From Capitulum mitella (lineage: Eukaryota > Arthropoda > Thecostraca > Pollicipedomorpha > Pollicipedidae), in the NCBI GenBank assembly GCA_030062745.1, contig CP099847.1, positions 1,844,304-1,908,303 on the forward strand: a DNA stretch of 64,000 nucleotides. The letters run 5' to 3'. Of the stretch, positions 1 through 64,000 are shown piece after piece. The notes under the pieces are model-generated. The model did not search any database. It saw only the letters and a list, made by a program, of their open reading frames with translations, and was not told the DNA's origin. How positions within the stretch are numbered: position 1 is the first letter of the stretch; the number at the start of each line of letters is the position of its first letter. The position numbers were made by a program, and so were the translations under genes.

Positions 1-1300
1 CTCCCAGGTCTCGAGGCTCGGGGTCCCACAGTTCGTGGCCAGCGGGACCCGGCTGACCGACTGAGTAGACCGACTGCCGCACCCCCCCCCCCGGTCCAAC
101 TCGCCCGGCGCTCTCCGGGTACGAGGCGCGTCCGGGAACGGCTAGCAGCCGGCCTGCCTTCCGCGTCTGGCGCTGTGAGCCATTAACCGCACCCCCCACA
201 GAAGTTCACGCACGGTCAACGGAGCGCCGAGGCAGCTGGGAAGTTTGTCGAGCTCCGGCTCCTGCTATTTGCCTAGGGCTGAAGAACGCGCTCCTGGTCA
301 TGGGCCACATTCTCTGTGTGTGTGTGTGTGTGTTCCTCTCCTTCCTTGCATACGACGTATCCGCCTCGATCATGTCGGCTGAGTTAATAGCGTGGTTGAT
401 TTAGACGTCAGCCTTCTGTGAAGCTAACTGTCGTTCCTACATCGGAATTTTGCAACAGCGGAATTTGTTCAAATAACTACGGTTTTATCACTACTGTACG
501 GTATTATGAAGTGGTGGACGAGAATGGCCCAAATTTCTGTGAGTGTGACGGCTGGATTTGGCAGTGATTAAGTTCACGTGAGGTTGCTGCACGACTTTAC
601 GATGAATTTGCGCGAAATTCTAATTTTCAGCTCGGCCTGAACTGTGACAGCTGACGCAGAGTTCACTCAAAGCAAGGGAAGGCATTCAGGCAAAAAACCC
701 AGCCGAAGTTCTCCTCGTTTTGAGCAGTCTGGCTCAACGGCTGAAAATCTGATAATTCCAGGCCATATGTAATATGCATGCTGGACTTTACCAATATGCA
801 GGAGCTGACTCAGATTTAGCGACGTAACTTATCTCGTGGTAGGCAAGTCGGAACTCATTTTCAAGGTTTCTTAGAATTTACTGGCACCTCGAGCCAAGCA
901 CTGGTCTTTCGTCATATTCTTACCTCGACTGCGGCGTTGCTGTTTTCGTGGCGCCGTCATAGTTCGCAGCTAAATAATTCTGTGGTCTAAGAAGCAGCTG
1001 AAAATATAATAAACAGTGCCAGAACGCAACGAAAAATTCGGCGACAAATTTTGCTACGTTCAGAAAAAGTACCTATCGTGGACGTCGGTGAGCGGAACAC
1101 GGACACCAGCGCGTCACTACATTGTTATGGATTGCTGTCGTCCTGCTGAGCCCATGCTCTTGCATCCGACCAGCACCTTCACCAGCGCTCCACGATCGTT
1201 CGTTCGTTCGACGATCATTGCACGTTTCCATACAACGTCAGGCGCATTTTCCACCAGCCACGCTTAAAACGCTGCGTCGAAGTCGAACGAGACGACAGGA
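1..1300. other. Intergenic, no gene recognised
   Basis: I see no recognisable coding sequence. The stretch holds a short poly-C run near position 83 and a (TG)n microsatellite at about 314-333. Open frames here are short and overlap on both strands, as expected by chance. Confidence 0.5.
314..333. repeat. (TG)n microsatellite
   Basis: About ten uninterrupted TG dinucleotides, read directly. Confidence 0.9.
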
Positions 1301-1302
1301 AT

Positions 1303-1716
1303 GCAGAGCCGAAACGCCAGCTGACCAAGGATGGCTGCGGCGGGAGAGGGGTGGCCGTAACGGAGCCGGACCGCGGCGGGAGAGGGGTGGCCGTAACGGA
1401 GCCGAAACGCCAGCTGACCAAGGATGGCTGCGGCGGGAGAGGGGTGGCCGTAACGGAGCCGGACCGCCAGCTGACCAAGGATGGCTGCGGCGGGAGAGGG
1501 GTGGCCGTAACGGAGCCGGAGCGCCAGCTGACCAAGGATGGCTGCGGCGGGAGAGGGGTGGCCGTAACGGAGCCGGAGCGCCAGCTGACCAAGGATGGCT
1601 GCGGCGGGAGAGGGGTGGCCGTAACGGAGCCGGACCGCCAGCTGACCAAGGATGGCTGCGGCGGGAGAGGGGTGGCCGCAACAGAGCCGGACCGCGGCGG
1701 GAGAGGGGTGGCCGCG
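1303..1716. repeat. 57-bp minisatellite
   Basis: A tandem array whose unit contains CCAGCTGACCAAGGATGG followed by GGCGGGAGAGGGGTGGCC. The landmark AAGGATGGCTG recurs at about 1327, 1420, 1477, 1534, 1591 and 1648, so the spacing is 57 bp, with one 93-bp step made of a full unit plus a 36-bp partial unit. Since 57 is a multiple of three, several frames on both strands stay open as 19-residue protein repeats; these frames are a by-product of the array and not evidence of a gene. Confidence 0.95.
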
Positions 1717-2320
1717 GACGGCAGCTGGGACGGAGTGTCACTGATCACCGCCGACGGCGTGAGACCGCGCTGATTAACGGAGCTGACCCAATAGGCGCCG
1801 CCGGCGGCGGTGTCGGCCCGCTGCCCCGGCTGACAAACGGAACTGACCCCGATCGCCGGGCCGTCGGCTGTGGAGGTCCGTCCGTGTCCGGCGCCGGCCG
1901 TTCGCGGCGGAACCGGCGGGGCGCCGGCCGTCACCTGGCCTCGGAACGGCCGGAGTGAACGGCGTCCAGGCATCGTGTGACTCCCCCCGCCGTCCCACCG
2001 GAGCTCGTGTCCGGCCTGGTGACGTCTGCCGGCTGCTGCGTCAGCTGACGTCACCCCGCCTCCTGCCAGCGGGAGGGGGGCTCGGCAGGCGGTCCCCGGG
2101 GTCTTCCCGGCTGCCTCAGCCGGCAGTCGAGCCGGGCCGGCGTCAAATTGCCAGTGACGTCCGCAGCGGGTCCGGCTACTTACCGGCCGAGCCTGGTGTC
2201 GGCTGGAGGCGGCCGTGCCCCTGGTGTCCGCTAAAGGCGGAGATGTCTGCCGTGTCAGGTCCACCGGCACAGCCACCAGCGCGGAGTCGGCGACACGTGC
2301 AACGGCCATGGTGATGGCCT
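1717..2320. other. GC-rich block, no gene recognised
   Basis: High G+C sequence directly after the minisatellite, with long open frames on both strands but no domain, signal peptide or splice pattern I recognise. It could be a CpG-rich regulatory or 5' untranslated region of a gene not visible here; that is only inference. Confidence 0.4.
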
Positions 2321-2330
2321 ACATGCAAAC

Positions 2331-2600
2331 TTGCCTGCATGCAACTTTGTAGATTATACTAATCGCCGCAGACAGAAATTAGTATATCCTTACCCTAGAA
2401 GGAATTAATAAAGCAATTCAGCAAAAAAAAATACAAATTTATAACATTTATATATATATAACCAAATAATATGTAAAATATTACATATATTATAATCAAA
2501 TTCATATGTATATAAAAAATAAAAAATAATATATATAAAGTCTATAATTCATCGCTTGCATTTCACGGCTACCTAACTCTAAAGACTGCAGTACCGATAA
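2331..2600. repeat. AT-rich low-complexity tract
   Basis: A run of TA-rich sequence with repeated ATATAT and AATAAT words, abruptly different in composition from the GC-rich block before it. Confidence 0.7.
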
Positions 2601-2894
2601 CCGTACTTGCTTTATGCCAAGGCCGTTCGAGATGGTTAAGATCCACAAAGTACTGCATTTTTTGCTACTTTTAAATAATGTTACAGGTCAAAACGTAGCT
2701 CTTATACCGAGAGAGTTTCAAATATTTTCCTGTGCACCAAATTTTGTTGATCAAGGAAGTGTGATTCAAGAGATATCTGTGAATTACTTTCAAGCAAACA
2801 AGCAAGCGTCCACTCTGATTTCCATCGACTGTTTGGCTATGTTCGTCCACTTCGCTCGCTAGTTCCGTCCATATGAACTCTGCCAGGTGATTAA

Positions 2895-4401
2895 TCTTCG
2901 CCGGGTCGACCTACGGATCCACTTTCGCCAGGCCGGGGAGAGGGCATGAATGAGCCCCCCAAGATCTCGAAAACTATAAGCCCCACAGCAGGAAGACGAA
3001 CACCGCCGGTAAGCACTTGACAAAACGGGAAGAAAGGATCTAGTTTTTTTTTATACACGATCAATACTAAGGTCACCAAAGGTCATCATAAATCAAATTA
3101 CCCTATTGACATTTTGACCGGAAACTTTGATGACCAGGCTTCTACGTGGCTCTAAAGGGGCTAAACGATAAAAAGAAAATCAGATTTATTTATGAAGGGT
3201 GGAAAAGGGCGCTTGAGGCCAATTTTGACCATTTCAAGCAAAGCGGATAATGAAGTGAAAAATCGTCTTTCGTGTGGCCAGGAGTCTTGTTCTTCTGAAA
3301 GTGTCAATATGCACTTTGGGTTGAATGTGCCGCAAATGTGTATGAACGCATATGAAGCCAGCAACTCTCATATTAAAGTCAATCCAGGTCAAACTGGGTC
3401 AAGGTATTGACGCCAATACATCGGACGTTCTTGGTGTCTGTGGCATCGTTTGCCACATTACCATTGATCAGACACGATACAACATAACATTGTTTAACAT
3501 CGGGTCATAACCCTTCTACATCATGAAGCCTATGGCGAAAACCATTTTCAAGGTAAGTCATTCAGATAGCAGGTGGCGGGCACAGCCTCAATGCAAAAAC
3601 TAAATATTTAGTGGAATGTTATTTTGCGACGGCACGGGTTTTTATTTTTGCGACTAAAAATAAGGGGTGTATGGCAGTACCAATTGTGTAGAAGTAAACC
3701 ATGGTTGTAGTTTTTATCATTTCGGGCCATATAAAGTGTGTTCGCATCGGAAACAGGCACAACATCAGGCCAAATTAGGTCTGCCAGGGTCAAATTGAAC
3801 TTGATTGCCCTTGGCAAGTAAGTTCTTATCATGCATTAGTACTCCCAAAGCACATATGGCTACCAACTGACATTCCTCGACTGTAAACCAAAGAATTGTG
3901 CTCGGTTGCTGATCTAAAAATTCGGTGCGAAACGTGACCTGACCCCAGGTCACTGATCAAGGAACACAGTCACGCGTGCAAATGACGTGAAAACTACCAG
4001 GGTGTGTATCCCAGCTCCAAAACCGTCGGATCAGTTTCGCAGTCTCAAAAGCAAACGTAACGAAGGCCGAAAGTTTCGCTGACTCCATGCCAATGACCTC
4101 AGCATTTCCGAAAAATCTGAAATAGCAGCATTGCTATATTTGTCATTTTCCACCAATGTGGTAACGTTCATGTCAATCGGTGCATTTCACAAAATTTTAT
4201 GCCAGTTTCATTGTTTGGAACATGGTCATACTTAACCGATGCCAATGTCCTGGGACGGCGCTGAGTTTAAAAACTGACAAAGTATAAAAATGATGTATAA
4301 AAAGTTATATCAAGTTTCGTATCTCTGCACCTTTCGTTGTTTAGCTTTCCTAAAAAAAAATCTGAGGAGGGGTGCTCTTCCATTCCCCGGCCCGGCAAAG
4401 A
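2895..4401. mobile_element. TTAA-flanked MITE (family A)
   Basis: Both ends abut TTAA (2891-2894 and 4402-4405). The left end reads TCTTCGCCGGG, and the right end read on the opposite strand gives TCTTTGCCGGG, forming a terminal inverted repeat. Further inside, both ends contain a GGCCGGGGA word. TTAA duplication is the hallmark of piggyBac-type transposition, though the end does not start with the usual CCC. No transposase is visible in about 1.5 kb, so it is non-autonomous. The interior carries several AGGTCA half-sites, for example near 3070-3090 and 3385-3405. Open frames inside are short and not recognisable. Confidence 0.7.
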
Positions 4402-4405
4402 TTAA

Positions 4406-5430
4406 CAGTTATGTTGGGTTTGCGATTGCGAACCAATTTGGAGCCTGCGAAAAGGAGCACAAGCTAGACAAGCTGATTAAAGCGGCATCTCGGTCCGATG
4501 CCAGATCGATCGGAGCCCCTTAATCCCGGTGCCTGCACCGCCCATTGAGCCCGCTCAAACTTGGCCGCCGTCTAACGAAGAACTCGGACGACTTTCGTCA
4601 GGCGTGACAGATTGAGCCGGACGCACGCCGCCCCGCTCACGGCGGCCGAGCACGCGCCCTCCCGTCCGACGGCGCAGGCTTCCCGAAATTACTCGCGCCA
4701 CCAGAGCCGTTTTCAGGCTCGGCCTTCCCATCCATCGCCATAGGCACAGGGCTAATTTCACATGATTACGCGCGCTGAATTGCCAACATCAAACGTGGAG
4801 GAGGTTCCACTAGCGCTGCCACCCGTTGCTGGCGGGCCTCTGCCGCCTTAGCCGCCGCCGCCGCCGCCGCCGCCGCGTCGGAACGCAGAGCAATCGATGA
4901 CCTGCGCCGCGTCAAGACCTGTCGTGTCCTTTTCTGGCACGACCGTGGCCCGCCGCATTCGTCGCCACGCATGCCTTATTTATTTTTAATTTCGTGCAGC
5001 CCATGTCTTGCGAAGTGAGATATGAAACTGAAGAGTACAAAACGCTGAACATGAGTGTGGCAAATCGCATACGTTTTGACACAAATGGGCACATATGATC
5101 ATAATTTGACTCCAAACATCGTACAAAAGAGAAAAGAAAGGTAGACAGCAAAACTCAAAACGTGACGTGCAGAGTGAGACATACCATGACTTCATAACCG
5201 CAATATATGGGTACTAAGATGATATACATTGTCATGGTATACTACAATCAGATATCACACGTGCGATCGAAACGTGATAGAACATCAATTAAAAACATCA
5301 GCACGGAAAACGACTGCAGCAAAAATACGCATGCTGCTCTGACAATACCACATTGAATGGTGTTAGCCCTGTTTATTCACGTTCTGGACAATTTTGTGAG
5401 CGGGCTGATCAAGGAGATACCATTAACTTT
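4406..5430. other. Intergenic, no gene recognised
   Basis: Contains a GC-rich patch at 4510-4960 with a (CCG)n trinucleotide run at about 4851-4876, followed by AT-richer unique sequence. The poly-alanine frame across the CCG run is simple-repeat noise. Confidence 0.5.
4851..4876. repeat. (CCG)n trinucleotide repeat
   Basis: About eight to nine CCG units, read directly. Confidence 0.9.
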
Positions 5431-6340
5431 CGGGTCGCGTCCACCGCTACGGACGACTTTGTCACAATCGGCTCCGTGGACTGATCTGTCACGTCGGCTG
5501 CCGAGGGCGGACCGTGATTTCCACCACCGTGGACCAGTCTGTCATATCAGCTACCAGGACTCGTGCTGCCTGAAGCGCCACCCGTCTCCGTCTGACCGAG
5601 ATGAGCGCGGCGGCCGGCTGGGGTGCGCCGAGGCGGCCCGGTGGCCTCTGTCGGCGATCGGGTCTCCCCGCCGGCGTCACGCCCTCGGCCGGGCTCGTCC
5701 CCCTCGCGCAGCAGGCGCTCGCCACCGTGCGACCTCGTTGCCAGTCAGCGAGCATTGCGGCCGGAGAGGCCAGCCGGCCATGGAGAGGCTCAATCAGGGC
5801 GGCGGCCGCTCCGACGACGGCTGGAGAGTCTCTCCCGGCGGACGGGGCGGCTCGATACGCTGCGGCCCCGGCCGCCGACCGGTGTCACCCGGCCGTCCCG
5901 GCCGCCGACCGGCGCCACCCGGCCGCCCCGGCCGCCGACCGGCGCCACCCGGCCGCCTCGGCCGCGGGGCGACAGAGGCCGGGGGCTGTCCCCCGCGGCC
6001 CTGGACTGGCGCTAAATTAAGCGCGATCGTTCGCACGAAGCCGGTTTGCAGGCGGACAAAGAAGCGGACCGCGAGAACCGCGAAGAGGCGGCTCAGTCCC
6101 TCACCGCTGAGAGGCGGCATCAGGAGGTTGCCGTACCACAACTGCAGAGAATGGAGGACAGGCTCCTTACGACACTCCAGCAGGGGACGGTGAATACCTA
6201 GGCGGTCCTCAGCGCAGGTGGCCAGAAAGCCAATGAGGTGACAACGTTGCAGGAACATTGCCAGAATTTCACCAACAGGGGGGGGGGCAGGACGAGTCTC
6301 GTCCCCTAACAACCCGTAAACCTTTCGGATTTTGGCCACG
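5430..6340. other. GC-rich block with short tandem repeat
   Basis: A G+C-rich region in which frames on both strands stay open for 130-280 codons. Within it, a 30-bp repeat (CGGCCGCCGACCGGCGCCAC and variants) occupies about 5862-5978. Because several overlapping frames are open at once and all are rich in R, P, A and G, I treat these as compositional and not as genes. Confidence 0.5.
5862..5978. repeat. 30-bp tandem repeat
   Basis: Three to four copies of a 30-bp unit containing GGCCGCCGACCGG and CACCCGGCCG. Confidence 0.85.
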
Positions 6341-8996
6341 ATCTTCGCGAGCTCCGGACTATTTAAATTTTCGTTTTTGGTGCCTAGGAAAACGACGAAT
6401 TTTTAGGCCCTAAATGGGGGGTATGGCCCTTTTGTTCCGTCTGGCTACGTTGCTGCTATGTTTAATGTATGGTAGCAGTGCGTTTTCAGTCTCGCGAAAA
6501 CTGGTGGTAAACAATGCTGATCGCTTTTCTCATTTGTCCGCTCTGAGATACGACGTCATGTGAAGGACTTTCAGATTTGTTCCATGGGGAGAAACCTTTT
6601 TGGTGCTGACCATAAAGCAGGAGCTGCCTCGAGCTGAGGGCATTTAAATGCAGTTTATGTATTAAAACAGCATGCCGGGAATCGCACGCTATCCAGACAG
6701 AATTAAGGTCTAATTAATGTAATCCGTTCTTGAAGGAAGTCAAAAAGTTCTTCCAAAAGCACAGGACCATTTAAAGCTGTTAAGCGTCGGTTACAGACAA
6801 AACATCAAGATATTCGGATAGCGACCGTTGGCCTGATTCTTGGAACAGTTTCGAAGTATCCAACTTTAGGGGCCTGAACAATCGAAACAACGGCTTGAAG
6901 TTCATGTCGTATAAATTCCGGAACAGAGGAATAAAGTGCTTTAAATTGCTTTCCTTATTACACGGTTTTAGCATATGCGTCTCTACATGTATGACATGCT
7001 GAAATTCGAGCAAACATCAAGCGGAGACTGTTACCTTCACGTTGACCTCAGTTTAGAAATGTTTGCAATATGCATTAGTTATGGACCTCGAACCGTGGCA
7101 GATGTCGCCGAAAGAATTTCATTGCTTGATGAATTCCACGCCACGGCCACGAACCCGGCGGAGACATAATGTCTCGAATTTCCCCAACAGCACGCCAACA
7201 TCGGGGGGGGGGGGGGGGAACAGACACCGTCGTGGGTTGGGCGCGCGGCCAGCATCCACCCCAGGCCAGCAGCGCGCCTGCGCTGGGCCCAGCACGGCCA
7301 GTGGCGGCCAAGGTCGGGGAGCTGTTTGTCGTTATCGGAGCCGCTATTTCTCCAGCCAGCTGGCCAGAGAGGAGGAGGAACAACAAGCCTGCAGCCACAG
7401 TGCGTTGCTAGCAAATGAGAAAACCGAGTAGCCGGCGAGCGGCCGCGTTAGCGGTGAATTTACGTCCTTGTGTAGGCAAATAGTAACAGGCTTTATGGCC
7501 CTATTTACTGTCCTTGTGAGCCTATTATCTCGAGGAAAACACGTTATATGCCCCATTCGCGCCCGTAAAACAACACTCGGTAAGCTCAGCATGTCAGGTG
7601 AACAAAATAGGATAATATAAGTGATCCTTTTAAGAACTTTTTTTGATGTGTTTGCAGGGCCTATCCAATAAACGCGATGTCACGTAGCTTAGAATTCCCT
7701 GGTCATTAGCCCAGCATGAAGTGGTGAAAAATGGGCATGTGCCCTGTTTCTGTTACAACACGCTGAATTAACCTAAGTCTCGAACCATGTGGAGAGTTTT
7801 TCATCTCCTGCTCAGATCAGGTCGCCGGCCTGGATCACCTGGACCCACCCACAGCGACCGGTACTGTTCGGCCGCTCACTGCCAATACAGCACGCCCCGA
7901 TGGCTGGGGATCATGGTGGGTTGCTGGGTCGGGAGAGTCTATTCCCCCGTTTTTCAGGGATTTTAATCTTTGGTCGCTGACAGTGACTGGAAAGAAACGA
8001 CCTGAAGTCATAGCCTGACCTCCGCCTCCCGCAGAATTATTTTCAGGGATATTCATCCATGCAGCACCACGTCTCTTAGAGGACGCCGCATCTGTCTGTC
8101 TACCTGGACATCATCTGTCTATCGCTGACCTGACACCAGACCGGGGCTGGCCAGAGGAGAGCTCAGGGCGCAGGATCATTCGGCTCGACCTCCGGCATGG
8201 CGGCAGAATCCCCTCCCCACAAAACGACAGAGGGTCGTCCTCGTCGACCAGTCCATCGCGATGTTGGACCCCTCGCGGCTGGCCGCCTCCTCGAAGCACT
8301 CCGATCGCCTTTGTCGTCCTCTCCTCGTCGCCACCTGTCCTCCCGACCGATTCCCTGCCGTCGTCGTAGCGCGTGTTGGCGCCATGTCGCGGTCTGTGTT
8401 TCTCTCTCCCGTTTGCCTCGTTTTCCGGGCGTCCCTGGAGCTCCCGGACTCTGGCACCTCCGCCGTGGGATCAATGCCGTGACGGGAGGAGCGTTTGTGG
8501 ACCATCCCGCTCCGAGAGAGGTGCTCCCGCCCGGCCCTTTTTGCCCGCCGGTTATTAATGAGACGGTCCCGCCTACATCATGGGGATGGATGGTGATGCC
8601 GAATAATTACTTGTCGACACGGCTACACCCGGGAGATGGTGTTTGCGCAGTGCTGCTGCCGCGGAGCCCCGCGCACTTGAACGCTTGCGGAACGAGGCTG
8701 AGATGGGTGCTGGCTGCCAGAGCTGTGAGGTATCCTGGGCCATCGAGATATTGTTTCTCAGATGTGCCCGCGGCGGATCAGAGCAGAGTAGCAGGCGTTT
8801 CACTGCATCGAGATCCCGTAATTTCGCGGATGAAAGGGTCTCTAAACGACAGCTAGTGACGAGTAGATGGTGTTTAGCGTCACGGTGTTTCGCGAAAGCA
8901 TGGCGCGTATGTTATCCTTCAAAGATATGTTCGTTTTGTTTCCTTCGTCTTTAACTTTCAGAACTCATTATTGACGAAAGCTTGGATTCGTGTGTT
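6341..8996. other. Intergenic, no gene recognised
   Basis: Mixed-composition sequence. It holds a 16-base poly-G run at 7203-7218 and a GC-rich patch at 8160-8700 in which overlapping open frames occur on both strands. I see no domain, splice structure or repeat family. Confidence 0.4.
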
Positions 8997-9036
8997 CATA
9001 AAAAGTGTTCATCCTGGAGGATGAACACTATTTATG
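8997..9036. repeat. 40-nt near-perfect palindrome
   Basis: Arms CATAAA-A-AGTGTTCATCC and GGATGAACACT-A-TTTATG pair over 17 positions with a single A/A mismatch, closed by a TGGA tetraloop. It is too short for a normal animal pre-miRNA. It could be a foldback remnant or a structured element in an unseen transcript. Confidence 0.85.
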
Positions 9037-10140
9037 CGGTGTAACGTTATCAAAGCCATAATCTAAAAGTGAAGATATGTACATGCTGAGACGAATTCCG
9101 TGAATTGTGAACGGTACCTGGCAAGTGCGGTTGGCGAGCCGAAGTTCATTCATACATTATAAGGTATCAGGAATAACAGTACACATCGAACACTGTCGTC
9201 TCTCGACAGGCGTGAACATGGCTAGAGACACTCGATGTGAAAGTGAGACTTGCGACCAGTGACGTTTGCCCACGATGTTTTTCTTCCAGTGGTTAACGCA
9301 GCAATGTTGTCTTTGGTCGCACCGCACTATTTGGGCTTTCCGTGCAACGCGTGTTGTTTTCTGCTACAGGTTGGCATTCACTCCGACACTTCCCAGAAGT
9401 ATGCCATTACATCTAGCACGGGGCGAAACTTTGAGAATGCAGTTTTTTGCAGCGCCACCTATAGGAATGATGACATGCCGTTTCTTCTTGCTCTGTTGAT
9501 TCGACGCATTCTGTTCTGCTAACAATGCAGAGATAAACCTTTGACACCGGTTCCTGACGTGCGAAGTGATACGTAGGACAGGTGATACCGGCAAAACGTC
9601 ATTCCACGTTATGAAACCATTCCTCTCCATAACTCACCGACTCTTCCGAGTTAGCGTAAACGGTCAGAGGAGTCTCCGTTACGCTGCGGTGGGTGAGAGA
9701 AGGAGAGCAGAGACGACAGCCCTCTGCCTGGAAAAACGCATTGGTCCTGTGATACTGTAACGTAAGGAACACATTAAAGCGCAATTTGTTGGGAGGGGGT
9801 GTCAGACTCCTCCACTTCTTTCTCTGTCGCCCAAGTCCGCAGCAGAACGGCTCAGCATCGTCAAAATCTCAGCACCCCTTGATTGAGTGGTTCTGCACAT
9901 TTTGTTTCTATTTTCTGACAAGTTTGTCCAACGTCATGCCAACATAACGTCATAAAAACAGAATCACACGATTCTGAGGCTGTTTTTGCGTTTACGGAAT
10001 CTTTATTAATATCCCGATCATGTATGCTATGATCTTGCGAACTGTCCATGCAGATTACCCATGGCCTCTCGCAAAGTCATCATCGGTCAAATTTATGCAA
10101 CTGCAATTTTTCAGATATCGTCGTGCCGTGTGGTTTTGCC
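9037..10140. other. Intergenic, no gene recognised
   Basis: Unique-looking sequence without an identifiable gene or repeat. Confidence 0.4.
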
Positions 10141-10430
10141 GTTGCCCTGGCCTGGTGGATAATGAATCGGACAACAGATCCGGTGCGTGGCAGGCACTGC
10201 GTTCGAGTCCCAGAATACAGCGCACCTGTACTTGGACCGAGACCGAAAGGGTCAGCCAGGCACGGGTCGGCCGTGTCGTGGAGTTGCGCGGCACGATAAA
10301 GATCCTCCAGCGCCACTTGGTTCAGCGCCTCGGGTAAAATTTCTCCATAGTTGGGAATACCTGGGTGGTAGGATCAGGGTGCAGCAACAAGCCTCCTCCC
10401 GGTGTAAGATTGGACTTTGATCCCAACGCC
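10141..10430 (+). mobile_element. tRNA-derived SINE
   Basis: The head has an RNA polymerase III A box (TGGCCTGGTGGA at 10148-10159) and a B box (GTTCGAGTCC at 10201-10210), 53 bp apart, as in tRNA genes. It does not fold into an intact tRNA by eye. The body downstream, through GATCCCAACGCCA near 10,425, is shared with a fragment in the cuticle-gene intron (about 59,130-59,265), so this is a dispersed family and not a single tRNA pseudogene. No target-site duplication was identified. Confidence 0.6.
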
Positions 10431-12416
10431 ACCCACTTCAGCACATTCGGGCTAAATAAAAAAGAAATGTGATATCAATCTGCGTTGTAAAACGAGCTGA
10501 AAAAGCCACTTGATTTTTTTCGCGCAAAAATAAGTATTCATAGGCATATGGTATAGTGAAATGGTGTTTATGAACTGTACTGAGCCGTATCAGGCAAAGC
10601 TGAAACCGATGTGAAACTGATGTCTTGGCACTGTACCATTTAAGTTGACTTGTATCATGGTTTTCTTCAGATATGCTCATGTTCTTCAGGTTTCAATTAT
10701 TTCTGCCTCAGGATGTCTGTAATCTCCAATTCGCACGCAAATAACCATACCTAACACAACTCACATTTCGACCTTTGACGTGATCTGTGACGTGAGGCAT
10801 ACTCTTTCATGTCCAAAAATGTAACATAGTTGCGTCGCATCATGAAAGGCAATCGATTGCTTGCTGCTTCAGTCAACCAGTCGGCCAAATTGGTCGCCTG
10901 GCTGCGGATACATTGAGTGCAAGCACCTGACGTGTGACCCCAGTAAGTGCGAAATAGCCAAATAAACGGGGATTGCCGGATTAAGAAGGTGGGTGACCCC
11001 CAGCTGTGGAACCATTCCACAGCCACGACCTCAATCCTTTCGCGTGTGAGCTAAGCAGGCACGATACCCCAGGTAGAGGAAGTTCCAGACAGCGCCACCC
11101 TGTCCGAGACATTCCGTCATTTTCGGCATGACTGTCGCGGGCGGGTAAATCGTATCGTCCCTGAGAGACCTCTGGGATCACTCTATGAGAGGCTATTCCC
11201 ATTGTTCCCAGAGCAACATTACCTATCGTCCAGGGTAACCTCTTTAATAATGCTCGTAATGGGGACTGTCACATCGTGAGCTGGCGCATCGTGCCATCTG
11301 GGACTCTGACGTATTTCTCGGCGAGACGTTTGCCACGATTTTTTCCTTCCTCTCGCACTGCTCCTGGTGGGAGCCTTCCGGGCCTCTTGATGGGACGTTC
11401 GACGCAGTTCCTGACGGCAGCTCCCTTCCGCACTGTTTCCGGTGGGATTCTGACGTGTTTGGCGGGACTGACGACGCTTCAGCGGGCCGGCGACAGCACA
11501 GCAGACGCCGCCGCCGTCGTCCCGGCCGTACGCCATCTGCATACCGAGCCAGGCGGAGAGATTATTGGATCGCGTGAGTGCTGGGGACGGGGAGGGGAAG
11601 ACAGGGGAGGCGTCTGCCTCGTCGCCGCTTGTTTATTATCTCAGAGCGCGCCGCACGTTCGTCGCCGGCCGTCCGCCATTGCAGGACAAGTTTGCACGAT
11701 GAGAACAGTGCAGGCAGTTGCGGGCGTGCGTTGAGTCGGGCCACGTTGGCCAGGCAGTCTGCAAAACAGGGCCTGAAGCGGGTGTCGACGGATGAAACTT
11801 ATTTTAGAAAGGATTGTATCCGAACACAAAAAATTGAAATATCTATTTTTCTGTTTCCTGTTCGTTTTCATTGGACCAAGATGAAGACTGCATTAAGTTA
11901 GGCTATCTGTGATGACTCTGGGTTACACAGGTGCAAGTGCAGCTCGTAGTCATGTATTACTCCTATGTACATCAACGTTAACACCTGCAGTGTTACGCTA
12001 TATTGACAGCACACCGCTGCGGGCCCGACTTTGGCAAGGATCCAGGCCACGTCCCGAGTGAGAGGACATCTTGTGAGGCCCACAGTTCTCACAGATTTGC
12101 CTTGAATCTTCCGTCGCCTTTTCCCTGACTGTGACGTCACCAACACATCGCCCCGACGACAAACCGCAGATATGGTAGTGTTCAGTCGTCACTGACGATA
12201 GCTGGACTCGCAACGCTGCGACCATAGATGACTGCCAGGGCCAAAGGACAGAACATGGACCAGCACGGATCTTACCATGACACGCGACTCGATACGATAA
12301 ATTGGAAACAGTCTAACTGTTTCTAGGAGTGATTTTTCAGCCAAGGACTTTGGTTTGATAATGAACACGACTGCCTCTCATGGCTGACAACGGCGCCCAG
12401 GCCATGTGCCCCCTCT
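10431..12416. other. Intergenic, no gene recognised
   Basis: No recognisable gene, repeat array or transposon end. A GC-richer patch lies around 11,480-11,730. Confidence 0.4.
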
Positions 12417-12420
12417 CTCT

Positions 12421-12451
<31 letters not shown>

Positions 12452-12552
12452 CGTCCGTCCGTTCTTCTGTCCGTCTGTCTGTCTGTCTGTCGGCCTGTTT
12501 GTTTATTTGTCTGTCCGTCTGTCTGTCTGTCTATCTGTCCGTCTGTCTGTCT
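12417..12552. repeat. (CTGT)n microsatellite with CCGT and CTAT variants
   Basis: Interrupted tetranucleotide array of CTGT, CCGT and related words. Open frames across it consist of repeated C-L-S-V or D-R-Q-T and are artefacts. Confidence 0.95.
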
Positions 12553-14339
12553 TCCTTGGGTTCCTACCTGACATCCTGCCTCCTCTCCTCGCTCGTCAGT
12601 TTGCTGAATAAGGCAGATCTCCACCCTCCGCCATATTTCGCCTCACACAGCCACAGCGGCTCTCGAAAACCCAGCTGCACTCTCCAACTCCTCCGCCGGC
12701 TCGGAGCGTGGCCATCAATCGAGTCACGTGCTCGGTGTCGTTTGCGGGCTGGTCGCGTCATATCCGTCGCAAATGCGCCGATTATGCCGCGCCGGGAGCA
12801 CGCAGCTCGGCATCGAAACGTCGTTAATGAGTTTCGGGAGCTGGGCCCGCTTCCGGGCATCGACCGGTGATTGGCAAGGCCGCATTATCGCCGGCAACGG
12901 CCACAGTTCGACGGAAATTGTAAAAAAGACAGTCTGGTTAACCGCTGGCAGCATCACTTATTGCGCTGACTGATATGGCATAAGAATCTTTTTATTCTAA
13001 ACCACGATCGAGCAGGCTCAATGGACGCATTATGCGGAAAATTGGCAAATCTGGAAAGAGAAAAAGCACATCATTAGATACATTTGGCCTGAACATTTTT
13101 CCATGATGTTGGAGCCCAGTGCTTGAGCTAAAGAGATGTTGTTGCACAGATCCCACACTCGACTCTGATTTGAGTTCCAGCTAACGGCTGATGATATGGT
13201 AAAAATGTGACTTGTATCAAAGATACAACACGACCACATGATAGCATAACCTATTGTTCAGTTACCACTGGACCCTCAGGCCAAGTACCGAGCAACGGCG
13301 CGCCTTTAACCGGCCTGTCCGAGAAGAGGATACCCGACAACTTGTGGAACATACTGACCATAGCAGCTTGTGGAAAAGATTTGATCGATTTTAGCCTGAG
13401 ATGTCGAGTAGGTATAGCGTGATCCTTGGATCGCATCCTGATGAATGACCCGTTAATACGGGTCAAAACTTATTGAGTGACAGTCACTGACAGCAGACTG
13501 TCATGGGTTTCTGTCGGTGCCACTAGGAGGGGATGACCCCTCTGCTGACTACACTTAAAGCCATACGCCTGTAACATTGTTTTCGATGACCATGGCATAG
13601 GAAACTCAATACTGGGTTCAGCCAGTCTGTTTGTCTCAGCTGGCGGCGTCCGTTTCGGGCGTATCCAAGGAACAAAAAAAAACACCGGACAACTAATCAC
13701 TGGCAACGATGCGGTCGTCCCGTGATCTGGGTGACTTTTCTGTTTTGGGTTGGACAGCTCAAGAAAGGGGGTCTCCATGCGAGTGTCGCGCATCTTTGTT
13801 TTATTCACGATCTCGAGTCGCCGAAATTCACAGAACCACTTACGTTTTCATGAGAGCTAAATGGTGATTTGATTTGATTTGAAAAACCTTTGATTTTTTC
13901 CCCTCTTAGTTTGTTATGATTTTCACGTGTTTACCACACACATCTATGACGACACTTTCTGACATTACGCGTAACATGCGTTCACGTTGGCACGACTGGC
14001 GCCGACGGACGCACGCGGCCCCGCCAGCCGCAGGAGCGAGAGCATTGCCTACCAAAGAAAGTTTCAAACGTTAACACCATTATCCACGCGCATTGGGAAA
14101 ATCGCTCTTGTTCCCCGCAAGAAATGTCAGATGCTCAAGACAGAAATAGCTCACGAGGCGTCGACTGGAAAAAAACGAGAACGGAAAGAACGCAAAAACG
14201 TAAACGGACCAAACACAAAACAATGACATCCGTCAGGGCACGCGTTGGCCAACAAGTGATGGGAAAATCATTAGCAGAAAAAGGTACAGCTAGCACCAGG
14301 TGCTGCTGTCGTTGTTTAGTTCCGAAGATCGACGAGGTA
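12553..14339. other. Intergenic, no gene recognised
   Basis: Unique-looking sequence without an identifiable gene; short open frames only. Confidence 0.4.
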
Positions 14340-14345
14340 GATCGT

Positions 14346-15240
14346 CTAAGCAATCAGCCCAGTCCATTTTTTATGAAATTTCTCCAGCGTGTTGTTGATC
14401 TTAGCATTGTAATACTTGCTTACCACATCTGACCGTAGCAGGCGTAACATGGAAAAGAGCGAAGGACGTCCCATGGTATTAATCATATGCATTACACTTC
14501 CTACCACATGGCTTAAAATCCCGCCGCCTTCAGCTCCCAAGATTATTTCCTTTTTATCGTTTTTGATTGCAAAATCATTGAGCTGTTTTGTATTCAACCA
14601 GACTATCAAGGCATTCCTGAGATTCTGGGCTCGGGGGCAATACCAGAACTTATGTAGAATGTCGTCTCGCTCTGGACAATGCTCACACATATCTGTGTCT
14701 TTTACTTTCATTTTTTTAGCAAACTATTTGTGGCTACGGTTCTAGTAATTATTTTGTAATGGGTGCCTCTGTGTTGAATGGGGGATGCTTTAAGGTTTAC
14801 ATATACACCAGGCCATTAATTCCCTGAAATTCTCGTTCCCACGCACCTTTCCATATACTGACTTGGTCTTTTGTTTTGTTTTTTTGTTATAACTTTGTAC
14901 AGCTGAGATGTACGGGTCTTCTTATCCACAATAAAGCTAACAATAGGATCCATTCTGGGTTCGACAATCTTCTTCCTTTCTTTTGCTTGCTTCCGCTTTG
15001 CAGGCAAACCTTCTAGCAGGGCACCATAGTCTAGAAATGTTGCCTGGATTCTATATGATGTTTTAAAGTCCTCGTATACCATAAGAGATCCATCTGGGTT
15101 TAGCAGGTCATTTAGTGTTCTAATGCCTCTCCTGAACCAGTCCTTTATCCTAGTCTTCTTGAACTTGGTGAAATCCGAGAAAAAGAGAGGGAACAGTTAT
15201 ATCGTCAATGTAATTACCATTTTCTGGTTTTCTTTGAAAT
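14346..15240 (-). pseudogene. 3' part of an L1/Tx1-like non-LTR retrotransposon ORF2
   Basis: Read on the minus strand, 15,220-14,820 encodes a stretch containing FKKTRIKDWFRRGIRTLND and LMVYEDFKTSYRIQATFLDY, the usual wording downstream of the reverse transcriptase core in L1/Tx1-type elements. After frame breaks it resumes at about 14,770-14,346 with TRTVATNSLLKKMKVKD and then CEHCPERDDILHKFWYC, a C-X2-C-X7-H-X4-C motif typical of the C-terminal zinc-knuckle region of these ORF2 proteins. The RT catalytic core is absent, so this is a 5'-truncated dead copy. It ends next to the foldback element at about 15.27 kb. Family assignment to the L1/Tx1 group is from wording only. Confidence 0.75.
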
Positions 15241-15466
15241 CTGCTAAACCTAAAAGAACCTCTTTCCAGCCAGAATTTTCAGCCCGGGGTGACCTCTGAG
15301 GTCAGAGTTCCAGGTCATGAAATGTCGCCGATTTTTACAGACCTTGCATAATCAAAACGCCCATAACTCGGTGATAGATTGTCGCAGAAAGATGCGATTA
15401 ACGTCATTCAAAAGATACATGTTCCAGCTTTGAGAAATAAGTTTATTGTTTTCGGTGACCTTGGGA

Positions 15467-15479
15467 TGACCTTTGACCT
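15467..15479 (-). promoter_or_regulatory. Exact DR1 nuclear-receptor motif
   Basis: TGACCTTTGACCT, the complement of AGGTCAAAGGTCA, the consensus DR1 site for RXR/HNF4-type receptors. It lies in the foldback element. Function is untested. Confidence 0.4.
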
Positions 15480-15850
15480 GACGAAGTCACATGGAACATT
15501 TTCGGTTTGAGCAATGTTTGCCAGCCATGGTTTTTAAGAAAATGTAGCACAATACGTCTACAGGAATCTGCAACAAGCGTGGCAAAAAAAACATTTTTCA
15601 ACAAACTGACACTTTTCAGATATCTTAAATTTTGTGTTCCCAAGTGGCGTTTGAGAAATATGCCCCGAGGCTATTTGATGGATGTTGTTTAAATTCGTGC
15701 TTCCCTTTCTCCAACTGTTCCACAGTTTAATGTCCACGACGTCCTGCGTGCCTACTACACATCAGCCTTATTTTGAATTGCTCGATCAGAAATATCGAAG
15801 GTCATGACACCCCACCACCAATCGACCCCTGTCATCCAGACCTGACATAC

Positions 15851-16015
15851 CCGTCTTAGGTGTGGGAACATCTCAGAAAGTGGGGGTGCCAAAACCAGTT
15901 CTGAAGTCATTTCTTTCCATGCATCTCCATAAGGTTCAGCATTCTCGGAAAGCGGGGGTGCCATAGCACCCACGGACCCCCCCCCGATTCTACGCCTATG
16001 ATACCTGTTCTTCAT
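15851..16015. mobile_element. Small insertion in the left foldback arm
   Basis: Present only in the left arm. It contains two related words, CTCAGAAAGTGGGGGTGCC and CTCGGAAAGCGGGGGTGCC, and ends with a C run followed by GATTCTACGCCTATG. That end resembles the GGGGCG(C/T)A-type termini seen in the small hAT-like element at 35.3 kb. Exact ends and target duplication are uncertain. Confidence 0.5.
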
Positions 16016-17179
16016 ATTTGTACGAAAGTGAGTCTGTTGGGTGTTCTTAGTCCTTTAAACTAACTCAAACAATTTTAGTCGAGCATCGGGGCCTTTCGAA
16101 GTTCAAACGTTGACTTCGACTGACCTTGAATTGCCTATTTTGACCTCGGGCCATTCGAAGATTTTTTTGGGGCGCGCATTTCGAATTCCACGTCCATTTT
16201 TCACTCGTCGAGTCATTTCTGTTCATTCCATGTTCTCGATCAAAGAAAGTCAGTTTTCTGATTTTTTTCGGGGCATCTCAATCATCACTTCTATCTGGTT
16301 CTATACAAAGTTGTCATTTCATTTGTAACTACTTCAACATTCAGGGGAGGACTCACAACAAAAAATCGATGCACTCTAGCAGGCATGAAATCTTCGAAAC
16401 GTGCGAACTGCGATACTTTAACAATATATGTAAAACAAAAAGCTTTAAATGGTCTGAGGCCAACAGGATACCCAAGGTCCATCGACGTCAGTGACCTCGG
16501 TTAATCTTCAAAAAGTCCCGATGCTCGACTAAGATTGCCTGCGTTGGCTTTAAGGACTAAGAACACCCGATAGGCTCACTTCGGTAGAAAGGCTATGTCA
16601 GATCTGGATGGCAGGGGCGATTGGTGGTGGGGTGTCATGACCTTTGACATTTTTGGCCCAGCAATTTAAAATTAGGCTGATGTGTAGCAGGCACGCATAA
16701 CATCGTGCAAACCTAGTCGTGGAACAATTGGACAAACGAAAAACACGAAATAAATCAATATTCGTCAAATAGCCTTAGGGCACATTTCTCAAGCGCCACT
16801 TGGCAACACTTAGTTTAGAATATCTGAAAAAGTTTCACTTTGCTCAGGAATGCTGTTTTTCCACTGTTATTGTACATTTTAGGAATATCTTGAGCCACAT
16901 TTTCACGAAGACCACGTTTGGCAAACATGTTTAAAACCGAAAATGTTCCATGCGACCTAGTCAGGTCAAAGGTAATCCCAAGGTCACCGAAAACAATGAA
17001 CTTTATTATCAAAGCTAGAACATTTTTATTTCGGATGACGCTAATCACACCTTTCTGCGGCAATCTGTCACCGAGTTAAGGGCGTTTGAACCATGAAATG
17101 TCTATAAAAATCGGTGACATTTCATGACCTCTAACTTTGACCTCAAAAGTCACCCAGGACTAAACAATTGTGACCGGCC

Positions 17180-18586
17180 ATTTTTCAGAAGGTGCTATGA
17201 GCGTACCTAATTTCATCAAAATCGAAGTGATTCGGGTTAATTATTGTGCGATTTCACGTGGAGTGACCCCTATGGTAGTTGAGTAATTGTATGTATAGAA
17301 TACGTCGATAAGTAAAAATACATCTCGGAATATGACATATTCAGAACGATACGGGAAGAAAGAATACGAAAGGTTTTTGACGCATCAGGAACATCGGTGG
17401 CTAAACCTGAAATGGTCCGATGTTGCTCCTCATGGGATTGTAGATTTGCCTTTGAATCAATCAAATGTTTGAAAAATACAAACGTCTAGTACTAAAAAAT
17501 GCTATGGAGAAAGGGGAACGATTAATTCCTCATCCAGTCATTGACTTTATGCCAAGTACCCGTATCAATGATGGGTTAATCCATTAGGAAATGAATGCTT
17601 TCCAACCCTCTCTTGAACTGTGATAAAGTGTCCTTTCAATAACAGCACTCTCGAAATGGTTCTGCTTCAGGGACACGTTCCGCAAATACAGCGCCGATGT
17701 AAATGCAGCAGTGGTAAAACGAGTCTCTTGGGAAACAAAGTACCCTCTCGTGCGGCCATGACAAACCACCTCTTGTGCAAAGTGCTGTTTGGACGCCACT
17801 CCAGTATGGAGCCGTTGCAAGTGAGCTCCGTCTGAATATCGTGCCGGCGCGGTATTTACAACGCGGCCGCTCCAGGTATGCGGACAGCTGCACGCGCCGT
17901 GCTGGAACCGGCCGCCGGACGTTCTAATGCTCTCGGCGGCCATACACGGAAACAGGTCGTAGACTGACGGGATGCAGACCGACGCCAGAGTGCCCTGTGT
18001 TATTTCGTGTGCCGCAAAGAGTGCGGGTGTTCCGGTCCGAACAAAAAACACGACTTCTGGAAGACTCCCAGTATTTGGCATGCTTGCCAGCTGCATCAGT
18101 TAGCCACGAGTCAGTGATACGTTACATCCGACTGGGCATAACTTCGAATCGCCTTTTACTCATTCTAGCGCGGTAAAGAGCTCCGATAAAAAGCACTTAC
18201 TAGGATTCAGGTGGATTCAGGTGATTCAGATGATTCGAATATTTGGCCGATGTTCTCATCTTGATTTCATGATTGAAATATTGGTGAAGATTCGGTTTTT
18301 TTCCGAACGTTCGCCGGATATTCTCATGTCAACCGAGCATTCCAATACTTTTTTGCATTTTGCTGCAGAGCGTGAAGACATATATGAGTCAAATTATACA
18401 TAGCCAAGCGGAATGCTAATGGGGCATTGGGTACTGTTGTTTTGGCTTCTGTACATCATTATGGATGATAACAATGCTGAGAGTGACACTACTAAGGCAT
18501 GCTACGCCCCCTCTCTACCGTGGAACGGATCTGCCCATCATATTTCGTGGGGGAAATTAGAGGCCACGATAATAAGCTGACATGCT
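17180..18586. other. Intergenic, no gene recognised
   Basis: No recognisable gene or repeat. A minus-strand frame at 17,584-18,096 is open for 170 codons but shows no domain, signal peptide or repeated pattern. Confidence 0.4.
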
Positions 18587-18590
18587 TTAA

Positions 18591-19798
18591 CCCTATTCCC
18601 GGCAAGGGGGCTGAATCCGTCCCCTATCGGGTCTTTTGCTTGCCAGTTCCAGAGTTTTTGACGCAGCTTCAAAAAACTTGGTCACTTTCCGTAGCTATCC
18701 ATTCTACGTACTGAAACGACAATTTCAAAATTCTATTTTGCTCAGGGGCGGAGGCAGACAACGTTTTTAGGAGGTACCTCAGGTCATTTTTGGCCCTGTT
18801 GAGGGTAAAAGGAAAATGACTGTCAAAACTAGCGTTTTTAAGATACTTTAAGATACTTTAAGAAACGTTATGTGGATGTATAGCAAAATAGTTGGGCAAT
18901 GTGTAAATACGATTTTGTTTATGTAAGGTCACTTTACAAGATCAGGTCAAGGTCAAAAGTTAAAATTTGATTTTATAGTAAAAATTTCAGCAATGTCTTC
19001 TGAAATGCTTAACTCAGGAACACATATGAAGGGTGCCCTCTACTTGTGTACCGAGTTTCAGCTTGATATCAAGTCAGATCACGGAGCTGTGGCCTAAAAT
19101 GTCAGTGCGCACACCCTATATCACAATAACCGTAAATTGGAATTTTTGAAATAGAGTGAATTGAAATGATTGAAAACGTTTACAGATAATATTAAATGCG
19201 CACGATATCATCTTAAGTGACTCCAAGATCACTGCAGGTCATTTAAGGTCAAAGGTCATAAGTTGATCTGAAGACCATGACAGTTCCCCTTTTTTCATGC
19301 CCCTGGCACCGGCTACGTTAACGTTATATAAACATTGTAATGCGATTTGTACTTTTTTAGCATAACATGATTAGCAGAAGCCAAAAAGGCGTTTTTGCCT
19401 TTTTTGTTCATTCAGTTGTTAAAAAATTAATCCTCCTATTTTTGAAACCCTATGAACGCCTACGGATTTTCTCAAAATTTCGAATGTGTGTACCAATGGT
19501 AAAAGTCCCATCCATAATTTCTCGATTCATGCCAATTTCATCAAAATCGGTCCATAAATAGCGGAGTTATAAGAAGTCCAAAAATACTCACAATTTTCAT
19601 ATTTTTGCCCTCCTCTGTATCCACCCCTTTTAAAATTTTGAAAAATTCTTTTTATAAACATGTAGTTTACGTCATGGCCAATCGGTTGGCGTTTGTTGCG
19701 ATGAAATCGGACGAGTAGTTCTCGAGATCTCCGGGGGGGGGGCCGAATCCGCCCCCCTCTGGGAATCGGCCATACCGTCTAGCCCTCCGGGAATAGGG
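18591..19798. mobile_element. piggyBac-like MITE (family B, copy 1)
   Basis: The element is flanked by TTAA (18,587-18,590 and 19,799-19,802). The left end starts CCCTATTCCCGG and the right end finishes CCGGGAATAGGG, an exact 12-bp terminal inverted repeat. TTAA duplication with CCC/GGG termini is the piggyBac signature. At 1,208 bp with no transposase frame it is non-autonomous. The same family recurs in opposite orientation at 48.7-51.1 kb. The interior carries many AGGTCA half-sites, including AGGTCAAAGGTCA at 19,246-19,258. Confidence 0.85.
19246..19258 (+). promoter_or_regulatory. Exact DR1 nuclear-receptor motif
   Basis: AGGTCAAAGGTCA, a direct repeat of AGGTCA with 1-bp spacing, preceded by further half-sites. 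It sits inside the MITE. Function is untested. Confidence 0.4.
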
Positions 19799-19802
19799 TT
19801 AA

Positions 19803-20827
19803 GTGTCTGGCAGCGCCGGGCAGAGACGACCGGGTCGGTATCAGTCGATGAGTGAAGCTGGACGCTACCGTGAAGTACTCACTAGCCTGTTTATATTGTC
19901 TCTTTTCATTTAGTCTATTGAGACTAACACAGGGAAATATGCAGTCTCTCAGTACATTCATTGGCATAATGCGTGCAAGAAGCTTTTGCGCATGTGCTGG
20001 TTTTCCATCGTCACGGGCATATACTAGTCCAAAATTGAAGCAGGAAACCGTGGCACTGTGCCCTCACATACTTTCCTGGCGATTAAAAAATCTAAATTCT
20101 TTTGACGAAGATGTGGTTATTTTTTTACAAAACGAACAAACACCTTCTGTTTGCCGCGACCGTAAACACGTTTAATTGCTCTCTAAGAACAGAAGCAAAA
20201 ACATGTACCTAGACCGTTCATGAGAACCGCGTTTTGCTACCGATACTGGAAATACTTGTTACGGTGTGGTTTGGAGCAACCACACCGTACCGAAGGTCAG
20301 TCAGAGCCTAATCATCGTTTAAATAATGTCTATGGATACGGTGGCGAGGAGCAGGAGAAGAGATTCCTACCAATTTCGAGGCTGGGGTGGACGCTTTCCC
20401 ATGTTTATCTCTTCTTCTCAAACTAATCATTTCGAAGCGCCGTATCGTATGAGCTTGACGGTTTGTACCTGTGGTCATACAGAAGCATGACTGCCTATCA
20501 GAACGCCGTATTCTGCTGACGTCATGCTCCTGCCCTGCCTCGGCAGTGCCGCCGCAGGCCGCCGCAGGCCCGGTGCTCGGCGCCGGCCGCAGCTTTAAAG
20601 TTCTGTGGCTTGTTTATGCAAATGTGAATCAGTCTGATTATTACATGTTGTTCCGACTACACTTTTCGGGACGAAAGGGAACAGAATTCAAAAGATTCGA
20701 ATTTTCGATCCGAATGTTAGAATATATCCACCCGAATATTCCAATCCATAAACTTATCCTAGTTTGTTTGGTCTCGTGTTTAACGTCGAAGTACCTTTCA
20801 ACTGGCGATTTTTTTGCGTCGTAATTT
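19803..20827. other. Intergenic, no gene recognised
   Basis: No recognisable gene. A short GC-rich patch with a duplicated GCCGCAGGCC word lies near 20,550. Confidence 0.4.
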
Positions 20828-20921
20828 GTTCTGATTTTCAAGGAAAAGAAACAGATTTACAGTCCTTGTCTGACAAAAAACGGAGACTGTAAACTCGTTT
20901 CTTTTCTTTGAAAATCAGAGC
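20828..20921. ncRNA. Pre-miRNA-like hairpin (candidate)
   Basis: The arms 20,828-20,865 and 20,882-20,921 pair over roughly 35 of 38 positions, including GU wobbles, with a small internal loop near 20,853-20,855 and a single bulged A at 20,884. The terminal loop is about 16 nt (20,866-20,881). Overall length, about 94 nt, and the near-continuous stem match an animal pre-miRNA. I do not recognise a known mature sequence. A small foldback transposon is the main alternative. The strand is unknown because either strand can form the stem. Confidence 0.4.
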
Positions 20922-22118
20922 ACTTTGCTTTAAGTAGACACGCAAGTGAAGATATTTTTGTCATTTATGTTATACTGAATTCAATTCCCGTCAGCTCTCC
21001 GCAATACATATGACTCTGACGTGCTAAGAGGACTGCAAAGCAACTGGTAACCCTCCAGATCTCCCAGGTCCTGTTGTTGTTGCTGGGTCCGCGCGGCCAG
21101 CCAGCCGCCGGGGGTTCCTGGGGGGCCGCGGAGAACGAGCGAATCTCTGCGTAATTTGCAGGCCAACAGGAGAAAGTGCGCTGCTGCGAGCGAGACCAAT
21201 TAACCGCACGGAGCTGGCACGCCAGAGGCGCGCGGGCCCCACTTACCGTGATACTGCCGTTTTCTTTTCATAGGAAAGTGTGTCGTTTGACCGCTGATAA
21301 CGTGACAAATACCTGAGCCCCGCACACGTTGAGTTTCCATAAGTTTGCTCCGCAGCTCATGTTTTCCATGGTTCCACAGGTAGTTGTACGTGTCTTTAAA
21401 AGTTTTAATCCACTTTCCACATATGCTGTGGTCAAAGTTGGAAACAACTGAAATGTAAAGAAATTCCAAAAGGCCTTCATTTCCGGAGACTTTCTGTTTG
21501 GAAGAGACCAGGGTGTGCTTTAACGTTCGTTTGCTTTCATTTGAGACAAATGGATCAACATGGGCTCTCTGAATGATGCTCCTGTCCTGTGAAAAGAAGA
21601 GGCTTCATTAGTACTTGCCAAAGGGTTAATGTCCCAGGGAGCCCCTTTCTTGAGCTGGGCATCCTCCCAAGTAATTGCTCCTCATTGACCCATTGTTGCC
21701 CCATAACATGAAATCCGTGCGACATACTGACTTCGAGTACCGGAATCATGGAAGAACCCAGGTCAGCTCTAGCACATCGGAGACCAAGTTCGCTGTTTGC
21801 CACATGGGCAGATTACGAGTGATCTGTGTTCATGCAAGTTCCGTATAGTTATCTGCATGTTTTAAGGCAATCGCCAGATGACGAAAAACGTATCAAGGTC
21901 ACGGACAAGTTCTGCGAATAAGTATTTCGCTTTACCCTCCTGATTTAACTAGTCTCGCCATCTGCAATTTTCTAGCACGGTATAAAAGTAATGTTTCAGC
22001 GACGTCATTGGAACATGAATTGCGTCTCCAATCCCCTGAATTTTAAAACAGAGGAGACTTTTAACACGGGAGCTTGATGCCGTGTATTTACGTTAGCATT
22101 ATTACCACTGCCATTCCA

Positions 22119-22122
<4 letters not shown>
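20922..22122. other. Intergenic, no gene recognised
   Basis: No recognisable gene. A TATAAAAG word at 21,981-21,988 has no initiator or signal-peptide exon at the right distance. Confidence 0.4.

Positions 22123-22153
<31 letters not shown>
22123..22153. repeat. (AG)n microsatellite
   Basis: About fifteen uninterrupted AG units, read directly. Confidence 0.95.
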
Positions 22154-22156
<3 letters not shown>

Positions 22157-23735
22157 TTGCCTTTTTCAGCGCCCCAGGTTATCCGATCCAAACAGCACTC
22201 AAGAGCCAGGCAACAAGCCACCGTGAATGTTCTGTAGCAAACGGCAGCGATCGGCGACGAAGACGCGAACCGCTGAGTTCCTCCTACGACGAAAGGCGTA
22301 ACAGGGGCTCAGCGGCTCGCGTAGCATCGTCACTGAGCCGGACCTAGCCTGAAGACGGCAACTGCGCCGCAGCGACAGCCCGCGGACAGGACGGGGTCGC
22401 GTAAGCGGGGGGAGGGGGTCGTCTCGGCTTGGCTCTGACGTCGGCCTCGTCAGATGTCATCTTAACGTCAGCGATGACCGGTCGGGCAGCAGCGCTGCGT
22501 ACTGAGCCACATGTCACGGCACGGGAACGCGCCCAGCTTTGATCGGCCCGGCCTGCTCACCAGCTGGCGTTCGCCGAGATAAACCACAGAAAAAAGGATG
22601 ACGATTAGCAAGTCAAGACTACATTTGCTCGACGGTCTCGGCGCATGTGACAAACTCCGGACCATGCAGAGCAACTGCCGGGGTTGTCGTGTGAGCCAAC
22701 CGGATAGCCCAGTTCCTTGTAGAAGGGAGCAGCACTGCAGCTTCGTCCTCCTCTGTCCTAATTTGGGATGGGTGGGACAGTGAGCCCGGCTCCGTCCCCA
22801 GTCGAAATGGCGGGGAAGGGGGAGGGCTGGGGAACGGCTGCGGCCGCCCGAGCCCCGTCTGCAAGCCCCAGCTGACGCCGGACGTGCCCTAGGTTGGCGG
22901 CCGTTCGTCGTCCTCCCGGCATCGGCGGCCACGTTTCAGACACACTACGCCAGCGGCGGTGGCGAGCTCTCTGTGAGACAACCGGCTGTCCATGGAAATC
23001 AGGACCTGGAAATGAGCCCTCCTGTGGCCGTGCTGCATGTGAACAGACGGGCGCGAGAGCATGGCAGGGGAGGGATGCCCTGTGAGTCGTCTCGAGCTTA
23101 ACAGCAAGTGAAGGGAGGAATGTCTTGTTATCGAATCGAGTACATGGTCGTGATGGCGCGAGGCTAACTCGACTCAAAAGACGCAACCGATGATGAGCCG
23201 TACATATGACAGGCATTTTATTCTGTTTCAAGTCGCATTTCTGACTTCCTTATGTCTCATTAACGCATAAAATTACTGTGCCTTTCTTTCATGACCGAGA
23301 AACCTATGCGCAGAGGTTATTTGTCTTCCGGCACCTGAAGCTACCCTTGCACCCATGCAGTCAAGATCCTGACATAAGAAACACTCGACTGCTCCGGCCA
23401 GCCGTCACGACATCACGTCTAATATCAGATAAGACAACGTAACAGTCTAACAGTCTAACAGAAAAGATAGTCTAGAGAGCATATGTGCACACGGAGCCCG
23501 GTCTGCCGCCACACGGCCAACAGCGTGTCCTCTGCCGCCGCTCGTCTGACAGAGCCTTCTTTTCTGCCGCCGTTTGACCGATAGACTCTTCTCTGCCGCC
23601 GCCCAACTGTCAGCCTTCTCTGTCGCCAATCGTCTCACTCGCTACTTAGCCGCTGCTCATCCGAAAGCGTCTGCTCTGCTGCTGTTCGACCGCAGTGGCC
23701 TCCGCCACCACTTGTCCGAGAGCGCTTTCTGAGCT
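22154..23735. other. GC-rich intergenic block, no gene recognised
   Basis: Moderately to highly GC-rich sequence with overlapping open frames on both strands but no identifiable protein. It may include promoter or 5' untranslated sequence of an unseen gene. Confidence 0.4.
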
Positions 23736-24122
23736 GCCACCGGTCTGACATGGTCTCCCCAGCCGCCACAGGTCTGACATGGTTTCATCAATCGCCACCG
23801 GTCTGACATGGTCTCCCCAGCCGCCACCGGTCTGACATGGTCTCATCAGCCGCCACCGATCTGACATGGTCTCATCAACCGCCACCGGTCTGACATGGTC
23901 TCCCCAGTCGCCACCGGTCTGACATGGTCTCATCAACCGCCACCGGTCTGACATGGTCTCATCAGCCGCCACCGGTCTGACATGGTCTCCCCAGTCGCCA
24001 CCGGTCTGACATGGTCTCATCAACCGCCACCGATCTGACATGGTCTCATCAGCCGCCACCGGTCTGACATGGTCTCATCAGCCGCCACCGGTCTGACATG
24101 GTCTCATCAGTCGCCACCGATC
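23735..24122. repeat. 29-bp minisatellite, about 13 copies
   Basis: The unit GGTCTGACATGGTCTCATCA plus GCCGCCACC repeats every 29 bp, with CATCA/CCCCA and GTC/GCC variants. As 29 is not a multiple of three, reading across it gives a 29-residue protein repeat made of three units. Repeats abut with no spacers, so this is not CRISPR-like. Confidence 0.95.
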
Positions 24123-24125
24123 CGA

Positions 24126-27100
24126 CAGGGCCTGCGGCCGTTTCACGAGAGCGGCTGCCGGCGGCCGCCGGCTCCACCCTGTTTGAGGCGCGTCAATCAA
24201 TGGCCGACAAAGAGGCCTTTGTTGGCCGAGGTATTGCGTTTCCGGCCCATCAGCGTGAGAGCTATCAGTCATCGGCGACCGGGGCCCGGCCGGCCGGGCC
24301 CGGCCCGCCCTGTTCCGGGAGCGCCGCGGGGAACGGCGCACGGCCTGTGACGGCGGCCGGCTGGCAGCAGGGGCCGCCGGCCGGACCGCGCGCCGAAAAC
24401 GACAAACTCATGTGGAATCAACCGCCAAGGAAGTATATCTTGCATGGGGCGCTGACGAGTTGAAAACGTACAACTTCAGTTGACTATAGTGTCGGTCCAA
24501 GTCCAGGTGACGTCAATACCGGTGCGGTGACGTCAAGAATGGTCCAGGTGATGTCGGTACCTGCCCGAGTGCCGTCAGTACCGCCCCAGGTGACGGTGCA
24601 ACCTGGCGCCGTCCGTCACGGTCCGCCGTCGATCATCGGTGCCGACGGTCGTCGAAAGACTGCGTCCGTGCCCGTGGCCGTGCAGAGCACGGGACTGGCC
24701 TGGGCATCACAGCAGCAGAGTTTCGTGGGTCACTCTGAGTGACAGGTCTCGGTCACGGGCGGGACAGCTGTCGTCGGTGGCGGCTCATCATATGGGAACG
24801 TCTGACTTGAACTGCGCTCGGACAAGAGCCCCGGCTGTCCAACTCTGCTGGCTGCGGAGACGACGGACGGAGAAAGCGTGACTTCGACCTGCGCGGCTCT
24901 CTGTCTCTGTCCCTCTGTTCCCCCGCTTTCTCTTTACCCATCTTTTTCCATCTCCTCTTTCTTCTCGGTCAGTTTTTGACATATCAGCGTAGTTGGTTGT
25001 TACGTTGGCCATCTGGTGAGTATATCCAGCAAACACCAAGGATAATGTTAACGCCATATCTCATCTTCTTTTTTTGTGATCTGCGAGGTCTTTACGTAAC
25101 CTAAATACATCAGTCTAGGTTAGCTTGCAATCGTAATGGAACATTCCACGCGGTCTTTTTTATTACTCATCTCAGTAAGGGGAGGAATAACCTACGGTTG
25201 GGAATGTGCTATCCTCTGGAGCACTGTTCATCGTTAAAAATGCCTCCGAACAGTTGAGCCGGCGGGCGTACGTCTCTGGTGGTTATTTTACATATATCTG
25301 ATAATGAAACATCATTGACATAAAGATTAGTAATTGCAGCAAAACGACTCAGAAACCCAAGCATTTAGAGCGCATGGAAGCTGGTTACTCTCCAAGACTA
25401 AACATTGTAATACAATTTTTCCACCTTTTTTGTAACCAAATGATTCACGATTTATGGATTTTGGGGAATGTGCCGCTGTTTCAGTACGATAGATAACATC
25501 AAGATTTTCTTCATGAGGACTTAAGCTGTGGCTGAACAAAATGCTTTCAGTGATCTGTTCAGTTAGTCGAGGCCTAATTCCACAAAATGCCAGACGTGAG
25601 TTTTAAGTGTCATTTATCTTGTTGGGAGCAGCATAGCTCGGCTTCACGATGTCCAGGACACGGGCAAATGGTGCATAAAAGGCACGTATTAAGATCCATA
25701 CTGGACCTTACGTGCAGCTTGAGTAACGACTTCGCCATGCATACTTAGCTTAAATCAAACCAGAGGTAGCTGTCAACTTAATTGTTAAACTGGGCCTTAA
25801 TTAGATATGGAATGAGAACGACCAAAAGGAACACGCGACAACCACGCTCTAACACCGTCGGCGCACAAGCGCACCAAGACACACACGCCTCACAAATCTC
25901 GGGGGCCATGAAATGATGTCGTGTATTCGACGTTTGTCAAACGTAACGGGAATTTAGTGGCAATGCAGCGTGCCGGCCGGCCTTTAAGGCTGACGTTTAT
26001 GGGCGGCGGGGTGCAGTTTTCGACCACCCTGCGCTGGCGGCTCGCATGTTCGCCGGCGGTGGGCGGCGAGAGGCGGTCGGGCCAGCGCGACCAGCTGCGG
26101 GCTGGATCGCTGGTCGCCGCTCACGCGACGTCGCCTGGAGTCCGACGCCGCTGCGAGCGCCAAACTCGCGGCTCACCTGCGTCCGACGTTACGTACTCCG
26201 CCCGTGCTGAGACACACGGTGTGTTTCGTCAGTGCTGCGTCTCGCTGTCCCGTCGGTGCGGTACGATCCATACCCGGTCTGCCCAGGGCTGTATCTGGTC
26301 TGGTCCGTACTGTGTGTGACTTTTGTGGTATTGTACCTGGTCTGCACGCTGCATGGTGCTATGTCTGGTCTAGGTCCGGTCCGTATTTGTGTGATCTGCG
26401 TTGTACTTCGCAAGTTTGCGCGACGCTGTGTTTGGTCTCGATCATTTATTGTTTAATTCGCGCAATCATTGGGGTTTGGACACCCGCTTTCGTATTAGCA
26501 TCATGATAAAGAAAAACAGGAAACACTGGGAAAAGGCTATTCAAAATAAGTAGAAAAAAAGAAAAACTGGGTGGTCTCCGAAACGGTCCTAAAGGAAACA
26601 GGGCGTCTAAGTGCACGCTAGCAATAACTTAGCCAAAATATCCGCACCCATTGGCTGAGTACCTGCAACAAATCCTGCAGAAGATGCAGTAATTGCACAT
26701 CGGCAGTGTAGACATTTCATGCGAGCTAAAAATGTATCCCAGATAATTAAGCGTCAGACCTCGAAACTCTGTCAATCTGCTCTGCGTTGCAGGCACGCAG
26801 CCACTGGGTGTTTCAGGCGCCTGCAGTTCCCGAAACTTGCCATTAAACCCCAGGCTTTACCGCCTGCCCATCAGCTCTGCATGCAGCGTAAAGCGTGGTC
26901 GCCAAAATCCAGGAAGACATAAAGCCCAGAAGTTAGGCTGGGTAGTCCTCCGCTCGGCTAACAGCCCTCGACTGTGTCTGCGAAACTTCGCCGCTGCCGC
27001 AGTTGTTAACACTGAACCTGACTGGGTTCCCGAACTTGGGCTAGAGCAGCACAACAATGCACTCGCTCAGCCAGTAGTGCATCCAGCTCAAGACAGTGCT

Positions 27101-27818
27101 TGGGAAGAGGACTGCAAAAAGAGGGTAAGGAAAGAGAGTCCAAAGTCATACCTATAATCCGACACATTTTCTGAAACTGCCTAGAAAACGTCGTAGAGGT
27201 GGACCAAACGTCTGATCAGCGTTCTCAACTGTGCGGACTTTGGCCATCATTTACGGCGCAAGAGATTCCCGTCAGACATATTCTTGGTACCAAAACTCGC
27301 CAACCAATGCGAGGATTTACTGCAAATCGTTTTCGGGATTTGGGGGAGTAAAACCATTTCTAAATAATTTCTGACTTTTCATTCAACGTCACTGGCCTAG
27401 GTGTCATGTTAAGTTTCCAAATTACAGCGGGGCGGTTGTCACACATTCTTCACGATTCGCTGACTGCATCTGAGCACATTCAGTTTTGTCAAGACAGAAG
27501 ATATCTTAAATATTGTCGGGTCCTTTCACTAGACAAAATGTTCAAGACGAAGACGACCGTTATACTACTACTACGGCCAGCGCACCAGCACGATGGCATC
27601 TGTGCGAAATATGTCAAGGACATTGTGCAATTAAATACTGAAACTTGTACTGGGTAATGCATACACCACTGTAATCAAACATTTTTTAATCAGCTATTTG
27701 CTCATAACAGAAAAAATGTCCAATGTTGCACTTAGTCGTTTATCTCCTGAGAAAGAGCTGGGCCCAAAATAAATGATATTCTTGCATTTGATGTTTTCCT
27801 TAGTTGTGATAGAAAGCG
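24126..27818. other. Intergenic, no gene recognised
   Basis: Starts GC-rich (to about 24,900) with repeated GGTGACGTCA-like words near 24,507-24,590, then becomes average in composition. A second GC-rich patch at 25,970-26,200 is followed by a degenerate TGGTCTG-rich patch at 26,270-26,440. I see no domain or exon structure. Confidence 0.4.
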
Positions 27819-27822
27819 TTAA

Positions 27823-29047
27823 CCCGCGCACGACCGTCGGTCCGTCCCGAACACCGGCGACTGGGGGGGGGGGGCAGTTGACTGCCCCCCCTCTAACTCA
27901 CGAATGGTTGGTCGCACGATACAAATAAGCATACCGTTGGCAAGCCTGTGACGAGTAGAGCTCGAAACTGGTCTCATTTTTAGTTTTAGATAATATGTAA
28001 GCCAATTTACGCCCTATATATGTTTTCTCATAGCCGACTGCATGAGACCGAGAAATGGCCTGAATCTCAATGGCTGTGACTAATAACGCATAGGTAAAGG
28101 CACCAGCGCACAAGTAAATGTCCGCGGATGCCGATACACGTCTAATTTCCTCAGATTTCTTCAATATATACGCCGAAACGCTGAGTTAAAGACACCGTAA
28201 TTCTCCCGTCAGCAGTCAGTGTGCGCCGCTGCCGTATGCGGTACCAAATTGACGGGAACTAATTTTAGCGTTCCTTTATTTTCGCGAAAAAAGACAATCT
28301 ATGTCAATTTTATTGATCTTTGTGGTTCTTGTGATGGTTTCTCATGCTTAAATTTCGGAAAAATTGATTAGTTGCCAATCTACAAAGTTGGCGGAGCTTT
28401 ATTCGCGAGAGCCTGTTTATTTCCAAAATACGCTACTTTTTCAAACTTTTTGAGGTTCCTGGTATTAATTACGTCTGTGCAAGCTAGTTCTACCATTTTC
28501 TACCCATTCTGAGTAATTCATCGTCGATTTTGACGGTGGTACATTTTGGCCCATTACAGTTATTCGTGACCTGACCTCAGGTCAATGGCTGGAAGTCACT
28601 GATACTTTGCGCAATGACGGCAACTAGATGTCTGCTTCACTTTACACTAAAAATGTTATGGAATATTCCGTCAATTCCCGAAAAAACGGCGATATGCCTT
28701 AAAAATGGGCTTGACCTTACCCGGGTCAATGACCCGGAAAATTCCGGAAATTCTGAGATAGCAGATTTGTTGCATCTATCACGATCACTAATCCCTGAAA
28801 GTATTATTGAGATATCTTGTTTTGCGAAAAAGTTAGAGTGCGCTAAACTTTTTTTGACATAGGTCTGTTTGACCTGACCTAGGTCAGGCACCTGACCTGA
28901 CCTGAGGTCAAAATTTTGACACGGGGTGTAATAATTGATGAAGCAAAAGGTACACAAAGTTTTGTGACTCTGTGTTTGTTGGTTCTCTCGCAATCCCAGA
29001 AAAACCTCAGGGGGGGCAGTCAACTGCCCCCCCCAGTCGGGGACGGG
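27823..29047. mobile_element. TTAA-flanked MITE (family C)
   Basis: Flanked by TTAA (27,819-27,822 and 29,048-29,051), starting CCCG and ending CGGG. Just inside each end lies the same palindrome, a G run then CAGTTGACTG then a C run (27,863-27,892 and 29,010-29,035), preceded on both sides by CGACT. The left end has some extra bases relative to the right. No transposase is visible in 1,225 bp. The interior near the right end is dense in TGACCT/AGGTCA words, including TGACCTAGGTCA near 28,873. Confidence 0.8.
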
Positions 29048-29051
29048 TTAA

Positions 29052-29544
29052 TAAGTGAGCAGCATTTCTCCAGAAATTTATGCTATTCTGTAATCCCATT
29101 ATGACCTCAGCGAAGAGCTCCTGTAAAGCGTCCCTGTCACCTCATTCCCTGCCGAGATAAAAAGACAGATCGTGTTCGCAAGGTGCTGTTGGCACAGTTG
29201 CTGACTCGAATTAAGAGCGTCACTGTATCCATGTTTGCCGTAGCGCTTGACAAATGGCCGTGCCGGCCGCCACCTGCTGCGGCGCATACGTCCAGGTTGG
29301 CGGGCGAATTGGGACTCACATGGGAATGATAAATTCCGATCGGACGAGGGAAAAAGCAGCTTTACTGGTACCAAAGGTAGCGGGTGACGGGGCAGGGAGA
29401 GAAAGAGAGAGATTATATGTATAGATTATGTTATATGTATAGATTATATGTATATATATGGATTATATGTATAGAAATAGAAAAAAATGTCATTATCATT
29501 TTTGATGACGCTCATGCACAAAAACTTGCTTCGTTATCACAGAC

Positions 29545-29624
<80 letters not shown>

Positions 29625-29790
29625 ATAACGCTAACAGGAATTTTGTGACGTTTCCGCGTGTGATACTGATCGGATGCAGGGTGATGAGCGAAGCTCAAGG
29701 CAGCGATTATGCTTACGGAATCGATATAAATGGCTGGGCACTGAGAAATGAGACAATATTTGAAGTCATCCTGTGAGCACATTTACTAAC
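29052..29790. other. Intergenic with simple repeats
   Basis: Contains a TATGTATAGATTA-like tandem patch at about 29,409-29,487 and an (AG)n run at 29,548-29,620. No gene recognised. Confidence 0.5.
29548..29620. repeat. (AG)n microsatellite
   Basis: About 36 uninterrupted AG units, read directly. Confidence 0.95.
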
Positions 29791-29792
29791 CT

Positions 29793-30966
29793 ATGAACAT
29801 TAAACTTGGCGGAAACGTAGTCATGGATGTTGCAATCAGTTGTTGCCTAGTGGATCATCTCCACCACCCCTACTTTGTCGGCAGTGCGCAAACGCCTGGG
29901 CACGCGCACCAACATTTTGCGCGGCATTTCTGGGTCCAAAGCAGCGATCACCTGGTCTATTTTGCGCTTCAAGACGAGGTCGGATGTTGCATATCAGCCT
30001 CTCTGATACACCTGTTTAATGAGGCCCCATGCGTGCTCCATGGGACGTAGCTGGGGCACACAGGGGATTGGTGTCACGCGTCACATACGGCGATCTGGCC
30101 TCTACCAGCAACTCGAGGGTTTTCTTGGCGTAATGAGCGCTGGCCAGGTCTGGCCAGAACAGTATGCCCCGTCGGGATAGTTCTCGTTCCAAAATGGGAT
30201 GAGCACGTCTCTTATGCACTTCGCACGGTACACGTTGCCGTCAACATTACCCATGCTCGGCATGATAACCGGAAGTGTACAGCCCTTGGAGAGAGGGTAA
30301 GCCACACGAGAAGTTTAGGGGGAACTTGTTTTCTGGCCACAGCTGTACTTGTGCTGGTTAGTCTCCACCAGGTCCAACCTATATCCAATATTTCCTGGCG
30401 TAGGGCTTTCGTGGTAGGTGAACTAGCCCTCGTCGTCCATGACGATGTCGTATTTTTCTCGATTTGGCATGCGTCTGCGCAACAGTTTCCGGATGCGGGT
30501 CTTTCGGGTGACTTCTTGTCTTTGGGTGACCTGGGGCGCCTTCTCGCTTTTTCGCGACTGAGGCTTGTTTGCTGGCGAGATTTTTCTCACGTTCGCTCTT
30601 GAGATCCCAAACCTACCAACTAAAACGCACTACGACAACCCTGGTTTTCCAATTGAGGCTCGGATCAGCTGGCGCTGTCCTTTGATGCTCATTTTGGTTG
30701 ACTGGCGGTGATTGCCAGCATGAGAAGCATTCTCGCGACTCTTGAGCGTTGCCAGCGTTCTGTGAACAGTCGCTCGCGAGTCCCAAAGGGTTCACAATGC
30801 CCCCAAATAAGATGACTGGGCCGTCCCAGATTCTCATTGGCAAGTCTCGCGACAGTCTCGCGGGCACCTTGTTTTGACATTGGCTCCAGGACTGCAAATA
30901 AACTGCAATTCCCCGTAACTTTTTGTATGATTTTGAGTCCAACAGTGGGTAGAATGCAAGTGTCAA
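29793..30966 (-). pseudogene. Tc1/mariner-type transposase, broken
   Basis: On the minus strand several frames must be joined to follow the protein. The C-terminal half contains FWPDLASAHYAKKTLELL (about 30,180-30,110) and, after a frame change, PQLRPMEHAWGLIKQVYQR (about 30,055-29,998). These correspond to the D-containing block and the PxLxPxE..W..lK block that carries the third catalytic acidic residue in Tc1/mariner (IS630-type DDE/D) transposases. The N-terminal part up to 30,966 has stops and shifts; I did not identify a clean helix-turn-helix or the first aspartate. The copy is not functional. Terminal inverted repeats were not found. Confidence 0.75.
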
Positions 30967-30969
30967 ATG

Positions 30970-32560
30970 CCAGTGGTGAGGCCCGTGATGTTCAAGAAAT
31001 ATGCATAGTTAAAAAGTGTCCCATTTCCTAGTGCCCACCCGTCATGACCAATTCAAAATTGTATGCACGTGTTCTCTGTCACGTATTTTGGCCTCATGAC
31101 TTCATGACCTCGCCTGAAATCCTCTTCTGGGAAAGTGACTGCTTCTTCTCTTGAGATCAAGTTGAGATCAATGGAAGGTGAAATATCATTATCATCTTTG
31201 ATGACGCTCCTGTACAGAAATTAGCTTTGTTATCACAAACTAGAGGTATGGTCATCTGGAAGTGTAAAAAATAATTACCATCACTGAAACCAGCAAAGGA
31301 AAATTTCTCCGTTGTCGGTTCAAGGTGGTGTAGAGGAAGAGGTCAGTTACGTCCTTGACCTCTGAAAAATCACAGACCTTGTAGATCCCGAAATATGGCC
31401 ATACACACGCCGAAACAGACCTGCATCAAAAACTGACCCCATATTCCTGAGAAAGAAGCGAAACGTTCTAGGACCTATAAAAATGTCTTGCAAGCCCCCA
31501 GAATAACATGATGACTCGGTGACCTAACGTGGCATTTTTGTAGCTACTCCGGAAACGAAGCAGGAAGGTTCTTAGGTCTGCTACTGCGACCTTTGACGCA
31601 AGATGTTCGCCGGTCACCTCAGAAAAACCTCATTGGGTAGGGGAGGTTGCAGCCACCCTCTTCGTCAGACAAGACCTCGTGGCGTTGCGTTGGAAAAATA
31701 AAACAGCTCTGGCCCGACAAAGTTTGGAGCGTTTCCACCCCATTATGGAAAATGTGCTTTTTTGTACCACAGCAGCACCAGCTCACGACAGTATAACTAC
31801 GATGTCAGTAGCAGAAGCCCGCGAAACGGAACGGTGGCATTCCATCAGACGGAATAAAACCGCACGACTTAAGCTTACCGCTGGACTTACGGCCGTGCCC
31901 TTTCTGTTGCCGCCTGTGGCGAAGACATGGTGCCGAAAGCATACCAATTTCCGAGTATCGTAGACTTGCGACCCAGCTGTGCGGTCTTGGGGCTCCAAAG
32001 GTCTGCGCGGCACCTTCAGGGCGACGCTCCGTTAAGATATCTAGTCCAATACTAACTGCAGTGCAATGCCAACCAACTGTTTTTGTGTTAGGGCACTGAG
32101 CATAGGCGGGACTTTTTTTGGGGGGGCGGGCCCCCCGAAATAATTTAGGATTTTTTCCATTAGGTCTATGGTGCTGGTTAAAAAGACTGGTATGAAAAAA
32201 TCAGAATTAGTCGAAATTGGCGCATGCCACCCCCAATCATTTTTGCAAAGCTCCGCCCCGGGCACTAAGTTACCAGTTGTGGGAAGGGCTGAAAAAACAC
32301 TCAGCTTTTTCATTCCCAGTGCCCAAGGAGTGGTCAACCGGTTCGACCGCGTCCAAATCTACCTACCCGGTCTTCTCATCCGTAAAACGTACGTTACCGC
32401 GGTTGGTGAGCATTCCTTGATTTATTTTCAGATGTTAACTGCGTGAACTAAATATCCATTGGTATCGGGTAATAATATGTACGTTCATCAGCCAAACTAC
32501 CTAGTGAATTAGCTTCAAGAAAGGAAAGAGAAAGCAGATATATTGCGTACTTGGAATGGG
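30970..32560. other. Intergenic, no gene recognised
   Basis: No identifiable gene. Scattered AGGTCA-like words occur near 31,340-31,640, and a G-run/C-run motif lies at 32,110-32,140. Confidence 0.4.
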
Positions 32561-32567
32561 AAAAGCT

Positions 32568-32640
32568 TGCCCTGGGTGAGGATCGAACTCACGGCCTTCA
32601 GATTATGAGACTGACGCGCTGCCTACTGCGCTACCAAGGC
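32568..32640 (-). tRNA. tRNA-Met (CAT), elongator
   Basis: The minus strand gives a 73-nt cloverleaf. Acceptor arms GCCTTGG and CCAGGGC pair over seven positions with one GU wobble, and the discriminator is A. The D-arm region has TAGCGCAGTAGGCAGCGCG, the anticodon loop is CTCATAA (anticodon CAT), and the T-arm has GTTCGATCC within a paired stem. This wording matches metazoan elongator tRNA-Met and not the initiator. No intron is present. The internal A and B boxes look intact, so the gene is probably functional. It lies 196 bp from the hAT-like element. Confidence 0.95.
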
Positions 32641-32828
32641 TGCGCCTGCCAGGAGCCTTAACGTGGTGTAAATTAGGTTTCTACGTAATCTGTATCGTTT
32701 ATCTAAAATGTACGTTGGTCCACATGACGCAAGTGTGGCCCCGTCCTTCTTTCTTGGGGACTTGCTACAGTCCAAGGCTGTATATGTACCAGGTAGACTA
32801 TTTCCATCGCTAAGAAAGATAGTCTTAT

Positions 32829-32836
32829 GTTATGTA
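32829..32836. repeat. 8-bp target-site duplication, left
   Basis: GTTATGTA, identical to 35,137-35,144, immediately outside the terminal repeat of the hAT-like element. Confidence 0.85.
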
Positions 32837-35136
32837 TAGGGATGCACCGAATCGGGATTTTTGTGATCTGGCCGGGATTTTTGTGATCCGGCCGGATACC
32901 GGATGCGCCGGATCGGGGTGCCGGATATCCGGCCGGCTACCGGATATTATGGTTATTTTTATTTACTGTTTGTTGCTGAAAAATGAAACGAAAGACTGAG
33001 CTGAAAAAGGAAGATCTCTAAAGCTGAAAAATATCAAATAAAAATATTAATTGTTCGTGAATCATTCCTCCTAGCGCTTACAGTTATTGCGAGGTTTCCA
33101 CATGTTCCAATGTTAAAAAAAAAAATGAATACGCAACACAGCAGTCATAGCGGAGCTTACCATCTCTGACTGTAGGCAAACGGCGAAGGCTCCAGAACAC
33201 GCAGAATGCCATTATAATGCCTTGGTGGACCTAGAATACCTGGCTTGATAAACATTCCTTACAAATACTAAGGCATGTCCATGGAAGTACATTGTCCTTT
33301 AATCCGGATCCGCCTGGAGAGTGTCAAATAGGGCACACGCCTCGGTTTTTCTCGAATAGCTTCTGAACAGTTAGAGTTAACCCGAACAAGTTTTCAGTAC
33401 CTGTTCATCAATTTATTTTACATATTCTGACATCAAACCATTTTCGTGCTAGTCAAGTCATGGAGATATGAGTCATAAGTGAACTCCCGCATGTATGATT
33501 TTGCCTTTTCTGGCAGTGGTGAGAACATGCTTCATTTTTTGGGCAGTATTCGCGAATAAAATGCATGAATTGTTTTGATTTACATAGGCCACGATTCCCC
33601 AAAAAGGATACAGGACAGACACAAGTCAACATTAGAGGTCATGCTAGGTCACATGCATGATGACAATGGGACTGATTTGCGTTGTGGGTGACTGAAGTGC
33701 TTGACGTTGACCTTTCCATCATTCAAGCCAGACAAGCAAATCTATATGCGCCTCTTGGCAAGGTTCACTAAATGCAACGTGAGGTCATGTCGGGTCGCGT
33801 CATAGGTAGATGTCAAAACGAAATGAAATAGGTACAACATTCAGCTGAAGCAAATGAAGGTCGTTCGGTGGCAAACAAAAAAAAAAACAAAAACAAATGA
33901 AGATCGTCCAGTAGCAGCAGAGAGTAATGGCTGTTCCTAGTTAGAAGAAAAAAATGACTATCTATCGTGACCTGGCTTGACCTTGACCCGATAAAGAGCA
34001 GACAGAGCAGATTTGATTATCACGAGATATCATCTCAGTTATGTGCTTGATGGAGTGAAAAAATCCCAGCGAGTTATTATTGCTCTTTGGCAGGAAGAGT
34101 AATGCAACGTTATCTGACCTGACCTAGACTGACCTTGACCAGATGAAAGTCAGGTGATGCAAAACTGGTCATCAGAAGGTTTCACTTCCGTCGTTTTTGT
34201 TACGTAGATCAAAACGGCTGCAAATAGGTATTTTCACCTGACCTAGGCTGACCTTGACCCGACATTTCTGAACACTAAAGCATAGTTATGGTGCAGAAGA
34301 TCGTGGCCTTTCCTTCGATACCCAGCTGAAGGTTCTAAGACCACTATACCGATGATATGATGTACAAACCGATGCCAGTTTTTTACGACGTTGTGTTATG
34401 AGTTTACGTGACTTGGAACGTCATCAGTCACGTGACCAGGGCCAACATAGTATTTTCTGAACTGTGAGATTCAAGGTTATCGATTGATGGTAGACCGACT
34501 CAGATCCAACGGTTAGATCCCGAGATAGCAGAGGGGTGCCCTTTTTGACACCCCCAGGCGGTTGCGGGTACGAAAACAGGCCAGGCGGTGCCGAGTTAAT
34601 GCATTTGCGCAAGAGTATTTGAGGCAGATAAAAATGTTTGGGAAACAGAAAGATGATGCACCACAAAATGACTGCTGAACATATGCTGACTGTTGCTGCA
34701 GTGTTTTGAGTATGAAACCCACCCTTGCAAATTATGTCTCAATCCTTCCGAACAAGGAAGAAAAAGTAGTGCTCCAGACAGACCTTGGACCCATTGGTGA
34801 AGGAGCCTCTCCAGAGATGGCGCCGCAAACCTATTTCTTAATTTGTTTTTTTCATGCAACGCCATAAACTTAATGTAAAATTTCGACCGGAAATGAGGGG
34901 GGGGGGCAGCTGCCCCCTCTTCCTCTCTAATCGGCCGCTCCTGCTTAGAACTGTCAGCTACATCGACAATCTAATATAACAAGGCACGTTGCTCCCGAAA
35001 CGGTTTTGTAGGCAGACATTAGAACGTCTCGATCGTACATTCGAAGGCCAAATATCCGGAAATACCCGGCCGGGTACCGGATACCGGATACCGGGCACCG
35101 GATATCCGGCCGGACCGGATATCCGGTGCATCCCTA
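32837..35136. mobile_element. Non-autonomous hAT-like element
   Basis: The ends are exact inverted repeats: TAGGGATGCACCG at the left and CGGTGCATCCCTA at the right, bordered by a perfect 8-bp duplication GTTATGTA. An 8-bp duplication with a short inverted repeat of this kind is typical of the hAT superfamily. Both subterminal regions (32,850-32,945 and 35,050-35,128) are packed with CCGGATA/TATCCGG words, probably transposase-binding sites. There is no transposase frame. A separate TTAA MITE (33,303-34,595) is nested inside and makes up more than half of the length. Confidence 0.85.
33303..34595. mobile_element. TTAA-flanked MITE (family D), full copy nested in hAT
   Basis: Flanked by TTAA (33,299-33,302 and 34,596-34,599). 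Aligned with the partial copy at 37,541, the left end reads TCCGG-(C/A)-..CCTGG followed by GTGTCAA and AGGGC. The right end on the other strand reads CTCGGCACCGCCTGG, and after a 27-bp partial duplication GGGTGTCAAAAAGGGC, so the two ends are inverted repeats. The interior has many GACCTGACC and GACCTTGACC words. No transposase is visible. Confidence 0.8.
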
Positions 35137-35144
35137 GTTATGTA
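35137..35144. repeat. 8-bp target-site duplication, right
   Basis: GTTATGTA, matching 32,829-32,836. Confidence 0.85.
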
Positions 35145-35297
35145 CATGTTATGTATACATCCGTTCGGCAGCAGGGGCCAACGGAACACGAATATGTTAT
35201 CGATTTTACAGAATGAGACAAAAAGTATATTTGTTAGGGAAAAAAAACTACAAATTAATTACACATTCATCGCGTCCCGAGCCCAGCCCGACTCAAG

Positions 35298-35471
35298 CAG
35301 GGGCGCAGCCAGGATTTTCTGAAGGGGGGGGGGGCGGAACTCAGTGTGAACTGAAATCACACGGAAAACCGCCTGCCGGGAAGACGATGTGCAATGGCTT
35401 TCACGAAAAATGCAGGCCTGAGGGGGGGGGGGCCCGGGCCTCCCGGGCCCTCCCCCTTGGTTGCGCCTATG
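35298..35471. mobile_element. Small hAT-like MITE
   Basis: A 174-bp insertion starting CAGGGGCGCAGCCAGG and ending CTTGGTTGCGCCTATG, which form an imperfect inverted repeat. Flanks GACTCAAG (35,290-35,297) and GACTCAGC (35,472-35,479) look like a decayed 8-bp duplication sharing six bases. The interior is G-run and C-run rich with no coding capacity. Confidence 0.65.
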
Positions 35472-35479
35472 GACTCAGC

Positions 35480-35819
35480 TCTTTCCGAGCCCAACGATCC
35501 CCTTTTAACCAAAGAGCATTTTTCAAGGCCCTACATACCAGGTACAGTCATCCGGCGCTTTGGCCGTTCCGTGACGTAGGCGCGTGACGTCGCTGGCATT
35601 CACAGACCCAAACCGCCGTTGCACTTAGTGATAAAATGCTACTGAAATGTCGTCGTATTTTCTGAAAACGAGAGATGATTTGATTTAACAATGACGATAT
35701 GACATAATAATCCTTCGCTAACAACATAGCAAGGGCCGTTTTTGCCTGACTTTTACCGTTTACCCCGTATGGCGTTTTAAATGGCGTCATGCAGATCCAT
35801 GTTGCTTTGCGCTTGTCAT
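35480..35819. other. Intergenic, no gene recognised
   Basis: A short stretch between the small MITE and the PLE 3' end. I see nothing in it. Confidence 0.4.
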
Positions 35820-37540
35820 TGGTCGTTTAATATCTTGAAAAATAGCTCTAAATACTCCTGGTTTTTAGACATCGTTTACATGCCATTAACAAACGACAAT
35901 CAGTATACCCGGAGACACTGTATTGCTATGTAAATCAGTAACATATATATAACATATATATATATTACTATGTATTGTATGTATTGCTATGGAAATCAGT
36001 AACATATACATACAACACATATATATATATATAACATAACATAACAGAACATCAGAAATATATTAGACTCAACGTTTCGGCCAGGAGCCATCGTCAGGAG
36101 AAATCTAGAGCACGAAGTCAGAATTCAAATGCACATGGAAAAAGATGTTTGACAAACAGAAAAGCTACCATGACACTGTCGACGCTCAAAAATGACGAAT
36201 ATAATATCAAACAGCAAAGCAATGCGAGCAATAAAAAGGGTCCTAACTTTATTTATACCCAAAACAATCAGGGGTGCCACTAAAACAAGAGCCTGTGAGA
36301 GACAAGAAGAACCAAAGATATATGTATAGTTCACGTAGCTAATAAAAAATAAAAGCTATGATAGGCCCCCCTCCACCAACTACCCCCCCCCTCATAGAAA
36401 AACCACACACACCAACAATAACAAACCATGAAATCCTTAAGAAGCCAAGACGAACCAAATATATATTTGTGGTTTTCCAAACGAACGAAAACCCAACTCC
36501 AAGCGATACAAGCGAAGCTACTCATGCTATGTACCAAGATGTTGTCTGTGTGTTTAGCTGAGGCTGGAGACTTCTGATGTGTAGAGATTCCAGAACTTTC
36601 AGGTCGGTGTTGTCTCTCGCTGTTGCCGGTCGCTGCGAAGTTGTTGTTGGTGTCACAGTGTTCCATTCCTGGATGTTTGTCAATCATGTGCTCGCCTAGG
36701 GGTGTGTTTGCCCTCCGAAATGTGGCATCCTCCATGTGCACGTTGCATCGATCCCTTACGCTACGTTTTATTTCTCCGACATAAAAATTCCAGGACAGCT
36801 ATCGCATGTAACCTTATATACTAGATTTGTCTGTGTACACTTGCCTTTTAAACCAACGATGCAAGTGTGGCACGTTCTCCTGCCAGCAGGGCACAGGGGG
36901 TTCTCCAAAACAGAACGGACCAAAAATGATTTCAGTGTGGGTGCGCTACTCCACGTTACCCTGACATTGCTCAGACGCGACGGACGAAATTGCGATCGAG
37001 TTCACCTGTCGACATAGTTTGTCATCAACGAAAGGAAGTTTCATGTAAACACAGTTGGTTTCGTTGTCCGTTTTCCGAAGACTCTGCTGGGAAGACCTAC
37101 GACTGCCATGAGGACGTGCAGCACGAGCGGCGCAATGCAGCCGATGTGCGGGGTACCCGTTTTGTAGAAAAGAGCCATCATTTTCGCTAAGCTCCACTCA
37201 CATGAGTTAACATCGGACAAAACTCGTGCTGCTCTCCTCCTTTGCGACGTTAAAACGTTTTTTTTTTTACAGCCATTGGGTGGGCCGAATCATGATGCAG
37301 GATGATGGGGGCTGCCATGGATTTGAAATATAGCGCATTGGTGTAGCTCTCATCCGCCTGAATCACAAACAAGGTATCGAGGAAAGGAATCGATCTCGTA
37401 TGCCCGGTATGCTCCAATGAAAACGATATGCTAGCATGTTGTTGGTTAAATTCCGCGAAAAATTCGAACAGGGAATCCCAGCCATGTGTCCAAATCCCGG
37501 AAAGATTATCTACACAACGCATGCAGAGTGCTGGCTTTAA
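35820..37540 (-). mobile_element. Penelope-like element, minus-strand copy A1 (5'-truncated)
   Basis: Read on the minus strand, the copy starts in the reverse transcriptase at LKPALCMRCVDNLSGIWTHG. The CVDN there occupies the place of the catalytic YxDD, so the site is already damaged. It continues with SLFEFFAEFNQ, SIPFLDTLFVIQADES and HHDSAHPMAVKK, standard PLE reverse-transcriptase wording. Further on it encodes the GIY-YIG-type endonuclease tail (MHMEDATFRRANTPLGEHM and following) and then the 3' untranslated end. Frameshifts break it. The 3' end contains a hammerhead-like motif. The 5' boundary falls exactly at a TTAA where a MITE begins. Confidence 0.85.
36055..36110 (-). ncRNA. Hammerhead-ribozyme-like motif in PLE A1
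   Basis: On the minus strand: CTGACGA, then a GGC/GCC hairpin, then GAAAC, GTTGA and GTC. The order CUGANGA, stem II, GAAA, short stem III and GUC cleavage triplet is that of a type I hammerhead, known from Penelope-like elements. One extra U lies between the core A9 and stem II, and stem I is weak here, so activity is doubtful. Confidence 0.5.
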
Positions 37541-38356
37541 TCCGGCACCACCTGGCGGGTGTCAAGTAGGGTGCCCCTCGGTTTTTTTGTGAATAGCTTC
37601 TGAACCATAAGAGCCAGCTCAGCCAATTTTTAAATGCGTGTTTATCAATCAGTTTTACATATTTTGACATCAAAACCATTCTTGGTCAAGTCATGGAGAT
37701 ATGACGTCATACATGAACCCTTGCATGCCTGTTCAGCCCCTTCGGTCGGTGGCGCGAACATGCTTGTTTTTTGTAATGTTCGCGATTATAATGCGTGGGT
37801 TATTTGGATTTACACAGGACACGGTCCCCAAAAGGATATCCAATTGTGACACGTCAGCATTAGGGGTCATGCTATGTCACATGCATGATGACGATTGAAA
37901 TGATTTGCATTGCGAATGATACAAGTGGTTGCCGCTGACCGTCTCCATCGTTCAAGCCAGACAAGTAAATCTATGTGCGTCTCTTAACAAGACTCACCAA
38001 ATGCAAGATGAGGTCTTGTCAGGTCACGTCATAGGTTGATGTCAAAGCGGAATTAAATACAACATTGTCTGCGAAAGATCGTTCAGTAGCAGCAGAAAGC
38101 AAATATTGTTCGTAGTCAGAACATCAAAAGTGACCATCTGTCCTGACCTGGCGCGACCTTGACCCGATAAGGGGCAGGCAGGGCAGATTTCATTACCACG
38201 GTATGTCATTTCAGTTCCGTACTTGACGCAAGTAAGAATCCCAGCGAGTTATTATTGCTCCTTGTCAGGAAGAGTAATACAGTCTTATGTGACCTGGCCT
38301 AAAATGACCTTGCCCAGCCTTATGTGACCTGGAAAACAGGTAATGCAAAACTGACT
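37541..38356. mobile_element. TTAA MITE (family D), truncated copy
   Basis: A clear direct-orientation relative of 33,303-34,170. It starts TCCGGCACCACCTGGCGGGT after TTAA (37,537-37,540) and runs through matching landmarks such as AGTCATGGAGATATGA, TCAAGCCAGACAA and CCCAGCGAGTTATTATTGCT up to AATGCAAAACTG. There it stops and plus-strand PLE sequence begins. About one third of the family length is missing at this side. Confidence 0.85.
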
Positions 38357-40250
38357 GTGAAAGAAGAGTTCCCTTCCAAACTGCCAGCGGGCAGCATCGT
38401 TTTTCACCATGGACGTGACAAGTCTTTCCGGCAGAATTCCCATACATGAAGGGATAGCTGCTGTGTTACATCTCATTGAAAGCAATCTAGACGTCATTCG
38501 TCTGTTCAGTACCATTGTACAGGATTGCGCGAAACTCCTGACACATGTTTTCAACAACAACCTCGCACGTTTCGGAAATTCCCTGTACAAACAAACCAAA
38601 GCAATGGCTACAGGAAACCGCTGCGAACTTCCACTTGCGATTGCATTTATGCATTGCCTTGAGTCAGTCTTCTTAACTTTGTGCAGGTTAAAGTCAGCCA
38701 TCTGCATGCGTTATACATAAAATCTTTCCAGGATTTGGACACATGGCCTGGATTCCCTGTTCGAATTTTTCACGGAATTTAATCAACATGCTAGGATATT
38801 GTTTTCATTGGAGCATACCGGGCACACGAGATCGGTATTGTCAGGGACAACGAGATCGATTCCTTTCCTCGATACCTTGTCTGTGTTTCAGGCGGATGAG
38901 AGCCACACCACTGAGCTATATTTCAAACCCATGGCGGCCCCCATCATCCTGCATCATGATTCGGCCCACCCAATGGCTGTTAAAAAAAAAACGTTTTAAC
39001 GTCGCAAAGGAGGAGAGCAGCACGAGTTTCGTCCGATGTTAACTCATGTGAGTGGAGCTTAGCGAAAATGATGGCTCTTTTCTACAAAACGGGTACCCCG
39101 CACATCGGCTGCATTGCGCCGCTCGTGCTGCACGTCCTCATGGCAGTCGTAGGTCTTCCCAGCAGAGTCTTCGGAAAACGGACAACGAAACCAACTGTGT
39201 TTACATGAAACTTCCTTTCGTCGATGACAAACTATGTCGGCAGGTGAACTCGATCGTAATTTCGTCGCGTCTGAGCAATGTTAGAGGTCACGTGGAGTAG
39301 CGCACCCACACTGAAATCATTTTTGGTCCGTTCTGTTTTGGAGAACCCCCTGTGCCCTGCTGGCAGGAGAACGTGCCACACTTGCATCGTTGGTTTAAAA
39401 GGCAAGTGTACGCAGACAAATCTAGTATATAAGGTTACATGCGATCGCTGTCCTGGAATTTTTTATGTCGGAGAAATAAAACGTCGCATCAGGGATCGAT
39501 ACAACGTGCACATGGAGGATGCCACATTTCGGAGGGCAAACACATCCCTAGGTGAGCACATGATTGACAGACATCCAGGAATGGAACACTGTGACACCAA
39601 CAACTTCGCAGCGACCGGCAACAGCGAGAGACAACACCGGCCTGAAAGTTCTGGAATCTCTACACATCAGAAGTCTCCAGCCTCAGCTAAACACACAGAC
39701 AACATCTTGGTACATGGCATGAGTAGCTTCGCTTGTATCGCTTGGAGTTGGGTTTCCGTTCGTTTGGAAAACCACAAATATATATATTTGGTTCGTCTTA
39801 GCCTCTTAGGATTTGATGGTTTGTTATTGTTGGTGTGTGTGGTTTTTCTATGAGGGGGGTAGTTGGTGGAGAGGGGCCTATCATAGCTTTTTTTTATTAG
39901 CTACGTGAACTATACATATATCTTTGGTTTTTCTTATCTCTCACAGGCTCTCGTTTTAGTGGCACCCCGATTGTTTTGGGTATAAATAAAGTTAGGTCCT
40001 TTTTATTGCTCGCATTGCTTTGCTGTGTGATATTATATTCGTCATTTTTGAGCATCAGCAGTGTCCTGGTAGCTTTCCTGTTTGTCACATACCTTTTTCA
40101 ATGTGCATTTGAATTTTGACTTCGTGCTCTAGATTTGTCCTGACGATGGCTCCTGGCCGAAACGTTGTGACTAATATATTTTTGATCTGTTATTGATTAA
40201 GAAAGCAATACAGTGTCTCCTGGTATACTGAATGTCGTTCGTTAATTGCA
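38357..40250 (+). mobile_element. Penelope-like element, plus-strand copy A2
   Basis: It opens with FFTMDVTSLSGRIPIHEGI (about 38,400), the PLE version of reverse-transcriptase motif 'DVTSLYTNIP', and KAMATGNRCELPLAIAFMHC, in place of the GTAMG..MAP block. It continues in shifted frames with IWTHGLDSLFEFFTEFNQH, PFLDTLSVFQADES and HHDSAHPMAVKK. At 39,278-39,853 one frame covers a Cys-rich linker (CPAGRRTCHTC), the GIY-YIG endonuclease region (TCDRCPGIFYVGEIKRRIRD) and a tail. Catalytic motifs are degraded and frames are broken. It is homologous over most of its length to the minus-strand copy A1. Its 3' end shows a hammerhead-like core with a mutated cleavage triplet. Confidence 0.85.
40120..40175 (+). 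ncRNA. Hammerhead-like motif in PLE A2 (decayed)
   Basis: CTGACGA at 40,140-40,146, a GGC/GCC stem, then GAAAC at 40,159. The triplet that is GTC in other copies reads GAC here, which should abolish cleavage. Confidence 0.45.
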
Positions 40251-40261
40251 TGTATACTTTG

Positions 40262-40375
40262 ATTATATTCTATCAAATTATCTATATTCATTTGTATATT
40301 TTTTTCTATAAAATTTATATTCTATAAAATTATATTCTATGAAAATGTATCATTGGTTATATTCTATCAAACTCC
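40262..40375. repeat. AT-rich tandem patch
   Basis: About five degenerate copies of TATATTCTAT(A/C)AAA, immediately after the PLE 3' end. Confidence 0.75.
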
Positions 40376-43300
40376 GTAAGCGATTTAAGAACCTTACTCC
40401 TTGGTTTGCAATGTATTCCTACTAAACATATCTTTTGGAAAAAGTCAACAAGACCTTTTTGGCCTAACCCGACAGTTCTCAGACCCTCCGCAAACCTGAA
40501 AAGGAATAAACCAGGAGTCTTCCTAGTTCTTGCTACGTAGTTAACCAAGGAGCAAAACTCCATTCTTGCTTCCTTATGTATGTACATACCTAGGTAGTGT
40601 CTGATTCGACCACGAGCTGATAAAAGTACGAGCTGGTGTATATGTTGCGGTGTTTTTGTGGCATTTATTAGTTGAGGCCTTGGACTGCACTTTCGCCTGT
40701 TTGGCTAACCCGCACGTATCCATCGGAGGACGCGTTAACTACGCGAAGCCAACACTACATGTCTTGAAGCAGCACAATCAGAATAATATGAAGAAGGTTG
40801 AACAGGGTAGCCACGAAACAGTACATAACTACGGTAAAGTCCGTTATGAAGGCTGCGCTAAGGACTGCGCCAGAACTATCCAGAAATATGACGTCAGTGG
40901 TATTCATCTCTCGTGGTCGATAATAGTTAACACCTTGTTGCATTTTCCAACATGCTGCTTCATTACTGCTATAAATATTGCCTGGCAGCCTCGTAGTTTC
41001 AGTAATTCCAATCTAAACCTCGTGCGCAACAGATGAAACGCAATCAAGATGCAAAATTTAAGACACAAAAAGAGTACGGAATACTGAGAGCCGTGGACAA
41101 AAACACGTAAGGCTGTTGCGAACGGTACTTCCCCTGTCAAAATGCGCTCTGCGTGAAATTATCAGAAGGCAAGTCGGCTTCGATTGCCGTTGCAGCAAGT
41201 ACGTTTGTACGCTTTTTGTTTTATTTTCGAAAAATTAGGGGGCAACAGTGCGTCGCGGGAAACATCGACGTATTGCTGCTAACGAGATCTCGCGATGGTG
41301 TGTAGCTTTTGTCGGTAGGTCAATTAGCGGCTCCACTAGGTCAGGTCAAACGTCTCATTCTGTAAAATCGATGTAGTCGTGCTCCGCTGGGTCGTGCTTG
41401 GAGCCGGGGGCAGAAGGGCAGCTGCCCCTCCCCCCAACTTTGGGTAACATTTAACATTAACGTTATGGCGCTGCATGGAAAGATGCGAGGTAAAATGGCG
41501 TTTGCCCCTCCCCATCTCCATAGAGGTTCCAGCACTCCTGGCCTTGCTGCCGAACGGATGTAAGTACCCATAAGGCCACCTCACACCAGCGCTCGCGTCT
41601 GCGGTCCGTGAGTTCGATATAAAAGTTCAACCGCATTGCTATGAATGAACCAAAATGACAACGCGTCGCTTGACCACATGACCACGTACGAGTACGGCGC
41701 GTGCCACCTCATATTCCGCGTGTCCTTGCACGCATCGCACGCGCGACTGGCAGACGCAAGTGCCTAGCACCGGGTAAGGCGAACCTAACGCCAACTAGCA
41801 CCATTGAATACTGCCCAAGCACTGACAAGAGCTCATGGATATTGCCATGTTTTGCGGTCGAGGTCAAGAAAACAGCAAAAAAGCGGCCGTTCAACAAGAA
41901 ACCTTTATCGTGCTCCCCAGATGACGCGTAGCATTTGGACCAATCAACGTCCCGTTCAATCTACTTTTGCGCGCAAAATTCCTGTCTGATGACTGGTTTA
42001 TATTTGCTTCTAGGATTTTTTTTCGAACACCTTAAAAATTCTGTTTTGGTGACGATGCTCACGGTGATAGACCAAACTAAATAAGTCGTTTAAGCTGGAA
42101 TAGACCCCTCTGGTACAGCCTTCAAAGCTGTCATTTCATCGAGCTAAAAATACAATGTTCAGCTTTGCACAAATGATATTCTTTCAGGTTCAGGACACCG
42201 CACAAAATCCTGAGCGCGCCCCCGGTCGCACACGGCCAGCATTCGTCCGTGTCCCCCACCGGATGTACTTCAGGACACAGAGAACCGTTTTACTCGCAGA
42301 CAGCAGACAACAGTTGTTTTGTTTACGCGTACTTCTCGGTGCCTTGGAGAATGTTTTTTCCCACTGACAACGACTCTGTATTTCAGCAGTCATTAGGTAC
42401 AGGTCTCGTCACAAGTAATGGTACGTATTAGGTTTCTTGCGGTAAACCGGCCATAGCTCCGGTGTTTATGGTGCTAATGCAATGTGATTTGAGCGGCTAA
42501 CTGCTGCGACGTAGCAGTACCAGTAATGTCTTCAAACCTGTGTTTCATTTGTCGATTTCATGTCTGAAAACACGAAAAACCGTATTTGCTGTCGGCAGGC
42601 GGAGCCGTTAGGCGAGTTTCTCATCCCCACCACTGTGCTAACCCTCCCGGCTGCCAAACTGACAAGACCACTTGCGTTGTGAATGGGGTACTGGGTAGAG
42701 ATTATGAGGAGGGAGAGCGTCTTGATCACGTGACGTGTACTGCCGGAGGGCTGCGAGGGCGTCGCAGAGACTGAACGGGCCGTATCCGACCTGCAGTCCC
42801 TTCCAGACAGGCAGTTTTCGTCCAATTGTTTGTGAACATTCGACCCGAGTAAGGACGGCGCCACGGATTTTTGGCTGCGGACGCAGCCACTGGCGCAGCC
42901 CACACGATGAGCTCTTGAAAAGAGACCATCCCTCAAAAGTAGGTTTCTCCCCGGATCTGAACGATTTCATTTTACCATTTACGATCTTTAGAATAGACAA
43001 AATTATCGCTTATCTGGCCGACATGACGGTAAAAATGGCAATCGCCCGCAGAAAATTTTGCGTTTTACCTAAGAAAACAAACCGCCTTCTTCGCCCTTCA
43101 CAACACGTTCTCGCTTATTTTGGAACTTGCCTCTTCCGACGAGCAACAGCCAGAATTCCATGATCTAATTCATGAAAGCGAAGTTTGTTACAGTACATCC
43201 GAAGTTAAGTGTAACCGGCAAAATGACGTCATAAAATTCCACTGTACCATGTACCGGATTTCAGATGTGTATCGAAGGCGGGCTGATAGTCTTCTCGAAT

Positions 43301-43440
43301 CAGCCATTTTCGCTAAAATGATAAAGCATCCAAAATAACTCCGTATGCAAAAGAAGACTTCACAGTTTTCTTTCCATCCCAAAAACCGGAGAAGCAATGG
43401 TATGCTTCGCCACAATATTTCACCTCAAGAGTTACAATTG
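40376..43440. other. Intergenic, no gene recognised
   Basis: No gene identified. A segment at about 41,340-41,570 is an inverted relative of 35,165-35,220 (shared CGATTTTACAGAATGAGAC and CCGTTCGGCAGCA) with an extra block of about 150 bp containing a GGGCAGCTGCCC palindrome. A minus-strand frame at 40,357-40,587 has a weak reverse-transcriptase flavour (KTPGLFLFRFAEGLRTV) but is not convincing. Confidence 0.4.
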
Positions 43441-43536
43441 TTGTGGGATACTAGATACAGGCAGTACCCCACAATCAAATCACTGTGGGATACTGTATAC
43501 TGTATACTGGATACTGTACTGTACTGTACCCCACGG
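43441..43536. repeat. Two adjacent related palindromes
   Basis: TTGTGGGATACT pairs with AGTACCCCACAA (43,441-43,474). CTGTGGGATACTGTATAC pairs imperfectly with a GTACTGTACTGTACCCCACGG end (43,483-43,536). The second contains short TACTG tandem repeats. Confidence 0.7.
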
Positions 43537-43539
43537 TAG

Positions 43540-44637
43540 CGCCGTCCATGGACCAAGCAATGAAGGCTGAGCGATTTCTGAGCGACAGAGTCGGGCGTGT
43601 CTTTCGAGTGAACGGTTCATGTTGTGTAAAGATGAAGCCTTTATTATAATTGTATGATGAATGCCACTGTCAGTACAGATGAACGGCAATTGACATGAGG
43701 TTAAACGGATGAACATTGCCTTTATATTCATGCGAACACTTAATTCGCCCGAATGTATTCTGGGATACATACACACACATTACCAATAGCGGAATTTTGT
43801 GTCTCATGCTGGGAGCATGTCCCCCATTGCTCATTGTTCAGCTGATCCCCAATGGTGAGCCGCCTCCCCTCAAAAACTAGGTTGGGCCCCCTCACAATGT
43901 GGAACTTGGTCCCCAGTTTTCTGTCAGCTTACAATGACAAGAATTAATTTTTGCCGGACGAGATTAAGGTTTAAAGTTAAAACACCCAAGCAGTTTTTCC
44001 GGGTGCCACGGCAAAACGGCGCACGACAGCGCCGTGAAAATTTGGCATAGCTGACGACACGTTCATTGTACATGTTTTGAAAAAAGAATAGCCCCAGCTC
44101 TCAGAGGTCATTCTTTTTTTTACAATATCCATAGCTTAGGGCAACGAGCTATGACGCCATTACTGAAGACTTGCAGAGCGATTTTCGCGCTAAATGTCGT
44201 CTTTTACTGTATAAACGGGTATAAAATCGGTTCAGAATAGTAATTCACATGCGAACAGGTCACTTTAGATAGGTCAGTGACCTTTTCAAGGTCAAAAGAG
44301 GTCAGTGACCTCAGATAACATTTTTCACCCTAACACGTTCCTATACTAATTTTTGGCGAGACAATATTTAGGCCTTTTTGGCTCCAAATGTGTCGCTTTT
44401 AACTGAGGAAATCCGATTAATAATTCCCAAGCATCAAGTTTGACCCGATCTACGGAGGCCACTGGCTGACCCGGCGTGGTCGACACGGATATCGCTGAGG
44501 TCCTTGGGCATACGGATGTCGATTTCTTTTTGTCCCAAGGCGTTAGCTCAATTAGGGGCCAAATTAGCGAGAGGGGTGCCTGCACCCCTCCTCCCGCCAT
44601 CGGTGCGAGTGAAAAGCCCTCCCATCCGGCGAGGGTT
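43540..44637. mobile_element. Possible decayed TTAA element carrying AGGTCA sites
   Basis: The right side ends ..GGCGAGGG followed by TTAA (44,634-44,637), with a GAGGGGTGCC/GCACCCCTC palindrome just inside, as in the other TTAA MITEs of the window. I could not find a matching left end, so the left boundary is a guess. Two exact ecdysone-type palindromes lie inside. No gene recognised. Confidence 0.35.
44271..44311. promoter_or_regulatory. Two exact IR1 (ecdysone-response-type) palindromes
   Basis: AGGTCAGTGACCT occurs at 44,271-44,283 and again at 44,299-44,311, start-to-start spacing 28 bp, with an AAGGTCA half-site between them. AGGTCANTGACCT is the optimal inverted repeat for EcR/USP(RXR) heterodimers. 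Whether it is used is unknown. It probably belongs to a repeat. Confidence 0.5.
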
Positions 44638-44639
44638 AA

Positions 44640-47324
44640 GCAAGCGTACACGTTAGTGCTATGAATGTTGGAAAACATGAATAGTAACATACCGCTCAAA
44701 GCAAACATGTCTAGAGGCGCTAGACAACAGGCTTCTAGATAATATGAAAAGGAACGAGCAAATGATAAGTCAGCTATCCGTTCCCGTTACGATGAACCCG
44801 GGATGACCAGTCGGAACGTAACTTTTGACATCTGCACTCGCACCGATCCACTCACGTCACCGATGTCTTCCACTGGATGACTGTACACAAGTGCAGCTTC
44901 AGTTTAACTTGGGTAGGTTTGAACTGTTCGCGCAGATTGCCAGTGGTTCATGATATGCATGCCTCTGCATATGCATCATTTTCACGGAACGAATGAAACG
45001 GGCGACCATGTAGTACTGTCGTGAGATAACCATACAGTCGTAGTACATGGTATGACCAAGAGCGTAGGAACGTTCCATAAAAGGGGAGGGGGCAGGGGTC
45101 AAATTATTTTTGCTGACCGGGGGTCGAGGAGATGGGATTGTTAAGCTCGACAAAAATGTTACGTTTCAGATGAAATATATGTTCGGTATAGTGTGAACTA
45201 CTGATCACTCTTTAGAATAACGACAGTGTGAAATGTTCTTGCGGGGGCTAGCCTGAAATGAGACTTGGTCCTGAAAGGGCTGGAAATCTCCCGCCGGAAT
45301 CCAGTGGAGGGGCGAAATCTAGTCCCGTCCTCCGACCTCATGTTTGTTTCAAATTGCCCATTTTGTGTACTTTAAATTGATACCCAGTCCGCCGTCAAAA
45401 GCTCGATACTAAAAGAGATCGGAAAATCGGCCGGACATTTTTGGAGATATGGCCCTCTAAAGTCAACCGTAGAGCGGCAAAACCAGTCCATTGTCCCCCG
45501 CCCCTCGCCCTACATTACCATCGGCTATATCAGATGATATACGAGTAATCTGAAGTTAAATGCTGTGGGCCGTTTGTCAACCATCGTGGATCACCCTCCA
45601 AATAGGGGTACGTCTGATTTTGGCATACTTTCAGTCGAATGTAGGAATTATCTGGGAAAATTCACAAAAACTGCCATATCGACGGCATTTTTCAACATCT
45701 GACCCTATCTGACCGCTAAGTTGTTGCCCTAGGGTCACGAAACTTAGACGACTGTAGTTGCCCACAGCCTCCCACTCGCCCTGAACGGGGTAATCGATTT
45801 CTGCAAATGATCGGGAGAAGGGGCGGGGGCCCGAGCCGAGGGCCTGACAACCTAACCCCCCCCCCAAATGTTGGTTTCTCTACGGGTTTAGCCCACTTTA
45901 TTTTGACCAGTGGAAATTTGTAGGTTTGTTTGTTACTATTTATGAAATGAAAAATTGCACTTGATATCCGTATATACAGGTGTATACATATAGATAGATG
46001 AAAGAAAGATAGGTACATCGCTTCAGACTTTATTGTTTACTTTTCGCATGTCTCTTACCTACTGCAGCCTTTCTTTTTGTTATTATTACTCATTTCTTTT
46101 TAAAAACGGCAGAAAATGTTTGGTGGAAGGGGGGCAAACCAACATTGGGTGGACACAGATCAACACTGGGTGGGCCAGGGGTCTCTCAAAAGAATACAAA
46201 TCGACAACCCTCGCCCTGAAAGTTTCGTGCCACTACCTGGTTTCTGAGGTTATGGGGGGGGGGGGGGGGGTGGAGGGTTTCGCGCCTCTCCTCCACTGCA
46301 TGTAATTTTCAGAGGCCACCCAAGGCATGTGTCAAAAACGTAACTAAAAGTTGTTTATCGCGCATAATTACACATGAAGGTAATACCAGAATAGATGCCG
46401 GGTATGTCCTGCATTTTTAACTTAACAAACATTTCACAAGAGAGGAGTGTAATATTTTCTACCGCCTGCTAGGAATTAGAACTCTGTCTCCCCGACGGAG
46501 CCTAAATACGTTTTAATGACAGCTTAACTGAAGATATCGCTGACTATGCTGGTTTGGGTTAGGATGAGTCTTTATGCCTTCCCCAAGTCTGAAATCACTA
46601 TTCATAACTGATGGGTCATTTCCAGTCATTTGGTATCATCACGTTGTGCAACCGATGTTTTCCGGTGTGTTTCCAGTATGAACCACAAAGTCTGCATCCC
46701 AATGTTCCCATGCAACCTGCGTGCTCAGGAAATGAGAATCGAAAAGAAAAAAGATGCAAAACGGTTATCCACGGACGCGAACTCGCGGTTCCCTATCACC
46801 CACATTAGTTCAAACCATACCACTCGGCTAACGAAGCATACCATAATATCACATGGCCAACCGAGAACGCTGTGCAGCGCACGGCTGTGTTGGTCAAGAT
46901 TACTCGGAATCTAGCCGCTACGCCGATCAATGGGAAGCCGGTCCTCTTCTTCCTCTTACGGCGCACGAAACACATCCACTCAATGGTTGGGATGTTGACA
47001 GCTGTCCGATCTACTACGAAAGGCAGCCTCTAAACATGTCCCCGAGACAACCGGCCACCTGTCAGTGAAGGGTCGTAACTGGCAAGGACGCACCGAGCAG
47101 GAAGCGGTGAGATCTCTGGCGAATGAAGCAAAAACCATTGTTTCAGAAAAATTAGCAATATTGACACAAAGCAGATGAGCGCATCTGTGTAGAATGATGC
47201 GAAGCATTGTGATCTACTATACTGTGTTCTGGTGAAGACGCATTATTTACGGTTCAGGAAATACGCTCATTATTGCCACGGAGCCTAATACGTACCATTA
47301 CTTTTGTGGAGACCCGTACTTATT
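44640..47324. other. Intergenic, no gene recognised
   Basis: No gene recognised. G-run or C-run tracts occur at about 45,855-45,870 and 46,255-46,270. Confidence 0.4.
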
Positions 47325-47645
47325 CGTTTAATATCTTGCAGAATGTTTCTTAAATGCTCCTGGTTCCTTAGTCGTTGCATATACCTTTTCCATTAAGCGA
47401 CCCTCCATGTACCATGAGACACTGTATTGCTATATGAATCAGCTTACAAATCAAAGAGGATATTAGACTCAACGTTTCGGCCGGGGGTCATCATCAGGAA
47501 TAATCCAGAGCACAAATCAGAATTTAAAAACATATAAAAAGGCGTGTGAGAGAGTGAGAAAAACTCCTCAACACTGCAGTCACCAAAAAACAACGAATAC
47601 AGTATCACACAGCAAGGCAATGCGAGCAATAAAAAGGCTAAGGGC
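47325..47645 (-). mobile_element. Penelope-like element 3' end, copy B1
   Basis: It matches the 3' end of PLE A1 in the same orientation: TCGTTTAATATCTTG at the outer side, GAGACACTGTATTGCTAT, the hammerhead-like region, and AGCAATGCGAGCAATAAAAAGG at the inner side, where homology stops. No protein-coding part remains. Confidence 0.8.
47455..47510 (-). ncRNA. Hammerhead-ribozyme-like motif in PLE B1 (best core)
   Basis: The minus strand reads CTGATGA, an interrupted C/G stem II, GAAAC, GTTGA and GTC. Outside the core, GGAT and AUU segments pair with AAT and AUCC around a bulged U, giving a plausible stem I. All core positions are present, but one extra U follows CUGAUGA and stem II is weak. 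Confidence 0.55.
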
Positions 47646-47649
47646 TAAA

Positions 47650-48060
47650 GGGGGATGAGAATGAAGGTGCTCTCATAGTTTAGTTATTCGTTAGCTGCGT
47701 AATTCGTGAGCCATAGATATATGTCTGGTTCTTTGTGTTTCCCATAACCTTACGTTTCAGGGGGACCATTCATTGTTTCGGGTATGAATAAAGTTGAGCC
47801 CTTTTCATTGTTCGCAGTGCGTTGCTGCATGATATTGTATAATGTATTTGTTGTTTTTGATCGTTTGCAGTGTTGATTTAGTTTTTCTGTTCGTCATGCG
47901 CCGTTTTCACACGCGTATTTGAATTCTGATTTCATGCTCTAGATTATTCCCGATGATGGTCCCATGGACCGAAACGTTCAGTCTAATGTCCTCTTTGATT
48001 TGTAACTGATTTATACAACAATATAGAGTTGCCTGGTGTAGTAAAGGTTAACTGAATATA
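47650..48060 (+). mobile_element. Penelope-like element 3' end, copy B2
   Basis: It matches the 3' end of PLE A2: TTAGCTGCGTAATTCGTGAG, a GGTATGAATAAAGTT word and a GCATGATATTGTAT word align in order, followed by the hammerhead-like region at 47,940-47,985. It abuts B1 in opposite orientation, repeating the inverted arrangement seen at 36-40 kb. Confidence 0.8.
47935..47990 (+). ncRNA. Hammerhead-like motif in PLE B2
   Basis: CCGATGA, then a perfect five-pair stem II (GGTCC/GGACC with a CAT loop), GAAAC, GTTCA and GTC. The U4 of the core has become C, which should inactivate it, yet stem II is the best preserved of the four copies. Confidence 0.5.
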
Positions 48061-48747
48061 TGGGCGTCACCTTTTCATTCATGCTGTTTTCATTTTGTTT
48101 GTTTTTGTCGGCCCAGCAGATTATTAATGACATTTAGGGTATGCTAGGGGATCTAGTCTGAGGGGTCCGGAGGATCCTTTCTAGCCCGTCGCGCGCTGAC
48201 CAGGGTCAGAGCACCTGTCGCGCGGCGCGGCTCTTCTGCCGGCCGACAGATCGGTTCGTGACATATAGCTCGGTCGACGGATCAGCTGTACCCAGCGGCC
48301 AACTCTAGCTCAGCTTCTGCAGTGGACCAGAACTGGCACATCGAGGTACCCGGACCGGTGCTCACCCATGAGAGCAAAACCACGGCGTAGATACCTATGT
48401 GGACAGGGATTGTTGTTATTGGCGAGGGACGTTTCTCATGACACAACAGGGGAACATATGACTGGACCTCTTTATTGAACATGGCGCTCTATCATTATGC
48501 ATATTTTCTACTGTCAGGGCCATGGGTAAAGCCTCGTCCCAGAAACTGGGGCGGGGACAGATCGGAATCTGGGGGACAAGCTGACCCAAAATCTTATTTT
48601 TCAACGGGGGACTGGAAAAATGTTCACTTTCCGATCGAAATTGGGAGCGACAAAAGAACGTTTTGCAAAAGTTGGAAAAGACTTGTTCCTCCCAGCCCCC
48701 CGGTGGCTACACCCATGGGTAGGGGCGCTAAACGTGGCTTAAACAGA
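48061..48747. other. Intergenic with a possible small MITE
   Basis: A segment at about 48,522-48,717 begins CATGGGTAAAGCC and ends GGCTACACCCATG, an imperfect inverted repeat resembling small hAT-like elements. No target duplication was recognised. The rest shows nothing identifiable. Confidence 0.4.
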
Positions 48748-49851
48748 ACCCTTTCCCGTATCCATAGCGCTAGGGCATAGCCCCTTAGGGGAGGGGCATA
48801 TTCCCTCCCCCTTCCCCGAGATCTTGATAAGGCAATTGATTTGCCATGGCCTAAACTACATTTTTATCAAAAAAGTTTCCAAAATCTTGAAAGGGGTGGA
48901 AACAGGAGGGGGAGCAAATCATTCAGGAAGGAAGTAGTTTTGACATGCTAGAACTCCGTTGTTCATGGACCGATTTTGATGCAATTGGCACGAATCGAGA
49001 GCAAGCTAATCGACGGGACTTTTTCCGATGGTCCATTTATTAGGAAATTGGAGAAAATTCATAGGCGTCCAAAAAACTTGAGAAATGGAAGTAACGTTTT
49101 TTCTGAAAGCTGACTTAAAACAAAATTTAAAGATACCTTTCAGCTTTTACCTGTCATGATATACTTAATAAGTACAAATCGCATTACACTGCCTGTATAA
49201 TGTTGGCATAGGTGGCGCCAGGAACACGAAAATGGGAAACTGGGTCGCATGTTCATCAGTTCATCTTATGACCTTTGACCCGAAGTGATCTCAAATGACC
49301 TCAGAGTCACATGAAATGTCTTTGGGCCCATTTCGTAGTGTCTGAAAACGTTTCCAGTCATTGAAATTGACTATATTTCTAAAAGACCTGTTTAGGGCCG
49401 TCTTGATATAGAGTACACACGCGGACATTTTAGGTCATAGCTCGATGACCCGACCCAATACCGACCTGAAACTTTAACAACAAGTAGAAAACACGGTGTT
49501 GAGTCACATACCTTCCGATGTTTGCATTTTAAAGATCAGTATCAAAAATATCCACACAAAACAAAACTTCGAATTTTGACCTTGACCTGACCTTTTCAAG
49601 TGATTTTAGACCAAAACTATCTTTATGTCCCTGCGCAGATATTTAATTATACACTTATCTTAAGTTTTAAATTCCACCTCACAAACTATTTTAGGTATCC
49701 ATTTTTCGTTTATTTCTAACAGTGCCAAAAACGCCCTGAGGTGCCTCCCAAAAACTTGACCTCATTCCGCCCTTGCCCCCAGAATAGCAAGATTTGGCAA
49801 AATACGTAGAAAGAATAGGTAAGAAGATTTACGAAGTTTTGTGAAGCTTCC
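48748..49851. mobile_element. piggyBac-like MITE (family B), copy 3, incomplete
   Basis: It aligns with copy 2 along most of its length: TGGACCGATTT, GAGAAAATTCATAGGCGT, GTATAATGTTGGCATAGG and TTTGACCTTGACCTGACCTT landmarks occur in the same order. It stops about 75 bp before the expected right end, exactly where the TTAA of copy 2 begins. The left end (ACCCTTTCCCG) is decayed. Confidence 0.8.
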
Positions 49852-49855
49852 TTAA

Positions 49856-51056
49856 CCCTATTCCCGGAGGGCTAGACGGTATGACCGATTCCCGGCGGGG
49901 GGGGGGGATTCGGCCCCCTTAGATCTCTAGAATTACACATCCGGTTTAATCGCAACAAACGGCAATCCATTTGCCATGACGTGAACTACATTTTCATCGA
50001 AAGAATTTTTGAAAATTTTGAAAGAGATGGATGCAGGAGGATAAAAATATCAAAATTAGGGGTATTTGTGGCTTTCTTATTACTCCCTAGTTTATGGACC
50101 GATTTCGATGAAACTGGCATGGGTCGAGAGATTATGGACGGGGATTTTGTCATTAGTAAACACATTTCAAATTTTGAGAAAATCCATAGGCGTTCACAGG
50201 GATTCAAAAACAGAAGGATTAGTTTTTCAATAAATAAATGAACAAAAAAGGTAATAGCACTCTTTTGGCTTCTGCTAGTCATGTTATGTTAACAAAATAC
50301 AAATCGCATTACAATGTTTGTATAATGTTGGCATAGGCGGTGCCAGGGACATGAAAAAGGGGAACTGTCATGGTCACATGTTCTTCAGATCAACTTGCGA
50401 CCTTTGACCTGAAATGACCTCCAGTGACCTTGGAGTCGCTTGGAATGGTCTCGTGCGCATTTAATGTTGTCTGTAAATGTTTTCAATCATTTGAATTCAC
50501 TCTATTTCAAAAATTTCATTTCACGGCTATTGTGGTATTGGGTACGCGCACTGACATTTTATGTCATAGCTCCTTGACCCAACCTGATATAAAGCTGAGA
50601 CTTAATACACAAGTAGAGGGCACTCTTCCACGATGTATACATTCCAGCCTGGGCATTTAAAAAAAGGCACAGAGATTGTTATCATAAAGCCAAATTTTGA
50701 CTTTTGACCTTGACCTGACCTTGTAAAGTGATTTCAGATGAACATAGTTTCATTTGCATGTTGACCAACTATTTTGAAATACATCCATATAAATTTTTAA
50801 GTTCCGTCTCAAAAACGCTATTTTTGGCAGTCATTTTCCTTTTTACCCTCAACAAGGCCAAAAATGACGTGAGGTGTCTCCCAAAATCGTTGCCTGGCTC
50901 CGCCCCTGAGCAAAACCGAATTTTGAAATTTTGTCACAGTACGTAGGAAGAATAGCTGGGAAATGCCACCAACTGCCGTGTAGTTGCATCAAAAATCCTG
51001 GAATTGGCAAGCAAAAAACCTGAGGGGAGGCCCCCCACCCGCACGGGAACATGGGC
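49856..51056. mobile_element. piggyBac-like MITE (family B), copy 2
   Basis: It starts after TTAA (49,852-49,855) with CCCTATTCCCGGAGGGCTAG, identical at its start to the complement of the right end of copy 1, and runs in the opposite orientation to copy 1. The right end is decayed (CGGGAACATGGGC in place of CGGGAATAGGG). The interior carries GACCTTTGACCTGAAATGAC and TTGACCTTGACCTGACCTTG, so it is rich in nuclear-receptor half-sites. Confidence 0.85.
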
Positions 51057-51059
51057 AAG

Positions 51060-53755
51060 CGAAAGGGCGTTAGCGTTACACAGGAATAATCGGTTATCCG
51101 CCAATAGTCATATATCAGTTATCAGTAGTCAGTTATCAACAGCCAGTTATCTGTAACTTCTCAAAATCAAAGACGAGACATTTCAGTCTACAGAATATGT
51201 GCTTACTTGTGAGGCCCCAGGCCCCGCCGACACATCTCATTCGTAACTAGAGACCGCAGCGCCTGCCCTGGCCGGCAGCACGAGATTCCGATCCAAGTCG
51301 TCAGGTCGAGCTTGCTTTCAATTTCCAGCGGACCCGGCCTGACGGTGACGTGCCGGAGCCAATCAGCCTGCCGTCGGCGGCCTCGTGACGGCCCGTGACG
51401 GTCGGTCCGTGACGCTGCCGTCTCTCGTGGCCCCGTGCCGGGCGCGGCTGTCAGCGCGGCGGCGCCGTAATCCTTTTAACTGGCGGCGCCGGCGGCCCAC
51501 CGGCGGACGTACCGGCCTCGGGCGATCATGAGCGTCATACTGGCCTGATTTTTGAACGGCCGGCCGCGGCGGCGCGACGCCGCCGTCGGCTCCTGCCGGG
51601 TCCGACTCGTCGATACACGGAACGGTGCCTGGCACAGCCGGGCCACGGGCGAGCCGGCCGAGCCGAGCCGAGCCGAGTCCAGACGAACGGGCCGAGCCGG
51701 GCCGCGGCGAGCCGCCGGAATCGGGGACGAGACTAGCGGCGGCGGAATTTTCCCCGGACGAGAGGTCTTATTCTCTCATAATTTACTCCGTAAAGGGAGC
51801 CGGCTTTCCATGCACCGACGGAGAATATTCAAGTACCGTAATTCGTATGCCGCTTTCCCAAACGTAATCACTCCATCTTTTAGATCTTCCGGTTATTAAA
51901 GGATTACAAGGATCCCTGGATCTTGGCCGGTCTGGTTGTCTCTTCCGCTTGGTCTAGGCGGCGGTCTGCCTGTCTTTCTGGCTTTGAAATAATCTCAGAT
52001 GCAAATGTAGCCCAGGCAGATATGTTCATTGAACGCGTGCTAACCGGGTCGTGTCCTATCGTCACTTAGTGACAAAACTTTATGCGCTTTATGCAATTCA
52101 ACTCGCAAGTCGCTCTTCTTTTGAGAGCTAATTGAGAGTAAGTAAGAGTGACGAGGACGCTGTAAAACGAATGAAAAGGCGCTTACGGCTGCTGAACTTG
52201 TGCTGAAGTGGCGCCACCACAAATTGCAGAAATGACAAAAAATGTTTCACTTCTTTTGCGTCGGCACATTGGCGTTACCACCTACTGTTTCATCCAACGT
52301 CACTGAAAATTCCTCAGCATTTCCCAGCACGTACAGAAATTAATGTATTGCTTCAAAATAGTCCCGTGCCAGCAATGCTCAATATCAAACATTGTTTGAC
52401 CGCAGGGGGCTTACTTTCACATTTCGCCACGCCCAGTGAAACCTGGTCAGGGCGAATCAAACTGCCATGATCTTGCGCCCCCACACGCACCATCGGATGC
52501 ATCGCCTCTATCAGCATAAGTTATTCAGTGTACGAAACCACCAGACTAAAACCAAAGTGACATATCTGGAGGTCCCTGCGGTAGATGCATCTGTCTGCAC
52601 ATTTTAAAGGCAATAAAATGTTCCTGAACGTCATAAAGTGGGGAAATTGGAGCTACGTCCCTTCATAATTTGGTATGCTCTCGCATTTAGCACTCGGCAC
52701 GCCGTCACAGTTGACGGCTGCGTGGCGTGAGCACCCTGGTTACCAGAACTTCACGAGAAAGGAACAGTGCCAGCCCCGAGAGGCATAAGCTCCGATTCCA
52801 GTGCATGCCCCAGGAACTCGCCGTTACTTTTCCACACAGGCTGAACTGTGATGGCATTGACGAGAAGTGATATCACTCACTGCGTTGATGCAGGCGCTTC
52901 CGAATGGTTGTGTGAATGGCTTATGGGGTTGTTATGTGGGGCTCACATTGACCGAAAGCGACATCGCAGTGTATCCAGAGGCATATTTCTGAACGTTAGG
53001 TCAGGCAATTTGCTAAGCGTCGACTTCTCTTGGCGTCTCATTTCGTTCGGCGAAAGAGAAACTGACTACAAAGTGGAGCCAGGGTCGTGGCCAGGGGGAG
53101 GGCTAGGGGCCATGCCTCCTTGGAGTTGGAAATTTAACGTTTCTTCGCGGGCCAAAAATGAAAATAAGGAATTTCTGCAAAGCGAAAGTAAAGTGACCAA
53201 AATCCGAGGAGTTTTCAGCTTTGAAAAAGGTGCGGTTTGTCCTGGCCCCTTCCGAAACGAAATCCTGACCACACCTCTGTGTGGAACTAGGAACTATGGA
53301 GTAATAATTCATAATTAAAATCGCAATGGATGATTCAATGCCCATATTGAAATGCGGAAGTTGTTCACGTAACGTGAACACATGGAAGCAAATTCTAGGG
53401 GAGGGTCGTTTACAGAACAGCTATCGATGACTGATTGTTCTTTTGGGTTTCGCTTATCATGTACTGAGGAATCACAAGAGCCGCACCATGCCCGGGCACT
53501 ACTTTAACATAAAACAAATAAGGAGGCCCTTGATGTTCGTAAGAGCCGACTTCAGTGCATAACTCAAGCATTCACCTTCAAACTTCCGCATGCATTCGGC
53601 TTTAGCTGTGATGAGAAGAGGCATCAGCATTAGCAAGTAGACACTTCTGCACTTGGGTGCAAATGGTTTCCTGGATGGTCACGTAAGGCGCTGCATCGAC
53701 CGAGAGGCACCGCACCAGTCGGAGGCTGGCTGAAGCGACCCTCAAATGTGCCTTC
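51060..53755. other. Intergenic with a GC-rich island at 51,240-51,760
   Basis: The island is G+C- and CpG-rich and includes GAGCCGAGCC tandem words near 51,650-51,680. It may be a regulatory or 5' region but no gene is recognised next to it. A frame at 52,848-53,318 (+) is open for 156 codons without recognisable features. Confidence 0.4.
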
Positions 53756-53759
53756 GTCA

Positions 53760-54540
53760 GGCGGAGTTTCGTCAGGCACGGGCACGGAGGACAGGGCACG
53801 GGGCACGGGCATGGGGCACGGGGCGCGCGTGACGTATCGGCAGATATCGGCGCCGCAGCCATTTCCACAAATGACCAGCATCAGTCCGACAGTGGCGAGA
53901 TAGCTGCGCGTTTGCTGCGACCGCGGACACCTGCCGCAACGCGACCACAGACAAAGCTGAGAGCTTTGTCGGAAGAGCTTCGCGCCGTCTGGGAGCGTAG
54001 CACCTCGCCTGAAGCCCGGAATATGACCAGCGTTCGCCCGCTACCTGATTTTATGTTCCGTAACATTCTGTTTTATTATACGTTCCGTGAGCCGGGACAC
54101 GTTTCTAACCGCCAGCCGGCGTGAGCGAACGTGAGCGTGAGGTCACCCCAGGGCGGCGCGAGCGAGCGAGTCCATCAGGCTCGCGTCGCCACCGGTTCGT
54201 GAGCCGTCAGCGTCGCCGTTTGAACGTCGTGCCGAGCTCGTCTGGTGCGGTGCACGGCCGCCGGCTCGTTAGCTGCCGGCCCGCGAGCCGTGACGTCACT
54301 TCCGAGAGAGCCGCGGCCGGGCCGAGCTCACGGATGGACCCGGTGAGAGCAGCCGAGACCGTCGGGAGGAGAGATCGGCGCGACAGACGGCGCCGGGGAG
54401 ACCGAGAGGCCAGCGAGTCAGCGCCGCCGGGAGGAGTCCGAGTCCGCTCGCCGAGGAGGCATCGGCTGGACCTGAGCGAGCGCCGTGCAAGACGACGGCG
54501 AGAGTGCACACGATGAACCCGAAATGCGAGGTTTATTACA
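53760..54540. other. GC-rich block, no gene recognised
   Basis: It begins with short GGGCACG tandem words (53,775-53,828) and continues as CpG-rich sequence. The plus-strand frame 54,121-54,516 is extremely rich in R, S and E or D, as expected from composition. No domain recognised. Confidence 0.4.
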
Positions 54541-57060
54541 GCTCTTTTCACCAGCGGTGCACTGTCCAAAGCACTGACCCTCCACCCAGGCCCAGGAAAC
54601 GTGTTATCATGGTGTCGCGAGTTAGTTCCCATGGAGAACTGCGGTCAGCAGGGATGCTTAGCCCTGTTTTTATGCGCTGCGGATTCATCACCCTTGTGTT
54701 TTATTATCCACTACGTCATAGCCATACCGATGAAGCCGCCATGCTGAAATTTTGAAAATGTTTTTATGCATTCATCCATCTGACGGATCCCACCAACATT
54801 TCAACATATTGCATTGTTCAAATGCTCGGAACATGACTCCTTGAGACATTAAATGCTGGTTGCCCCTTTTCCAAACCTCCGCAATGTGGCTTCTGTTCTT
54901 CTGCAATCAAAGCCAGCATTTGACAACAGTGCTTTTTATATCAGCTCTTTGATAACTGACCGTCCGACCTCTTTGGGCAGCCCGGCCGGCTTACAAGGCG
55001 TCCGCCTACCCTTCGTGGTATTTAACGTCTCCTTTTGTCGGGCTATAGTGCAGCCGTCAGGAGCTGGCTTTTTCCACTCGACAGCCGTCTCTCGCTGGAC
55101 GCGGCAGTCGGTCGCCGATGCGCGGTGTCCTTCGTGGGCCTCTAATTCCCGGCCATAGACTGAATGACAGCTGAGGACAGATGAGGCAGCTTCGGCCCAG
55201 GCAACAGCACCAGTTCCAGTGACGTAATACACTCCCGGACTTTCCGAGAACGACCGGGCTACCTGACAAGGCTGGCGGAACGCCGGCGCAGCCAGTTACC
55301 GGACGTAACCACGTGCCGGTGACGACCCACTGCGCGGGCCAGTGCCGCCGCACACCCGTCCCTCACCAGCGGCCGCTCCGTTTGCGAAGCCCCCTCGCTC
55401 ACGACCGGCAGGCAATCTGGGCGGCGACTCTGCGGGGCGCTCCAAGTCGGTGTGGAGACGCATCTCGCCGCGGCTGCCTCTCGAGCGTCGTTGTCATGCA
55501 TGGGCCGGCGCAGGAACGGCACGAGCCGGTTTGCCGGCACGTGACCCGGCTCTGCCAGCCGGGTGATCTCGGTCCGGGCAGCTCCACACCGATTGATTTC
55601 TCCCGGAGTCGACGCTGGTCGGGCCGTGCTGGCGGTCACGCGGGCGCCGCGCCGCTGCGATCTGGAGGAGTGTGCGTTTCTTGCTGTAACGGACGTTTGC
55701 TTGCCGTGGTTATCCCACCTCTGGAGTTGACTAATTGGGGGGTTAATCACAGCAGGGGTCAGATCTGTGGTCTGCTTTACGTCACCGAACTAATGGCGGC
55801 GAAGCATTTTGAGGTTAGTGGGGCATATTTTATTTCGATATTTGATTTCTGCAGCTCCTTTGCATACGTCACCGAGGATTTTTCTTCACATCTTTATGTT
55901 GGCTTCGGGTGGGGGGGGGGGGCAACTGTCCTTTTACCCGAAATAATTGAACGTTATTTAAATGGTGATGCGTGTGAAGAAACGACTCGAAAATATCGTT
56001 TGTCTAGCTGTCCTGAATACGTGGCGACGCCATTGGGGGAGGGGGGGGGAGGCAGCTGTCCCTTCACCGAAGCATCACTTCCATCACACTGCGTCTAGCA
56101 TCATCGCTGGTAGGTCGGTATCAACACCATCCCAGTTTTCGGCGGACGTAACGGCAGCGCAAACACCCGTCAAAGTTGTGTCTCCGGGGAAGACGCTCAA
56201 TCTGCTCAGTCTCCCAAGTTGCACCGATGAACACTTCGGGCGCTTTTAGCGCGCAGGTGTCGGTCTTCCACTGGGCCCGAGTCAAAACAAGGCAGCCGCC
56301 GCGCCGCACGGCCGGAGGGTGACCGGGCTCAATCCGCCTGAGTGGACCGGGAGCCTTTTTACATGCTCGTGAACACGCCCCGCCACTGGTGAGGAGGCTG
56401 GTCCGGCGGGGCGCTGCCGTCTCGGGGTGGCAGAGTCGTGCCCACCGCCATCCGTCCGGGGACGCCTGTCAGCGGGCACACGCACACTGCCGGACGCCGG
56501 CCACCCGCACAACGCAGCCATTCACAGGCGACCTTCACGCGCTGACGCGGACTGAGTAGAGGACAAAGCAGCGCGAAAATCGCATTTCTGCATTAGCGCT
56601 GCCGGCACGCACTCTCCTATGCGTATTGTACATTGCGTTTGAGCTCGTGTTTGAGCACCGCTCTGAACACGCATGTTGAAACGAACGCGCGCATAAATGC
56701 GTGCTGACTTCAATCACGCTTAGCTGCAGTGCGCGTGCCCGCAGCCGACCCACTAGGCGCCGGAGGCGTCGTAAAAAGGAAAATCAGACGGGCTCTACCC
56801 CAGGATGCGTGTGCGTGCCCGCGATTCTGATGTATGCTGAACGCGCGACCGAAGCCATTTGCATATTGTAGCCGGGCGGCGTGCCACTTGGGTGGGTAAT
56901 TGTGCGTGAGGCTGGCGGCCGGCGGCTGCAGCGCGGCGTGACGGCGCGATACAATCCGACACTAATTTGTCCGTTACCGCGCGCGACCGGTCTGATGAGC
57001 GCCCGGGGCCCGATGAGATCCGAGCCCTGATGGTCGTCTGAGGGCTGGGCCATGGACGGG
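54541..57060. other. Intergenic, partly GC-rich, no gene recognised
   Basis: GC-rich at 55,200-55,700 and 56,250-57,060. Two G-run/CAACTG or CAGCTG/C-run motifs lie at 55,910-55,930 and 56,035-56,062. Long overlapping open frames here look compositional. Confidence 0.4.
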
Positions 57061-57760
57061 TCCCGACGGGCGGCCCGGAGAAGACGGCGGGGTGATGGTC
57101 GGGGTCTGATGGCGGCTCATAGTCTGATGACTGGTGGTCTGATGCCTGGGGTCTGATGACAGCTGGTGATGACGGCTGGCGGTCCAATGGCATGCTGAGG
57201 CCTGATGACGGCTGATAGTCTGGTAGCTGTTGGCAGTCTGATGGCTAGAGTATGAGTGCTGGGTTCTGATGGCTGAGATCTGACGGCGGCGGGCGGTCTG
57301 ATAGTCGGAATCTGACGGCGGCTTATAGTCTGATGGCCGGTGGTCTGATGACTGTGGTCTGATGACGGCAGGTGGTCGGATGGCTGGGGTCTGGCGGTGG
57401 CTGGTGGTCTGATGGCTGGGGTCTGGTGGCGGTTGGCGGTCTGATGACTGGTGATCTGATGACTGCTGGCGGTCTGATGGCTACAACCTGAGAGTGACTG
57501 GTAGTCTGGTGGCTGAAGCCTGACGGAGGCTGGCAGTCTAATGATCTGATGCTTGTTAGCGGCATCAAACATCCCAAAAGACGGCCGAATTCTGATGCTT
57601 GCTGAACGGTTTTTGATGGTGCTCCTTCAGTTATGAGGTCCGCTACAGTGATGAGTCTTACAGCATGTTTGCAGCATACTGATGGACAGGACTGAGATCA
57701 GACAGTAATCTGACGACGACGTGACGCTGGCTGTGAAGAAGGCCGGGGTCTAATGGCGGC
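57060..57760. repeat. Degenerate GGTCTGATG-type tandem repeat
   Basis: Dozens of irregularly spaced copies of (G)GTCTGATG(G/A)CTG and close variants. Minus-strand frames read as H-Q-T and S-D-H-rich repeats and are artefacts. Confidence 0.85.
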
Positions 57761-58418
57761 TCTGAAACAGCCCAGTCCCGAAATCTGCCCGGAATTCAGG
57801 CCAGACCCACTGGCGGCCCGATGCCGACCTGATCACGGTGCAGTGATGACCTGGGGGTGGCGGCTCGCACGTGGTTTCCAGGTGCCTGTATTGGACGGTC
57901 CTGCCGAGTGCGACCGCGGACGGACCAGGCCCTGATGACAAATCGATATGCCATTGCCGTGAGATCAACTGTTCACGTAACATTAAGTCAGGACAGAGCG
58001 CGGGCGAGCAAATGACACCATCCCGCGGAAGCACTGCCGAACTCCATGCAAGCTGGACCCTCCAGCCACTGCTACTGGTCCACCGGCGATGTCTTGCAGT
58101 GAAATCCTGAAAATGAACATCTGGTCGAAACGAAGGACACTCTGCTTGGCGCTCCGGTTTCTTGAGCTCTCCATACTGGCTAAATGTCATTCCATGGGAG
58201 AAAATGGGATACCAAATGCAGTTCAGAGTCCCGCCCAGCCACAATAAATCGTTTTCCATTAGTAGACCAGAATGAGAAATGCCTAACACCGTTAGGGTCT
58301 TATTTTCATTTGTAACCACCGGTGGTGCTGATGTCATGAATAAGTGCATGCCATTCCTTATCCCAGCTTGCATGCCACGAACGACATGCATGTCGCAGGT
58401 GAACCTAGTTTTCAACAA
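57750..58418 (-). other. Unrecognised 222-codon open frame
   Basis: One of the longest open frames that is not simply repetitive. Its translation has no domain, signal peptide or membrane segment that I recognise, and its N-terminal part overlaps ordinary-looking intergenic DNA. It may be chance. No promoter or splice sites were matched to it. Confidence 0.12.
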
Positions 58419-58809
58419 AACAGTTTTTCACCATGAATGATTGCAGCGTGGCGTGGTGTCACACAAACAGCGGAATACATCGTTGGTATACCGCCAGAAA
58501 GAAGCGTCCGATTGCCACGTTCGACACCGTCCCATACAAGATACGTCACCAGTGTACGGGCGTTCGACCAGCTCAGCAGAGGAGAAAGCCAGTGCGAGCC
58601 CCTGAGTCACGAACCAGCCCCAGAACGCGCTGGGATGCGCGTCCGACGCCCCTGCACTCCAGGGAGCCGTTCTCAGTCCGTCTCCCGACCGGAAGTGGGC
58701 TGCTTCCGACCGCATCGGGCGTCAGAGCGGCGACGAAAGGCCGTTGGCGGCGCGTTGCTGGTGACGAACGCGCCACGAGCGGTCACGCTGAGCGCACCAG
58801 TGACTCCGC

Positions 58810-58883
58810 AGAGCCCGGTATATAGTGTACTGCCTGCGGAGACGAGCCAGCAGTAAGCAGAGCGCCGCGCACCCCCGAACAGC
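58810..58883 (+). promoter_or_regulatory. Core promoter and 5' UTR of the cuticle protein gene
   Basis: TATATAG at 58,819-58,825 is followed by GCCAGCAGTAAG, in which the A of CAGT (58,852) lies 33 bp after the first T of the TATA box and fits the arthropod initiator (YCAGT-like). This gives a 5' UTR of about 32 nt before ATG at 58,884. Confidence 0.7.
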
Positions 58884-61091
58884 ATGAAGGTGAGCTGACA
58901 GACGCCGATCGGCCGGTGAATTTTGCGCGAGGTTTCCGGCTTGTCGCTTTGCTGCATGCTTTTGGGCTTTATTGTGCATGTATTTGATTTGCTGGACCAG
59001 GCTGTCTGTTGTAGCGTACTCGCCCCTAGCTCCGCGTGTGGTGGCCACCGTGGTTCGATGCCCACAAACTGCCGACGGTATTTCAACCCAAACGGCCGAG
59101 ATCCGGAAGCTGGCGTGTCGTGGTTAGATCGCTCAGCAAAGATCGCTCAGAGCTCCCTGTCTGGCTGGATGAAAGTTGTCCCAATTGGGTCTACTTGTGT
59201 GGTGAGGTCGGGGCTAAGACAACAAGCTCCTCTTGTCATGGACCATGATCCCAACGCCAAGGTCTGTTTGTTTGATCCACTGCCAAGGTTTTGTCATTTT
59301 TTTTGGCAACATATGCATTTAAAATGCCCAGGCTGCTTTTTCGTGTAAACAACCTTTAGCATTCAATTTCACCCCATTTATGAACAACATTTTGTGTGAT
59401 GTCAGAGGGGTGAGGCAGGTCCGTAGAGCAAATTCGCGCAGGTGAAAAAAGGTCATCTGCATTATAAACACGGCAAAATTAAAGACCCATAGACAGCTTT
59501 GACTCATGTGCACAACTACGTCTTACTGAATGTCCGTTTTCATTTTATTCTGTACTGGAGTGAGTTCTTAGATCCACTCCGATTTGTATCGCTCTGTGAG
59601 TGGTTGACTGCCATCGTTTCCGACATTTCCAGGCGCTCCTCGTCACCACGCTGCTGTGCCTCGTGTCAGCAGGATCTGCCGCCCGACGCAGCGACCGCGG
59701 CCAGGAGCAGCTGTCCTTGGGACAGGCTACGGACGCCAAACGCCTCCGAAGAGGAGCCGCAGCACGAGGGAATGTCCCACGGAAGCCTGCCGCTGCGGTT
59801 CGGCCCAGCCTCGCTGTTCGGCCCCGTCACACCTTACGGGTTTTATCCGGGGTACGAACCTATTGCTGAGCGCAAGACAGTCCCGCGCGGTCCCTTTCCC
59901 AAGAACAGGCCAAAAACGTCGAACGCCTCCGACGTGGAACCCGAACACGACCGGATACCTCACGGGAGTCTTCTATCGCCGTACGGCTCCACCTCGAGGT
60001 ACCGGACCGGCCCGGGGTACAAGCCTTTCTCTGTGTACCAGACGGCCCCGTACAGTCCGTCTCTCCAAAACAGACCGCAGACTTCCAACGCCTCCGACGA
60101 GGAGCCCGAACACCACCGAATCTCCCACGGGAGTCTTCTGCTGCCGTACGGCTCCAGCTCGAGATATCGGACTGGTTCGGGGTACAAATCTGTCTCTGCG
60201 TACCGCACGGCCCCGCACGGTCGCTCTCCCCAGGACAGGCCGCATGCGTCAAACGCCTCCGATGGGAAGCCACAGCACGACCGGATATCTCGCGGGAGTC
60301 TCCTGCTGCCGTATGGCTCCTCGCCATACCAGACAGGTCCCAGGTACAAGCCTGTTTCTGCGCACCGCATCGTCCCGTACAGTTCCGCTGCCCAGAAGGG
60401 GCCCACCGCCGCCTACCGCCCGGCACCGGCCTACAGGCCGAGCGTGAGCGCGTACTACAGCCCCGTCCCGAAGTACCAGCAGTACCGCTCCACGCCCGCG
60501 TACATCAAAGGAGCCGCTCGAGACGCCGCTCCGGCGGCGGAGTCGTCCGCCCCGCCCTCTGGGTACGGCGGAGACGACCTGGCAGAGCCGCGCCGGTACC
60601 AGTTCGAGTACGCCGTCAACGACCAGTACCACGGCGCCGTGTTCTCGCACAACGAACGCGGCGACGCGGCCGGCAACGTGGAGGGCTACTACTCGGTCAA
60701 CCTGCCCGACGGCCGCGTCCAGCACGTGAGGTACGCCGCCGACGACTACGGCCACAACGCGCACGTGACGTACGACGGCGAGGCGCGCCACCCGGGCCGT
60801 CCGGCGGCGGCGCCGGCCAGCGCGCCCGACTACGGCCCGCCGGCGCCGTACGAGCCGCCTGCCGTGTACCCGCCGGCTGTTCCGGCGCCGGCGGCGGCGC
60901 CCCAGCACCAGTCGGAGCCGGGGCCGGAGCCGGCCGGCCGCCTCCGGCCGCTGCCGCCGTACCCGCTGGCGCCGGCGTACGCACCGCACCGACCCGCACC
61001 AGCCGCCTACGGTCGGAGAGGTCCCGAGGGCAGCGCGGAGCTCTCGTACCGGCCGTACTGGCAGTACCCGGCCGCCGCCGCCGCGCGTTAG
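58884..61091 (+). CDS. Cuticular protein with RR-2-like chitin-binding domain
   Basis: Secreted structural protein of the exoskeleton. Exon 1 is ATG AAG (58,884-58,889), followed by a GTGAGC donor; the intron runs 58,890-59,632 and ends TTTCCAG. Exon 2 starts with ALLVTTLLCLVSAGSAARR, giving with MK a good signal peptide. A minimal first exon and phase-0 intron are usual in arthropod cuticle genes. The main frame then carries repeats of about 55 residues with an NASDEEPEH..HGSLLLPYGS core at about 59,739, 59,922, 60,087 and 60,252, a Tyr/Pro-rich segment, and the Rebers-Riddiford domain at about 60,594-60,795 (YQFEYAVNDQYHGAVF, GYYSVNLPDGRVQHVRYAAD, HVTYDGEARHP). A Pro/Ala/Tyr-rich tail ends at TAG 61,091. 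The signal peptide frame differs by one base from the domain frame and meets a stop at 59,867. I infer an indel between about 59,680 and 59,735, an assembly error or a real mutation. Total length is about 485 residues. Confidence 0.88.
59130..59265 (+). mobile_element. SINE fragment in the cuticle-gene intron
   Basis: Shares with the SINE body at 10,330-10,430 the ordered words TTGGG..TAC, GTGGT, ACAACAAGC.CCTC and ATGATCCCAACGCCA. The tRNA-like head is missing or decayed. Confidence 0.55.
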
Positions 61092-62090
61092 CCGAGGATA
61101 CCCGGCCGCCGTGTGGGGGACAGGGAGGGGCGTGGGGCGCCACGAGTCACGTGACCGCCAGGAGGGGTCGTTGCTTTCATGCGCTGGCTGCAGAAAGGAC
61201 TTGCCTCTTGTTGCCATGGTGAGAGGAGGGTCTCGCCGAGATCGTTTGGCACGGACCAAGCGGCTCTAGACGATGACTGCTGAGAGAACCAACTGGTTCT
61301 GTGTTTTATGTTATGTAGACCGATTTCCTTGACTACATGATAACAATGACGGAAACTGAGATAACCGACATGTGTTTAATAGTAGCGCCATCTGTTCCGT
61401 CTAGTTCTTACACGTATAAACGAGGTTATTATGTAGTTTTTGCGCCACATTGCCCTGGTCGACAAGAAATGGCATGTTTAGGCAGTGGTCCCCAAATACA
61501 ATACAGAACGTCAGAAATGTGACGGATTCGGGTTTTTTCCGATTAAACCAAACGAGAAACCTTGTTGAACTGCATGGATTTCATTTCCTCCATTCTCGGA
61601 TGACTTGCAAGGCTCTCGAAATGAGGCCCGGGCATTGCTTCGAGAGGTAAGTCACAAACACAGCCACTTATGGTTCAGATGCCGCAAAGCACACCCCTCA
61701 TGCCACATGTTCCATCTCTGTACTGTCAATGGCTAGGATCCCATGGCCAGGATTAGGCCTGCCCTCACAAATTCCGTTCAGATGCGCCGGTGCATTGCTC
61801 GGGTGGTGGACAGGAGGCTTTAGCAGCACTCGCTACAGCAGGCCAGTCGCCTGTAGACTGTGACATGTCCTCGTAACGGTGACGGAACCGGTAGGGCAAA
61901 TCCGTATCCGTGTCCTCTGACCATGTCGAGCCATCTGTCTCTCGCCGTCATGTCGCGGGGAGTATGTGAAAAACTCGCCGTTTATGTGAAAACGTCGCGT
62001 CCGCGCTTTGTTTTGGCAGTAAAAAGGCAAAACGTGATTTAGCGACAGACCTTTGTCTTTTGGATCGTGCCTAGACGTCTTTCATTAACT
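61092..62090. other. 3' flank of the cuticle gene, no further gene recognised
   Basis: No clear AATAAA follows the stop codon within 300 bp; an ATTAAA lies at about 61,543. The rest shows nothing identifiable. Confidence 0.4.
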
Positions 62091-62094
62091 TGTC

Positions 62095-62535
62095 TCAGCG
62101 AGTTCTTCGAAAAACCTTTAGGGTTCCGTCAGCCCTTCTCGTATTTTCCTTGCCTTCCGCGAAAGCCCGAGTGCCCGTCAGAGAATGCCATTGTTTTTCT
62201 TTTCTCATTATAAGCTCGCGGAACGGCAGTGCTTCTCCTCCCTCATCACGTCGGATTACGCAAAGGCAGAAACGCTTGATAAGACTGGGGTAGCAGCGCC
62301 GGCGGCAGGCGCTGGACGAATATCTTTTCGCTCGCCTGGGTGACCTGAGCGATATTGAATACCTCGCCTTGTCTGCGTGCTCCGAGGAACGACGAGCAGA
62401 TCCCATTCTCACCGACGCCGGATGAGGCTGGGCAAAAGAGATGATGATAGCGACTGCGCTGATCACAAGAGCCATGCGGAGCTGAATTGGGCGTTTGATC
62501 ACTCGTAGGTAATCGCGAATGCGTGAATAAATCAT
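62095..62535 (-). CDS. Possible small secreted peptide gene
   Basis: On the minus strand ATG at 62,535 opens a frame of 146 codons. An alternative start at codon 21 (MALVISAVAIIISFAQPHPAS, in good Kozak context) is a convincing signal peptide. Directly after it the sequence is GCGTCG-GTGAGA, a good splice donor exactly on a codon boundary (62,413/62,412), so the gene may be spliced and the rest of the frame non-coding. If unspliced, the mature part is very basic, with dibasic sites and four close cysteines (CRRRCYPSLIKRFCLC). I do not recognise the family. The gene would be convergent with the cuticle gene. The upstream TATA box and initiator strengthen the case for a real transcript. Confidence 0.4.
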   Translation of the reverse strand: MIYSRIRDYLRVIKRPIQLRMALVISAVAIIISFAQPHPASVRMGSARRSSEHADKARYSISLRSPRRAKRYSSSACRRRCYPSLIKRFCLCVIRRDEGGEALPFRELIMRKEKQWHSLTGTRAFAEGKENTRRADGTLKVFRRTR

Positions 62536-62590
62536 GGTTCAGTGACTGGTACTGGACTGTCGTCACCTTCAACTGGCTATATAGCAGATG
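62536..62590 (-). promoter_or_regulatory. TATA box and initiator for the minus-strand peptide gene
   Basis: On the minus strand TATATAG (62,583-62,577) is followed 30 bp downstream by TCCAGTAC, with the A at 62,553 as the probable start site, and then ATG 18 nt later. The same TATATAG plus CAGT layout is used by the cuticle gene. Confidence 0.5.
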
Positions 62591-63146
62591 GGAATTAAAC
62601 TGCAGATAGCTGTGAGTTTTCGCTTCTCTTCCACGACAGATAATGGTTTGTTTTATACAGCACGCATCATCACCAAGGTACGCGTATACATCGCCATTAG
62701 GATCATGATCATAATGATCAGGAGCGACTTCTGCAACAGTGGTAATGAAGTCAAACTGATCGTTGGCTGCGTACCTTTCCATCCATCCATTGCTTCATCA
62801 TTCCATTCGGACATCGAACAGCAGTCAGAGCCAGCAGACATTTCATTTTAAGCCACAGCCAAGCCTTGTATTCCAATGTAGTATTTTGAAATAAGTATGC
62901 TACTTCGTGCGGTTACCATGCGTCTCCAGACCCGGAAGAACACTACCGGAACGGCCATAACGCGGATTACCGCAAACGGCTCCCAGGTGCCTCCCAGCTG
63001 TGCGACAGGGGAGCAGGAAGTCCTTGTCGAGACGAGACCGTGAGCGGCAGCGCGGCGACTCGTGTCGGAAGTCGTCGTCGGACCGGCGGCTGATCGAGGG
63101 CCGGCAGTTTTGCCGGGAGAGGTCTGCCGCGCGAGCGGCCCGACCG

Positions 63147-63149
<3 letters not shown>
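62591..63149. other. Intergenic, no gene recognised
   Basis: Upstream flank of the putative peptide gene. I see nothing identifiable. Confidence 0.4.
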
Positions 63150-63192
<43 letters not shown>

Positions 63193-63217
63193 AGAGAGAG
63201 GGAGAGGGGGGAGGGGG

Positions 63218-63295
<78 letters not shown>

Positions 63296-63329
63296 GGAGA
63301 GAGAGAGAGAGAGGGGGAGAGAGAGAGAG
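63150..63329. repeat. Interrupted (AG)n microsatellite
   Basis: About 180 bp of AG units with GGGG interruptions. Open frames of R-E or L-S repeats are artefacts. Confidence 0.95.
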
Positions 63330-64000
63330 CGCGCACACCATAGTCACAGCAGACGCCGCATCGTGTTTTTTTTTTTGAAACGGCAGTTCGTGAGAAATCA
63401 AGTTTAGTTTATTACATCCAGCACAACGATCACTGAGTCCGCGTCGTTTGCAGGCTGTCGTGCTTGAAGTTACTTTCTGCAAAACACCACGCCCGATTCA
63501 TCCGTGACAACAGCGCAATATCGTAAAATAGAGCACAAAGGGCTTCCCGGATACTGTCGTCTACAAGTCGTCTTTCCTCTTACGCCCATCATTCCCGACA
63601 TCTACAGCGATTGACTAAACCTATGATACATCAACGTATCACATGTGCGCCCTACATCACAGGGGCGCTTCGTGAACGCATCCAATGATGAAACGAGACG
63701 TCAAAAGGGAGACACATTCACGATATCTGAGCAATACTCTGGGAGAGCTACACTTAGTACACAGCACTGAACAAACTTCAGACTGCTCTTCCATGCGGCG
63801 GGTGACTTGGTCTCACGATGCGTTAGAGAATCTGGTACTGACAAACAATAACGTGTTACAAAAATGCAAAATGCGAACGTCCGCCCATTTTGCGTTCTTC
63901 AGAAATGGAATTCTGTACAGTTATGCTCACATTCCTTCCAAAACGCTTAAGATACAAAAAATGGATGCAAGGTCATCTTCATTAGAAAGCAGTGAAAAGT
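63330..64000. other. Intergenic, no gene recognised
   Basis: Unique-looking sequence to the window end, with nothing identifiable. Confidence 0.4.

Follow-up and report, generated by a model that had tools for sequence, protein, structure and literature searches.

When two copies of a Penelope-like element face each other with their 5' sides, the question arises whether they were left by a single insertion that regularly produces this layout, or by two insertions that met by chance. This question is raised by a stretch of 64,000 nucleotides from contig CP099847.1 of Capitulum mitella, referred to here as the window. The original prediction, made from the sequence letters, placed two such facing copies in the window and suggested that the layout may reflect the way the element inserts, because a second inverted pair was noticed at 47.3-48.1 kb. 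The features delimited in the window were as follows.

35825 to 37539-37548, minus strand: left arm, a 5'-truncated Penelope-like copy (terminal-unit profile hits T43-174 and T4-53; body match B2287-3735).
38358-40258, plus strand: right arm, a 5'-truncated copy of the same element as the left arm (body match B1959-3730; profile hit T5-125).
35825..35870, minus strand: tail by which the 3' end of the left arm is extended (terminal-unit profile match ending at T174 in this arm and at T125 in the right arm).
36075..36101, minus strand: hammerhead-like motif of the left arm, with a CTGACGA...GAAA core (pattern place C9:1880376, 0 mismatches).
40139..40164, plus strand: hammerhead-like motif of the right arm (pattern place C9:1884442, 0 mismatches).
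47327-47637, minus strand: left arm of the second pair, tailed (T4-173, B3591-3735).
47684 to about 48056, plus strand: right arm of the second pair, untailed (B3482-3735, T4-117).

Self-alignment of the window revealed an inverted match between 36041-37548 and 40193-38681 (92.4% over 1536 columns), and an additional inverted match between 35874-35957 and 40257-40174. Together with the profile and body matches, these results bear out the proposed facing arms of one element, with boundaries within about 10 bp of those first suggested, and the second pair is likewise real and has the same orientation as the main pair. The two main arms are cut off on their 5' sides at differing points of the element, the left one within the reverse transcriptase region, and their 3' ends are tailed on the left (35825) and untailed on the right (40258). 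Left and right arms share 92.5% identity over 1527 columns, whereas the highest identity to the left arm among 16 other arms or copies covering its span is 80.3%. The arms are mutual closest relatives among the copies compared, so that the case of arms from different subfamilies, which would have spoken against the prediction, was not seen.

The body of the element codes for decayed protein pieces. In the insertion L010, LPRNHKANIPL and RYIDDIFGIWTH were read, which we take to be reverse transcriptase motifs of the Penelope-like (PLE) type, and the stretches VYKVTC and FYVGETK are presumably GIY-YIG-like motifs typical of Penelope-like elements. Stretches resembling VYKVTC...FYVGETK...RDRYNEH were read in L009, L010, L013, L014, L015, and L017. 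The Pfam search yielded no relevant match for the decayed protein pieces, including the decayed window frame (GIY-YIG), the PDB search returned no match to them, and fold prediction for a 295-residue piece yielded no useful information (pLDDT 34). It is the terminal unit that ties the element to the Penelope-like group. In this unit, a hammerhead-like core overlaps an ATG whose A is followed 26 nt later by a GTC, and two alternative 3' ends lie in the frame of this ATG, at ~115 and ~160 nt; in the terminal-unit profile, the 3'-end classes were located at model positions ~T126-138 and T171-174. The same geometry was described for the Poseidon element of Anolis carolinensis (PAc): according to PMC11167929, a hammerhead-like motif lies over the ATG and is cut 26 bp past the start codon, and reverse transcription begins at 111-118 bp of the frame and also at a second site, which accounts for the tail.

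The hammerhead-like core was found at 141 places at up to three mismatches, compared to none for the reversed control, and Rfam scored no hammerhead in the window between 30 and 50 kb at E up to 1 or, with E allowed to reach 5, across 16 loci. Because of this Rfam result, the core is regarded as a candidate ribozyme, identified from motif and position only. Further traits of Penelope-like elements were also detected, namely 5' truncation, partial copies in head-to-head or tandem arrangement, target-site duplications, and an optional 3' tail of 30-45 nt, which is seen as the two 3'-end classes. The pseudo-LTR trait, that is, a 3' terminal unit also located 5' of the body, was present at one locus only (L055, where T4-174 continues into body 28-131).

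To evaluate the layout beyond the window, the 477 Mb assembly (16 contigs) was searched with three patterns representing the ribozyme-like motif (141 matches), the tail (130 matches; reversed control, 0), and the untailed end (193 matches; reversed control, 1). For each pattern, 100 places were listed, and these were merged into 250 ends, the left window arm being counted twice. Neighbours at distances of up to 6 kb among the matches listed were divergent in 32 cases, convergent in none, and on the same strand in three, one of the latter being the split arm of the window. Regarding the ribozyme motif, 11 divergent and four same-strand neighbours were recorded within 12 kb among the matches listed, compared to 0.26 expected by chance. 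The 46 listed places of this motif with 0-1 mismatch represented 41 insertions, and the letters around 35 of them were read, resulting in 24 head-to-head pairs, ten single copies, and one tandem. Hence, copies of the element are not mostly single in the sample read, the case that would have spoken against the original prediction. The proportion of 24 out of 35 is an estimate rather than a census, because a pair with two motifs has two chances of being listed (halving all 24 still leaves about half), and because for eight of the ten singles the reading covered only ~2 kb on the 5' side. Within the 24 pairs, L052 and L053 were called by their abutting arms, with one 3' end unread, and the second arm of L048 comprises only 27 nt. 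A scan for a short opposite arm near 15 singles gave no clear one in 13, and detected such an arm in L025 (19 nt of the 3' end) and in L048. L082, a 36th insertion added later because its partner appeared in the tail list, forms a pair as well.

The head-to-head layout is therefore systematic in this genome, and the proposal that it reflects the mode of insertion is supported by the 32 divergent versus 0 convergent neighbours among the matches listed. The same counts bear on the idea that pairs arise from two separate insertions, the second being attracted by the first, for example by AT-rich ends. Such a process fits the existence of singles (10 of 35) and of same-strand neighbours, but it does not fit the lack of convergent ones among the matches listed; further evidence on it is given below together with the flanks and the arm similarities.

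One of two notable regularities concerns the 3' ends. Both arms bear the 3' terminal unit in all 32 pairs with both ends read, and exactly one arm carries the tail of ~45 nt in 29 of them, with P = 1.2e-6 were the arms independent and half of the pairs expected to be one-tailed. The tailed arm was the left one in 17 pairs and the right one in 12, and long pairs with a protein-coding body follow the rule as well. Exceptions are L021 and L040 (both arms untailed) and L081 (both tailed), and no flanking duplication was found at any of these three. The tail list aided the choice of five of the 32 pairs (L081-L085); when these are excluded, 25 out of 27 are one-tailed. Left out of the count were L011, L017, L020, L028, L052, and L053, with a 3' end unread or decayed; L016, an apparent further pair with unread 3' ends; and L025 and L048, for which the second arm had been searched with the opposite end in mind. 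The tailed call for the right arm of L032 was made by eye. The idea that the untailed (leading) arm is always the longer one was dropped, since it did not hold for the pairs inspected by eye.

The tail rule is difficult to reconcile with self-priming, in which the end of the cDNA (or of an antisense RNA) folds back and primes the second strand, so that both arms are copies of one molecule. According to PMC3846280, this model was put forward for Adineta vaga and argued from junction palindromes. In C. mitella, too, many pairs are near-perfect, almost loopless palindromes, and identity within pairs slightly exceeds that of shuffled partners (see below), as expected from such copying. However, the same 3' position would then be expected on both arms, yet 29 of the 32 pairs differ by the tail; moreover, the 5' stops of the two arms are often unrelated and separated by fillers, and the second arm may consist of just 27 nt (L048) or 19 nt (L025) of the 3' end. 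Self-priming is thus considered an unlikely origin of the pairs.

A second regularity was observed at the 5' ends. Among the 30 arms in which no body precedes the ribozyme-like motif, 17 start at the same A, that of TTACTCC, and the base before it is almost always G or C in these arms and never the T of the body. In arms with body upstream (n = 51), TTACTCC is present in 20 and TTATTCC in eight. This A probably represents the 5' end of the element RNA, because TTACTCC fits YYANWYY, which we take to be the initiator consensus. Many arms meet 5' side to 5' side, the spacer being short or absent. In other pairs, the arms are separated by fillers of 5-72 nt, by repeats of the end sequence (L034 and L021), or by a 72-nt short-repeat stretch (L082). 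Fillers and repeats of this kind are the expected residue of cDNA-end joining or template jumps.

Short pairs of ~250-330 bp recur with the same ends on the inner and on the outer side, and could in principle represent a class that spreads independently as a hairpin element (palindromic nonautonomous or MITE-like) and is not a by-product of the Penelope-like element. This reading is highly improbable: the inner 5' ends and the junction fillers differ between pairs, no filler common to several pairs was seen in a by-eye comparison of 17 pairs, the tailed arm may lie on either side, and the long coding pairs share the tail rule. In genome annotation, short palindromic pairs might be misread as MITEs or as genes for hairpin RNAs. 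The best Rfam hit across the 16 loci was a match of the pair L031 to mir-2513 on both strands (E 2e-9); its score of 58 is below the gathering score of 89, and it was read as a generic long-hairpin match.

Direct repeats enclosing the whole pair with a score of at least 7 were found for 12 of 29 pairs, compared to 3.1% of swapped flanks, and with a score of at least 9 for five of 29 pairs, compared to none of the swapped flanks. The clearest duplications were detected at L029 (13 bp), L031 (13 bp), L045 (12 bp), L043 (11 of 12 bp), and L059 (9 bp). Two out of six further pairs also reached a score of at least 7 (L083 and L084), the right boundary of L084 having been set after the repeat was seen. 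No target-site duplication was found at the two pairs of the window, nor at most of the pairs tested. Duplications that surround whole pairs argue against two separate insertions, as does the direct or nearly direct abutment of many arms on their 5' sides.

Similarity between partner arms gave a mixed picture. In the youngest pairs compared, namely the main pair of the window and L014 (arms 92.1% identical; next best copy 79.5%), the arms resemble each other much more closely than any other copy, which also speaks against two insertions. Across 26 pairs, the partner was the closest copy in eight and was no closer than other copies in 18, as two insertions would allow; a possible explanation of the latter value, which adds no support to a single insertion, is that the copies are old and similar. 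Arm-to-arm similarity as proof of co-insertion was accordingly abandoned, since it works for the young window and L014 pairs and fails for most old ones. Within 25 pairs, the terminal units had a mean identity of 0.780, compared to 0.763 when partners were shuffled (p = 0.0004); without the two youngest pairs, the window pair and L014, the values were 0.773 and 0.760 (p = 0.0086). This excess lends weak support to a shared template and would be consistent with old copies in a close-knit family. Considering all points, separate insertions are regarded as an improbable source of the pairs, slightly more so than self-priming.

Our preferred reading, to which we assign a probability of roughly 0.68, is that each head-to-head pair represents one Penelope-like insertion generated by two-ended target-primed reverse transcription. 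The endonuclease, probably a dimer, would make cuts in the two target strands staggered by ~8-13 nt, so that 3' overhangs remain, and both 3' ends would then prime reverse transcription within the element RNA. The 3' ends of both arms face outward because each target 3' end would prime inside the RNA. Asymmetric start sites may be the cause of the tail rule, the untailed arm starting ~115 nt downstream of the ATG and the tailed arm ~45 nt further. The cDNA would run until fall-off, often at the RNA 5' end (the A of TTACTCC), which would therefore yield the very short palindromic pairs, and otherwise within the body. Finally, the cDNA ends may be joined via filler, microhomology, or template jumps, and fill-in of the overhangs would create the target-site duplication enclosing the whole pair.

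Cleavage of both strands and extension were obtained in vitro for the Anolis element, as stated in the available part of PMC11167929. No difference in start site between the strands was reported from that assay (PMC11167929), so that a strict asymmetry was not observed in it. Counting against two-ended priming are the three breaks of the one-tail rule in 32 pairs, the lack of a duplication at the window pairs, the 18 of 26 partners that are not closest copies, the ten singles among 35 insertions, and the 13 of 15 scanned singles without a clear short opposite arm. Taken together, the regularities favour asymmetric two-ended priming over self-priming. A stricter form, for which we see even odds, is an obligately asymmetric reaction, in which the dimer would prime both strands with each half bound to one of two adjacent RNA start sites, so that nearly every complete insertion would become a one-tail head-to-head pair; the very short palindromic pairs would then result from reverse transcription that begins at the more 5' copy of the start sites and proceeds as far as the capped end of the RNA.

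The arrangement itself is of a known kind in a known element class, and the new part is its regularities. In LINE-1 twin priming, an inversion arises during target-primed reverse transcription that uses both nicked strands, and the upstream piece is inverted without a 3' end of its own. In contrast, both arms retained the 3' end of the element in the 32 pairs studied here, so that the L1-type inverted segment lacking its own 3' end was not what these pairs contain.

Closer likenesses were described for Penelope elements of Adineta vaga, for which the accessible sections of PMC3846280 report head-to-head inverted pseudo-LTRs, one of which may bear a 3' tail, junction palindromes, host DNA captured in some spacers, and 8-10 bp target-site duplications that flank the insert as a whole, head-to-head being the commonest inverted arrangement. 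No count of one-tail pairs is given in those sections. While they favour self-priming on an antisense template, our data favour priming from both target ends because of the tail asymmetry and the fillers. Inverted pseudo-LTRs and 3' extensions are also mentioned in the available part of PMC8969392, and no mention of pairs was found in that of PMC12910113. For PAc, both strands were primed in vitro, with no strand difference in start site (PMC11167929). The evidence presented here comes instead from a genome; pairs make up most of the sample examined, and the start sites are split between the arms in 29 of 32 pairs. Earlier publications therefore already cover head-to-head pairs, the tail that one inverted repeat may carry, and the in vitro priming of both strands. 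A count of one-tail pairs and a statement on a fixed 5' end were not found in the open-licence papers searched, relative to which the quantified one-tail rule and the fixed 5' end appear new.

Published models differ on how Penelope-like elements insert: PMC3846280 proposes self-priming on an antisense template, and PMC11167929 describes target priming at internal sites, with extension of both strands in vitro. A genome with many pairs constrains this process by their direction, the single tail, the fixed 5' end, and the duplications around whole pairs, which makes a two-ended mechanism directly testable.

The space between the main arms of the window, which had been labelled a MITE, was found to be occupied as follows.

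37536..38355, plus strand: piece of a high-copy dispersed repeat, exactly between the arms (40 scored places start near query position 137/138, and many stop near 955).

The first look at this repeat gave 3180 candidates, 40 of which were scored. The MITE label was not borne out, as no pair of terminal inverted repeats spans 37536-38355 (internal inverted repeats are short, and the best one is not terminal on the left) and the right part of the repeat is missing. The left terminus of the block is intact, corresponds to the common terminus of the repeat, and shares ~6 nt with the inner end of the left arm. The right part, kept in all ten other copies compared, is absent where the right arm starts. 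As this loss coincides exactly with the junction, insertion of a MITE there was discarded as an explanation. Our guess, from this one locus, is that the block was captured at the junction, perhaps via a template jump. A second copy of the chimeric junction as a whole was not present among the 40 scored of the 3180 candidates. A further copy of the block repeat is located at 33297-34142.

At a locus elsewhere in the genome (L038, positions 332-770), three 5'-truncated copies of the Penelope-like element, hereafter arms, were found together, two on the minus and one on the plus strand. This arrangement suggests a template jump during a single insertion. Among the loci bearing head-to-head pairs, in which the 5' sides of two arms face each other, a junction filler of approximately 72 nt was observed in L082 (215-287), in which a CGTTAAT-like unit is repeated irregularly, and a weak second pair adjoined the first one in L059 (1000-1191).

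The 5' body of the element continues directly from the terminal unit, which carries the hammerhead-like motif, in L055 (1858-2268), and this unit is therefore also present upstream of the coding region. In the left arm of the window, the terminal unit is split by an AT-rich expansion with a partial duplication (35956-36050). The tail, an optional 3' extension, contains a short inverted duplication in L046 (2100-2190), representing a hairpin within the 3' end.

The short head-to-head pair in L031 (322-504) matched the microRNA precursor mir-2513 with an E-value of 2e-9 and a score that does not reach the curated cut-off. Annotation could thus mistake palindromes of this kind for genes of hairpin RNAs.

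The block between the two arms of the window (37536-38355) and the region 33297-34142 represent two copies of one highly abundant dispersed repeat, featuring a sharp left terminus and 3180 first-look candidates genome-wide. One further feature was recorded in the window:

32568-32640, minus strand, tRNA gene match (Rfam score 66)
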